Source: Bryobacterales bacterium (lineage in GTDB: Bacteria > Acidobacteriota > Terriglobia > Bryobacterales > Bryobacteraceae). Taken from it: 47,441 nucleotides of DNA. Positions 1 through 47,441 of the stretch are shown here, piece by piece (the first letter of the stretch is position 1; the number at the start of each line of letters is the position of its first letter). The position numbers were made by a program, and so were the translations under genes. The notes under the pieces were generated by a model that saw only the letters and a list, made by a program, of their open reading frames with translations, was not told the origin of the DNA and searched no databases. The stretch covers positions 34,221 through 81,661 of the forward strand of contig PLOR01000108.1 of assembly GCA_003142185.1 (NCBI GenBank), in the 5' to 3' direction.

Positions 1-38
1 CGATAGACCTGCGGCTTGCGTTCTTCCAGGATTTTCAT
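1..38 (-). CDS. nifE: NifE, nitrogenase cofactor scaffold subunit (first 12 codons only)
   Basis: The left edge cuts this gene. The visible N-terminus reads MKILEERKPQVYR, which matches the usual NifE opening (an ILEERK motif ahead of the first cysteine region). A good ribosome binding site (GGGGAGA) lies about 6 bases before the ATG, and the start is only 21 bases beyond the nifK stop codon. NifE pairs with NifN as the scaffold on which the iron-molybdenum cofactor is matured, and nifE directly after nifK is a common order. Only 12 full codons are visible, so the call rests on the start motif plus position. Confidence 0.72.
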   Translation of the reverse strand, partial: MKILEERKPQVY

Positions 39-59
39 GGTGATCTCCCCGTGTCCGGG

Positions 60-1442
60 TTACATGGTCAGTTCGAACGATTCCTCGGGCGCATTCCGGT
101 CCTGACGGTCCATCACTGCGCTGAGAATCTTTTCGGCCAGCCGCATGGCGCCCATATACGCCACGGTCGGGAAATACGAGTGCCCGACGCGATCGAGAAT
201 GGGGAATCCGAAACGCACAAACGGAATGTCTTCGTCGCGCGCGATGTATTTCCCGTAGGTGTTGCCGATCAGCAGGTCCACGCCTTCCTTCTTGATCATC
301 TGATGCAGAAGGAACATATCAGCCTGCGGCCCTTGCCGGATTTGCGCTTCGGGAACCGAATCGCCCAGCGCCTCGCGGATGCGCGTCTCGAAACGCTTGC
401 CCGGCGTGCCGGTCACGATATAGACCGGACGCATGTCGAGCGTCACCAGAAACTCGGTGAGCGAAACCAGTTGGTCCGGATCGCCGAACAGAGCCACGCG
501 TTTGCGGTAGAAGTACTGGTGCATGTCGGCGATCATGTCTACCAGGCGGCCGCGTTCGTCGGTGATGAACCCGGGCACGCGGATGCCGGAGCGATGGCGC
601 AGCGCGTTGATGAAGCGGTCGGTGGCCACCAGGCCGATCGGCAGTTCCAGCACTTCGGAACGCACTTCGCACTTCTCTTCGAGCTTGAGCGCAGCGGCTT
701 CCGAAGCGGTCGGGCCCAGCGCCAGCGTGGAGCGGCTATCGCCCGAATGCCGTATCTCTTCGATCGGAGCGCCGCCCCTGGGGTAGAACTCGTGCCGGCC
801 TGTTTGCGGTGCGTCCATCACGTCGGAAGTATCGGGAAAGATATTACAGTTGACGCCCATGGCTCGCGAGAGGCGCCGCACTTCGCGCATGTCGCTCGGT
901 TCCACCCAACCCGGTATGATGTTCACCTGGTTCCGCTTGCGGCCGCTGTTCTCGGCAAGGTAAGTGACTATGCCTTTCACCATGTTGGAAAAGCCGGTGA
1001 CGTGCGAACCGATGTAACTCGGAGTGTTGGCGTGAATTACATGCTTGCCGGGCGGGACTTTGCCTTCCTCGCGTGCCTTGGAAATAATTTGCACGAGGTC
1101 ATCGCCAATCGTCTCCGAAAGACACGTGGTATGAACGGCGATGATATCGGGGTTATACATCGCAAACATGTTAGTGATGGCCTGCAACAGGTTCGCCTGG
1201 CCGCCGAAGACGGCCGAGCCTTCCGTGAACGAACTGCTGCCTGCCATCACCGGTTCTTTGTAGTGCCGAGTCAGCGTGCTGCGATGATAGGCGCAGCATC
1301 CCTGAGACCCGTGGCTGTGCGGCAGGCAGTTATGCACGCCCAAGGCGGCATACAGCGCCCCGATTGGCTGACAGGTTTTGGCCGGATTGATGGTCAAAGC
1401 GGAACGTTCCATCACGTCCGCCGTTGTATGCCGCAGCAGCAT
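60..1442 (-). CDS. nifK: NifK, molybdenum-iron nitrogenase beta subunit
   Basis: Beta subunit of dinitrogenase (460 residues); it holds half of the P-cluster and docks the NifH iron protein. The P-cluster cysteines are visible: Cys24 in PAKTCQPIGA, Cys49 in HGSQGCC and Cys107 in HTTCLSETIGDD. The protein lacks the roughly 50-residue N-terminal extension of Azotobacter-type NifK, which is typical of nitrogenases from anaerobes. The reading frame is open further upstream, but the ATG at 1442 is preceded by AGGAGA at good spacing and gives the family's usual start, so the extra 17 residues are unlikely. It follows nifD after a 95-base gap and precedes nifE in the same orientation. Confidence 0.96.
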   Translation of the reverse strand: MLLRHTTADVMERSALTINPAKTCQPIGALYAALGVHNCLPHSHGSQGCCAYHRSTLTRHYKEPVMAGSSSFTEGSAVFGGQANLLQAITNMFAMYNPDIIAVHTTCLSETIGDDLVQIISKAREEGKVPPGKHVIHANTPSYIGSHVTGFSNMVKGIVTYLAENSGRKRNQVNIIPGWVEPSDMREVRRLSRAMGVNCNIFPDTSDVMDAPQTGRHEFYPRGGAPIEEIRHSGDSRSTLALGPTASEAAALKLEEKCEVRSEVLELPIGLVATDRFINALRHRSGIRVPGFITDERGRLVDMIADMHQYFYRKRVALFGDPDQLVSLTEFLVTLDMRPVYIVTGTPGKRFETRIREALGDSVPEAQIRQGPQADMFLLHQMIKKEGVDLLIGNTYGKYIARDEDIPFVRFGFPILDRVGHSYFPTVAYMGAMRLAEKILSAVMDRQDRNAPEESFELTM

Positions 1443-1537
1443 CGCAGTCTCCTGTCTGATTGAAAAGGTGGGGCAGACGCTTTCGCCTGCCAATCGGTTT
1501 TCCTAACGATCCCGCGGCCGCAAGGGAGCAGTTATCC

Positions 1538-3154
1538 CTAGCTGGCGATCTCTTCCACTTCCAACTCTTCCTCGGTTTCCCACGGCGCCTGCACGTATTG
1601 CCAGATCCGGGTATTCACCATGCGGTCGATCTCGTTATAGAAGTTGATCGCGCCGCGGAATCCGGCGTACGGGCCGCCGTAATCATAGCTGTGAAGCTGC
1701 TTGCAGGGAATGCCGGCCTTTTGCACGGCGTATTTCTCTTTCACCCCGGCGCAGAAAATGTCGGGCTTGTAGATGTCCAGCAAGCGCTCCATTTCGAAGT
1801 GATAGAGGTCGTCGATGACCAGCGCTCCCTCCTCCATCTCCGGCATCATGCCCTGGTAACCCGCCACGTCAAGGCCGGCGGCTTCCAGTTGCACTAGCTC
1901 GTCCGGGCCCCGGCGCGGCAAGTAGCGTGTGTCGTCGGGAGTCACGTGCAGCTCTTCGATGTTCCGGCTGTCGGCGTCCACCTTGACGGTCGGCAACACG
2001 CGCCGGCCTTCGTAATCGTCGCGATGGCCGAACTCGTAACCGGCCGCCACGGTTTTCATTCCCATCTCCGCGAACAGCGTCTGGTAATGATGTGCACGCG
2101 AACCGCCCACGAACAACATGGCCGTCTTCCCTTCGCAGCGGGCCCGCACCGCAAACTGCGTTTTGAGAACGTCGGTCATTTCATCGGAGATGACCTTCTC
2201 AACCCGCTCGCTTAGCTCGGCATCGTTAAAGTACTGCGCAATGTGGCGCAAAGATTTCGCCGTACCCTCGGCGCCCACAAAGTTGACCTTGATCCATGGG
2301 ATGCCGAACTTCTTTTCCATCATTTCGGCCACGTAGTTGATCGAGCGGTGGCACATGACGGCATTTAAATCCGCCATGTGCGAGTTAGCGAAGGCATCGT
2401 AAGTCGAATTGCCACTGAAGGTAGAAACCAGCGTGATGCCGCACCGCTCGAACAGGTCTTCAATGACGAACGCGTCGCCGCCGATGTTATACTCGCCCAA
2501 CAGATTGATCTTGAACTTCTCCGGGCGCGGCGTTTCGTTGGTCCCCACCACGTGTTTGAAAAGCTGGTTGTTGGCGATGTGGTGGCCAGCCGACTGGCTC
2601 ACGCCTTTGTATCCTTCGCAACTGAAGCCGAACACGTTGATGCCCAGCTTTTCCTTCATATCTCGCGCCACCGCGTGTACGTCGTCGCCGATCAATCCGA
2701 CCGGGCACGTGGAAAAAATGGCGATCGCCTTGGGATGGAAAAGCTCGTACGCTTCTTCGATCGCCGCCCGGAGTTTCTTCTCTCCGCCGAAGACGATCTG
2801 CTCATCCTGCATATCCGTGCTCAGGCAATAAGGGATGTAGTTGGCGTCCTCCGGCCCTTCGGGGCGCGTCTGGTTGCGGCGCGTCAGCCAACTGTAGAAG
2901 CCACAGCCGATCGGTCCGTGCGTGATGCTGAGAATGTCACGCGTGGGCCCGATTACCACGCCCTTGCAACCGGCGTAGGTGCAGCCCCGCTGCGTGATGG
3001 CGCCCGGCGTGGTTCGCACATTGGCCTTGATCTCGGGAACCGAGCCGTCGGGACGGCGTTCGTTGACGACAATCTGTTCCGCCCGCTTGCGCGCGGATTT
3101 CTTCGGTAATGCGCTCAGCAACTCGTCTTTTACGGTGTGCGGATTCGGTTTCAT
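1538..3154 (-). CDS. nifD: NifD, molybdenum-iron nitrogenase alpha subunit
   Basis: Alpha subunit of dinitrogenase (538 residues), carrying the FeMo-cofactor. P-cluster ligands are visible at Cys58 (RGCTYAGC), Cys84 (GPIGCGF) and Cys150 (FSTCPVG). Cofactor ligands are Cys268 (AVMCHRSINY) and His488 (QLHSYDY). The Gln-Ser-x-Gly-His stretch near residues 187-191 corresponds to the catalytic Gln191/His195 pair of the Azotobacter protein. About 60 extra residues around 375-440 form the insertion known from Clostridium/Geobacter-type NifD and explain the length. The ATG at 3154 has AAGGAG 8 bases upstream; the longer open frame upstream overlaps nifH and is not used. The gene sits 23 bases after nifH. 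No anfG/vnfG gene is present, which fits a Mo enzyme. Confidence 0.97.
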   Translation of the reverse strand: MKPNPHTVKDELLSALPKKSARKRAEQIVVNERRPDGSVPEIKANVRTTPGAITQRGCTYAGCKGVVIGPTRDILSITHGPIGCGFYSWLTRRNQTRPEGPEDANYIPYCLSTDMQDEQIVFGGEKKLRAAIEEAYELFHPKAIAIFSTCPVGLIGDDVHAVARDMKEKLGINVFGFSCEGYKGVSQSAGHHIANNQLFKHVVGTNETPRPEKFKINLLGEYNIGGDAFVIEDLFERCGITLVSTFSGNSTYDAFANSHMADLNAVMCHRSINYVAEMMEKKFGIPWIKVNFVGAEGTAKSLRHIAQYFNDAELSERVEKVISDEMTDVLKTQFAVRARCEGKTAMLFVGGSRAHHYQTLFAEMGMKTVAAGYEFGHRDDYEGRRVLPTVKVDADSRNIEELHVTPDDTRYLPRRGPDELVQLEAAGLDVAGYQGMMPEMEEGALVIDDLYHFEMERLLDIYKPDIFCAGVKEKYAVQKAGIPCKQLHSYDYGGPYAGFRGAINFYNEIDRMVNTRIWQYVQAPWETEEELEVEEIAS

Positions 3155-3177
3155 CGTATCAGCTCCTTTATCGAGGT

Positions 3178-4311
<1,134 letters not shown>

Positions 4312-4468
4312 ATTGATAGTTACAGACCTTAAACACCCACAAACTTGTCAGACAGGTGGGCACGCGCTTTCGCGCCGAGTGGACTGGCTGGGGTCCGGGA
4401 GGGCAAAATGGGATGGGGCAAGCATTCTTCGCTTGGACCCGTGCCGCGCCAGCCCCGTCCAGGGCAGA

Positions 4469-5599
4469 ATGTTAAAGATGTTCAACCCGGAAACGCTCCG
4501 TTACAATCGGTTCCTTTCACAGGCGGGTGAGCGAAACGTGGGCCTCCGGTTTGCCTCCGCGGTGGCTGGCCAGCCGGTTCTGGTAACCGGTGCGGGTGGC
4601 TATATTGGATCGGCTCTGGCGATGGCGCTTGCAGCAGCCGGTCCCGCCCGGCTAGTCCTGCTCGATTCCTCCGAACACAACCTGTTCGGAATCCAGCAGC
4701 GCCTGGAGGCTGCACAGGGACACCTCCCGCATGAAGCCATACTGGGTAGTGTGACGGACGCGGATTTGCTGAGCCGCCTGTTTAGCCGCTTTCGCCCGAA
4801 CATCGTGTATCATGCGGCGGCTCTGAAGCACGTTCCCCTGCTGGAACTCAACCCGCTGGCCGCGGTGCGCAACAACGCGCTTGGCACTTATACGCTGGCG
4901 CGTGCGGCGCTCCAGCAAGATGTGCGAGCGCTGGTGTTGGTCTCCACGGACAAGGCGGCGAAGCCGCACAGCATCATGGGAGCCTCCAAGCGGCTGGCGG
5001 AACTGACTGTGGCCGCGCTCAGCGGGCCTCAGTGCCGGATGAACGCTGTGCGGTTAGGCAATGTCATCGGATCGACCGACAGCGTGGTCCCCATTTTTCG
5101 GGAGCAGATCGCAAGACGCGGACCGGTTACGGTGACCCATCCGGAAGTGAGCCGGTATTTCATGTCTCTCGGTGAGGCGGTCGAAGCGATCCTCGCCGCC
5201 GGCGCAGCGGAGTGTGCGGGCCGAATCCTGCTGCCGGCGCTGGGAGAACCGGAGCGCATTGCCGACCTGGCGCGCTTCCTCATCCGAGCGGCCGCGGACG
5301 GCTCCGGGAACGAGATCCCCATCCGGTTTATCGGTTTACGTCCGGGGGAGAAGATCAAGGAAGATCTAATCTTTCAGACAGAAGTCCGCGATGGATCGGC
5401 CATGGGTCCGTTGGACGTCATTCTGACACCAAGTCCGGCGCCGGCTGAACTGCACGGCCGAATGGAACAACTGGCCTGCCACGTCGCCACCGGCGATGTA
5501 GCGGAGCTGATTGGTACGATATCCGCAATGGTTCCGGAGTACAAGCCAAGCTCTCTCATCCTCGCTGCCATGGGCGCTGGCGGGAGCAGCGGAAGATGA
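4469..5599 (+). CDS. CapD/FlaA1-like nucleotide-sugar 4,6-dehydratase/epimerase
   Basis: Short-chain dehydrogenase of the polysaccharide-biosynthesis CapD family (376 residues), expected to oxidise and dehydrate a UDP-N-acetylhexosamine at the start of a modified-sugar pathway. The Rossmann motif TGAGGYIGSA lies near residues 39-48. A VSTDKAAKP stretch is followed by MGASK, where Met replaces the usual catalytic Tyr, as in FlaA1/PseB enzymes. LRPGEKIKEDL near the C-terminus is typical. It lacks the N-terminal membrane helices of long CapD/WbpM proteins, so it is the soluble short form. Start is uncertain between 4469 and 4478 (AGGGCAG upstream); the open frame to 4313 looks untranslated. Its stop overlaps the next gene as ATGA. 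Confidence 0.85.
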   Translation: MLKMFNPETLRYNRFLSQAGERNVGLRFASAVAGQPVLVTGAGGYIGSALAMALAAAGPARLVLLDSSEHNLFGIQQRLEAAQGHLPHEAILGSVTDADLLSRLFSRFRPNIVYHAAALKHVPLLELNPLAAVRNNALGTYTLARAALQQDVRALVLVSTDKAAKPHSIMGASKRLAELTVAALSGPQCRMNAVRLGNVIGSTDSVVPIFREQIARRGPVTVTHPEVSRYFMSLGEAVEAILAAGAAECAGRILLPALGEPERIADLARFLIRAAADGSGNEIPIRFIGLRPGEKIKEDLIFQTEVRDGSAMGPLDVILTPSPAPAELHGRMEQLACHVATGDVAELIGTISAMVPEYKPSSLILAAMGAGGSSGR

Positions 5600-6756
5600 A
5601 GCGCAAGATCGCCGCCGTCACTTCCTCGCGCGCCGACTACAGCCACCTGTATTGGCCGTTGCGCGAGCTTGCGTCACACCCCGAGGTGGATCTGAAGATC
5701 ATCGCGCTGGGGTCCCATCTCTCTCCCGAGTTCGGTTGCACGGCAAGCGAGATCGAGAAAGACGGGTTCCCGATTGAGGCGCGGATCGAATGCCTCCTCA
5801 GTTCGGACAGCGATGTCGGCATGGCGAAAACGATCGGTGTGGCAACTCTCGGCCTGGCCGATTGCCTGGGGCAGATGCGCCCCGACCTGTTAATGCTCAT
5901 TGCAGACCGCTACGAGATGCTGGCGCCCGCGTCGGTGGCGACTGCGCTGCGCATTCCACTCGTGCATATCGAAGGCGGAGAGATCAGCGAAGGTGTCATC
6001 GACGATGCCATCCGCAATGCGCTCACCAAGCTCAGCCACATTCACTTTACGTCTACGGAGCTGGCGCGAGCACGCGTCGTCGCCATGGGCGAGGAGGCTT
6101 GGCGCGTTCATCGCGCCGGCGCTCCTTCACTCGACCACTTGCGCCGCAGCCCGCCGATGAGCCGGGAGCAGGTGGAAGCGCGGCTCGATATCCATTTCAC
6201 GCGCCCTACTGCCGTGATCGCATATCACCCCACGACCATCGCCCGCGACCCCACGCGGGAAGCGGACGCGCTGTTCGCCGCTCTCGAATCCATCCCGGCG
6301 CAGCTTCTGTTCTGCTATCCGAACTCGGACGCGGGCAGCCGGGCACTGATCGAGCGCACGAATTCCTTCATCCGCCGCCTGGGAAGCGGACGGGTGTTTG
6401 TCAATCTGGACCCGGTCCTCTATTGGAGTCTGTTGCGGTGCGTGGATCTTCTGCTGGGCAACTCCAGCAGCGGAATCATGGAGGCGGCATCCTTCGCGCT
6501 GCCGGCGGTCAACGTGGGGATGCGGCAGCGCGGCCGGGAACGGGCTCGCAATGTGCTCGATGCCGAAGCCGACGCCGCCTCCATTCTGGATCGCGTTGGC
6601 GTGGCGCTGACGGAGGACTTTCGGCGCTCGCTGTGGGGTATGGAAAACCCCTATGGCGACGGGCATGCGGCCGCAAGAATCGTCTCTGTGTTGACGTCCG
6701 CGCCGCTGGGCGAGGAACTTCTCATTAAGCGGGCGCCCGTCGTGGAATCGAAATGA
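5596..6756 (+). CDS. neuC: Hydrolysing UDP-N-acetylglucosamine 2-epimerase, NeuC/LegG type
   Basis: Removes the nucleotide from a UDP-N-acetylated sugar while inverting C2, giving a free mannosamine-type sugar for nonulosonic acid synthesis. The 386-residue length and motifs fit the NeuC family: SSRADYSHLYWPL at the N-terminus, EGGEISEGVIDDAIRN with LTKLSHIHF in the middle, and GNSSSGIMEAASF near the C-terminus (UDP-binding part of the GT-B fold). It overlaps both neighbours by 4 bases (ATGA), so the three genes are translationally coupled. With a dehydratase before and an aminotransferase after it, the substrate may be a diamino sugar as in legionaminic acid synthesis (LegG) rather than UDP-GlcNAc itself; that part is inference. 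Confidence 0.86.
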   Translation: MKRKIAAVTSSRADYSHLYWPLRELASHPEVDLKIIALGSHLSPEFGCTASEIEKDGFPIEARIECLLSSDSDVGMAKTIGVATLGLADCLGQMRPDLLMLIADRYEMLAPASVATALRIPLVHIEGGEISEGVIDDAIRNALTKLSHIHFTSTELARARVVAMGEEAWRVHRAGAPSLDHLRRSPPMSREQVEARLDIHFTRPTAVIAYHPTTIARDPTREADALFAALESIPAQLLFCYPNSDAGSRALIERTNSFIRRLGSGRVFVNLDPVLYWSLLRCVDLLLGNSSSGIMEAASFALPAVNVGMRQRGRERARNVLDAEADAASILDRVGVALTEDFRRSLWGMENPYGDGHAAARIVSVLTSAPLGEELLIKRAPVVESK

Positions 6757-7895
6757 GGATTCCGCTTTCGGCTCCCGATATTACCGAGGCCGATATCGAA
6801 GCGGTGGTGGGCGTGCTGCGCGGTTCGCGCCTCAGCCTCGGCCCGAAGATGGAGGAATTCGAAGAATCCGCCGCCCATTATGTGGGTGTGCCCTATGGCG
6901 TCGCCCTGGCGTCGGGCACGGCCGGACTGCACCTTGGTCTTATCGCTCTTGGGATCGGCGAAGGCGACGAAGTGATTCTGCCATCGTTCACTTTCATTGC
7001 GGTTGCCAACGCCGTCCTTTATCAGCGGGCCAGGCCGGTATTTGTGGACATTGATCCGCGCACGCTCAACCTGACACCCGAAAGCGTAGCAAGGGCCATC
7101 ACGCCCAGTACTCGCGCCATTATCGCGGTGCACACCTTCGGTTGTCCTGTGGATCTCGATCCAATTCTCCGCCTGGCCGCAACGCACGGTGTGAAGGTGA
7201 TTGAGGACGCCTGCGAAGCTCTGGGAGCGGAATACCGCGGAAGAAAGGCCGGCGGACTCGGCGACTTCGGAGTCTTCGGGTTCTATCCGAACAAGCCGAT
7301 CACCACGGGTGAGGGCGGAATGGTAGTCACCCGCGATCGTGAACTGGCCGACACGATCCGGGCGCTCCGCAATCAGGGCCGAAGGCCGTCGGACGGCTGG
7401 CTGGGTCATTCCCTGCTCGGCTATAACTACCGGCTTTCCGAGATCAATTGCGCTCTGGGCATCTCGCAACTGCGGCGGATTGACAGCATTCTCGCGCGGC
7501 GTGAGACTCGGGCGGCCTGTTACTACGAACATCTGCGGACCGCGCCGGAACTTATACTCCCGGTTCTCAAGACCGCCGAAGGACGCGTGTGCTGGTTCGT
7601 TTTCGTCGTCCGGCTGGCGGCACGCTTCACCGAGGAAGACCGCGATCAAATCCTCGCCTACATGGCTTCGCGGGGCATCGGTTGCGGGCGCTACTTTGCT
7701 CCGCTGCACGGCCAACCGCTTTACGCAGGTTACGCCGATCGCGGCCACGATCTGACAGTTACCGGGCAGGTAGCTCAACGAACACTGGCGCTGCCCTTTT
7801 TCAATCGGATGACGGACGACGAAATCGCCGAGGTCTGCCTGACCCTGCGGGAAGCGATTGAAAGCGTTCGAAGGAGCCCGGCTCAGGCCTCCTGA
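6753..7895 (+). CDS. DegT/DnrJ/EryC1-type sugar aminotransferase
   Basis: PLP-dependent aminotransferase (380 residues) that converts a 4-keto nucleotide sugar to a 4-amino sugar. Visible motifs: ALASGTAGLHLGL (cofactor phosphate loop), VIEDACEALGAEYRG (Asp binding the pyridine nitrogen) and FGFYPNKPITTGEGGMV, whose Lys forms the Schiff base. It completes a dehydratase/2-epimerase/aminotransferase triad. The start overlaps the neuC stop (ATGA); the 3' end overlaps the convergent methyltransferase by 13 bases. No condensing synthase (NeuB) or cytidylyltransferase is in the window, so the end product cannot be named. Confidence 0.88.
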   Translation: MRIPLSAPDITEADIEAVVGVLRGSRLSLGPKMEEFEESAAHYVGVPYGVALASGTAGLHLGLIALGIGEGDEVILPSFTFIAVANAVLYQRARPVFVDIDPRTLNLTPESVARAITPSTRAIIAVHTFGCPVDLDPILRLAATHGVKVIEDACEALGAEYRGRKAGGLGDFGVFGFYPNKPITTGEGGMVVTRDRELADTIRALRNQGRRPSDGWLGHSLLGYNYRLSEINCALGISQLRRIDSILARRETRAACYYEHLRTAPELILPVLKTAEGRVCWFVFVVRLAARFTEEDRDQILAYMASRGIGCGRYFAPLHGQPLYAGYADRGHDLTVTGQVAQRTLALPFFNRMTDDEIAEVCLTLREAIESVRRSPAQAS

Positions 7896-8635
7896 TCGGA
7901 TCGCCGCAAGACATAAAGAAGATTGCCTTCAAAACTCCGCCGGTGAAGTTGTCCGGAAGCATAATCCACGACAAACCGCTTCTCAATGCGCAGACCGGCG
8001 GCCCGAGACAGGGCTGTGAACTCTCTGTGGGTGAAGACGTGTCCGGTGGTTGAGATGCGATGGCCCTCGATGTTCCAGGTGACCGTGACGTCGCCATTGC
8101 GGTCGCCCGGCGACACCCGGTCCCGCAGGAAACGCGCGGCTGTTGCCAGCGCGCCGTAATGACGGGCATTATAGCGGTGATTCAGGTCGATGAAGATCTT
8201 GCCTTCCGGAGACACCAGCCGTGCGAACTGGCGCAGTGCTTCAATCCGGGCGGCGGAAGGCAGAATATGCCCAAAAACGTTCCACAGACACGTAATGACG
8301 TCGAAGTTGCTTTGCTGGTGGTGGAGATCTTCGGCGCGTATGGCCCAGATGTTTGCCTGCGCGGGGCAGTGGCTTCGCATGACACCGCTCGGCTCCAGCA
8401 GAACGAGATCACGCAAGCCCACGGCCGCGGCGATGCGCCCAGCGCGAGCGCCATCCCCGGCGCCTACATCCAGCAGCGAACGGCTGCCGGGCGGAATTTC
8501 GGCAGTGACAAGCCGGTCGATGGCGTCGAGATAGGCCGCGCGTTGTTTCGCCAGACACGCGTATCGAGGAGCAACCCGGTCGTAAGCATCGACCGGATCC
8601 AGCACCTCGCCGACGGCGAAGCCAGGCGGATTCAT
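7883..8635 (-). CDS. Class I SAM-dependent methyltransferase
   Basis: Methyltransferase with a Rossmann-type SAM site: LLDVGAGDGARAG near residues 55-67 (motif I), LLEPSGVM following, and FDVITCLWNVFGHI as the region after motif III. About 250 residues, a stand-alone small-molecule or sugar methyltransferase; the substrate is not evident. A GTG at 8641 is two codons upstream of the chosen ATG at 8635; neither has a strong ribosome site. It converges on and overlaps the aminotransferase by 13 bases, so it is not in the same operon, but proximity suggests that it could modify the same glycan. Confidence 0.8.
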   Translation of the reverse strand: MNPPGFAVGEVLDPVDAYDRVAPRYACLAKQRAAYLDAIDRLVTAEIPPGSRSLLDVGAGDGARAGRIAAAVGLRDLVLLEPSGVMRSHCPAQANIWAIRAEDLHHQQSNFDVITCLWNVFGHILPSAARIEALRQFARLVSPEGKIFIDLNHRYNARHYGALATAARFLRDRVSPGDRNGDVTVTWNIEGHRISTTGHVFTHREFTALSRAAGLRIEKRFVVDYASGQLHRRSFEGNLLYVLRRSDQEA

Positions 8636-8727
8636 GGGCACAACCAGCCTACTACACGTCGCGCTCCGGCATCATTGGCGATTTCCATCGCGCGGCGGCG
8701 GGCACGCTCCGGCAGGCCCGCGCAGCT

Positions 8728-8880
8728 TCAGCGCGCAATCAGATACAAAGCGCCGAAGTAAGCAACCGCTACCCCGAGAATCGAGAAGCTCAGGGTCAGG
8801 AACATGCGCCCGGAACCTTGTGCCGCGGCCGCCGTCCCTTCGTGCCGATTGGGTCCGTTCCCATTTACCAAGACTCTCAT
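8728..8880 (-). CDS. Small single-pass membrane protein, unknown
   Basis: A 50-residue open frame with a polar N-terminal half (MRVLVNGNGPNRHEG) and one hydrophobic C-terminal helix (FLTLSFSILGVAVAYFGALYLI), so it should be tail-anchored. The ATG at 8880 has AAGG about 9 bases upstream. Starting here also avoids overlap with the lipoprotein gene upstream, which the longer open frame (to 8979) would invade. No family recognised. The spacing of 46 bases suggests co-transcription with the lipoprotein gene at 8927-9493. Confidence 0.4.
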   Translation of the reverse strand: MRVLVNGNGPNRHEGTAAAAQGSGRMFLTLSFSILGVAVAYFGALYLIAR

Positions 8881-8926
8881 CGTGTTGGCCTTCTTGTCGA
8901 CTGCGGCAGGCCCGACTCCAGCCATG

Positions 8927-9493
8927 TTATCTGCCTGCCAGTTGGTCTCCCCTGGTTTGTGCCTGCCGCTCCAGATCACCTACCTTCAAACGGGAAGCGG
9001 CTACTCTGATTCGATACCAGACCCGAGGGTCGGACTTCTCATCCCCGAGTTGAAACATACGCTGGACGAAGGGCCGGGCACTCTCCGGGTTGACAGAGTA
9101 CTGCATCGCGCATTCAATCAGTTGGTCCAGCGTTCCAAGTTCCATCATCTTTGCCGTCACGATGGAGCGGACCTTGCTCTCCGCGCTTGGTTCCTGCGAC
9201 CCGGTTCCGGGAGGGAACACTCCAACTGCCGCCCGCATCACCAGCAGCAGTTCTTTCCCATTCGACGCCTTCTCGGCCATCTGCAGGATCACCTTCTGCT
9301 GCGCCGCGGACTGCGGCGGCGCAGCGCTGGCAGTCATGTAAAGCTTCTTCAGGGCTGCGCTGACCACCTGCTCCGCCTCGGGTGCAGGTACTGCGGCGCT
9401 TCTCGCAGGGGTGTCGCAGGAAGCCAGGCTCCAGGCGGCCATCACGACAACTGGTGCGCCACGAAAACGCTCCCACATATTGGGAGCGTACAT
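8927..9493 (-). CDS. Hypothetical lipoprotein
   Basis: A 188-residue protein whose N-terminus has a hydrophobic signal ending in WSLASCDTP, a lipobox-like site, so Cys26 may be lipidated. The rest is helical and alanine/glutamine-rich, without recognised domains. The first ATG (9493) lacks a clear ribosome site; a second at 9478 is equally possible. It is transcribed divergently from the large cytochrome gene, sharing the 129-base gap that holds the cytochrome's candidate promoter. Function unknown; a role in the envelope is all that can be supported. Confidence 0.55.
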   Translation of the reverse strand: MYAPNMWERFRGAPVVVMAAWSLASCDTPARSAAVPAPEAEQVVSAALKKLYMTASAAPPQSAAQQKVILQMAEKASNGKELLLVMRAAVGVFPPGTGSQEPSAESKVRSIVTAKMMELGTLDQLIECAMQYSVNPESARPFVQRMFQLGDEKSDPRVWYRIRVAASRLKVGDLERQAQTRGDQLAGR

Positions 9494-9528
9494 CTAAATC
9501 GGATTTCTGAACAGAGTTTTTTCACAAC

Positions 9529-9557
9529 TTGACGCAAATTTCGGCACAGTATACGAT
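9529..9557 (+). promoter_or_regulatory. Sigma-70-like promoter and leader hairpin for the 19-haem cytochrome gene
   Basis: TTGACG (9529-9534) and TACGAT (9552-9557) are separated by 17 bases, upstream of the cytochrome start at 9623. The predicted leader of about 60 bases contains an inverted repeat, CCCGTT (9574-9579) and AACGGG (9593-9598), with a small GGAGCTTCC palindrome in its loop. The start codon has only a weak ribosome site, so the hairpin could affect translation. The elements are visible; activity is inferred. Confidence 0.45.
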
Positions 9558-9622
9558 TAAGAGGTCCATATATCCCGTTTTGGAGCTTCCGCAACGGGCA
9601 GTTTGTTGAAAAACGCCACACC

Positions 9623-12400
9623 ATGACGGCCGTGAACCTACTCCGGCTCGCTGCCCTTGCAACCCTCCTGACCAGCGGTCTCCGCAGCCAGCAGGCTGTG
9701 CAACCGCATTCCGAGGACTGTCTCGGCTGCCATGATCCCGGCCCGCGCATCGGGAAGCGCCAGCCCGGCGTGCCTCCTGGTTTCCATGCGGCCGCCTTAA
9801 AGGCGTCGCCCCATGCCGCCCTCGATTGCGTTGCCTGCCACAGCGACATCAAGGAAGTGCCGCATCCGGAGAAGCTGGCTCCCGTCGACTGCGGCCAGTG
9901 TCATAGCGAAGAACAGAGCCAGTATGCCGCCAGCGTCCACGGAAAAAAGGCGGCACAGAACGACCCGTTCGCCCCCAACTGCAAGCTCTGCCACGGCACG
10001 CATGACATCCTGCCCCCGTCCAACATGAAGTCGCCGGTCGCCACCATCAACGTTCCGTTCCTCTGCGGCGGCTGTCACAGCGAAGGCACCGAAGTCAGCA
10101 AGACGCGTGCTATCTCGCAGACCAACATATCCGAAAATTACAAGGACAGTATTCACGGCATCGGCCTCTTCAAGCAAGGCCTGACGGTTACCGCGGTCTG
10201 CACCAGTTGCCATACGGCTCACAACCAGCTTCCCCACACGGATCCCCGTTCCTCCATCGCCAAACAGAACATTGCCAGGACTTGCATGAAGTGCCACGCG
10301 AAGATCGAGGACGTGCACCGCCAGGTGATCCGCGGCGAGCTGTGGGAGAAGCAGCCGCACATGATCCCGGCGTGCGTCGACTGCCACGAGCCCCACAAAA
10401 TCCGCAAGGTTTACTACACGGAGGGAATGTCCAATGGCGATTGCCTGAGCTGCCATTCCAATCCCAACCTGAAGGGGACGGGCTCCGGACAATCCAAGCC
10501 GCTATACGTCAGCGCCGATGAATTGGCCCACTCGCGTCATTCGCGCATCGCCTGCGTGCAGTGCCATACCGGCGGGACCCCGTCCGACGTGAGAGCCTGC
10601 GACACCATTAAGGATAAGGTGGATTGCTCCATCTGCCACGACAAGGAGGTGGACCAATACCGCGAAAGCACGCACGGCACGCTGGCTGCGCAAGGCAGTC
10701 CCGATGCGCCCCTCTGCGAGGACTGCCACAGCCCGCACGGGACGCTGGGCAAGCTCAATTCCGCCGATCCCACGTATTCGCGCAACGTCCCCGCCCTGTG
10801 CGCTAAATGCCACCAGGAGGGGCACAAGGCGGCCGTTCGCTACACCGGCAAGCAGAACCACATCGTGGACCATTACCGCGAGAGCATCCATGGCCAGGGG
10901 CTGCTGCAGGCCGGCCTGACCGTCACCGCCAATTGCGCCGACTGCCACACCCCGCACCACGAGTTACCTAGCCGCGACCCACGCTCCAGCGTGAACCGCG
11001 CCAACATCGCCGAAACCTGCGCCCAATGCCATCGCGGCATCTACGAGTTATTCACCGCCAGCGTCCACAGCCCCAATGTCACTCACTCCGGGAAACCGCT
11101 GCCGGTCTGCGACGATTGCCACTCCGCCCACAGCATCCAGCGCACGGATCTTTCCGAGTTCCGGCTGAATATCATGGACCAATGCGGCCGCTGTCACCAG
11201 CAGATCACCGAGGCGTACTTCGAGACATTCCACGGGAAGGTCTCCAAATTGGGATACCTGAAGACCGCCAAGTGTTACGACTGTCATGGAGCGCACGACA
11301 TTCTGCCAGTCAACGATCCGCGCTCGCATCTTAGCCGGAACAACATCGTCGCCACCTGCGGCAAGTGCCATACCGGCTCCCACCGCCAGTTCGCCGGCTA
11401 TCTGACACACGCCACCCATCACGATCCGAAAAAGTATCCTTTCCTGTTCATCACCTTCTGGGGCATGACCACCCTGCTGATCGGCACGCTGGTGGTCTCC
11501 GGGGTGCACACCGCGCTCTGGCTGCCCCGATCGTTCGCGTACCGCAGGCAGATCAAGAACGGTCCGGCGGAGGCCGGAACCTATGTGCGCCGCTTCCGGC
11601 GGTTCCATCGCAACCTGCACCTGTTGGTTGTCTCCAGCTTCCTCGGACTCGCTTTGACCGGCATGATTCTGAAGTTCTCCTATGCGGGCTGGGCCAAGCT
11701 TCTTGCCCATCTCCTGGGCGGTTTTGAAGCGGCGGGTCTGGTCCATCGGTTCTGCGCCGTCCTGACCTTCACCTACTTCGGGTTACACGCGTACGATCTG
11801 GTGAAGCAGCGGCGCGCCAGCGGCAAGAGTTGGCGCCAGTTCATCGCAGGCGACGAAAGCATGCTCTTCAATCGGCGCGATTTGCACGAACTGGCCGGTT
11901 CCCTCAAATGGTTTTTCAAGCGCGGCCCTCGTCCCGAATATGGCCGTTGGACCTATTGGGAGAAATTCGACTATTTCGCGGTGTTCTGGGGCGTTGCCGT
12001 AATCGGTGGTACGGGGCTTCTGCTGTGGTTTCCGGAGATCTTCACGCACGTGTTCCCGGGCTGGGCCGTCAATGTCGCCACCACCATCCATAGCGATGAG
12101 GCTCTGCTGGCCGTGAGTTTCATTTTCGTGGTGCACTTCTTCAACACGCACTTCCGCCCCGAGAAGTTCCCCATGGACACCGTCATTTTCACGGAGGGCA
12201 TGCCGCTCGAGGAGTTCCAGCGCGACCGTCCCAGGGAGTACCGTCAACTGGTGGAGAGCGGCGAGTTGGCCCAAATGATGATGCCGTCGCCAGCGCCCCG
12301 CGACGTGAGATTCTGGCGCCGCCTCGGCTTCACCGCGCTGACGATCGGCCTGGTTTTGATCGGCCTGATCGTCTATGCCATGCTCTTCGCCTATCGCTAA
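9623..12400 (+). CDS. 19-haem cytochrome c fused to a membrane cytochrome b
   Basis: A 925-residue protein: a signal peptide (about 1-24), a periplasmic region with 19 CxxCH haem-binding motifs (first at residue 33, last near 579), then about six membrane helices from residue 606. The last part resembles the cytochrome b of formate dehydrogenase/hydrogenase complexes, with His-bearing helices (RRFHRNLHLL, AAGLVHRF, THFRPEK). This architecture can move electrons between the quinone pool and a periplasmic haem wire in one polypeptide. Residues 88-235 and 333-480 are diverged copies of each other at an offset of 245 residues (for example GLTVTAVCTSCH against GLTVTANCADCH, each followed by a DPRSS stretch). 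The gene stands alone. Direction of electron flow and partner are unknown. Confidence 0.9.
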   Translation: MTAVNLLRLAALATLLTSGLRSQQAVQPHSEDCLGCHDPGPRIGKRQPGVPPGFHAAALKASPHAALDCVACHSDIKEVPHPEKLAPVDCGQCHSEEQSQYAASVHGKKAAQNDPFAPNCKLCHGTHDILPPSNMKSPVATINVPFLCGGCHSEGTEVSKTRAISQTNISENYKDSIHGIGLFKQGLTVTAVCTSCHTAHNQLPHTDPRSSIAKQNIARTCMKCHAKIEDVHRQVIRGELWEKQPHMIPACVDCHEPHKIRKVYYTEGMSNGDCLSCHSNPNLKGTGSGQSKPLYVSADELAHSRHSRIACVQCHTGGTPSDVRACDTIKDKVDCSICHDKEVDQYRESTHGTLAAQGSPDAPLCEDCHSPHGTLGKLNSADPTYSRNVPALCAKCHQEGHKAAVRYTGKQNHIVDHYRESIHGQGLLQAGLTVTANCADCHTPHHELPSRDPRSSVNRANIAETCAQCHRGIYELFTASVHSPNVTHSGKPLPVCDDCHSAHSIQRTDLSEFRLNIMDQCGRCHQQITEAYFETFHGKVSKLGYLKTAKCYDCHGAHDILPVNDPRSHLSRNNIVATCGKCHTGSHRQFAGYLTHATHHDPKKYPFLFITFWGMTTLLIGTLVVSGVHTALWLPRSFAYRRQIKNGPAEAGTYVRRFRRFHRNLHLLVVSSFLGLALTGMILKFSYAGWAKLLAHLLGGFEAAGLVHRFCAVLTFTYFGLHAYDLVKQRRASGKSWRQFIAGDESMLFNRRDLHELAGSLKWFFKRGPRPEYGRWTYWEKFDYFAVFWGVAVIGGTGLLLWFPEIFTHVFPGWAVNVATTIHSDEALLAVSFIFVVHFFNTHFRPEKFPMDTVIFTEGMPLEEFQRDRPREYRQLVESGELAQMMMPSPAPRDVRFWRRLGFTALTIGLVLIGLIVYAMLFAYR

Positions 12401-12610
12401 ACTGGCGCTGGTGGCCCCGCCCTGCCCGATACCGAGCCGGGTCCGAGCTGGATTCTTAAAACCGCTCTTTGTTGGCTGAGCGCTCCCGTATCGGCGCCTG
12501 AACCCTGCGGATTCTCTGAAACGATTTGAGCTCGCGGCTCACTACTCATCACTGCTTCCAAGATATTCTTGCCGATTGAGCAAGGCTGGAGGCAGCGACA
12601 AGGAGTGATT

Positions 12611-13447
12611 ATGCACAAAACCGGTGATGTTCTGCGGTCCAGCATGCGCGCTATCCCATGGCGGGGCGCTATCCAGAAGAAGCTGATTTATGCCGGCTTG
12701 CTCGGCGGTCTGCTCTTTTCGAGTACGAACTGCTTCGCCGCCAACTATTCCTGCGGCACGGCAAGCGCGAATCACTGCTACGGACAAACGAGCTGGAGCG
12801 AGCAACCGCAGTACTTCGGAGCCTATGTCGATTTGCAGGAACCGAGCATGAATTGCCCGTCCAACTGCGGAGGCTTTATCGATAACGAAATGTGGCTGAT
12901 CGACGCCAACTCCCAGGCGTGCAAGGCGAACAGCTTTGGACAATGTTGGGTGGAGGCGGGTTACATCGCGCAGGCCGGGGAAGGCACACAGTTCTTCTGG
13001 GCAGACAGCCGGCCGCAGAACTCCAGCACCTTCAACCTGCACATCGTCGGCAATGCCGATCCCGTGAGTACAACCGACCACTTCATGATTGTGAAGGATG
13101 GGCGGGTTTCGCCTGAGGTGTTCCAGATTTTCATCTACAACACTTCGGAGAGCACGCTCTATCACGGAACGTCGGTGGCTTCGAACGGCAATCCGATGAG
13201 CGCCAATGCGATTCACATTGGACAGGAACTGGCCGGCACGCAGGGCGGGTCCGCGGGCAATGCAGAATATACGCGGAACATCTGGGCGGTGCAAGCGCTC
13301 GGTCCCGAGTATGTATTCTGGTACCAACGGGAAAAGGACGAGGGCAGCGTGCGCAGCGACAATCCGCCGTTCGCCTCCTGGACCATCAATCCGTCCACTC
13401 CGCCGCCACCGGAAGGCGGCGAATTCACCACGCATTGCTGCGGTTAA
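12611..13447 (+). CDS. Secreted cysteine-containing protein of unknown function
   Basis: A 278-residue protein with a signal peptide ending near FSSTNCFA-AN. The mature part has many cysteines and aromatic residues; striking segments are HCYGQTSW, GQCWVEAGY, FFWADSRPQ, HIGQELAGTQGG and a C-terminal THCCG. I recall similar patterns in uncharacterised secreted proteins of Actinobacteria and Chloroflexi, but cannot name a family. The ATG at 12611 has AAGGAG about 6 bases upstream and is preferred over the one at 12569. It is followed after 17 bases by a lipoprotein gene, probably in one transcript. Confidence 0.72.
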   Translation: MHKTGDVLRSSMRAIPWRGAIQKKLIYAGLLGGLLFSSTNCFAANYSCGTASANHCYGQTSWSEQPQYFGAYVDLQEPSMNCPSNCGGFIDNEMWLIDANSQACKANSFGQCWVEAGYIAQAGEGTQFFWADSRPQNSSTFNLHIVGNADPVSTTDHFMIVKDGRVSPEVFQIFIYNTSESTLYHGTSVASNGNPMSANAIHIGQELAGTQGGSAGNAEYTRNIWAVQALGPEYVFWYQREKDEGSVRSDNPPFASWTINPSTPPPPEGGEFTTHCCG

Positions 13448-13464
13448 TGGAAAGGATGAGCGTC

Positions 13465-13953
13465 ATGAACACGAAATCTGTCGGTATTCTCTTGTTGCTC
13501 GGCGGTCTGGGATTCGTCGCCGGATGCCATCGCCCGCAACCAAACGAAGAAAAGATCGCAATGAAGCCTCCGCAAGGAACTCCCAAACGCCCGCAGGGAT
13601 CGGCGGCACTGACGGTGCACCCTGGCGCCGCGCAGCCTTTCACTCTGCAGGACGTGGTCAACTATTTCAAGACGCATAACCTGCCTAAGAATGGGGGCGA
13701 CCTTAGCCAGATTCAGGTGTCCTCGCTTGAGTTTCTAACGAGCAAGGAGGTGAGCCAACGGCTACAGGGCGAGCCTACCGGTGTGGATGACAACGACAAA
13801 ATCGGATTCGTGACTCTCACGGGTCAATTCGTCTTCACTGGCCCGTCGGGGCAATCGGCACGGTTCAACCAGGCCTATGCGGCCTTCGATGCCGCGACGG
13901 GGAATCTGCTGATGATCGGAACGCTCGGCCAAAAGCAGGAGCCTGTCAAGTAG
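13465..13953 (+). CDS. Hypothetical lipoprotein
   Basis: A 162-residue protein with a clear lipoprotein signal (MNTKSVGILLLLGGLGF, lipobox VAGC), so it should be anchored to a membrane through Cys. The remainder (FTLQDVVNYFKTHNLP, then a beta-rich C-terminal half ending AAFDAATGNLLMIGT) matches no domain I recognise. The chosen ATG at 13465 has AAAGGAT upstream; the frame is open 10 codons earlier and would overlap the preceding gene. Likely co-transcribed with the secreted protein gene before it, and the two may act together outside the cell. Confidence 0.68.
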   Translation: MNTKSVGILLLLGGLGFVAGCHRPQPNEEKIAMKPPQGTPKRPQGSAALTVHPGAAQPFTLQDVVNYFKTHNLPKNGGDLSQIQVSSLEFLTSKEVSQRLQGEPTGVDDNDKIGFVTLTGQFVFTGPSGQSARFNQAYAAFDAATGNLLMIGTLGQKQEPVK

Positions 13954-14051
13954 CCGATATGGCGCGTCAACGCTCGCCTGCGACTGGAGTCGTTCGTGCT
14001 CCAGGGCCGGCACGCGTTGCTCATTTCACCCCTCGATTCACAAGAACGACG

Positions 14052-14228
14052 GGTGCGGACGCAGACCTCGCTGCGTTCGAGGCCGCGCGCGTGATCGACC
14101 GGGCCACCTTTGAAAACCCGGCACACTATGCCGAGGGGATGGTCTACGTCCTGGTGAACGGCGTGCCGGTGGTGCGGAACGGTTCGCTGGTGGAAGAAGT
14201 CGCGCCGGGCGGCGGGCGGCGGCGGTAA
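14052..14228 (+). pseudogene. 3' remnant of an N-acyl-D-amino-acid deacylase (D-aminoacylase) gene
   Basis: About 58 codons encode GADADLAAFEAARVIDRATF followed by AHYAEGMVYVLVNGVPVV and RNGSLVEEVAPG. This is the typical C-terminal end of amidohydrolase-superfamily D-aminoacylases (pattern ADL-x-FDP...DRAT-F-x-P-x-Y-x-EG...VLVNG-x-VV...PG). The catalytic barrel, about 400 residues, is absent; the bases before it (13954-14051) show no similarity. It is therefore the tail of a deleted gene, not a functional protein. A short ORF starting at 13959 runs through it but is unlikely to be expressed. Confidence 0.62.
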
Positions 14229-14303
14229 ATGCTTGAACCAAGACATAGCTACCCATAACTCGAAATAACGGGCGCCACCTGTGTTGAGACGGCACGGAAA
14301 AAA

Positions 14304-14990
14304 CTACAGGCTAAGTATCTCGCGCAACCGCGTGGACTGGCGCCGAGACATATCGACAGTCAGGCCGCCGCGCAGCGTCACCGTGAGGCCGCCATTGACA
14401 CCGATGTCCACCTTGTCAATCCACTTCAGATTGATGATCTCTTTGCGGCCAGCGCGGAAGAAGAGGTTGGGATCGAGCTGCTCTTCGAGCGCGTTCAACG
14501 AGCGGCGAATCAGCGGGCGCTCGCTGCCAAAGTGCAGGCGGGTGTAATTGCCCTCCGATTCGAGTAGGAAGATGTCGGGCAGCCGGACGATCCAGCAGCG
14601 ATCGCCGTCGCGGACGAAGACCTGTTCGAGACGCGAGCGTTCGGGACGCGGGCGCAGCCTGGCCAGGGCGGCAGCGAGACGGTTGGGAGCGATCGGCTTC
14701 AGCAGGTAGTCGAGCGCGTTTACCTCGAAGGCATGAATGGCGTACTGGTCGTAAGCGGTGGTGAATATGACCTGCGGCACTTCGTCGAGCCGCTCCAGCA
14801 GTTCGAATCCGGTCATGCCGGGCATCTGGATGTCGAGGAAGAGCAGGTCCGGGACGAGCCGGGCGACAAGCTCAAGCGCCTCCTCGCCGTTCAGTGCCTC
14901 GCCGGCGATCTCGATTTCCGGATGGACAGCCAGGAGGCGCGCCAACTCGGCGCGCGCCAGGCGCTCGTCGTCTACGATCAAGGCTCTCAT
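14304..14990 (-). CDS. LytTR-type response regulator
   Basis: A 228-residue response regulator. The receiver domain (1-115) has the acidic pair (IVDDE), phospho-acceptor Asp53 (LFLDIQMPG), Thr in the TTAYDQYA stretch and Lys in LLKPIAPNRL. The C-terminal LytTR DNA-binding domain (about 128-225) shows IFLLESEGNYTRLHF, RRSLNALEEQL and FFRAGRKEIINLKWID. It is the partner of the LytS-like kinase encoded immediately upstream; the two genes overlap by 4 bases (ATGA). Such pairs usually control a small number of nearby or envelope genes; the target is not evident. Confidence 0.92.
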   Translation of the reverse strand: MRALIVDDERLARAELARLLAVHPEIEIAGEALNGEEALELVARLVPDLLFLDIQMPGMTGFELLERLDEVPQVIFTTAYDQYAIHAFEVNALDYLLKPIAPNRLAAALARLRPRPERSRLEQVFVRDGDRCWIVRLPDIFLLESEGNYTRLHFGSERPLIRRSLNALEEQLDPNLFFRAGRKEIINLKWIDKVDIGVNGGLTVTLRGGLTVDMSRRQSTRLREILSL

Positions 14991-15988
14991 TGGCGTATGG
15001 GTATGCGCACCGTCGCGGCGACGCGCCCGTCGCGGCTGGTAAGTTCCAGGCTGGCGCGGCCTGAGTAAAGAATCCGCAGGCGCTCGCGGATGTTGTTCAG
15101 GCCCAGGCGGGGCAGCCGGCTTTCCTCCGCCGCGAGTTGCCCGCTGTTCTCCACCTGAAGGACCAGCGTGCCGTCTTCCAGGGCGGAGCGGACCAGCAAC
15201 TCGCCGCCGCCGGGCAGCATCGCGATGCCATGTTTAATGCCGTTCTCAACCAGCATCTGCAGCAGCATCGGCGGCACGGCGATAGACCGCGTGGCGGGAT
15301 CGATGGCGAAGCGGATGCGCAGCCGGTCCTCGTAGCGCGCGGATTCCAGAGCGATATAGTCGCCAGCGGCCTCCAGTTCGGAATCGAGCGGCACGGTGTG
15401 GCCGGCGTCACGGTGCAGGTTGTAGCGGAGGATGTTGGCTAGGCGCGTGATGAGGTCCTGTGCGAGCGGTGGGTTTTCGACGACGAGTCCGCGGATGGAG
15501 TTGAGGGAATTGAAGAGGAAATGCGGATTGATCTGCGCTTCCAAACCGCGTAACTCGGCATCGCGCAGGGCGAGCTGCTTCTCGCGGACGCGGCGTCCGG
15601 AGGTGACCGCCACGTACACGACCATCCAGCCCACGGTGACGACGGAGATGGCGATCGCGCTGAAGGCGGCCGTGAGAGGCTTGAGAAAATCGCTGGTCTT
15701 ACCGGCGATCAGCCAACTGATCCCGATCACCAGGGCCGCCTGGACCAGGCCGGTGATCCATGCGGCGAGTATCATCCGGAAGTACTGCGATCCGTCCACC
15801 CAGCCCCGCCGGTTTACGTACCAGCGGAGCAGGTGAGTCAGCGCGATGCTGTAGAGAAAGTACAGAGCGTAGCCGGCGATCACCTCGGTCGTCCAACCCG
15901 CCCGCTCGGCAGCCATCCACACGCCAAAGCCGGCGTAGCTGCCCCAACCGAGGAGCTGGCACGTCCAGTAGGCCTGTTTCGTCTTCAT
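14987..15988 (-). CDS. LytS/YehU-family sensor histidine kinase
   Basis: A membrane kinase of 333 residues. The N-terminal half holds four hydrophobic helices (for example VIAGYALYFLYSIALTHLL and AALVIGISWLIAG) with no large extracellular domain. The C-terminal half has the His_kinase box (LEAQINPHFLFNSLNSIRG, phospho-His in NPHF) and an ATPase domain (VPPMLLQMLVENGIKHGI, LPRLGLNNIRERL). The ATG at 15988 overlaps the stop of the hydrolase gene and its own stop overlaps the regulator start, giving a three-gene coupled operon. The ORF extends 19 codons upstream, but those lie inside the hydrolase gene. Confidence 0.9.
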   Translation of the reverse strand: MKTKQAYWTCQLLGWGSYAGFGVWMAAERAGWTTEVIAGYALYFLYSIALTHLLRWYVNRRGWVDGSQYFRMILAAWITGLVQAALVIGISWLIAGKTSDFLKPLTAAFSAIAISVVTVGWMVVYVAVTSGRRVREKQLALRDAELRGLEAQINPHFLFNSLNSIRGLVVENPPLAQDLITRLANILRYNLHRDAGHTVPLDSELEAAGDYIALESARYEDRLRIRFAIDPATRSIAVPPMLLQMLVENGIKHGIAMLPGGGELLVRSALEDGTLVLQVENSGQLAAEESRLPRLGLNNIRERLRILYSGRASLELTSRDGRVAATVRIPIRQ

Positions 15989-16854
15989 CGGGTCGGGTTC
16001 GGTTCCTTGCCAGTCAGGAAGCGGTCCAGGTGTGCGAACATCCAATTCGGATCATCCCACATGATGAAGTGGTGCGCGGTGTCGGTAACCTCGATCTCGA
16101 CGCCGGCGAGTTTGGCATATTGGCTGCGCAGGTTGCCCTCGGTGCGCGCGCGGTCGGTGAACTGCTTGAAGCCGATCCACGTACCGAAGACCAGCGTAGG
16201 GACCTTGATTTTGGCCACCTCGTCGCGCAGGTCGGTGGACCAGAGCTCGGCCATGGCGTCGGCGACGGCAGTGCGGTCCGAAGCCAGGCCCCACGCCGTG
16301 ATGCGGTCGAAGTCCGATTCTTTCTCGACCATCGTCCGCGTGCCAACGCCGGATTTGACGTAGCGTTCGTACGCCTCCTGGGTCTCGTCGCCTATGGCGT
16401 GGCGCATCTGCTCGGCGGCCGCGTGGGCGCTGGCGGCCGTTGCGTGGGGATCGGCCATAGCGGCCAGGAAGGGGTACGAATCGACGATGACCAGGCGGCC
16501 GGGCAAGTCCGGATACTTCGCGGCCAGGTCAAGCGCGAGGAAGCCGCCGATGCTGTGGCCGATGATGACGGGGTGATCGAGTTTGTGTTTGCGGATGTAG
16601 TCGGCGAGGCTGTCGCGGACGCGATCGAGCATCGGGGCGGGCACGCGCGCCACGCCGGCGAATCCGGCGACGGTGAGTACGTGGCATTCGAAGCGGTCTT
16701 TGTAACGTGCAACGGTGGTGTCCCAGACTTCGCCTGACGACGACAGGCCAGGAATCAGGATGATGGGACGGCCGTGCCCGGTCACCTTGACCTGAAACGG
16801 CGACTGCGCCATCGAAGCGGTGGCAAGTGCGAGAGAAAGCATCAGTAGTTTCAT
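15985..16854 (-). CDS. Secreted alpha/beta-hydrolase
   Basis: A 289-residue alpha/beta-hydrolase fold protein with a short signal peptide (MKLLMLSLALATASMA). The nucleophile elbow is GHSIGGFLAL; the oxyanion region is IPGLSSSGEVW; the catalytic His is probably in DTAHHFIMWDD near the C-terminus. These suggest an esterase or lipase-like enzyme acting outside the cytoplasm; the substrate is unknown. The ATG at 16854 begins the signal peptide; the open frame continues far upstream without similarity. It is the first gene of a coupled operon with the LytS/LytTR pair, so the two-component system may respond to, or regulate, this hydrolase. Confidence 0.83.
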   Translation of the reverse strand: MKLLMLSLALATASMAQSPFQVKVTGHGRPIILIPGLSSSGEVWDTTVARYKDRFECHVLTVAGFAGVARVPAPMLDRVRDSLADYIRKHKLDHPVIIGHSIGGFLALDLAAKYPDLPGRLVIVDSYPFLAAMADPHATAASAHAAAEQMRHAIGDETQEAYERYVKSGVGTRTMVEKESDFDRITAWGLASDRTAVADAMAELWSTDLRDEVAKIKVPTLVFGTWIGFKQFTDRARTEGNLRSQYAKLAGVEIEVTDTAHHFIMWDDPNWMFAHLDRFLTGKEPNPTR

Positions 16855-17099
16855 GAGGCGATTGTGGCGCCGGTCGCAGCGGCACTGTGAGGAATTGTGA
16901 TGAGCGGTCACCCGCAGGGGACAAAAGGCGCGAAGCCTTCCCATCGATGCGCAGCGTAGAGCCTGCGCGCGATATGTTCCGTACAGAGAAGCTAGCGATA
17001 TCGCCACATAACGCTCGCACATTGCACTCCAGGTTGGGCGGCTTCTGCGAATGCAGCACAGCGGCATTTGCCCCGAAAGAGCGAAGCCTTCGTTCTGGC

Positions 17100-19532
17100 T
17101 TACTGCTGGCGTAAGGCAGTCATCGGGTCCACTGCCGTGGCCCGCCGCGCCGGGAACCAGCAGGCCAGCAGCGCCGAAACCAGCAGGACGGCGGCCACCA
17201 CGGCTAGAGACGCGGAATCGATGACGCCTGTGCCATAGAGCACGCTTTTCATAGCCCGGCCCACGAACCATGCACCCGCCAGTCCCACGGCGAGTCCGGT
17301 CGCGGCCAGGGTCATGCCTTCGCGAAGGACGAGTCCGAGAACTCGTCCGCGACTCGCGCCCAACGCCATGCGCAACCCGATCTCGTGGGTTCGCTGCGCC
17401 ACCGCAAACGCCATCACTCCGTAGATGCCCACCGCGGCCAGCAGCAGCGCCACACCGGCGAAACTGATGTAGAGGACCGCACTGAACCGGTCCCCGGCGA
17501 GGTGCTCGTCCATCATTTGGTCCATGGTCCGCGGCTGCGCCAGCGGCAGCGTCGGGTCCACTGCGCGGATGGCCGCGGCGACGCTTTTTTGCATGGCAGC
17601 GGGGTCGCCGTTGGTCCGCACCGCCATCGCCGCCTGCGGCCACGGACTCTGGTAGAAGGGTACGTCAATCTCCGGATAGTCGGAATCTTTCAGTATCTCG
17701 GGCGCGCGCACGTCGCGGAACACGCCGACGATCTGCCACTCCTGCGGCGGCCCGAGTTTGGTGACGCCGGGAATCAACTCTTCCACCAGGATGCGCTGCC
17801 GCAGTGGATCCAGACCCGACAGAAACTTCTCGACGAATCTCTCGTTCACCACAGCCACCCGAAGGCTGCCGGCAACATCCTCCTCGTTGATGGCGCGGCC
17901 GCGGACCATCTTCACGCCGAAGGTCTGGAAGTACCCGGCGGTACACATGAGAAACGCGGCGCCCGGGCGCGCGGAGGGATCGCTGACCGGCTTGCCCGCG
18001 ACAGTGAACGGCATGCCAAAGCCGGGGCCCTCGAGCGGCATTCCGGTCGCGGCCATCGCGCGCAGTACGCCGGGAACGGCCTCGACTCTCTCCAGCACCT
18101 GACGGTAAAATCCGTCGATCTGCTCGGTTCCCTTCAGCCGGCCTTCGGGCACGGGCAGGTTGAAAGTGAGAACATGATCGGAGCGGAATCCTAGGTCGGC
18201 CCGCGTCTGGTTCCAGAAGCTGTGGATGGCGAGACCCGCGCCGGTGAGCAGGGCGAGAGCGAGGGCGAACTCCACCACCACCAGCGCCTGACGCAATCGA
18301 TGCCGGCCTCCGCCGCTTGTCGAACGTCCGGCTTCTTTCAGCGGTTCCACAAGGTCCAGCCGGGTGGCCTGCCAGGCGGGCACGCAGCCGAACAGCACTC
18401 CCGCGAGCGCCGTTGCGCTCAGTGTAAATGCCAACACCGGCCAGTTCAGCCCGACATCCGCCTCCGAGGGCAGTGTGAATCGCGGCATGAGCGTCATCAC
18501 CGCTTTGAGGATTACCCAGCCAAGGGCTACCCCCACTGCGCCGCCGGCTGCGGCCAGCGCCAGGCTTTCCGTCAGCAACTGCCGGAATAACCGGGCGCTG
18601 CCCGCGCCCAACGATGCCCGCACGGCCAGTTCCTTCTGGCGCGATGTTCCGCGCGCAAGCTGCAAGTTGCCCACATTCACGCAGGCGATCAGCAGGACGA
18701 AGCCCACCGCGCCCATCAGCAGCCACATGTGGGTGCGCGTGTCCCGGCTCAGGAAGTCGTTCTGCAACGCTTCCACGCTGGACGTCCAGCCCTTGTTCGA
18801 CCGCGGATAGACCTGCGCGATGTGCCGCGTCACGGAGTCCATATCCGACTGCGCCTGCTGTAACGTCACCCCAGGCTTCATGCGGGCGAGCACGATGAGC
18901 CAGTGAAAGTCGTGATTGATCTGCTCCGGCTTAAAGACCAATGGAACCCACATCTCCTGCTGGAGGCGGTCGGCCTGGCCTGGGCGCAGCACGCCGACCA
19001 CTGTGTAGGGCTCGTCGTTCATGCGGATCTGGCGGCCGATGATACCTGGATCGGAACCGAAGCGCCGCTTCCACAGACGATAGGTCAGGATGACGACGTG
19101 ATCGCGGCCTGGCTGCCCCTCGTCACCACGGAAGTCCGCCCGTCCCAACAGAGGCGTGTAGCCGAAGATGCCGAGAAAACCAGGCGTCGATGTCTGGGCG
19201 GACACCTGTTCCGGCTCCTGGGCCGTGGCCAGGTTAAATTGCGAACCGCTGGCGGCGCCAATGCCCTGGAAGGCTTTGCTCTCATGCTGCCAGTCGAGGA
19301 AGTCGCCGGCGGAAACCACGTTTCGGCTTCCCTGGATCTTCGACCAAACCACCACGAGCTGATCGGGTTGCGGGTATGGCATGGGTGCCAACAGGGTGGC
19401 ATAGATCACGCTGAAAATCGCCGTATTGGGACCAATTCCCAGGGCCAAGGCCAACACCGCCACCGCGGCGAAGCCCTTATTCTTCGCCAGCAACCGCAGG
19501 CCGAAACAGACGTCGCGCCAGAGTGTGTCCAT
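17100..19532 (-). CDS. ADOP-type MacB/FtsX permease
   Basis: An 810-residue permease with two FtsX-type domains and periplasmic MacB-like domains, the arrangement typical of the large ADOP (acidobacterial duplicated orphan permease) family. Visible: an N-terminal cytoplasmic stretch (MDTLWRDVCFGLRLLAKNKG) before the first helix, NTAIFSVIYATLLAPMPYP, helices near residue 270 and 340-400, and a second set at the C-terminus (ALLLAAVGIYGVMAFAVAQRTHEIGLRMALG) ending FPARRATAVDPMTALRQQ. No ATPase gene is adjacent, as usual for orphan members. The family is abundant in Acidobacteriota genomes and its role is largely unassigned; mechanotransmission or export with a separate ATPase is likely. Confidence 0.92.
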   Translation of the reverse strand: MDTLWRDVCFGLRLLAKNKGFAAVAVLALALGIGPNTAIFSVIYATLLAPMPYPQPDQLVVVWSKIQGSRNVVSAGDFLDWQHESKAFQGIGAASGSQFNLATAQEPEQVSAQTSTPGFLGIFGYTPLLGRADFRGDEGQPGRDHVVILTYRLWKRRFGSDPGIIGRQIRMNDEPYTVVGVLRPGQADRLQQEMWVPLVFKPEQINHDFHWLIVLARMKPGVTLQQAQSDMDSVTRHIAQVYPRSNKGWTSSVEALQNDFLSRDTRTHMWLLMGAVGFVLLIACVNVGNLQLARGTSRQKELAVRASLGAGSARLFRQLLTESLALAAAGGAVGVALGWVILKAVMTLMPRFTLPSEADVGLNWPVLAFTLSATALAGVLFGCVPAWQATRLDLVEPLKEAGRSTSGGGRHRLRQALVVVEFALALALLTGAGLAIHSFWNQTRADLGFRSDHVLTFNLPVPEGRLKGTEQIDGFYRQVLERVEAVPGVLRAMAATGMPLEGPGFGMPFTVAGKPVSDPSARPGAAFLMCTAGYFQTFGVKMVRGRAINEEDVAGSLRVAVVNERFVEKFLSGLDPLRQRILVEELIPGVTKLGPPQEWQIVGVFRDVRAPEILKDSDYPEIDVPFYQSPWPQAAMAVRTNGDPAAMQKSVAAAIRAVDPTLPLAQPRTMDQMMDEHLAGDRFSAVLYISFAGVALLLAAVGIYGVMAFAVAQRTHEIGLRMALGASRGRVLGLVLREGMTLAATGLAVGLAGAWFVGRAMKSVLYGTGVIDSASLAVVAAVLLVSALLACWFPARRATAVDPMTALRQQ

Positions 19533-20003
19533 ATGTTTCTTATACGAACCACCGGCCCGTTGGTTAGAGACGATTATTGGACTGACAGGAAAGATAGAGC
19601 AATCTGCTCCGACACGAAGTCGCTTGATGTCGTCTGGGACCCGAGGTAAGGTTCAAATGGCTGCCGATGTTGCCGCTAGGCGCAACTAAGTATATTTATT
19701 ATCAATAATTTGGCGGTGAGGGTGCGAATTCGGCCTACCCCGTTTGGTCCGAAAACTCAGTCTCTCGCTTTTTTCGCCGTTTCCGGAATTGGGTCAGCGT
19801 ACGAGGCAGTTCGGTCTTGGCAAACTGGGGTGGTGCCGGGGCGCCGCTCGATCCGACGCGGTTATTACTGGGAGATTCCCCATCCGGTAGTTTCCGCAGG
19901 TCAGGAAAGTACCACAACAGAAGTGAAGGGGTTCACGTATACTTCCGCATGTCTTGTTCTGGCGGGGCCCCTGGCCTATTGTCGGGTAGAACAGGAGCAA
20001 ACG
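19533..20003. other. 471-base intergenic region without a supported gene
   Basis: The stretch between the ADOP permease and the small CxxC protein has no frame with recognisable similarity; the frame from 19710 that leads into the small protein has no ribosome site and a composition unlike protein. A markedly AT-rich patch at 19688-19712 contains the dyad TTATT-ATC-AATAA (19696-19708), which could be a regulator site or promoter. A GGTTCAAAT string at 19650 resembles a tRNA T-loop, but no tRNA stems can be built around it. Confidence 0.4.
19539..19544 (-). promoter_or_regulatory. Strong -10 element just upstream of the ADOP start (possible leaderless transcript)
   Basis: On the minus strand TATAAG (19544-19539) ends 6 bases before the ATG at 19532, about where transcription should begin. 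No clear -35 is visible. There is no ribosome binding site before this ATG, consistent with a leaderless mRNA. Confidence 0.3.
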
Positions 20004-20180
20004 ATGACCCAAGGCTGCAAGGTCTGCCTAGCACAACACGATGAAGAGATCCACGCCGCCACGAATCGCGTCCACGGGTGGTTCCGCGCTGAGGTAATGA
20101 AATACCTGCACGCCGCCGCCGATGATCCGATGCTAAGCGAGGCGAAGAAGCCTTGGGCGCCCCAACTCAACGCCGCCTGA
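20004..20180 (+). CDS. Small CxxC protein, unknown
   Basis: A 58-residue protein (MTQGCKVCLAQHDEEIHAA...) with one CxxC pair at Cys5/Cys8, two histidines and a helical charged middle. The ATG at 20004 has ACAGGAG with ideal spacing, much better than any upstream start in the same frame. A lone CxxC near the N-terminus followed by a helical segment is a common pattern in small zinc-binding or adaptor proteins, but no family is recognised. It precedes the M19-type gene by 165 bases, a gap that contains the inverted repeat AACGGG-N5-CCCGTT at 20212-20228. Confidence 0.45.
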   Translation: MTQGCKVCLAQHDEEIHAATNRVHGWFRAEVMKYLHAAADDPMLSEAKKPWAPQLNAA

Positions 20181-20345
20181 AGGCTGGGGTATGGGGCCAC
20201 TAAATCGAGTCAACGGGAGCTCCCCGTTAAACACCCGAAACGCGTCGGAAGAGAGCGCTTCGGGCGATCGACAGATTGTAACATCCATCCGCGGGCAGAC
20301 CAAAAAAGGCGCGCCGTTGCCTGTCCGTGGGAGATGCCACCTCTT

Positions 20346-21461
20346 ATGATCTCTCGTCGCTCGGTTTTGAAAGGCGCAGCGCTATCCCTGGGCGCGCCGA
20401 TGATCAACCGTGGCCGATTTTCTCTTTTTGCCCAGAGTGAAACGGAATATGCGGCTCGCACCGTGGACTTGGTCCGTCGCTCCACAGTGATCGATATGTT
20501 GGGCCTATTGACCTTGGACTACAGCAAACTGTTGGTCTGGGAAGGCGATCCGGGCCGGTTCGGGCAAGCCGATTTCGTCCGGTTGAGAGACTCGGGAACA
20601 ACAGTGTTCCACCCCGCCGTCGGCTACATCGCAGGGGACATCTACACGGAGTCATGGAGAGACATTATTGGGTGGAACGCGTTCACCGCGGCGCACAGAG
20701 AGCAGTTCCAGCGCATAGAGAGAGTGGCCCATTTCAAACAGGCAAAAGCGCTCGGAAAGATCGGCATCCTAATTGGCCAGCAGAACTCCGCGCATTTTCG
20801 AACCGTCGAGGATGTAGACCGCTTCTATGATTTAGGCCAGCGGGTCTCGCAGCTTACCTACAGCGGCAACAGGATCGGCGGAGGATCTTCCGACCCGCGA
20901 GACTCTGGACTCAGTAAATACGGCATTCAGATCGTGGAGCGTATGAATCACGTGGGCATGGCCGTGGATATTTCACATTGCGGGGACCGGACCACGATGA
21001 ATGCTATCGAAGCATCTCGAAAGCCTGTATTCATTACGCACTCCAACTGTCGCGCGCTGGTTCCGAGTTGTGCCCGCTGCAAAACGGACGAAGCAATCAA
21101 GCATATGGCCGCGACGGGAGGCGTCATGGGTATTACCATGGTCCGCTCCTTTGTTCGGTCCGCAGGACCAGTCACGATTGAGCATGTACTGGATCACTTT
21201 GACCATCTGACCAGACTGGTCGGGGTGGAGCACGTCGGCATAGGCAGCGACGTCGATCTGGACGGACGGGATACTCGGGTTCGTCCCACAAGGAGGTTCG
21301 ATCTTGATGGAATCGACTATGCAAAGAAGGTTTATGATCTGACCGAGGGCTTGGTGCGTCGGAACTATTCCAGCCGGAACATCGAACTCATCCTCGGGGG
21401 GAATTTCGAACGAGCGCTCACCGAGACGTGGGCTGTTGAGGCTGGACCTCGCTCAAGCTGA
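20346..21461 (+). CDS. Tat-exported membrane-dipeptidase-like protein (family M19) with altered metal site
   Basis: A 371-residue protein with a twin-arginine signal (SRRSVLKGAALSLGA), so it is probably exported folded. The body matches renal-dipeptidase-like M19 enzymes: VDISHCG (His211), VFITHSN (His232) and GIGSDVDLDG are conserved metal/substrate segments. However, the first motif, normally DxHxD, reads VIDMLG, and the bridging Glu is replaced by Gln in ILIGQQNS (143-148). I recall a GFQN-type subgroup annotated as dipeptidases with the same change, so this is likely a distinct subfamily, perhaps with one metal or another activity. The ATG at 20346 begins the Tat motif; the ATG at 20334 lies too close to GGGAG. 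Confidence 0.8.
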   Translation: MISRRSVLKGAALSLGAPMINRGRFSLFAQSETEYAARTVDLVRRSTVIDMLGLLTLDYSKLLVWEGDPGRFGQADFVRLRDSGTTVFHPAVGYIAGDIYTESWRDIIGWNAFTAAHREQFQRIERVAHFKQAKALGKIGILIGQQNSAHFRTVEDVDRFYDLGQRVSQLTYSGNRIGGGSSDPRDSGLSKYGIQIVERMNHVGMAVDISHCGDRTTMNAIEASRKPVFITHSNCRALVPSCARCKTDEAIKHMAATGGVMGITMVRSFVRSAGPVTIEHVLDHFDHLTRLVGVEHVGIGSDVDLDGRDTRVRPTRRFDLDGIDYAKKVYDLTEGLVRRNYSSRNIELILGGNFERALTETWAVEAGPRSS

Positions 21462-21666
21462 TGTCGCGGTGGCGGAATTCCTGGCCGCCTCGCTTGTGTT
21501 CACGTTCGTTCGGACTCAGTACCCGACATCTCCGACGCCGTCCTCGCCGCGTCGTTTGCCCTGATCGCCCAGCATGGCCGTGGATTCCGGAGGCAACCTG
21601 TCTATACCTGACAGCGGCCGCCTGCTCGGCCGCGATTCCGCAACTGGAAATGAAATCGGCGTTTTG

Positions 21667-23352
21667 TTATCTTGGCCTCGGCTGGCTCGCGGCCGGTAAA
21701 GCTGTCAGCACCGCGCCATAAAGCAGTAGCGAAAGGAAAAGCGCTCCAGTATGGCCCTGCTGAAGGTCTTGCGCCACCAGGCGATAGCCACCCAGGAACA
21801 TGGCCGGGTACATCAGGTGCGACAACTCCCAGCGGTTCCGCCGCGAGCCCGCCCAGGCGAGTAGGAGGGAAAGGCCCGCCAGGACGCCCGTGCGCAGCGT
21901 GGCACAATACGCATGGCTGGCGCCGGCTCCTAACACCTGGTGATAGGCCTCGGTCAGAATGCCGGCCGCAGTCCCGGATGCCAGCCAGACAAAACTGGCG
22001 GCAACCGCAATGCGGAACGCCCGCATGTTCCACGAAAGACGGCCCTCGCGGCCGTAATGCATCACCAGGGCGTAGGCGACGGTGTTGGCCGCCAGACCCG
22101 TCCACAAGGCTACCTGCCGCTCGCCCGGCCACGATGCCGAGCCCAACAGCAGGTTCGCCGCTTCCTGAACTGCACCCGACACGACCAGCGCCAACAACAG
22201 GTAGATTCCCCCATGCACTTCGAGCGTCAGCCGGCCGAAAGAGCCGCCCGCCCAGATGCAGGCTATCGCCAGGGCGAACCAAACCCAGGCCGCCGTCCCG
22301 CTGGAGAGCAGGATTCGACTGCCCGCCAACGCCAGCAGAATCCCGAAGGTGGAATAAGTGAAAAAGTTGCGGCTGGAAGCGCCTTGTCGCTCCAAAAGAA
22401 CAAAAGACACGACGTAGCAGGCCGCTCCGCAGACCAGCATGACCACGGCCATCACCGGCGCCATTTGCAGGCCGCCGCTGAGACTGACGGCGAAGGCCAC
22501 GGCGCATTGAGCCGTCTCAAAGACGGTGAATGAGAAGCCCCGAAACAGCGTCCGGAAGATCGTGCTGCAGAGGTAGATAGTAAGCAGCACCACTTGCGCC
22601 GTGAGCAGCCACGGATGAGGAATCGCTGCGTAACCTTCGGGCAGGCCTCGCGCATTCGTCACCAGCCAGGTGGCCAGCAGAACCGCAAGATCCGCGGCGG
22701 TGGCCCCCACCCAGCGCTCGCTCAACCAGTGTTCCAGGCAGGCGGAAGCTTCGATGGCCGCGGCCACGGCGAGAAACAGGAACGTGAACGGCAAAACGTT
22801 GTGAGTGGCCAGCAACAGAGCGGCGGCAGTTCCCAGAGCGGCCAGCGTGGCGAACGTGGAAACGATGAGCAGGCTCTTGCGCCAGGAGATCGCCATGCCG
22901 AAAACCGCGAAGAGCAACAGGACCGCTGCGGCCATCCAGGGGTCAATCGCGTGGAAACGTAATGTCGCCTCCCAAAGCAAGGGACAGAGCACCAGGATGG
23001 CGGTCAGACTGTCCAACGCGGTCCTCAGGCGCTCGGAGGCCGGGCGTCGAGCGGCCCAGACGAGCCACAGCAGAGCATAGGCGATCCCGGCGGCAATTCC
23101 CGCCCTCGCGGGCAGGGTGCCGGATTCGGTCAGGGCGCGCAGCAGGTATGCGCCAGCCAGCCCCAGCAGTGCCCTTCCTGCAATCGGCAGTATGGCGGGC
23201 ATCTGGGCAAGCGGATGGTTCGCGGGAATCTCGGGCACGCTCGCCGTCGGTGCCGCGGGGGCGCTCAGGCCGATGCGCTGTTCGAGATACGCCACGCGGT
23301 TCGTGAGGTCACGGACCGCGCACTCCAGGGCCTCCCACTCCGGTTGCGGCAT
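21667..23352 (-). CDS. Polytopic membrane protein (DUF2339-like)
   Basis: A 561-residue protein with a short N-terminal coiled-coil (CAVRDLTNRVAYLEQRIG), a proline/alanine linker (AAPTASVPEIPANHP), then about 14 or more hydrophobic helices covering the rest. This layout resembles DUF2339 multipass proteins, although that assignment is from overall form only. There are no catalytic motifs. The ATG at 23352 has GAGGAT 7 bases upstream, whereas the frame starting at 23424 adds a cysteine-containing stretch without a ribosome site. Monocistronic: the neighbour on the left is convergent and the regulator gene upstream is 269 bases away. Confidence 0.7.
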   Translation of the reverse strand: MPQPEWEALECAVRDLTNRVAYLEQRIGLSAPAAPTASVPEIPANHPLAQMPAILPIAGRALLGLAGAYLLRALTESGTLPARAGIAAGIAYALLWLVWAARRPASERLRTALDSLTAILVLCPLLWEATLRFHAIDPWMAAAVLLLFAVFGMAISWRKSLLIVSTFATLAALGTAAALLLATHNVLPFTFLFLAVAAAIEASACLEHWLSERWVGATAADLAVLLATWLVTNARGLPEGYAAIPHPWLLTAQVVLLTIYLCSTIFRTLFRGFSFTVFETAQCAVAFAVSLSGGLQMAPVMAVVMLVCGAACYVVSFVLLERQGASSRNFFTYSTFGILLALAGSRILLSSGTAAWVWFALAIACIWAGGSFGRLTLEVHGGIYLLLALVVSGAVQEAANLLLGSASWPGERQVALWTGLAANTVAYALVMHYGREGRLSWNMRAFRIAVAASFVWLASGTAAGILTEAYHQVLGAGASHAYCATLRTGVLAGLSLLLAWAGSRRNRWELSHLMYPAMFLGGYRLVAQDLQQGHTGALFLSLLLYGAVLTALPAASQPRPR

Positions 23353-23428
23353 GGCAACATCCTCAGATTTCGCGAGCCTTTCCCTCCGGCCAGAGCAGTG
23401 CGGACAAGGCAATATTATGACCAAAAGG

Positions 23429-23541
23429 CCCGCTTATATCTAAATGCGGGTTTTCAAGGGAATATGTAGGATTTCACAACGTTTGAATGTCGAGAATGTG
23501 TGGCGATTGGGGCAACACACACAGAAATGGGGCAAATCGCC
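23429..23541. other. Hairpin and repeats between the NtrC-type regulator and the membrane protein
   Basis: CCCGC (23429-23433) and GCGGG (23446-23450) flank a 12-base AT-rich loop and are followed by TTTT on the plus strand and, after CC, by TTTT on the minus strand, so this may be a weak terminator for the leftward regulator gene. Further on, GGCGATT (23502-23508) and AATCGCC (23535-23541) form a 7-bp inverted repeat enclosing two copies of TGGGGCAA. No gene fits the 269-base gap. Confidence 0.3.
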
Positions 23542-23621
23542 AATTGTTGCGCCCGCGTTCGCCGGGAAGAGGGCATTCTCCCGGTGCCTGGATCATGGGT
23601 TCGCTGTACGTGCCACTCCGA

Positions 23622-24995
23622 TCACCCCAACAGCCGGTACTCCTTTAACTTCCGGTACAGATTTCGCTCGCTGATCCCCAATATTCGCGCCGCATTCCCC
23701 CGGTGCCCGTGGTTCGACTCCAGCGCCCTCCGGATGTGCATCACCTCCAGTTCCACCAGCGTCGGAAACTGGCCTCCGTCCACAAGTGGTGCGGCTGGCG
23801 CCGCCACGCCCGCCAGCGCCGCTCCCCGCACCGACTCCGGCAGATGCTCCGCCCGAATCTCCCCGCCCTCGCACACCACCGCCGCCGCCTCCACTGCATG
23901 CAGCAGTTCCCGCACATTGCCCGGCCACCCGTGCCCGCGCAGCGCCTCCAACGCGCTCTCGCCCAGCACCTTCCCCGTCCCGTACCGCTCATTCAGCGTC
24001 TTCACGAAACGCCGCGCCAGCAGCTCTATGTCGCCTCCGCGCTTGCGCAACGGCGGAACCTCGACCGTGATCGTGCTCATCCGGTAGAACAGGTCTTCCC
24101 GGAATAGCCGCTTCCCCACCATCGTCCGCAGATCCCGATTGGTCGCCGCCAGCACCCGCACATCCACCCGGATCTCGCTCGTCCCTCCCAAGTGGCGGAA
24201 CGCCGACGTATCCAGCACCCGCAGCAGATTCACCTGCGTGGCCTGGCTGATCTCCCCGATCTCGTCGAGAAAAATCGTCCCCCCGTGCGCCACCTCGAAC
24301 AGCCCCGGCTTGGCCTTGTCGGCGCCGGTGAACGCGCCCCGCTCATGCCCGAACAGCTCGCTCTGCAACAGGCTCTCCTGCAGCGCCGCGCAGTCCACCA
24401 CCACAAACGGTTTCGCCTTGCGCGGGCTGCGCGCATGAATCAGCTTCGCCACCCGCTCCTTCCCGCTGCCCGTCTCCCCCGCGATCAGCACCGTCGAATC
24501 GCTCGGCCCCACCAACTCCACCAGGTGCAGCATACGGCGGAATTCCGGACTCTCCCCTAAGAAGGATGCCGCCTGGTCCGGCGGCGTCAGCGCCCGCTCC
24601 AGCAGGCTCGTCCGCTGCTTGAGCGCCCTCCGCTCGATCGCCCGCTGCACCCGGATCTGGATCTCGTCCAGCGGGCACGGCTTGGTCACATAATCGAACG
24701 CCCCGTCGCGGATCGATTCGATGGCGCTATCGATGGATCCGTGTCCCGTCAGCATGATCACTTCGATCGACGCGTTATGCCCGCGGATTGCCTTCAATGC
24801 CTCGAGGCCATCCATCCCCGGCAGCCGAAGATCCAGCAGCACTACCTCCGGCTCCCACTGTTCCACTTGCGCCACCGCCTCTTCCCCCGACGACGCCGTC
24901 ACCACCTCGTGACCCAGCCGCCGCAGTTCGCCCGCCATCACATTGCGGAATGCCGCATCGTCATCCACCAGCAGAATCGAGGCCGTGTTCTTCAC
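23622..24995 (-). CDS. NtrC-family sigma-54-dependent response regulator
   Basis: A 457-residue activator: receiver domain (1-120; DDD at 11-13, phospho-Asp55 in LLDLRLPG, Lys105), AAA+ domain (about 145-385) with Walker A GETGSGKE (173-180), the sigma-54-contacting loop GAFTGA (220-225) and Walker B TIFLDEIGE, then a Fis-type helix-turn-helix at the C-terminus (NHGHRGNAARILGISERNLYRKL). The start is GTG at 24995, overlapping the kinase stop as GTGA; no ATG is available before the receiver domain. It should activate a sigma-54 promoter, and one lies in the same locus at 26898-26911 with upstream dyads. The cognate kinase is the preceding gene. Confidence 0.95.
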   Translation of the reverse strand: MKNTASILLVDDDAAFRNVMAGELRRLGHEVVTASSGEEAVAQVEQWEPEVVLLDLRLPGMDGLEALKAIRGHNASIEVIMLTGHGSIDSAIESIRDGAFDYVTKPCPLDEIQIRVQRAIERRALKQRTSLLERALTPPDQAASFLGESPEFRRMLHLVELVGPSDSTVLIAGETGSGKERVAKLIHARSPRKAKPFVVVDCAALQESLLQSELFGHERGAFTGADKAKPGLFEVAHGGTIFLDEIGEISQATQVNLLRVLDTSAFRHLGGTSEIRVDVRVLAATNRDLRTMVGKRLFREDLFYRMSTITVEVPPLRKRGGDIELLARRFVKTLNERYGTGKVLGESALEALRGHGWPGNVRELLHAVEAAAVVCEGGEIRAEHLPESVRGAALAGVAAPAAPLVDGGQFPTLVELEVMHIRRALESNHGHRGNAARILGISERNLYRKLKEYRLLG

Positions 24996-26782
24996 GCGGC
25001 CCCCAGCGCCGGCAGCACGACCTCGAACGTCGACCCCCGGCCCACGATGCTCTCCACCCGGATCTCCCCTCCCCACCGCCGCACGAAATTCAGCGAGAGG
25101 AACAGCCCCAGCCCCGTGCCGCCCTGCCGTGCGCTGAAGAATGGCTCGAAAATGCGCTTCTGGTCGTCGGCCGCGATGCCGCACCCGTCGTCGATCACCC
25201 GGATTCGCATCTGCTCTCCCGCCTCCGCTTCCACGGTCACCTGCCCGCCTGCCTTCGATGCCTGTACCGCGTTCAGCAGCAGATTGATCAGCGTGTGCTG
25301 GAGTTCCGCTTCGTCCGCGCGCACGTGCATCCCCGCCGGCGCCGGCCGCACCTCCACTCTCACCGAATGCGCGCGCGCCGTCGGCTCGATCAGCCGCGCC
25401 ACCGCTGCGATCACCGGTCCCAAATCCACCACTTCCCCCTGCCCCCGCTGCCCGCGCGAGAGCCGCAGAAAGTGCTGCGTGATCCCGCGACAGCGCAGAA
25501 TCTGCTCGCGCGCGATCGACGCGCTGTCCCGGATCCACGCCTCGTCCGCCCCGTCGCCCGACGTCTCCCGCAGGATACCCTCCACGCACATCAGCACCGT
25601 CGCCAGCGGCGTGTTCAACTCATGCGAGAACCCCGAAGCCAGCGTCCCCAGCGACGCCAGCCGGTGCGACTCCGCCAGGTGCGCCTCCGCCGCGCGCCGG
25701 TCCGAAATGTCGCGCCAGACTTCCACCACGTGCAGCAGTTTCCCTTGGGAATCGAGAATCGGCGAGGCGTGCACTTCCTCCCACACTATCTGCCCTTCCG
25801 GCGTACGCCGCTCGCACAGCCGCACTTGCCGCGCCCCGCTTGCCAGGCAGGCCAACGTCGGACAGTCCTCAACTGTGCAGCCGCCTGGAGTCAGCTCGCG
25901 GCACTGGCACCCCAACACCTGCTCGCGCGAATGCCGTGCCCGTTCCAGAAACGCATCGTTGGCCGCGATTACGCGCCGCTCGGCGTCCAGCACCACGATG
26001 CCGTCGTCAATGCTGTTGATCACCGTCTCCAGCCGCTCCCTCTGATGGCGCACTTCCCCCACCAGCCCCGTCACCGAATCGGCCATCGTGTTGAACTCGC
26101 GCGCCAGCCACGAAATCGTATCGCTGCCCCCCGCCGGCACGCGCTTCTCCAGGTCCCCCCCCGCGATCTGCCGGGCCGCCGTCTCAAACCGCTGCAATCG
26201 CCGCAGCACCGCCACGCGGATCACCACTCCGATCGCCCCCACCAATAGCAGCGTGATCGCGGCCGTCCCTCCCACCATCCAGCCCAAGTCGTGCGCCATC
26301 TCCTGGCTCAATTCCGTCGTCCGGTAATCCAGGATCAGGACGCCGTTGATCTTGTGGCTCGGGTCATGGCAGCCGTAACACTCCGCACGGTTGCGGATCG
26401 GCACCACCGTGCGCAGCACCTCACCCTTGCGCGCTTCGATCACCCGACTCGATCCTGCCTGGTCGGCGGGCACCTGCAACTCCCGCTCCGCACCCGCGCG
26501 GTCCAGGAGCACCAGTCGCTCCACCCAGCTTTGCTTGCGGAAGCTCTCCATCATTTTGGCGATCAGCGTCCGGTCGTTCTCGATCATCTGGTGTTCCAGC
26601 GCCACCCGAATCAAATCGCCCTCGGCCAGAGCGGTCGCCCGCGCCCCCTTGAGCAGAGATCGCATGTGGTGCTTGGAGTATAGGTAGGCGCCGCCGGCAC
26701 ACGCCAGCACAACGGCCGCGGTGACACCTACTGCCAGACCCACGGTCGTGCTGGCGAAGGACGGCTTTGTTCCGCTGGCCAA
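24992..26782 (-). CDS. Sensor histidine kinase with a predicted periplasmic c-type haem site, HAMP and PAS
   Basis: A 596-residue kinase. Helix one (14-35) and helix two (168-191) enclose a periplasmic domain of about 130 residues that carries a single haem-binding motif, CYGCH (135-139), followed by HKINGVLILDYR. Then come HAMP (about 192-245), a PAS domain (250-360) with an unusual cluster of six cysteines (292-323), the phospho-His387 (SGFSHELNTPLAT) and an ATPase domain (NLLLNAVQAS, DDGCGIA, GGTGLGLFLSLNFV). It probably senses redox state, a gas or an electron acceptor through the haem and phosphorylates the NtrC-type regulator. The only start in frame before helix one is TTG at 26782; a GTG at residue 14 is an alternative. 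Confidence 0.9.
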   Translation of the reverse strand: MASGTKPSFASTTVGLAVGVTAAVVLACAGGAYLYSKHHMRSLLKGARATALAEGDLIRVALEHQMIENDRTLIAKMMESFRKQSWVERLVLLDRAGAERELQVPADQAGSSRVIEARKGEVLRTVVPIRNRAECYGCHDPSHKINGVLILDYRTTELSQEMAHDLGWMVGGTAAITLLLVGAIGVVIRVAVLRRLQRFETAARQIAGGDLEKRVPAGGSDTISWLAREFNTMADSVTGLVGEVRHQRERLETVINSIDDGIVVLDAERRVIAANDAFLERARHSREQVLGCQCRELTPGGCTVEDCPTLACLASGARQVRLCERRTPEGQIVWEEVHASPILDSQGKLLHVVEVWRDISDRRAAEAHLAESHRLASLGTLASGFSHELNTPLATVLMCVEGILRETSGDGADEAWIRDSASIAREQILRCRGITQHFLRLSRGQRGQGEVVDLGPVIAAVARLIEPTARAHSVRVEVRPAPAGMHVRADEAELQHTLINLLLNAVQASKAGGQVTVEAEAGEQMRIRVIDDGCGIAADDQKRIFEPFFSARQGGTGLGLFLSLNFVRRWGGEIRVESIVGRGSTFEVVLPALGAA

Positions 26783-26794
26783 AGGTTCGCTCGA

Positions 26795-26823
26795 ATCATG
26801 TCACATCCTGCCGGAAGCGTCAA
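26795..26823 (-). promoter_or_regulatory. Sigma-70-like promoter of the sensor kinase
   Basis: On the minus strand TTGACG (26823-26818) and CATGAT (26800-26795) are 17 bases apart. The -10 ends 12 bases before the TTG start at 26782, leaving a leader of about 5 bases. The tandem dyads begin 5 bases upstream of the -35, so the regulator may also affect its own operon. Confidence 0.4.
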
Positions 26824-26827
26824 CGGC

Positions 26828-26858
26828 TGACGCCCTGTCAGTGACATTTTGTCAGTGA
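26828..26858. promoter_or_regulatory. Tandem TGAC-N5-GTCA dyads, candidate enhancer for the NtrC-type regulator
   Basis: Two perfect inverted repeats lie side by side: TGAC-GCCCT-GTCA (26828-26840) and TGAC-ATTTT-GTCA (26842-26854), separated by one base. A further GTGA follows, so the 9-base string TGTCAGTGA also occurs twice 14 bases apart. They are centred about 80 bases before the predicted sigma-54 start site, the typical position for an enhancer bound by paired regulator dimers. The repeats are direct observations; the binder is inferred from the adjacent gene. Confidence 0.6.
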
Positions 26859-26897
26859 TCCATCGCCGGCGGTTGAAGTCTCAGCCACTTACGCTTT

Positions 26898-26911
26898 GGC
26901 TGCCGGCGTGC
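26898..26911 (+). promoter_or_regulatory. Sigma-54 (-24/-12) promoter of the cytochrome/NrfD operon
   Basis: TTGGC at 26896-26900 and TGCA at 26909-26912 give the invariant GG (26898-26899), 10 bases, GC (26910-26911) spacing of sigma-54 promoters. Transcription would start near 26923, just ahead of the AAGGAG ribosome site (26928-26933) and the ATG at 26943. The presence of a GAFTGA activator gene and dyads upstream supports the call. Confidence 0.62.
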
Positions 26912-26942
26912 ACCTGGCCGGCTTCGAAAAGGAGACCGGCTG

Positions 26943-27272
26943 ATGGAAATGTTGCTGATGGGAGCCGCTCTGGCTATGTTCGGGCTGGCCGTGTCCTGCC
27001 TGGCCTTCGGTGCGGCGACGCACGAAGAGCCCGTCATGGAACAAGAGCCCGCCCTGGGAAAAGAAGCCGTGAAGGCCGCGGCTGTCAATGCACGATTTTT
27101 CGCCGCCGTCCCGGCCCTGCCCGTGGCCGCCGCCAACCGCGTTCCGATCGAAGCGTTGCTCTTGCAGATCGAAAACCACGTTCGCCTGGAGCAGGCGGCC
27201 GCCGCATGCTTCCTTGAATCCCCCAGCGCCGACGTGCTGCATGGCAGGACCATCTCCCCACTGGTGAATTGA
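26943..27272 (+). CDS. Small membrane-anchored protein, first gene of the electron-transfer operon
   Basis: A 109-residue protein with one N-terminal hydrophobic helix (LLMGAALAMFGLAVSCLAFGAA), then a polar, alanine-rich tail without known motifs. The ATG has AAGGAG at 9-base spacing directly after the sigma-54 promoter. It ends one base before the next start, so it belongs to the operon with the cyclic-nucleotide-domain protein, tetrahaem cytochrome, ferredoxin and NrfD protein. Not recognised; possibly an assembly or small subunit of the membrane complex, which is inference from position. Confidence 0.6.
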   Translation: MEMLLMGAALAMFGLAVSCLAFGAATHEEPVMEQEPALGKEAVKAAAVNARFFAAVPALPVAAANRVPIEALLLQIENHVRLEQAAAACFLESPSADVLHGRTISPLVN

Positions 27273-27273
27273 C

Positions 27274-27738
27274 ATGATTGACGCCGAACTCTTGAAGGGC
27301 CTGCCGCCGGCCGAAGCCGAACGCGTGCTCGCGCTCGGCAAGCGCTTACTGCTCACCGCCGGCGCGGAGCTCTTCCACCTCGGCGACGCCGCCGGCAGCC
27401 TCTATCTGGTCGCGCGCGGCCGCGTTCGCCTTACTCTTCCCATGCAAGTGCGCCATCACGAAGAGGACATCCTCGTCGAAGAATGCTCTTCCGGCCAGAC
27501 CGTCGGATGGTCCGCGCTGATTCCTCCCCATCGTTTCACCCTCACCGCGGCGGTGCCGCTCGAAACCGAGGTGATCGCGCTCGGCCGCGAAGCGCTCAAC
27601 GCGTACTTCGCCGCCCATCCCGATACCGGCTACGCCGTCTCGGTCAATCTCGCCAGCGTCATAGGCCAGCGTCTGCAACTATTCCAGGCCATGTGGCTCC
27701 GCGAAGTCCAACGGATGGTGGAATTGCGCTGTGCGTAG
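27274..27738 (+). CDS. Stand-alone cyclic-nucleotide-binding-domain protein (Crp/Fnr sensor module without DNA-binding domain)
   Basis: A 154-residue protein made of one cNMP-binding beta-roll: FHLGDAAGSLYLVARGRVRLTL (about 35-55), then EECSSGQTVGWSALIPPHRFTLTAAV and a C-terminal helix (LASVIGQRLQLFQ). It ends after that helix; the winged helix of Crp/Fnr regulators is absent, so it is unlikely to bind DNA by itself. The start lies one base after the previous stop and its end overlaps the cytochrome gene by 8 bases. Placement in an electron-transfer operon suggests ligand- or redox-dependent control of the complex. The phosphate-binding Arg pattern is not clearly conserved, so the ligand is open. 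Confidence 0.85.
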   Translation: MIDAELLKGLPPAEAERVLALGKRLLLTAGAELFHLGDAAGSLYLVARGRVRLTLPMQVRHHEEDILVEECSSGQTVGWSALIPPHRFTLTAAVPLETEVIALGREALNAYFAAHPDTGYAVSVNLASVIGQRLQLFQAMWLREVQRMVELRCA

Positions 27739-28243
27739 TGGCCTCCTGCTCTTGCTGCTGTCTGGGGGGATTGTGCCGGCGGCGGACGGACCGAAGATTC
27801 CGCCCGCCCCGGCCGGGCCGGAACGTATCGAGGTTCCGCCACCGCCCTTCTCCGATGGCATCTTCCCCTGCACCAACTGCCACGCTGGAATGCCCGTCGA
27901 CCGCACCCGCCGCGAGCTCACCGCGATGCACACCGATATCGTTCTCAAGCACGACGAAACTCACCGCTGGTGCTTGGATTGCCACGATCCCACCAATCGC
28001 GACTTCCTTCACCTGGCCAGCGGCGAGCGCGTCCCGTTCGACGAATCCTACCGCCTGTGCGGCCAGTGCCACGGCGAAAAATACCGTGACTGGCGCGCCG
28101 GCGTCCACGGCCGCCGCACCGGCAACTGGAACGGCGCCAAAGAGTACCTGTTGTGCGCGCACTGCCACAACCCTCACCAGCCGCGCTTCAAACCGCTGGC
28201 TCCCAAGCCCGCGCCGCAGCGCCCCGACCGGAGCATGAAATGA
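27731..28243 (+). CDS. Tetrahaem periplasmic cytochrome c
   Basis: A 170-residue protein with a signal peptide (MRSGLLLLLLSGGIVPAADG) and four CxxCH motifs: CTNCH, CLDCH, CGQCH and CAHCH, the last followed by NPHQPRF. The start is GTG at 27731 inside the end of the previous gene; no ATG precedes the signal peptide. It overlaps the ferredoxin gene as ATGA. Next to a ferredoxin and an NrfD protein it resembles the cytochrome subunit of DsrMKJOP/Qrc/Hmc-like quinone-linked complexes, passing electrons between the membrane module and the periplasm. Confidence 0.88.
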   Translation: MRSGLLLLLLSGGIVPAADGPKIPPAPAGPERIEVPPPPFSDGIFPCTNCHAGMPVDRTRRELTAMHTDIVLKHDETHRWCLDCHDPTNRDFLHLASGERVPFDESYRLCGQCHGEKYRDWRAGVHGRRTGNWNGAKEYLLCAHCHNPHQPRFKPLAPKPAPQRPDRSMK

Positions 28244-29109
28244 CCGACTCCGAGAAGCCCTCGCGGCGCATGTTCACCGCCAGCGCCGGAGCCGCTTTCG
28301 CAGGCATGGTCCTCACCGCCTGCGGCCCCAAGCGGCTCTACGAAGTCCCCCAACACAAGCTGAAAGCCTCCATCGCGGAAATGGAGCGCCGCTACAAGGA
28401 ACAGCTCGGCAAAGACATCCAAGTCTCCGACCAGGGCCCGATGCCCGGTGTCCATTTCGCCTTCGCGCTCGATATCTCGCGCTGCATCGGCTGCCGCCGC
28501 TGCGTCTACGGCTGCGTCGCCGAAAACAACCAGTCGCGCGACCCGCAGATCCACTGGATCCGCGTCTTCTCCATGGAGAAGGAAAAGGGCGTCGACTTCA
28601 CCCACGCCGACCCCTACTACAATCCGCCCGAGGTCCCCGAAGAAGGCCACTTCTACGTCCCCGTCGGCTGCCAGCAGTGCGAGAATCCGCCCTGCACCAA
28701 GGTCTGCCCTACAGGCGCCACCTGGGCCGAGAAGGACGGCATCGTGGTCATCGATTACGACTGGTGCATCGGCTGCCGCTACTGCATGGCGGCCTGCCCC
28801 TACGGCGCGCGGCACTTCAACTGGAAAGCGCCCACCATTCCCGAAAACGAAATCAATCCCCACACCCATTACCTCGGTAACCGCCCGCGGCCCAAGGGCG
28901 TGGTCGAGAAGTGCACCTTCTGTATCCAGCGCTCGCGCGAGGGCCGCTACCCCGCCTGCGTGGAAGTCTGCCCGGTGGGCGCGCGCAAATTCGGCAACAT
29001 CCTCGATCCCAATAGCGAGATCCGTTACATCATCGAGCACAAACGCGTACTGGTCCTGAAAGAGGAGTTGAACACCGTCCCGCGATTCTTTTACTTCTAT
29101 GCAACCTGA
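28240..29109 (+). CDS. Exported four-cluster ferredoxin (DsrO/NrfC/HybA-like)
   Basis: A 289-residue iron-sulfur protein with a Tat-type signal (SRRMFTASAGAAFAGMVLTAC, which also resembles a lipobox). Four cysteine groups each suit a 4Fe-4S cluster: CIGCRRCVYGC, CQQCENPPCTKVCPTG, CIGCRYCMAACPYG and CTFC...CVEVCPVG. It is the electron-relay subunit that sits on the NrfD membrane protein encoded next; the two genes overlap by 11 bases. Start at 28240 overlaps the cytochrome stop (ATGA). No molybdopterin catalytic subunit is in the operon, so this is a quinone-oxidising or quinone-reducing module rather than a complete reductase. Confidence 0.93.
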   Translation: MTDSEKPSRRMFTASAGAAFAGMVLTACGPKRLYEVPQHKLKASIAEMERRYKEQLGKDIQVSDQGPMPGVHFAFALDISRCIGCRRCVYGCVAENNQSRDPQIHWIRVFSMEKEKGVDFTHADPYYNPPEVPEEGHFYVPVGCQQCENPPCTKVCPTGATWAEKDGIVVIDYDWCIGCRYCMAACPYGARHFNWKAPTIPENEINPHTHYLGNRPRPKGVVEKCTFCIQRSREGRYPACVEVCPVGARKFGNILDPNSEIRYIIEHKRVLVLKEELNTVPRFFYFYAT

Positions 29110-30379
29110 GAGTGCAGTCAACAGCATCCGCATGTTCGGCGGATTCGCGCGTGGCAGCCTGAAGCTGATCCTCCGCGGCAACCGGATGTATTGGACTTGG
29201 CTCGCGTTTCTGGGCGCGCTCATCGTCTCCGGCGCGCTGGCCTATTCGCGGCAGGTCGAAATCGGCCTGGGGCTCACTGCCATGCGTGACCAGGTGAGCT
29301 GGGGATTTTACATCGGCAATTTTACGTTCCTGGTGGGCGTGGCGGCAGCCGCGGTGGTGCTGGTGATCCCGGCCTACATCTACGACTGGAAGCCTATCCG
29401 TGAGATCGTCATCTACGGCGAGTTGCTGGCCATCAGCGCCATCACCATGTGTCTGTTGTTCGTGCTGGTGGATATCGGCCGTCCCGACCGCTTCTGGCAC
29501 CTGATTCCGCCCTTCGGATTTCTGAACTTCCCGAGCAGCATCCTGGCCTGGGACGTGCTCGTGCTGAACCTGTACTTCATCTTGAACTTTTCGGTGGCCA
29601 CCCACATCCTGTACCGCGCTTTTCACGGCAAGCACTATATCAAGCGCCTGGTGGTCCCGCTGGTGCTGCTTTCCGTCCCCATGGCGGTCGGCATTCACAC
29701 TGTGACCGCGTTCCTGTACAACGGCCTGGCCGCGCGCCCCTACTGGAATAGCTCGATTCTGGCGCCGCAGTTTCTGGCGTCGGCCTTCTGCTCCGGTCCG
29801 GCGATTCTGCTGATCGTGCTCCAGGTGCTGCGCCGCTTCACACGCTTCGAAATCCAGGACGCCGCCATCTGGAAGATCGCCGAGCTGATGGCCTACGCCA
29901 TGTTCCTGAACCTGTTCCTGCACGGCGCCGAAGCCTTCAAGGAGTTCTACTCCAACACGCAGCACCTGCTGTTCACACGCTACTGGTATTTCGGCGTGGG
30001 CGGGCACCACACCCTGGTCCCCTACGCCTGGACCGCCGTGGCGCTGAACCTGCTCGCGTTCGGATTGTTCATCTCCCCGGCCGCGCGCCGCAATTTCCTC
30101 ACGCTGAACATCGGGTGCCTGGCCACCTATGCCGGCGTGTACATCGAGAAGGGTATGGGGCTGATCATCCCCGGCCTGACCCCGGACACGCTGGGCGAGA
30201 TCTACGAATACTACCCAACCGTCACCGAGTTGCGCGTCGCCGCCGGCATCTTCGCGGTGGGATTCCTGCTCTTCACACTGATGCTCAAAGTTGCGGTACC
30301 GATCTCGCTGGGTGAGTTTCTGGACAAAAAGGAAGCGGCGGCGCATGCGCAGGAAGTGGACTTGCCGTGCACGGTTTGA
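29099..30379 (+). CDS. NrfD/DsrP-like quinone-interacting membrane protein
   Basis: A 426-residue integral membrane protein with about ten helices, of the NrfD/PsrC/DsrP superfamily. Recognisable are YWTWLAFLGALIVSGALAYSR, QVSWGFYIGNFTFLVGVAAAAV, VDIGRPDRFWHL and a histidine-bearing GIHTVTAFLYNGLAARPYW segment. These proteins exchange electrons with the quinone pool and hand them to, or take them from, the ferredoxin subunit. The start (ATG at 29099) lies inside the ferredoxin gene. Last gene of the sigma-54 operon; no terminator hairpin is evident after it. Confidence 0.93.
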   Translation: MQPESAVNSIRMFGGFARGSLKLILRGNRMYWTWLAFLGALIVSGALAYSRQVEIGLGLTAMRDQVSWGFYIGNFTFLVGVAAAAVVLVIPAYIYDWKPIREIVIYGELLAISAITMCLLFVLVDIGRPDRFWHLIPPFGFLNFPSSILAWDVLVLNLYFILNFSVATHILYRAFHGKHYIKRLVVPLVLLSVPMAVGIHTVTAFLYNGLAARPYWNSSILAPQFLASAFCSGPAILLIVLQVLRRFTRFEIQDAAIWKIAELMAYAMFLNLFLHGAEAFKEFYSNTQHLLFTRYWYFGVGGHHTLVPYAWTAVALNLLAFGLFISPAARRNFLTLNIGCLATYAGVYIEKGMGLIIPGLTPDTLGEIYEYYPTVTELRVAAGIFAVGFLLFTLMLKVAVPISLGEFLDKKEAAAHAQEVDLPCTV

Positions 30380-30493
30380 GAGGTGCAGAGGCTCATCGCA
30401 CTGCTGGCCTGCCGGCTGGGGATTGCGCACTCGACCTTTGAGGCCGAAATGGAAATCCCCGGTCAAAATATGCCCGCTTGGAGACTCGGGAAA

Positions 30494-30893
30494 ATGCGAC
30501 ACGCGATGAGGGCTATCCCCTTCTTATTGGCTGTCGGCGCACTTCCGGCGCTGGCGGCGACGTTGCCGGCCTATTGCGGCGGCGTCGGCGCGAAAAGCTA
30601 TACCCCTCCCGCGGTGACCATTCCCGCGGTGGTTCTCAATCGCGGCACGGTGATCACGGTCACCAATACCTCGATGCTGATTAATGACGACACGTCCTCG
30701 GTGTCGGCGCCTCCGGAATCAAGGGCATCAACGTGGTGGCCGGAGTGGATGCCGCGAGTGCAAACCAGATGCAGCAGTTGCTGGTGGCAGACAATCTGGT
30801 GGGAGGAGTGCTTGGCGCTGCGTCCATTTTCCCCTACCTGGGCAGTGGTGGCTCGGGAAACACGATATCGATTTCACAAGTCCCCAGCCCCGC
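30494..30893 (+). pseudogene. Frameshifted, truncated secreted-protein gene
   Basis: The gene begins with a signal peptide (MRAIPFLLAVGALPALAA) and reads in frame to about 30699 (...NTSMLINDDTSS). It then continues sensibly only in a different frame from 30700: GVGASGIKGINVVAG, ANQMQQLLVADNLVGGVLG and ISISQVPSP. A one-base loss near 30699 would explain this. The reading ends at the IS630 fragment, so the 3' part is missing. GGAG lies 10 bases before the ATG at 30494. The low-complexity glycine/valine-rich style suggests a surface or extracellular protein; family unknown. Confidence 0.55.
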
Positions 30894-31528
30894 TAGGTCT
30901 TTGACCGCTTAAAAGGTTTGGGTTTGTAGCCAAACTTCCGGCGAGCGGTCTTGCGGTCGAACTTCCAGGCGATCTTGACACGATCTCGGTTCATTCGTCG
31001 GTTCCAGGCTCTCGCTTCTTGGCGGAGAGTCTTGAGGTCAGGGATGCGTCGATGCCCAAGGCATTGGCGCGAGAAGATCCCGATCTCAATCTCCGCCTGA
31101 TTTAGCCAACTGCCGTGAGTGGGCGTGTAATGGACGGTAAAGCGATCCCAGACTTCGGTGGCCATTTCCGCTCCAAAGGCGTCCGCTAACGCTTTGCGGC
31201 GATGGATATTCAGGTTGTCCAGTACCAGATGGATCGTCTCCGCCTCCGGATATGCCATTGCCAAGGCGACCGCGATACGGGCGAACTCGAAGCCCGAGCG
31301 ATCCGGCGTCGCGAAAGTGAAATGGCGGCCTGCCTTCGGTTCTACGGCACAGAAAACATTGGCGGTCCCGCGACGCTCATATTCGTTATCCCGTCGCGCT
31401 TCTCGTCCTGGAACCGCCGGCGAGGCGGGCCGCAGATCGGCGTGCAGCGTGATCGGCTTCTCATCGACGCAGATTACCGGCTCTTGCGGGCTGTACGGCC
31501 GTTCGTACACCTCCAAGACGTCTTCCAT
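30893..31528 (-). pseudogene. IS630-family transposase, C-terminal half only
   Basis: Encodes the catalytic DDE part of an IS630 transposase: EPVICVDEKPITLHADLRP (first Asp), GTANVFCAVEPKAGRHF, ETIHLVLDNLNIHRRKALAD (second Asp) and THGSWLNQAEIEIGIFSRQ (final acidic residue). The reading frame continues upstream through IAKMEDVLEVYERPYSPQE to about 31598, where it is cut by the ISNCY element. The N-terminal helix-turn-helix half, about 130 residues, is nowhere in the window, so this copy is inactive. Confidence 0.85.
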
Positions 31529-31598
31529 CTTGGCGATATACTGGACCGTGCAGACGGCTGTCGTTTCCGAGTTGAAGCAGCAATGCAGAATTTGACGG
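30894..31598 (-). mobile_element. IS630-family element, truncated
   Basis: About 0.7 kb remain of an element that is normally 1.1-1.2 kb. A TA dinucleotide at 30894-30895, the usual IS630 target, marks the junction with the disrupted secreted-protein gene. The other end is missing: the sequence beyond the second ISNCY target duplication (33335 on) is not IS630-like, so truncation happened before or together with the second insertion. Confidence 0.6.
31584..31598 (+). repeat. Left copy of the 15-bp target duplication
   Basis: TGCAGAATTTGACGG directly precedes the left inverted repeat and is repeated exactly at 33320-33334 directly after the right one. With the ambiguous outer bases the match is 17 bp (31583-31599 against 33319-33335). 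Confidence 0.85.
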
Positions 31599-31762
31599 TG
31601 TCAAGGCAAAGTAGAAAGTTCCGCTTTCGGGCAAAGTAGAAAGTTCCGGTTTTGAGTGGCCGCGGCGACCACCCGTGGTATGTTCGACCCGCAGCGCCGG
31701 GGTCGCGCCTGGCGCTGCTACCCAAAGCCGAGGCGACGGGGTTGGCTCCGAAGCAATCGGCG

Positions 31763-31910
31763 AATGCCCTCCTGTGACGCAGAACCCGTGAGTCTTTCCG
31801 GAGCGCCAGGAGGGCATTGTCGAGCCGAGGCCTATTGCTTTGGTGAGACTCCCGAGCGGAGGCTTTGGGTATATAAAACGCGAAGATCGCCGGGCCGCTT
31901 TTGCCCGGCG
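31763..31910 (+). other. Structured non-coding segment inside the ISNCY element
   Basis: Between the left inverted repeat and the transposase stop there are about 290 bases with no credible gene. AATGCCCTCCTG (31763-31774) pairs perfectly with CAGGAGGGCATT (31807-31818) across 32 bases, and flanking segments CCGAAGCAAT and ATTGCTTTGG extend the pairing imperfectly. Next, CGCCGGG (31888-31894) and CCCGGCG (31904-31910) form a 7-bp hairpin followed by T-rich sequence on the plus strand. It could be a terminator, a regulatory structure or a small RNA of the element. The pairing is visible; the role is open. Confidence 0.5.
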
Positions 31911-31939
31911 TTCCTTATTGACTGCTTCTGGTTTTCCGC

Positions 31940-33232
31940 TTAACTCCTCGCGTTGGCAATTCCGACCGCTTGCCACAGCTCCGGTCGTGGGCGTTCGAAG
32001 AATCCATCCATCCAATCGCTCTTGCCGCCCCGATTGTGATCCTTGCGAACCGGCTTCCCCACCGGCTTTACCGCCGGCGATTTGACACTGCACTCGCTGA
32101 CTTCCACATACTGCCCTTCGTAGCGCGCGCGGAGCTCTCCGCTCAGATGTAGCTCGACTCGCAGGCTCTTTCCCCGCATCCCCGCCTTCACTTGCGGGCG
32201 CGCAATCTGGTAGCGTCGGCCGGCAAAGGAAAACGTGTAGTCGTTGGTCAGCATGCGGTGCTCCACATGACTCAGCGCACTCGCCAAATCCAGCTGTGGC
32301 GTAAGCGCTCGATGCAGGTCCACGACGCCTTCCAGCGGGTGCGCAAAGCGCTCGTTCCACTCCGGCCAATACTCCGCTTCCAGAAACTTGTTGGCATCCT
32401 GCAGGGTCTTCACCTTTGCCAGTCGCACGTGCTTCACCAGCCGGTCCTGATCGGTGCCGAAGCTTCGCTCCACTCTCCCCTTGGCTTGCGGCGAATATGC
32501 CGGAATCCAGCCGATTCCCAGCTCCCTGAGGCCCCGGCCAAACTGCGTTAAGCGATCCGCCTCCCGCCGCTGCTGGGCGCTTTCCTTGGCCTGTGGCGCC
32601 ACCATGAAGATCCCCGCCCGGTCGGTGTACGGATCCACCATTCGCCCCTTGCAGGCCACGTACTGCCACAGCACGCCCATGTTCTCCCGCGTCCCGTCGT
32701 GCTGTACAAAGCTGCCTCCACTGCGGCTGGTCGCATCGTCGATCCACTTCACCAGGTAGCGCACGACTTCGCCGCGTCCCTCCAGCCAATCGTGATTCGA
32801 CGTATCCCACTGCACCAACTCCCCGTACCCGTTCCGTCGCGGTCGCCAGAAATGCCTCTCGCCGAGTTGGCGCGGCTGCGCCTTCCATAGCCCTGCCGCT
32901 ACCATCCATCCGCGCACCGTCTCCTTGCTGACCTCGATGCCGTGTCGCTTGGCCAACTGCTGGCTGGCGAACGTCGGTCCGAAGTCGTGCCACTCCGGCT
33001 GCTTCAATAACTCCACCACACGCGTCTGCGTCTGTTCGTCGATCCGCCGGTTCGACGACCGGCCGCGCAGCCCGTGCACGACAACCGCGTCGCCATCGGT
33101 CTTCAAGCGCACCAGCAACCGGCGCACCCAGCGGTCGCTGACGCCCATCTTTGCGGCGGCTTGCCCTTGCGTCACCATCCCATCCTGTACCCGCTTCAGC
33201 CATTCCAGCCAATCTCGTTCCTCCTGGTTCAT
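31940..33232 (-). CDS. ISNCY-family transposase
   Basis: A 430-residue transposase. The N-terminus has paired helix-turn-helix domains (VTQGQAAAKMGVSDRWVRRLL and GIEVSKETVRGWMVAAGLW). An RNase-H-like integrase core follows: ELVQWDTSNHDWLEGRG (first Asp), WIDDATSRSGGSFVQHDGT, and IPAYSPQAKGRVERSFGTDQDRLVK (second Asp region and final Glu). The C-terminal part (YTFSFAGRRYQIARPQ) is the beta-rich tail seen in this family. It appears intact, so the element may be active. Start ATG at 33232 rather than the GTG at 33247, on spacing to GGTGG. Confidence 0.85.
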   Translation of the reverse strand: MNQEERDWLEWLKRVQDGMVTQGQAAAKMGVSDRWVRRLLVRLKTDGDAVVVHGLRGRSSNRRIDEQTQTRVVELLKQPEWHDFGPTFASQQLAKRHGIEVSKETVRGWMVAAGLWKAQPRQLGERHFWRPRRNGYGELVQWDTSNHDWLEGRGEVVRYLVKWIDDATSRSGGSFVQHDGTRENMGVLWQYVACKGRMVDPYTDRAGIFMVAPQAKESAQQRREADRLTQFGRGLRELGIGWIPAYSPQAKGRVERSFGTDQDRLVKHVRLAKVKTLQDANKFLEAEYWPEWNERFAHPLEGVVDLHRALTPQLDLASALSHVEHRMLTNDYTFSFAGRRYQIARPQVKAGMRGKSLRVELHLSGELRARYEGQYVEVSECSVKSPAVKPVGKPVRKDHNRGGKSDWMDGFFERPRPELWQAVGIANARS

Positions 33233-33319
33233 CGCGATTCGTTCCACCCTTCCAGTTTTTTCCTGTCAAGAGGAACTTTCTACTTTGCCCAATTAGGAAC
33301 TTCTCACTTTGCCGCGACA

Positions 33320-33334
33320 TGCAGAATTTGACGG
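33320..33334 (+). repeat. Right copy of the 15-bp target duplication
   Basis: Exact copy of 31584-31598. The two perfect copies suggest a fairly recent insertion. This copy ends at the first base before the candidate -35 box of gmd. Confidence 0.85.
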
Positions 33335-33363
33335 TTGACAACCCACATGGCGCTTGATACAAG
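33335..33363 (+). promoter_or_regulatory. Promoter of gmd at the edge of the insertion
   Basis: A consensus TTGACA (33335-33340), a 17-base spacer and TACAAG (33358-33363) lie directly to the right of the ISNCY target duplication. Transcription would start near 33370, three bases before the ATG at 33373, so the message would be almost leaderless. The insertion appears to have left the promoter intact. Confidence 0.45.
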
Positions 33364-33372
33364 TGGATGACG

Positions 33373-34383
33373 ATGTCGCAGAGGAAGGCACTAATCACCG
33401 GTATCACGGGGCAGGACGGCTCCTATTTGCTGGAACTACTCCTGGCCAAGGGCTACCAGGTCCACGGTGTGGTTCGGCGGGTAGCATTAGAGGACCCGGA
33501 ACACCGAATGTCGCGGATTCTGCCGCACCTGAATGAAGTGCAATTGCACTCGGCCTCGCTCGAGAGCTACCCGAGTTTGCACAACGTGCTCGCGCGCGTG
33601 CAACCCGATGAGTGCTACCACCTTGGCGCACAGAGTTTCGTCAGCTATTCTTTTGACGATGAGTTCTCGACCTTCAATGCCAACATCAATGGAACACATT
33701 ATCTATTGGCTGCACTGAAAGAAGTTGCTCCGCGCTGCCGGTTCTATTTCGCCGGCACCAGCGAGATGTTCGGACTGGCGGATGAAGTTCCGCAGAACGA
33801 GAGGACTCGCTTTCACCCACGGTCGAGTTACGGCATCAGTAAAGTCTGCGGCTTCGATCTCACGCGGAACTACCGGGAAGCTTATGGAATTCACGCCAGC
33901 AGCGGCGTCCTCTTCAATCATGAGTCGCCGCGCCGCGGTTTCGAGTTCGTCACGCGGAAGATCACCTCCGGGATCGCCCGCATCCTCGCTGGACAAGCTA
34001 CCGAATTGCGGCTCGGCAACCTTGAGGCCCGGCGTGACTGGGGCCACGCCCGCGAATACGTCGAGGCCATGTGGCTCATGCTCCAGCAGCCGGAGCCGAA
34101 CGACTACGTCATCGCGACCGGCGAGAGCCACTCGGTTCGGGAGTTTGTGGAAGTGGCATTCGACCACGTGGGGCTGGACTGGAACGCGTACGTGCGCGAA
34201 TCTCCGGAGTTGTACCGCCCGGCGGAGGTGAATTCCCTTCTGGGCGACGCCTCAAGAGCGCGTGCCACACTCGGCTGGCGGCCTAAGACAACCTTCGAGC
34301 AGCTCGTGGGGGAAATGCTGGAAGCAGACTGCCGCGCGTTGGGAGTTGCTGCGCCAGGTATCAGCAGTGCTCATCACCGCTGA
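33373..34383 (+). CDS. gmd: GDP-mannose 4,6-dehydratase
   Basis: Converts GDP-D-mannose to GDP-4-keto-6-deoxy-D-mannose, the branch point to GDP-fucose, -rhamnose and -perosamine. About 336 residues, the usual family length. The N-terminal NADP motif ITGITGQDGSYLLELLL is diagnostic; the catalytic triad is seen as FAGTSEMFG (Ser/Thr, Glu) and SSYGISKVCGF (Tyr, Lys). FNHESPRRGFEFVTRKI and RRDWGHAREYVEAMW are family signatures. An ATG at 33367 two codons earlier is possible, but the promoter geometry favours 33373. Its likely partners, a DegT aminotransferase and a PerB-type acetyltransferase, are in the leftward operon further right. Confidence 0.95.
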   Translation: MSQRKALITGITGQDGSYLLELLLAKGYQVHGVVRRVALEDPEHRMSRILPHLNEVQLHSASLESYPSLHNVLARVQPDECYHLGAQSFVSYSFDDEFSTFNANINGTHYLLAALKEVAPRCRFYFAGTSEMFGLADEVPQNERTRFHPRSSYGISKVCGFDLTRNYREAYGIHASSGVLFNHESPRRGFEFVTRKITSGIARILAGQATELRLGNLEARRDWGHAREYVEAMWLMLQQPEPNDYVIATGESHSVREFVEVAFDHVGLDWNAYVRESPELYRPAEVNSLLGDASRARATLGWRPKTTFEQLVGEMLEADCRALGVAAPGISSAHHR

Positions 34384-34948
34384 CCTGCGACTACGCGCTT
34401 CTCCACGCTGGCGGTCTGAGGCCCCTGTGTCTTCGAGGTCATGAGCGATAGACCGATGCGGATCAGATCTCTCGGTAAAGACGCTGAACGCCGCTTGGCG
34501 AAGGCTACGCGGCCGCCAGCCGACGTCAAGTGCAAGCGGCCGCTTGGCGAAGGGCCAAGTGCTGCTCGGTTACAGACAGACATGTTGGCGTAGGATTGTC
34601 TTGTGCGATCACGCCTTTCCGCGTCAGACCCACAAGAGAAACGCTTCGCGCCATAGACAGCGGGCCTGGAGGAACGCCGCCGGGCGCGAGGAACGGTACG
34701 CGCCTCTAAAGAGCTACTATCGGGGGCTACTCCTGATCGAGCAGGCTGCATCACTCCCCAGCACCTTTGCCATCATGTGGTGTAGGGACTGACATCGGAT
34801 GCACGTTCTCAGGAGCCAGGTAGGCCGGAATCGGCTCGATGCTCTTGCGCTCGCCGGGCAGGTGACCGTTTGCGTTTGAGGTCGCCACGGGCCTTCAACT
34901 CCGATTGACCAGCGTGCTATGCTGTAGGAGTCTAAGTCGATCTGCCAA
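34384..34948. other. 565-base intergenic region without a supported gene
   Basis: Several short frames exist on both strands (for example 50 codons from the ATG at 34441), but none has a good ribosome site or recognisable similarity. A 15-base string, GCCGCTTGGCGAAGG, occurs twice (near 34490 and 34540). The composition resembles decayed coding or mobile DNA. I see no RNA gene. Confidence 0.4.
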
Positions 34949-35746
34949 ATGACGCCCATTCAGTTACAGCAGCAAAGGATCGATCAGATTCAGTGGTACC
35001 ACGACATCGATTTTCCAAACGGCCTCAAGGCACGCACCAAGACTCCGGACGCCGAATCCCATCGAAGACTCTGGGATTGGATGCGGAGCCAACTCGACAA
35101 AATCAATTTCGACGGCAAGACAGTTCTCGATATCGGCTGCTGGGACGGATACTGGAGCTTCTATGCCGAGCAACGGGGCGCTTCGCGCGTGCTGGCCTCC
35201 GATGACAAGACCCAGAACTGGTCGGGAAATTCCGGCCTCGAACTGGCAAGAGAACTTATGGGCTCAAATGTCGAGACCCGCACCGACGTTTCAATCTACG
35301 AGGCGGAAAACCTTGGGGAGCGGTTCGACATCGTCCTTTGCATGGGCGTTTACTATCATTTGGTCGATGCGCTCTATGCATTTGGTCAGGTCCGGCATTG
35401 CAGCCATGAACAATCTGTTGTTGTTTTCGAGGGCGATTATGCGCCAGAGTGGTTCGTGCAGCCCGAGCAGGCCGCGTTTTTCGATCTCGGAAACCCGTCG
35501 CGTTGCTTCGTGCCGACAGTGCCGTTCTTGCGGCAAGCGCTCGAGGCCAACTACTTTCACGTTATGAGCGAATCCACCTACCATGGAACGCCAGCACAAC
35601 CCGTGAATCGGATTTTTGTCGCCTGCGAGCCGTTCGATGGTGAAAACGCGCTGCATTGCTCTCGGCCCCCATTTGGGCTCCATGCCTATGATCCACGCTT
35701 CTCGGCGGATTGTTCAGGCAGTCTGCCCAGAACTGCACGCCGCTGA
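34949..35746 (+). CDS. SAM-dependent methyltransferase, DUF1698/CmoB-like
   Basis: A 265-residue methyltransferase. IQWYHDIDFPNGLKARTKTP at the N-terminus and the SAM motif VLDIGCWDGYWSFYAEQRGASRVLASDD are characteristic of the DUF1698 (CmoB-like) group; FDIVLCMGVYYHLVDALYAF follows as motif III/post-motif. True CmoB proteins carboxymethylate tRNA wobble uridine; many homologues in glycan loci instead act on sugars, and the neighbours here (gmd, glycosyltransferases) favour that. Start at 34949; AGGAG lies 18 bases upstream, so translation initiation is not well defined. Confidence 0.82.
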   Translation: MTPIQLQQQRIDQIQWYHDIDFPNGLKARTKTPDAESHRRLWDWMRSQLDKINFDGKTVLDIGCWDGYWSFYAEQRGASRVLASDDKTQNWSGNSGLELARELMGSNVETRTDVSIYEAENLGERFDIVLCMGVYYHLVDALYAFGQVRHCSHEQSVVVFEGDYAPEWFVQPEQAAFFDLGNPSRCFVPTVPFLRQALEANYFHVMSESTYHGTPAQPVNRIFVACEPFDGENALHCSRPPFGLHAYDPRFSADCSGSLPRTARR

Positions 35747-35791
35747 TTGCCACGGGCGAAGAGGCAACTTCCTGAGCGATACTAGGAGGGT

Positions 35792-36349
35792 ATGAACGTA
35801 GCTCACGTAGGCGTAGGTCGATTTGTCCTATGCGGCATAGTTTTTCTTGCGGGGTCTTGTGCAGGTCCGAGAATCCGGGATGGCAGCGGACAGTCCGGAG
35901 ACCTCTCGGTGGCGGTCAACCCATCGCGAGGCCAGGGCGCTGACGCTCTTTTCTCTGTCGTGTGTTCAAGCGGCACCCGATCACCGGTCCACGAATTGCG
36001 GCTCCTTATCAATTCGGCCATCGATGGTCGGAAAGCCTGTTACGTCTATTACGACCGCGCCACGAACGCGTTCGCGCTCGTCAAGGATGAAGGGTCTGGA
36101 TCGACCTCACTGCCGGCCGGCAACATGGACATGATAGAGAATTCACAATGCAGTCTTGACGGCGCAAAGTCCGGCGCTCAGGTTGATGCGAACACTGCCA
36201 AGATACAGGTTGCTATCCACTTTAAGCCCTCTTTCGCAGGCAAGAAGAACATTTACACTTATGGAGAAGATGCATCGGAGTCGAATACAGGTCTCGTGCT
36301 TGGCGGAAGTTGGGTAGTGCCTCCGGGCGCCTCCTCAGGCCGACGGTGA
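35792..36349 (+). CDS. Lipoprotein with an acidobacterial extracellular beta domain
   Basis: A 185-residue protein with a lipoprotein signal (FVLCGIVFLAGSC, lipidation at Cys). The mature part follows a pattern I associate with extracellular proteins of Solibacter-like genomes: LRLLINSAIDGRKACYVYYD, RATNAFALVKDEG, ENSQCSLDGAKSG, IHFKPSFAGKKNIYTYGED and a final GSWVVP. This seems to be a single copy of a beta-sandwich unit usually found repeated or joined to other domains. No enzyme motif. It stands between two convergent glycan blocks. Function unknown. Confidence 0.65.
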   Translation: MNVAHVGVGRFVLCGIVFLAGSCAGPRIRDGSGQSGDLSVAVNPSRGQGADALFSVVCSSGTRSPVHELRLLINSAIDGRKACYVYYDRATNAFALVKDEGSGSTSLPAGNMDMIENSQCSLDGAKSGAQVDANTAKIQVAIHFKPSFAGKKNIYTYGEDASESNTGLVLGGSWVVPPGASSGRR

Positions 36350-36407
36350 CCCCGCGCCGATCGGTGATTCAAGCAAAAGGTCGGACCTGCCGAGTGACCG
36401 CCCGGAG

Positions 36408-37739
36408 TCAACGCCAGCTCGGGCCCGAACCTGGCATCGAGCAGAATGTGCTCCGCATCTCCTGGGCAAGGTTGTCAACGATTGCCATATCGGAAGCTAT
36501 GCCCATCCGATTGAACTCGATGGCGACCTGGTCCGCAAGGCCTAACAATGGTTTTGCGGTCCGGGCCTCCCAAGCAAAGTCAACTATCTCTTTGGCATAA
36601 TGGTCGGCACGAAACTCCCTTCGCGCGAACTGCTCGGCCGCCTTCCCCAGCCTCTCTCTGAAGCCCGGATCCGTGATCGCACGTTCCAGCGCTGCTGTCA
36701 GTTCACTCCCACGATCGGGGCGAACCTTGAGTACACACTCATCGGGAAGCTCCGCAAAGAAGCCAGTGTCGGTCACAATGACCGGCTTCCCGAACAGCAT
36801 CTCCTCGATAACCGAGGCAGACGCTCCTTCGAAGGCAGGGTACCGAAGATTGACACACACATCGGCATGTGACAAGTAGGAACGCAAAGTCTCATCGGAC
36901 ACCTGGCCCAGAAGTTGCACGACCGGTTCCAGATGCATGCGGCCGATGGCCGCTTCAAGCAGCCTCTTGTGCTCCGGAGAGCAAGGGCCCAAAACTACGT
37001 ACTTGACGCGCTGTGCGATTGGGCCGAGACAGCCCAGCGCGTCTATCACAGCGATGACCTGCTTGTTCGGATTGACGTGGCCGATTGTCACGATCAAGAG
37101 TTCATTTTCTTCGACATTCAAAAGCCTTCGAGATAACACCGGAACTGTCGGCTCAGCATCGTAAGCCAGCGGAATTCGTCTGACGGGTCCCGGAAAGACA
37201 TCCTCGACACGTTTTCTGAAGAACTCCGAATGCGTCACCACACCGAGAGCACCGCGGATGACTTCTTCGAACAGAGGGAACCGGGCAACGGCGTCCGACT
37301 CCCACATCCGCTTTCCACCAGGCAGACTTTGCTCGGCGGCCGCCCTTCCGTCATCACCGTACACCCTCTCGATCAAAAGTGCATACGCTTCCGGATTATG
37401 CAGCTCGCTAAAGTAATACTCCGCGAAGAAGTGATGCATGACAAAATCGTGCAATATACAAATCCCGGGATGCCGTCGCGACAGCAAGAAGATCTCGCGG
37501 TGAAATGGCAGGTGGTTTCCAAAATTGTAGACCACTACATCATACTTACTTAGCGTCTGCTCGTCGACGTCGGAAGCTGTGCGGAAGCGTTTTACGGGCA
37601 CGGAGCTCTCACGACTCTGTCCGGCCTCGAAATGACAAAGATCCACCTCGGCGATCTTGGCCAACTCTGCGACAATCCCCAGGCTACAGCGAGCAATTGC
37701 GCTGCTCCGCGAGAATGGCGTAAACCACGCGAGTTTCAT
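36408..37739 (-). CDS. Glycosyltransferase, GT4/GT-B fold
   Basis: A 443-residue retaining-type glycosyltransferase. The C-terminal half is typical of GT4: VTIGHVNPNKQ as the acceptor-donor hinge, CVNLRYPAFEGASASVIEEMLFGKPVIVTDTG with the EX7E motif, and a terminal helix region. It is the last gene of the leftward operon. The ATG at 37739 overlaps the stop of the preceding glycosyltransferase (ATGA); the ORF has an ATG four codons earlier that is less likely. Acceptor and donor unknown; the neighbours suggest transfer in synthesis of a perosamine-containing surface glycan. Confidence 0.87.
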   Translation of the reverse strand: MKLAWFTPFSRSSAIARCSLGIVAELAKIAEVDLCHFEAGQSRESSVPVKRFRTASDVDEQTLSKYDVVVYNFGNHLPFHREIFLLSRRHPGICILHDFVMHHFFAEYYFSELHNPEAYALLIERVYGDDGRAAAEQSLPGGKRMWESDAVARFPLFEEVIRGALGVVTHSEFFRKRVEDVFPGPVRRIPLAYDAEPTVPVLSRRLLNVEENELLIVTIGHVNPNKQVIAVIDALGCLGPIAQRVKYVVLGPCSPEHKRLLEAAIGRMHLEPVVQLLGQVSDETLRSYLSHADVCVNLRYPAFEGASASVIEEMLFGKPVIVTDTGFFAELPDECVLKVRPDRGSELTAALERAITDPGFRERLGKAAEQFARREFRADHYAKEIVDFAWEARTAKPLLGLADQVAIEFNRMGIASDMAIVDNLAQEMRSTFCSMPGSGPSWR

Positions 37740-38773
37740 TTTGTCAGACACTCAATGACGCGATCCCAACTAATGTGAAGGTTCCGAACAAGCTCGTAGC
37801 CCGCCTCACCCATGCGGCGCGTTTTTTGCCTGTCCATAAAGAGCTCGTCCATGGCCTGAGCCACGGCTCTTGGCTCCGGCGGCACGACTCGTCCAGTGAC
37901 TCCATCCTTCACCAGGATGTCGACACCGCCGGAGTCGGCGCACGTGATGACGGCCTTCTTTGAATGGTAGGATTCGAGAGTCACGTAACCATACGAGTCC
38001 TCATCGTATGGGATGTATGCGCATGCTAGAGACCGGCTGAACCACTCGACTTTCTCAGCCTCCGTTATGAAACGATCGACAAATTGGACCTTGTTTTCCA
38101 GCCGGAATGCGCGGATCAGGCTCTCAATGGCTTCCGAATCGCTCGCGGTCTCAGTTCGCCCGGCTACCACCAACCTAACACCAGACTGGGAGTGCTTCAT
38201 GCTCTCGACAAGGAGCCGCTGTCTCTTCGCCGCGTTGATTCTCCCGGGGCAGAATATGTAGTCGCCGTATTCGACCGAGTGGAACGCGCTCTCGCAAAGC
38301 AACGGAGGGTATAGCACCTCCGACTCGATACCGTTAAATTTCCTCAGGCGGTCGGATGTCACTCGTGAGTTGGCAAAAATCTTCTTTGCGTCGAGCAGGT
38401 AGGAGGTGTCGCCGCAGACGATTGCCCCGCGAATCTGTCGTCCGTCCGCCGAATCTGGTAGGCATTGATACTGCGTCCCCCAAAGATCGTATGCTTGCCG
38501 GAATTGGTGCAACAACCACAACACCTTGTTCGGGTGAGGCACGCAATAGGCCGGAAACTTCAATGCGATGGCGCGGTCGACATTGGGAAGCCGCATCAGG
38601 CGGCAGGCGAGCATATGGTCGAGTATTTTGGTAGGAGGTTCCCATCTGAACGGGAGCCGAATGAGAAGTGCCTGATGACCGTATTCCGAGAGTTTTGCCG
38701 TCAGCGCCTCGGCCAAATGCTCGGCGCCACCTTGCATGAACGGAACGCAATTGTTCAGGACCGCAACTTTCAT
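37736..38773 (-). CDS. Glycosyltransferase, GT4 (paralogue of the next gene)
   Basis: A 345-residue GT4 enzyme. N-terminal GGAEHLAEALTAKLSEYGH is the usual glycine-rich acceptor motif; EDSYGYVTLESYHSKKAVIT carries the EX7E motif; a middle segment reads FANSRVTSDRLRKFNGIESE and VLYPPLL. The last segment is nearly repeated in the upstream gene (CNSGVVRDRLRSFNGVEAE, VVYPPLL), and AYDLWGT-K/Q-YQ is shared as well, so the two arose by tandem duplication. Both ends overlap neighbours by 4 bases (ATGA). Confidence 0.9.
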   Translation of the reverse strand: MKVAVLNNCVPFMQGGAEHLAEALTAKLSEYGHQALLIRLPFRWEPPTKILDHMLACRLMRLPNVDRAIALKFPAYCVPHPNKVLWLLHQFRQAYDLWGTQYQCLPDSADGRQIRGAIVCGDTSYLLDAKKIFANSRVTSDRLRKFNGIESEVLYPPLLCESAFHSVEYGDYIFCPGRINAAKRQRLLVESMKHSQSGVRLVVAGRTETASDSEAIESLIRAFRLENKVQFVDRFITEAEKVEWFSRSLACAYIPYDEDSYGYVTLESYHSKKAVITCADSGGVDILVKDGVTGRVVPPEPRAVAQAMDELFMDRQKTRRMGEAGYELVRNLHISWDRVIECLTK

Positions 38774-39813
38774 GCGAGCAGCCTAGCCGCTACGTTATCC
38801 CAGGTGATTCGGAGTTCTTCGATTCGTCGCTCGCCAGCTCTGCCCATTTCTTGAGTTGCTTGCCTATCGTTGTATAGCTTATCCATCGCAGAACCTATCA
38901 GTTCCGGATCGGGCGGCGTGATGAAACCATTGTGGCCATTCACGATCAACTCACAGGTTCCGCCAGCATCCGTTGTAGTCAAAACCGCCTTTCGAGCGGC
39001 GTGGGCTTCGAGTGACGGGTATCCGTAGGAGTCCTCATTCAACGGGAAATAGACCACCGCGAGACACCTTGCAAAGAGTTCGAGTTTCTCGTCTTCTGGG
39101 ACCCAGTGGGGGACCAATGTGACGCGCTTCCTCAAGCCATACTTGTCGATCAGTCGATCGAGGTCGCCGAGGTAGGGTTCAACCCCTGGATCAGGAGAGC
39201 CCGCGATGACAAGTTTCACTGCGCTACGAGTGTGTCGTAGGCCTTCGATCGCCAGCCACTGGCGCTTGTGGTGAGTGAGCCGGGAGAAGTAGAGGAGAAA
39301 ATCCTCGCCGTCCGACGTGTAGAAGCGGTGCGGCGCCAGCAGGGGAGGATACACCACCTCAGCCTCGACGCCGTTGAAGGAACGAAGACGGTCTCGAACA
39401 ACTCCCGAATTGCAGAACACCCCAGCCGCCTCGCGGAGCCCGACATTGTCCGCGGCGATGATTGCTTCTCTGCAAGCCATCCCCTCCGGGGTGTTCGGTA
39501 TGTACTGGTACTTCGTGCCCCAGAGGTCATAAGCTCCGCGATAGTGGTGGATGAACCACGCGATCTTGTTGGGATGTTTCAACAGATGACTTGGCGTACG
39601 AATCGTGATGAGGCGGTCGCAATCCTGTGACAAGTCGAAGAGCCGTAATGCCAGCAGTTGATGGAGCACCTCGGCATAGTCCTCACTGAACGGAAACCGC
39701 AAAATCTCAACGTCATGCGATCGCGCCTTCAGCTCGCTGCCCAGCGATTCGACAATGCACGTGGAGCCACCGTCGACGAATGGAGCGACGCTAGTCGCGA
39801 TGACTATTCTCAT
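38770..39813 (-). CDS. Glycosyltransferase, GT4 (paralogue of the previous gene)
   Basis: A 347-residue GT4 enzyme with GGSTCIVESLGSELKARSHD at the N-terminus and EDSYGYPSLEAHAARKAVLTT as the EX7E region. It is colinear with the downstream paralogue over the whole length. The ATG at 39813 has AGGA at 8 bases and lies 10 bases after the aminotransferase stop; the longer open frame to 39927 is inside the aminotransferase gene. Both copies probably add similar sugars in succession. Confidence 0.9.
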   Translation of the reverse strand: MRIVIATSVAPFVDGGSTCIVESLGSELKARSHDVEILRFPFSEDYAEVLHQLLALRLFDLSQDCDRLITIRTPSHLLKHPNKIAWFIHHYRGAYDLWGTKYQYIPNTPEGMACREAIIAADNVGLREAAGVFCNSGVVRDRLRSFNGVEAEVVYPPLLAPHRFYTSDGEDFLLYFSRLTHHKRQWLAIEGLRHTRSAVKLVIAGSPDPGVEPYLGDLDRLIDKYGLRKRVTLVPHWVPEDEKLELFARCLAVVYFPLNEDSYGYPSLEAHAARKAVLTTTDAGGTCELIVNGHNGFITPPDPELIGSAMDKLYNDRQATQEMGRAGERRIEELRITWDNVAARLLA

Positions 39814-39823
39814 CGCTCCGATC

Positions 39824-40960
39824 CTATGCAACCGGTGCTGCATCTGCGTACTTGCAGTAATGGGCGAGGCGCTCCGCAATGTGGCAGATATCGTCATCGG
39901 AGAGAAGTCCGTGCATTGGCAAGACAATGCCTCGACTGGAGAGCAAATCCGCCACGGGATGATGTGATCCCGGCTGGCGATACGGTGGAAGCACGTGCAT
40001 CGGGTAGAAGACGGGACGCGTCTCGATTCCGTCTGCTTCCAATCGCCTCATGAGATCGTCACGGTCGAGGCGCAAGGACGTCCGGAGGATGATAGCGTAC
40101 GACCAAAACGCATGCCTGGCCCAGGGCTCTTCGGACGGCAGGATCACAAAGTCCTCAAGAGAAGCTAATTGTGCACGGTACAGAGAGGCGAGCCGGAAGC
40201 GGTTCTCAAGGAATTGATCAATCTGCTCTAGTTGAGCGAGGCCGAGCGCCGCCGCGATGTTGGTCATACGGTAGTTGTAACCGATTGAAGGAAACCAATA
40301 GCGCCGACCGGGCTCCATTCCCTGACCGCGCAACAATCTGAGTCTGTCGGAAAGGCGCTTGTCGGAGGTAACGACCATGCCGCCCTCGCCGGTGGTGAGG
40401 ATCTTATTGCCATAGAAGCTGAACGTAGCAGCATCGCCCAGGGATCCAACCTTGCGACCGCGATAAAGCGCCCCGTGTGCCTCGGCCGCGTCCTCCACGA
40501 CGAACAGATCGTGCTTGCGTGCCACTTCCATGACGGCGTCCATGTCGGCCGGATGACCGTACAAATGGACGGCGATGATCCCTACCGATCGTTTCGTGAT
40601 GCAACGCTCGATTTGGTTGACGTCGAGTGCCATTGTCCTTTGCTCCGAATCGACGAATACCGGTTCGGCGCCGCAATAGCGGACAGCATTGGCTGTCGCC
40701 ACATACGTTAGTGTGGGCACGATGACCTCGTCCCCCGGCCCGACACCGAGGCCGGCCAGGGCGAGGTGGAGCGCACTTGTGCCATTGTTACACGAGACGC
40801 CATACTGCACTTCGCAGTATCGTGCAAAGTTTTCCTCGAATAGTGGAATGAACCGTCCGATCGACGAGACCCACCCGCTCTCCAGGCACTCCAGCACATA
40901 CTTCTTCTCGTTGCCCCCAAACACGGGATGAGCCACTGCAATGGTTTTCTGCTCAGTCAT
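39824..40960 (-). CDS. DegT-type aminotransferase, probable GDP-perosamine synthase
   Basis: A 378-residue PLP enzyme: NNGTSALHLALAGLGVGPGDEV (phosphate loop), VVEDAAEAHGALYRGRKVGS (Asp) and FSFYGNKILTTGEGGMV (Schiff-base Lys). The FSFYGNK and SGWVSSIG segments resemble GDP-perosamine synthase (PerA/RfbE). With gmd making GDP-4-keto-6-deoxymannose and a PerB-type acetyltransferase next door, the product would be GDP-perosamine; this is inferred from motifs and context. The ATG at 40960 has AGGAG at 6 bases and overlaps the acetyltransferase stop by 8 bases. Confidence 0.88.
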   Translation of the reverse strand: MTEQKTIAVAHPVFGGNEKKYVLECLESGWVSSIGRFIPLFEENFARYCEVQYGVSCNNGTSALHLALAGLGVGPGDEVIVPTLTYVATANAVRYCGAEPVFVDSEQRTMALDVNQIERCITKRSVGIIAVHLYGHPADMDAVMEVARKHDLFVVEDAAEAHGALYRGRKVGSLGDAATFSFYGNKILTTGEGGMVVTSDKRLSDRLRLLRGQGMEPGRRYWFPSIGYNYRMTNIAAALGLAQLEQIDQFLENRFRLASLYRAQLASLEDFVILPSEEPWARHAFWSYAIILRTSLRLDRDDLMRRLEADGIETRPVFYPMHVLPPYRQPGSHHPVADLLSSRGIVLPMHGLLSDDDICHIAERLAHYCKYADAAPVA

Positions 40961-41588
40961 GCTTTCTCCTAACCGTCGCCGGTACTCCCATTGCAACCAC
41001 GTGCTTGGGAACATCACGAACGACTACTGCTCCTGCCCCAATGGTGGTCCCCTCGCCGATCGAGATGCCCGGAATGACCCGGCTGCCAACTCCGAGGAGA
41101 ACCCAGTCTCCCACGCGCACGCAACCCGCGACAACTGCCCCGGGAGCGATGTGGGCACAGGCGCCGATCACACAGTCGTGATCCACGGAGGCATTCGTGT
41201 TGACGATAACTCCGTCCGAGATCTGCGCAGCAGCATTGATTATGGCACCCGGCAGCACAGCCACGCCTTCTCCAAGGACTGCGCGCGCGGAGATAACCGC
41301 ATGCGGGCTGATAACGTTGATGAGACCGAATCCGGACGCCCTCAATAAGTGAATGCATGCCTTCCGCCGCTCGTTCTCACCGACGGCTGCAAAGGCGAGT
41401 CGAACTCCTGACCGCAAGATCTCATCGAGAGCATCATCCGTTCCCAGGCGTGGATATCCGCAGAGCGTCTCCTGCGTTCCCTCCGGGCTCGTAAATCCTG
41501 CGATATCCACCTCGCCGATTCCTTCCAGAACATCGACGATCACCCTTGCGTGGCCCCCAGCACCGAGGATCACTACCCGCTCCTTCAA
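40953..41588 (-). CDS. NeuD/PerB-family sugar O/N-acetyltransferase
   Basis: A 211-residue acyltransferase: an N-terminal Rossmann-like sugar-binding domain (VVILGAGGHARVIVDVL) and a left-handed beta-helix of hexapeptide repeats (VINVISPHAVISARAVLGEGVAV to IGAGAVVVRDVPKHVVAMGVPA). The catalytic His is in the NASVDHDCVIG segment. In PerB this fold N-acetylates GDP-perosamine. The start is TTG at 41588, overlapping the FkbM stop as TTGA; a GGGAGG site 6 bases upstream supports it. Confidence 0.9.
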   Translation of the reverse strand: MKERVVILGAGGHARVIVDVLEGIGEVDIAGFTSPEGTQETLCGYPRLGTDDALDEILRSGVRLAFAAVGENERRKACIHLLRASGFGLINVISPHAVISARAVLGEGVAVLPGAIINAAAQISDGVIVNTNASVDHDCVIGACAHIAPGAVVAGCVRVGDWVLLGVGSRVIPGISIGEGTTIGAGAVVVRDVPKHVVAMGVPATVRRKHD

Positions 41589-43537
41589 CGAAGGCCTCCC
41601 GAAGGCTGGCCGTCGCGCGCAAGCTCAAGGTTGGCCGAAAACACCGCCTCGAGATCCTGGCGCGATGTATCCATAAGCTCGCCGGTCTCCTCATTGATTC
41701 GCCGGAAGCCAAATCCCAAAGAAGAAATCTCATCCAGAAACTCGCTTGGCTCGACGCCAGCGCGCCTGAGATGTTCGGGTGCGAATTCGAGAAGGATGCG
41801 AATATCGGGGTTACGTGCGATTGTTTCTTTCATTCCGCGAAGAATCAGCGGCTCGGCCCCCTCTGCATCGATCTTGACCACATCGACATGAGTCAATGCC
41901 TTGAGGACCTGGTCGAGGCTGACGGTGCGAACCTCCGTCCATTGACCGTGCTCCGCACCCCAGAAGAGAGTATTGTGACCGGAGTTGTTAGAGAAGATCG
42001 CGAGTTTCGCGATGCCAGCCTTATCGGTCACGGCAGCCTGGTTAAGCTCAATAACTCCAAGCTCCAGAAACCCGTTGACCTGGACGTTGTCCTTCAGGAT
42101 TTCGAAGGTGCGCGGCGCTGGCTCAAAACTGTACACCTTGCCTTGACCCCCAAGCAGTCTCGCCGCATGGAGAGTGTACATCCCAATGTTTGCTCCAACG
42201 TCCACCACCACCATCCCCGGTTTGACGAGGCTCCGAAAAACCCTCGTGGTGCCTGGCTCCAACACGCCACGGAATGCGTGGTGCGCCGCCAGTCGCCACT
42301 CTTCGCCGGGAACGCCAACGATGAAGCCATCGACTTCCGTGACCAGAACACGGCCCCCGGCTGAAAGGATTGGAGGATGGGAATGACGCCTGAGTTCAGT
42401 AAGTTCGAGCGCCATACGTTTGTGCGAATCGGCCGTCAGTTCTTGAAAGGCGTCCAACTGCGCAAGCAGCCCCTTGTGATCGGTCTCAATCCGTTCGAGA
42501 CGACTCCGATCATGGTCCGAAGCAGCCCGAATTATCGCCTGTTCCCGCGCAAGGTCGGAGTTGTCCGAGCGTAGCCCTCCGATGAGGTCCACGCCCTTTT
42601 CGATTCGCGCCGAGACTCCGACTGTCGCAGTCTCAATGCCAGAAAGAAGCACGCGCACGTCGTCCAACTGCTCAAGCAGCTTCTTCTGCCCGCTCTCAAC
42701 CAGTGCTAGGCGATGACAACATTGATCGACGAGAATCTGAACCTGGGTTTGTTCTCGGCGGAGCTCGGACTGCTCCGAGCGAAGACCGCCGATGAGATCC
42801 AGACCGCGTTCCATCCTGGCTGCGACTTCAGCTCCCGCTGTCGTAATCGTGGTAATCTCGCGATTAAGGGGCTCGCAGACTCGCACGAGTTGCTCTTCGT
42901 GTGTCTCGATCATGGCATCGAAGCGATTCTCGACCGCGACCCGAAGCTGACTGTGCCGTTCTTGCAGATCGGCGACATAAGTATCGAACTTCGTAGACAA
43001 GGTGCAGAGAGCTTCATCGGTCTTCGAGGAAAGGCGATCAGTCCTCTCGACGAGCTCTCGTAGCACGAAATCGAGCTTGTGGCCCAGAGATTCGAAGGGG
43101 GTGTAGAGTATCCATCTCACCGTCTCGCGAAGGCGCGCTGTCAAACGCGACACAATCCGACGCAGCGAGGGAAAGGCCGCGCGGCCGCCGCGTGGAGACA
43201 CCGATTCTGGAACTCCGGTGAAGCAGGCTCCCGTTCGTCTTGCCTCGGGTGAGTTAATGAGGTGCAGCACAACAACCCGCCGGGGGATGTGGCTGTGGAG
43301 CATTTCAAGGTAGTTGATGAAGCCAACAGCATCGCACTCACGCCCGAGTATTCTTCGGTAAGCCTCTTGTAGGAACCGGTCATCTTCACTTACCTGCCAG
43401 AGGCCGCTGAGATCCGTCGGACCGCGTCCGGTCGAGTTGACTCCCCGATGATCGTCCTGGTTGCCACTGCGATGGGTTGCCCCGGTGGACAGTAGTGCCC
43501 GTATCCGTTTTCTGAAGAGAGCTTCCGAGAATTCCAA
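41585..43537 (-). CDS. Three-part protein: DUF4214-like domain, long coiled coil, FkbM methyltransferase
   Basis: A 650-residue protein. Residues 51-100 (DDRFLQEAYRRILGRECDA, VGFINYLEML) match DUF4214-type repeats found in glycan and surface proteins. Residues about 150-385 are predicted coiled coil; RMERGLDLIGGLRSEQSE at 241 recurs as RIEKGVDLIGGLRSDNSD at 311, an offset of exactly 70 residues (10 heptads). The C-terminal part is an FkbM methyltransferase (VVDVGANIGMYTLHAA at 445-460; VDVVKIDAEGAE). The coiled coil probably sets a distance or oligomer state, as chain-length rulers do in some polysaccharide terminators. The start is TTG at 43537 with GAGGTGA upstream. First gene of the leftward glycan operon. 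Confidence 0.85.
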   Translation of the reverse strand: MEFSEALFRKRIRALLSTGATHRSGNQDDHRGVNSTGRGPTDLSGLWQVSEDDRFLQEAYRRILGRECDAVGFINYLEMLHSHIPRRVVVLHLINSPEARRTGACFTGVPESVSPRGGRAAFPSLRRIVSRLTARLRETVRWILYTPFESLGHKLDFVLRELVERTDRLSSKTDEALCTLSTKFDTYVADLQERHSQLRVAVENRFDAMIETHEEQLVRVCEPLNREITTITTAGAEVAARMERGLDLIGGLRSEQSELRREQTQVQILVDQCCHRLALVESGQKKLLEQLDDVRVLLSGIETATVGVSARIEKGVDLIGGLRSDNSDLAREQAIIRAASDHDRSRLERIETDHKGLLAQLDAFQELTADSHKRMALELTELRRHSHPPILSAGGRVLVTEVDGFIVGVPGEEWRLAAHHAFRGVLEPGTTRVFRSLVKPGMVVVDVGANIGMYTLHAARLLGGQGKVYSFEPAPRTFEILKDNVQVNGFLELGVIELNQAAVTDKAGIAKLAIFSNNSGHNTLFWGAEHGQWTEVRTVSLDQVLKALTHVDVVKIDAEGAEPLILRGMKETIARNPDIRILLEFAPEHLRRAGVEPSEFLDEISSLGFGFRRINEETGELMDTSRQDLEAVFSANLELARDGQPSGGLR

Positions 43538-43605
43538 GCATCACCTCACCCTGCACGCCGCTCGAAAGGGACGCTTTGCGCCAAGCTGCTGTATTGAAAC
43601 CCCCT

Positions 43606-43614
43606 ATTCTAGCA
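43606..43614 (-). promoter_or_regulatory. Extended -10 promoter of the leftward glycan operon
   Basis: On the minus strand TGC-TAGAAT (43614-43606) is an extended -10 element with 5 of 6 consensus bases. No -35 is apparent, as usual for this class. Transcription from about 43599 gives a leader of some 60 bases to the TTG start at 43537. Confidence 0.42.
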
Positions 43615-44043
43615 TGAGAAGAAAACCCCCATGCTCTCGCTGAGTCTTGCTTAACGCAGGATGGGTCTGAAGGCAGGTTGGCTCATGCTGGAGATTGAAT
43701 GTCAGCACGCAAGGCGGGCGTAGGTGACGCGACCGGCGGCCCAGTACCCCAGTACAGCGAAGTGAAGCCCGCCGACGACCGCCGCCACCTCTTCCAAGGC
43801 GTCCAGCCAAGCGGCTGCTCCGGGAGGCAAGGGGGTGCATTTCCGATGCCGCCGGTCCGGTGGCGTTGCCGCGGGTGACGTAGGCGCCAAAATCTCTCGA
43901 CCAGGGCGCGGAACAGCCGCGCTCTTCCCGAAGCTGAGGAAGACTTCCACAGTCCTCGTTTTCGGTGCTCACGTGGCGCGTTCCTTCACTCGGTTACGAA
44001 TGTGACCAATCAGATTGTCGGATATATTTATCCTCTTTTATCC

Positions 44044-44072
44044 TTGACTTTGATAACGCTTTGGGCGATAGT
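44044..44072 (+). promoter_or_regulatory. Candidate promoter of the NHL-repeat gene
   Basis: TTGACT (44044-44049), a 17-base spacer and GATAGT (44067-44072) in the AT-rich part of the gap. The predicted leader would be about 145 bases to the GTG at 44226. Confidence 0.33.
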
Positions 44073-44225
44073 TATTTCTTATTTGCCCCCGGAGTATGGG
44101 TGTGCTGTGCATGGTCTTTTCACGTCGCCCGCCGGGCTCGAAACCGCGTGATGCGGTCCTGAGTTAATGCTATCCGCAGGCGCGAATTCTGGCGTGCGCA
44201 TCAGCGCCAGACCCGGAGGTACGCC

Positions 44226-47200
44226 GTGAATAAGGCTCTACTAAGAATCCTGTTGGTACTGGGGATGGTGTGCGCCAGCGCTGCCACGCTGGTTGGCCAG
44301 CAGTATGTCATTTCCACTGTGGCCGGAGGTGTCGTCCCCGCCACGCCAGGAGCCGCGCTGAATACCTCCGTCGGGCAGCCGCTGTTTGCGGTTGCGGACG
44401 CCAGTGGCAACGTTTACTTCAGCAGTGACCTCAACTGCGTCTTCGAGCTCAGCCCGGTTGGCACGCTTACGCGAGTGGCTGGCACGTGCGGCGCCTTCGC
44501 CTATTCGGGCGACGGCGGACCCGCCACCAGTGCTCAGTTGAGCAACCTGCGTGGGCTCGCATTCGATTCTTCCGGCAACCTCTACATCGCCGATAGCGGC
44601 AACGGCCGTGTGCGAATGGTGTCCACCAGCGGAACGATTACCACCGTGGCGGGTGGGAACTGCTGCTCCCTGGGTGACGGCGGTCCGGCCGTGGATGCCT
44701 GGCTGAATTGGCCGACCGACGTGGCAGTGGACACTTCCGGCAACCTGTACATCGCGGATTCGAACAATAACCGAATTCGCAAGGTCGGGACGAGCGGCAT
44801 CATTACGACGGTGGCAGGCACGGGTGTCTGGGGCTACTCCGGAGATGGCCAGGCCGCGACTGGCGCCCAACTCGCCTCTCCGCAAGGCGTGGCCGTGGAT
44901 GGCCTGGGCAACCTTTTTATCGGGGATACGAACAACAATCGCGTGCGCGAAGTTTCCGTCGGCGGAATCATCACCACCGTGGCGGGCAGTGGCAGTTGCT
45001 GTACCCTTGGGGATGGCGGTCCGGCCACGGCCGCCTGGCTCAATAATCCGGTCCACGTGATCGTGGACGGCCAGGGCAACCTCTATATCGCGGATCAGTA
45101 CAACCAGAGGATTCGCAAAGTCTCCAGCGGCACGATTACCACAATTGCGGGCTCGGGAAATTATGGGTACGCGGGGGACGGCGGGCAGGCGACCAGCGCC
45201 TCCTTGGCAAGTCCCTGGGGCATGGCCCTCAACTCCGCGGGCGACCTCTACATCGCGGACCATTACAACTGGCGTGTCCGCGAGGTTTCGACGAGCGGCG
45301 TGATCACCACCGTGGCGGGGAACGGAAGCGAGAACTTCTCCGGCGATGGCGGACCTGCAATCGCCGGCGGGCTTGCTAGTCCGTTAGGTGTGGCAGTAGA
45401 TGCCTCAGGCAACTTCTACGTCGCCGACACCCAGAACAACCGCATTCGCAAGATCTCCTCGAGCGGCACCATCACCACGGTTGCGGGCAACGGGATCCAG
45501 GGTTTCTGGGGGGACGGTGGCCTTGCGACAAACGCTCAACTGAATGCCCCCGGCGGCGTACTAGTCGACTCGATCGGCAACCTCTACATCGCCGACACCA
45601 ACAACTGCCGCGTTCGCGAAGTCTCAACCAGCGGGATCATCACCACAGTTGCCGGCAACGGCGGTTGCGGCGAGTCCGGGGATGGCGGCTCGTCGACCAG
45701 CGCGCACCTGGCGTGGCCGCACAGCCTAGCTATGGACGCCTTGGGTAATCTCTACGTCTCGGACCAAGGAGGACACAGCACGGTGCGCAAGATCACCACC
45801 GAAGGAGTTATTTCGACGGTGGCGGGCAACGGAACCAGCGGATACTCGGGAGACGGTGGACTCGCCACCAGCGCCGAGCTCAACTCTCCGACGGGGCTGG
45901 CCGTGGATTCGAGTGGGAACCTCTATATCGCCGATACAAACAACCAGCGCATTCGAGAGGTGTCCGCGGCAAGTGGGAACATCAGTACCGTCGCCGGCGA
46001 TGGAAATTGCTGCTTCTGGGGGGATGGCGGGGCTGCCACCAGCGCGTACCTGAGCGGGCCGCAGGGCATTGCCGTTGATGCGGCGGGAAACCTCTATATC
46101 GCCGATACGAACAATCAGCGAATTCGCAAGGTTTCCTCCGGAATCATTAGCACGATTGCCGGCACCGGCGGCTACGGGTTCGCCGGCGACGGCGGAGCAG
46201 CTACCAGCGCGCTCCTGGCCAATCCGATGGGTCTCGCCGTGAATTCCTCCGGCGATGTTTACTTGGCCGACTATTCCAACAACGCCATTCGTCTCCTCCA
46301 GCCGGTTGCCGCACTGCCGGTGCTTAGCATCACCAAGACCCACACCAGCATTACGCAGGGGCAGAGCGGTGCCACCTACACCATTACCGTGAGCAATGCG
46401 GCGTCCGCAGGACCGACCGTCGACACTGTGACTGTCACCGATATTCCGCCGGCTGCGCTGACCCTGGTGTCGATGTCCGGCACGGGATGGACCTGCTCCG
46501 TTAGTTCCTGCTCGCGGAGCGATGCGCTGAGTCCCGGCGCCAGCTATCCGTCAATCACTGTGACGGTGAATGTGGCCGCCAGCGCTCCCTATCAGGTGAC
46601 CAATCAGGCCAGCGTGTCTGGCGGAGGATCGGCTCCCGCCAGCGTAAGCGATGCGGCCAATGCGGTGGGGCCTCCCGCCGTGCCCGATCTCATCTTCCCC
46701 GAAAACGGCGCCACCGGGACCTCCCTTACGCCGGGACTGAGCTGGGAAGATGCCACCGGAGCCACTTCTTATGACGTCTACCTCGGCACGACATCGACGC
46801 CGCCACTCGTCCTGAACACGACCGCGACGCTCTATCAGCCGGCAGGTCTCGCGGCCAATACCACCTATATCTGGGTCGTCGTGGCAAAGGACGCCGCCGG
46901 CACGAGCAACTCGGCAACCTGGTCGTTCACGACCGGGGCCAGCGCTACGCTGCCCGTTCCGCCATACATCATTACAACGGTGGCAGGCGGTGCGCCGCCG
47001 CCCACCCCGCTGGCAGCCACTGCCGCGGCTGTCGGCCAAACCAGCGGTGTCACGACCGATGCGGCCGGCAACCTGTATTTCAGCAGCACTTACCTCGGCA
47101 GCGTCTTCAAGATGGACGCCAGCGGGACGCTCACGCTCGTGGCGGGAACCGGCCGCGTCGGCTATTCGGGTGACGGCGGAGCAGCCACCAGCGCCCAACT

Positions 47201-47441
47201 GAACCGTCCAGGCGGGCTGGCATTCGATTCTCAGGGCAACCTGTACATCGCGGACTCGGGCAACAACCGGATTCGCCAGGTGTCGACCAGCGGGATCATT
47301 ACCACCGTGGCCGGCAGCGGGTCCTGCTGCAACCTGGGGGATGGCGGACCTGCCACCAGTGCATGGATCAACATCCCCCAGGACGTGACGGTGGATGGCC
47401 AGGGCAATCTTTATTTTCGCCTCGTCGGGGGAATCTGTGGG
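44226..47441 (+). CDS. Secreted NHL-repeat protein with DUF11-like and fibronectin-like domains (incomplete at right edge)
   Basis: At least 1072 codons without a stop. GTG start at 44226 with GGAGG upstream; signal peptide MNKALLRILLVLGMVCASAA. Residues about 25-695 hold roughly eleven NHL units of about 55-60 residues with a repeated theme: GDGG-x-AT, a leucine/proline step, AVD-x-x-GNLYIADT-x-NNRIRKVS and ITTVAG, which form beta-propeller blades. Then a DUF11-type beta domain (LSITKTHTSITQGQSGATYTI...), a fibronectin-III-like segment (GLSWEDATGATSYDVYLG) and a second NHL series from about residue 915. Such proteins are probably extracellular binding or adhesive scaffolds. Just before the edge the reading turns atypical after LYF (see findings). 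Confidence 0.88.
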   Translation, partial: MNKALLRILLVLGMVCASAATLVGQQYVISTVAGGVVPATPGAALNTSVGQPLFAVADASGNVYFSSDLNCVFELSPVGTLTRVAGTCGAFAYSGDGGPATSAQLSNLRGLAFDSSGNLYIADSGNGRVRMVSTSGTITTVAGGNCCSLGDGGPAVDAWLNWPTDVAVDTSGNLYIADSNNNRIRKVGTSGIITTVAGTGVWGYSGDGQAATGAQLASPQGVAVDGLGNLFIGDTNNNRVREVSVGGIITTVAGSGSCCTLGDGGPATAAWLNNPVHVIVDGQGNLYIADQYNQRIRKVSSGTITTIAGSGNYGYAGDGGQATSASLASPWGMALNSAGDLYIADHYNWRVREVSTSGVITTVAGNGSENFSGDGGPAIAGGLASPLGVAVDASGNFYVADTQNNRIRKISSSGTITTVAGNGIQGFWGDGGLATNAQLNAPGGVLVDSIGNLYIADTNNCRVREVSTSGIITTVAGNGGCGESGDGGSSTSAHLAWPHSLAMDALGNLYVSDQGGHSTVRKITTEGVISTVAGNGTSGYSGDGGLATSAELNSPTGLAVDSSGNLYIADTNNQRIREVSAASGNISTVAGDGNCCFWGDGGAATSAYLSGPQGIAVDAAGNLYIADTNNQRIRKVSSGIISTIAGTGGYGFAGDGGAATSALLANPMGLAVNSSGDVYLADYSNNAIRLLQPVAALPVLSITKTHTSITQGQSGATYTITVSNAASAGPTVDTVTVTDIPPAALTLVSMSGTGWTCSVSSCSRSDALSPGASYPSITVTVNVAASAPYQVTNQASVSGGGSAPASVSDAANAVGPPAVPDLIFPENGATGTSLTPGLSWEDATGATSYDVYLGTTSTPPLVLNTTATLYQPAGLAANTTYIWVVVAKDAAGTSNSATWSFTTGASATLPVPPYIITTVAGGAPPPTPLAATAAAVGQTSGVTTDAAGNLYFSSTYLGSVFKMDASGTLTLVAGTGRVGYSGDGGAATSAQLNRPGGLAFDSQGNLYIADSGNNRIRQVSTSGIITTVAGSGSCCNLGDGGPATSAWINIPQDVTVDGQGNLYFRLVGGICG

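Follow-up and report, generated by a model that had tools for sequence, protein, structure and literature searches.

Comparison of orthologous loci indicates that two adjacent palindromes in a Bryobacterales genome are a real, conserved enhancer of a known kind, unusually compact at this locus and near-fixed in geometry among its relatives. The reading as a whole, which we regard as very probably correct, is that they form the NtrC-type enhancer of the neighbouring response regulator at a sigma-54 promoter at 26897, and would drive a DsrJOP-like operon through a haem-motif kinase system. The anatomy of the site, its conservation, the specificity of the pair and the joint variation of regulator and dyad are read directly from sequence. 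The window, meaning the whole stretch of 47,441 nucleotides that was analysed (G000:C24:34221-81661), comes from a genome of 5.79 Mb in 119 contigs. It contains exact TGAC-N5-GTCA dyads at 26828-26840 and 26842-26854, separated by one base. On one side of them lies the divergent gene for the kinase (24992-26782, minus strand), on the other an operon on the plus strand that begins at 26943. The features are as follows.

23622-24995, minus strand: NtrC-type sigma-54 response regulator (receiver, AAA+ and Fis-type HTH by Pfam; GAFTGA; Asp55)
24992-26782, minus strand: histidine kinase with CxxCH haem motif, HAMP and PAS (Pfam; CxxCH in 25 of 25 loci examined)
26795-26823, minus strand: predicted sigma-70-like kinase promoter, TTGACG-N17-CATGAT (promoter search)
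26827-26841, no strand: predicted distal enhancer palindrome, CTGACGCCCTGTCAG (15-mer; exact match, kept in orthologues)
26841-26855, no strand: predicted proximal enhancer palindrome, GTGACATTTTGTCAG (15-mer; exact TGAC-N5-GTCA core, kept in orthologues)
26856-26896, plus strand: spacer from enhancer to promoter, 41 bp in the window and about 60 bp in most relatives
26897-26912, plus strand: predicted -24/-12 (sigma-54) promoter, TGGCTGCCGGCGTGCA (motif search; position kept in orthologues)
26943-27272, plus strand: first operon gene, for a small protein whose N-terminus is hydrophobic (no match in Pfam or NCBIfam)
27274-27738, plus strand: cyclic-nucleotide-binding (cNMP)-fold protein (Pfam; no DNA-binding domain)
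27731-28243, plus strand: c-type cytochrome with four CxxCH (Pfam; motif count)
28240-29109, plus strand: DsrO-like iron-sulfur protein (NCBIfam DsrO, 181.5 bits, below the cut-off of 200)
29099-30379, plus strand: DsrP/NrfD-type membrane subunit (NCBIfam DsrP, 416.5 bits, over the cut-off of 350)

Base 26841 is common to both 15-mers and, with the C of GC counted as -12, the dyad centres lie near -75 and -89. The initial annotation described two TGAC-N5-GTCA dyads one base apart upstream of a -24/-12 element, and both dyads are indeed exact in the window. Its estimate of about 80 bases to the promoter agrees with the distance to the likely start site and not with that to TGG, which is 42 bases from the second dyad. 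Taken alone, the -24/-12 element of the window is weak and moderately better than chance, with 13 of 200 letter shuffles scoring equally well.

It is the pair, and not the single dyad, that stands out. The 47-kb window has 12 single dyads with at most one mismatch where 17.2 would be expected, which is no enrichment; the only exact ones are the two of the pair. The tandem pair scores 19 of 20, whereas dinucleotide shuffling of the upstream 250 bp reached at best 16 in 200 rounds. Across the 257 genomes of the order, a strict tandem pattern occurs in 18 genomes at 19 places, 13 of which are this promoter, and its reversed control occurs at 6 places. Nineteen order genomes contain the operon's first gene, and 13 of them have the strict pair at this promoter. 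The initial annotation had held that random occurrence of the dyad elsewhere at the same rate would speak against an enhancer: the single dyad does occur at such a rate (26 exact copies in the whole window genome against 30 for the reversed pattern), whereas the pair does not. Single-dyad enrichment was accordingly rejected as a line of evidence, since the counts in window and genome are at background.

The strict pair occurs at 6 other places, the same number as for the control, and TGG-N9-TGC was found within 160 bp downstream at none of the 6. For these reasons this promoter appears, as judged by the strict tandem pattern in 257 order genomes, to be the sole target of the pair, and no wider regulon was seen with that pattern in those genomes. 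The initial annotation had suggested scanning the genome for the dyad near other sigma-54 promoters to define a regulon. The window's genome has 24 further single dyads; eight of these were fetched with their flanks, and none of the eight had TGGC-N8-TGC within 150 bp on either side. Other tandem CTGAC-N5-GTCAG pairs were noticed at L118 (G156:C92) and L121 (G062:C483), both without TGG-N9-TGC within 160 bp.

To follow the site through related genomes, the first operon gene (109 aa) served as the locus marker. Searches recovered it from 19 of 257 order genomes, from 12 of 396 genomes sampled across the phylum and from 20 of 193 genomes of another class, some of the weaker matches being of a divergent type; G036, a genome of the window's genus, has neither the first gene nor a close regulator, which counts for the enhancer reading. 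The named relatives that have the locus are Acidobacteria drafts, including Bryobacteraceae and Candidatus Sulfopaludibacter. In most loci fetched that far the same layout recurs, with regulator and kinase on one side and small protein, cNMP-fold protein, cytochrome, FeS protein and NrfD/DsrP on the other. After near-identical rows were removed, 38 unique upstream regions were kept. L144 and L094 (78 bp upstream only) and L079 (partial gene) were left out, as were 12 regions with a 60-mer common to a kept one, among them L099, L154 and L158 from another genome and close to L098. L081-L086, L090 and L093 were left out because they lie on the same contigs as other rows.

The tandem score exceeded all 200 dinucleotide shuffles in 35 of these 38 regions, the exceptions being L074, L077 and L106, whose scores were reached by 5, 80 and 2 of 200 shuffles; these controls leave shared ancestry in, and related regions are not independent. 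A shorter earlier test, with 250 bp from each of 31 regions, gave 28 of 31, with L067 (1/200), L074 and L077 as exceptions. The search for -24/-12 elements was controlled with letter shuffles; because it demanded GG and the G of GC, the conservation of these three letters follows from the search itself. In the counts by dyad column, the one surviving dyad of L074 and of L077 was entered in both columns.

The distance between enhancer and promoter is close to constant. Measured from the start of the proximal dyad to the T of TGG, it is 75-79 bp in 28 of the 38 regions; the count rises to 30 with L074 and L077, for which the distance was set by hand to their one surviving dyad (77 and 78). The -12 to start-codon distance, by comparison, varies from 24 to 205. 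Exceptional distances are 56 (window), 67 (L061, L062 and L078), 98 (L104), 94 (L105) and 157 (L106), and L067 is ambiguous at 66 or 79. Dyad-to-dyad spacing is 22-23 bp in 27 regions and 19, 21 and 24 bp once each; L067, L074, L077 and L106, listed at 13 bp, all have no clear second dyad. In most relatives the dyad centres fall at about -95 and -118, as against -75 and -89 in the window. The 14-base period, taken by the initial annotation to fit an enhancer for paired dimers, is confined to a single clade (support 0.955) made up of L060 (the window), L061, L062 and L063, and is not the rule. With 22-23 bp as the usual spacing, 14 bp confined to one clade and the shortest promoter distance of all, the window is, by this comparison, the most compact form (56 bp) and a derived one.

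Length changes among the exceptions may have come in helical steps, and the data here are suggestive only. Five of the seven exceptional distances lie near whole turns from the common value, with L105 (94) and L106 (157) out of phase. A V-test on the seven distances, which left out L067 (66 or 79), gave p = 0.035 for a 10.5-bp period and 0.069 with the clade collapsed; over periods of 10 to 11, p ran from 0.002 to 0.17.

The spacer itself has a regular composition. In the 30 regions with 75-79 bp, A/T peaks stand near -38, -28, -17 and -8 from TGG, so that A/T patches are phased at about 10.5 bp, and all 30 have A or T at -17. The power at 10.5 bp was 3.84 in these regions against at most 1.79 in 1000 letter shuffles. 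For 27 spacers of less than 50% identity it was 3.74, against at most 1.81 when shuffled and 2.89 when phases were slid at random. The window has C at -17 with T on either side, because its spacer is shorter. An IHF-like match in the window spacer is weak (TCTCAGCCACTTA, 7 of 9), and perfect IHF-like sites are present in the sister genomes L069 and L070. The mean score against the IHF consensus reached 4.03 of 9 at -28, compared with a maximum of 3.23 in 500 shuffles (letter shuffles were used for the A/T and IHF tests too), a rise that A/T phasing alone could yield; over 37 spacers the best IHF match exceeded shuffles only slightly (6.2 against 5.6). Four HU/IHF-family matches are found in the window's genome. 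A bend site between enhancer and promoter is known from IHF-assisted sigma-54 promoters (PMC7962754). L069 and L070 resemble these in having an IHF-like site in the spacer, whereas the other relatives mostly have phased A/T patches, and for this reason IHF, HU, intrinsic bending and alpha-CTD contact are indistinguishable here.

We then considered which protein would bind the pair. Two sequence features expected of an NtrC-type upstream activating sequence are present at this locus: dyad-symmetric sites lie upstream of a -24/-12 element, and the adjacent activator has an AAA+ sigma-54 domain, GAFTGA and a Fis-type HTH. All 25 loci examined, from 23 genomes, encode a regulator with the receiver Asp and with GAFTGA, GAFTSA or GSFTGA. 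To these features we added one of our own, that site and activator should vary together, and this held with the helix residue of L097 excepted. Seven loci (L109, L110, L111, L155, L156, L157 and L159) have a divergent type of regulator, small protein and cNMP-fold protein and were treated separately from the 38 regions. Six of the seven have a paralogous regulator in the fetched stretch. In five of these six (L110, L111, L155, L156 and L159) a CTGAC-N6-GTCAG pair scored above all 200 shuffles and there was no N5 pair; four of these loci have 33-34 bp between their N6 sites. The sixth, L109, has a perfect N5 pair, no N6 pair and the recognition helix SERN of the N5 type. L157 has no N5 or N6 pair, no -24/-12 site and no regulator in its fetched stretch. 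SERN is the recognition helix in 16 of 17 main-type regulators as well as in L109, and the five N6 loci have SERT or SERS. The exception is L097, a main-type locus with N5 dyads and a SERT helix. Since there are five N6 loci and one N5 locus with a SERN helix, site type and regulator type vary together, and this joint variation is, as far as sequences can tell, the best evidence short of binding. Comparison thus lends strong support to the proposal of the initial annotation that the pair is an enhancer for paired dimers of the adjacent regulator, through pair specificity, conservation and co-varying types.

Six loci (L062, L071, L077, L101, L146 and L151) have no kinase in the fetched flank; in L101 it is about 2 kb away. 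For L062, on a contig of 3.2 kb, genome G045 has a regulator orthologue (78%) on another contig, and the orthologue for L146 in genome G710 (67%) lies about 6 kb from the locus on its own contig. Two drafts, each about 80% complete, bear on the enhancer reading in opposite ways. G236 (L071) keeps an intact pair with no regulator above 51% identity among the matches listed, which counts against it, whereas G223 (L077), with none above 49% among the matches listed, also has a degenerate pair, which counts for it.

Several other explanations for the dyads have to be weighed against this reading. That they are random palindromes would fit the background frequency of single dyads, but pair and position are conserved in orthologues, and the comparison refutes chance to the point where we give it a vanishingly small probability. 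We think it improbable that another factor, such as a CRP/FNR-type protein or another sigma-54 activator, binds the dyads in place of the adjacent response regulator. In its favour, the regulator protein has 84 matches, full-length and partial, in the one genome G000, so its relatives there are numerous; the operon, moreover, encodes a cNMP-fold protein. That protein, however, has no DNA-binding domain in Pfam, a -24/-12 promoter requires an enhancer-binding protein, and the dyad type tracks the local regulator type. A different possibility is that the functional element in the window lineage is a fused central palindrome, TGTCAGTGACA, rather than two N5 dyads. The 14-bp spacing does yield TGTCA-N1-TGACA in the window, L061, L062 and L063, but the arrangement is confined to the 14-bp clade, and regions elsewhere with two clear dyads have them 19-24 bp apart; we judge this highly improbable.

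Closer in probability, and still rather unlikely in our estimate, is that the dyads serve both promoters, as sigma-54 enhancer and as a place where the regulator, bound beside the kinase -35, would activate or repress the kinase-regulator operon. The initial annotation had remarked that the pair abuts the divergent -35, which is accurate: the minus-strand hexamers are TTGACG (26818-26823) and CATGAT (26795-26800), 17 bp apart, and the -35 lies 3 bp from the distal 15-mer. The autoregulation drawn from this closeness fared less well. The distal 15-mer stands 3-5 bp from the kinase -35 in 15 of 38 regions, distant families included, but this may reflect compactness or shared ancestry, and 68-1255 bp separate the two in L061, L065, L067, L070, L147 and L149. 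The other 17 regions have a gap of 8-33 bp (7) or are without a confident kinase promoter (10). Despite the remote kinase promoter, L065, L070, L147 and L149 still have 75-77 bp between dyad and sigma-54 promoter, and the dyads therefore go with the latter. By eye, extra DNA lies between kinase promoter and dyads at L042:5500-6200 and L043:6240-6500, that of L043 having inverted ends and resembling a small mobile element. The first possible kinase start in the window, a TTG at 26782, is about 13 bases from the -10 hexamer (26795-26800), so near that the true start may be further downstream.

Taking the dyads as the enhancer of the sigma-54 promoter, we examined what it may control. The sensor belongs to the divergent unit: a region of the kinase is weakly like the Mcp40H-20 periplasmic haem sensor (PF21563; 23.5 bits, under the cut-off of 27). 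The operon recalls DsrMKJOP: its membrane subunit scores over the DsrP cut-off, DsrO is the nearest relation of its FeS protein and a cytochrome c gene is adjacent. It differs in that the FeS protein falls under the DsrO cut-off and in that the cytochrome has four haem motifs, whereas DsrJ is described with three haems (PMC8076601). As the genome of the window also has no dsrA match, membership in DsrMKJOP was not accepted. In a selection of 30 genomes having the first gene, dsrA was over the cut-off in 5, G500 had a split match just below it and 24 were without a strong match. Two dsrA matches (G045:C446:8022-9176 and G062:C463:2502-3656) have one internal TGA. Among the loci listed, no further gene behind the DsrP-like one is common to most. 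In the window, transposase-like frames, identified by eye, occur at 30893-33407, shortly after the NrfD/DsrP gene.

The genes behind the small protein and cNMP-fold genes differ in two loci. In L092 (4880-7672) and L134 (4189-7010), Rieske-like, cytochrome b-like and multihaem cytochrome-like frames, recognized by eye in translations, stand there in place of cytochrome, FeS and NrfD genes. L134 is from the genome of L100, which the tree places as sister to L092 (support 1.0), so that a single replacement is probable. What the loci would have in common is a complex for quinone-cytochrome electron transfer that a haem-based redox signal switches on.

Known systems resemble this one in part. Like the glnA NtrC-type enhancers of enteric bacteria, it has tandem sites for a GAFTGA response regulator upstream of a -24/-12 promoter; the palindrome here, CTGAC-N5-GTCAG, is a different one. 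The glnA sites are reported about 90 and 140 bp upstream of the start, and glnA activation is described as tolerating 1000 bp and more; NtrC sites must be no nearer to the start than about 70 bp, and a system with two sites depended on the face of the helix (PMC7408454). In contrast to this tolerance of distance at glnA, 30 of the 38 regions here keep 75-79 bp to the -24 element, and the window variant (-75/-89) is near the NtrC minimum (PMC7408454). In Desulfovibrio vulgaris, the sigma-54 activator gene DVU3142 is likewise divergent from an operon for a cytochrome c, an FeS protein and a membrane subunit, ohcBAC, upstream of which activator sites are predicted; it differs in being grouped with one-component activators, in its octahaem cytochrome and in its lineage (PMC4641369). 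Among the titles listed in searches of open-licence literature, none described this enhancer element and none was a study of sigma-54 enhancers for this phylum, and the main text of a sigma-54 regulon survey (PMC12316311) has no word beginning 'acidobacteri'.

From these comparisons we infer binding, phosphorylation, a loop and a redox signal in a model in which the dyads are the upstream activating sequence of the promoter at 26897 and two dimers of the response regulator (23622-24995) would occupy the two palindromes. The haem-motif kinase would phosphorylate the regulator, whose AAA+ ring may then assemble on the dyad pair and touch the sigma-54 RNA polymerase by means of a short loop across the spacer. 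That such a loop is short, bent and helically phased is suggested by the near-fixed spacing together with the phased A/T patches. Opening of the promoter would turn on the operon for the small protein, the cNMP-fold protein, the cytochrome and the DsrO-like and DsrP-like proteins.

A bolder reading, which we offer tentatively and favour less than its opposite, is that a unit of rigid geometry is kept across distant families of the phylum, made up of regulator pair, bent spacer with A/T patches on one helical face and promoter, that its length changes mainly in steps of about one turn, and that it travels as a portable sensor module. With the spacer element placed by a weak IHF-like match, the window lineage would have lost three steps: from 23 to 14 between the dyads, from about 34 to 23 between dyad and spacer element, and from 28 to 18 between element and promoter. 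If this is true, the loop of the window would be nearly the shortest able to work, and the sensor would travel with its enhancer and the small-protein head as a portable unit for different quinone-cytochrome complexes, DsrJOP-like ones or, in L092 and L134, Rieske plus cytochrome b.

The locus provides a well-defined predicted sigma-54 enhancer, with a likely cognate regulator and target, in this phylum. Its 38 natural variants make the geometry of short enhancer loops testable, and the arrangement would connect a DsrJOP-like module for electron transfer with a sensor kinase that has a haem motif.
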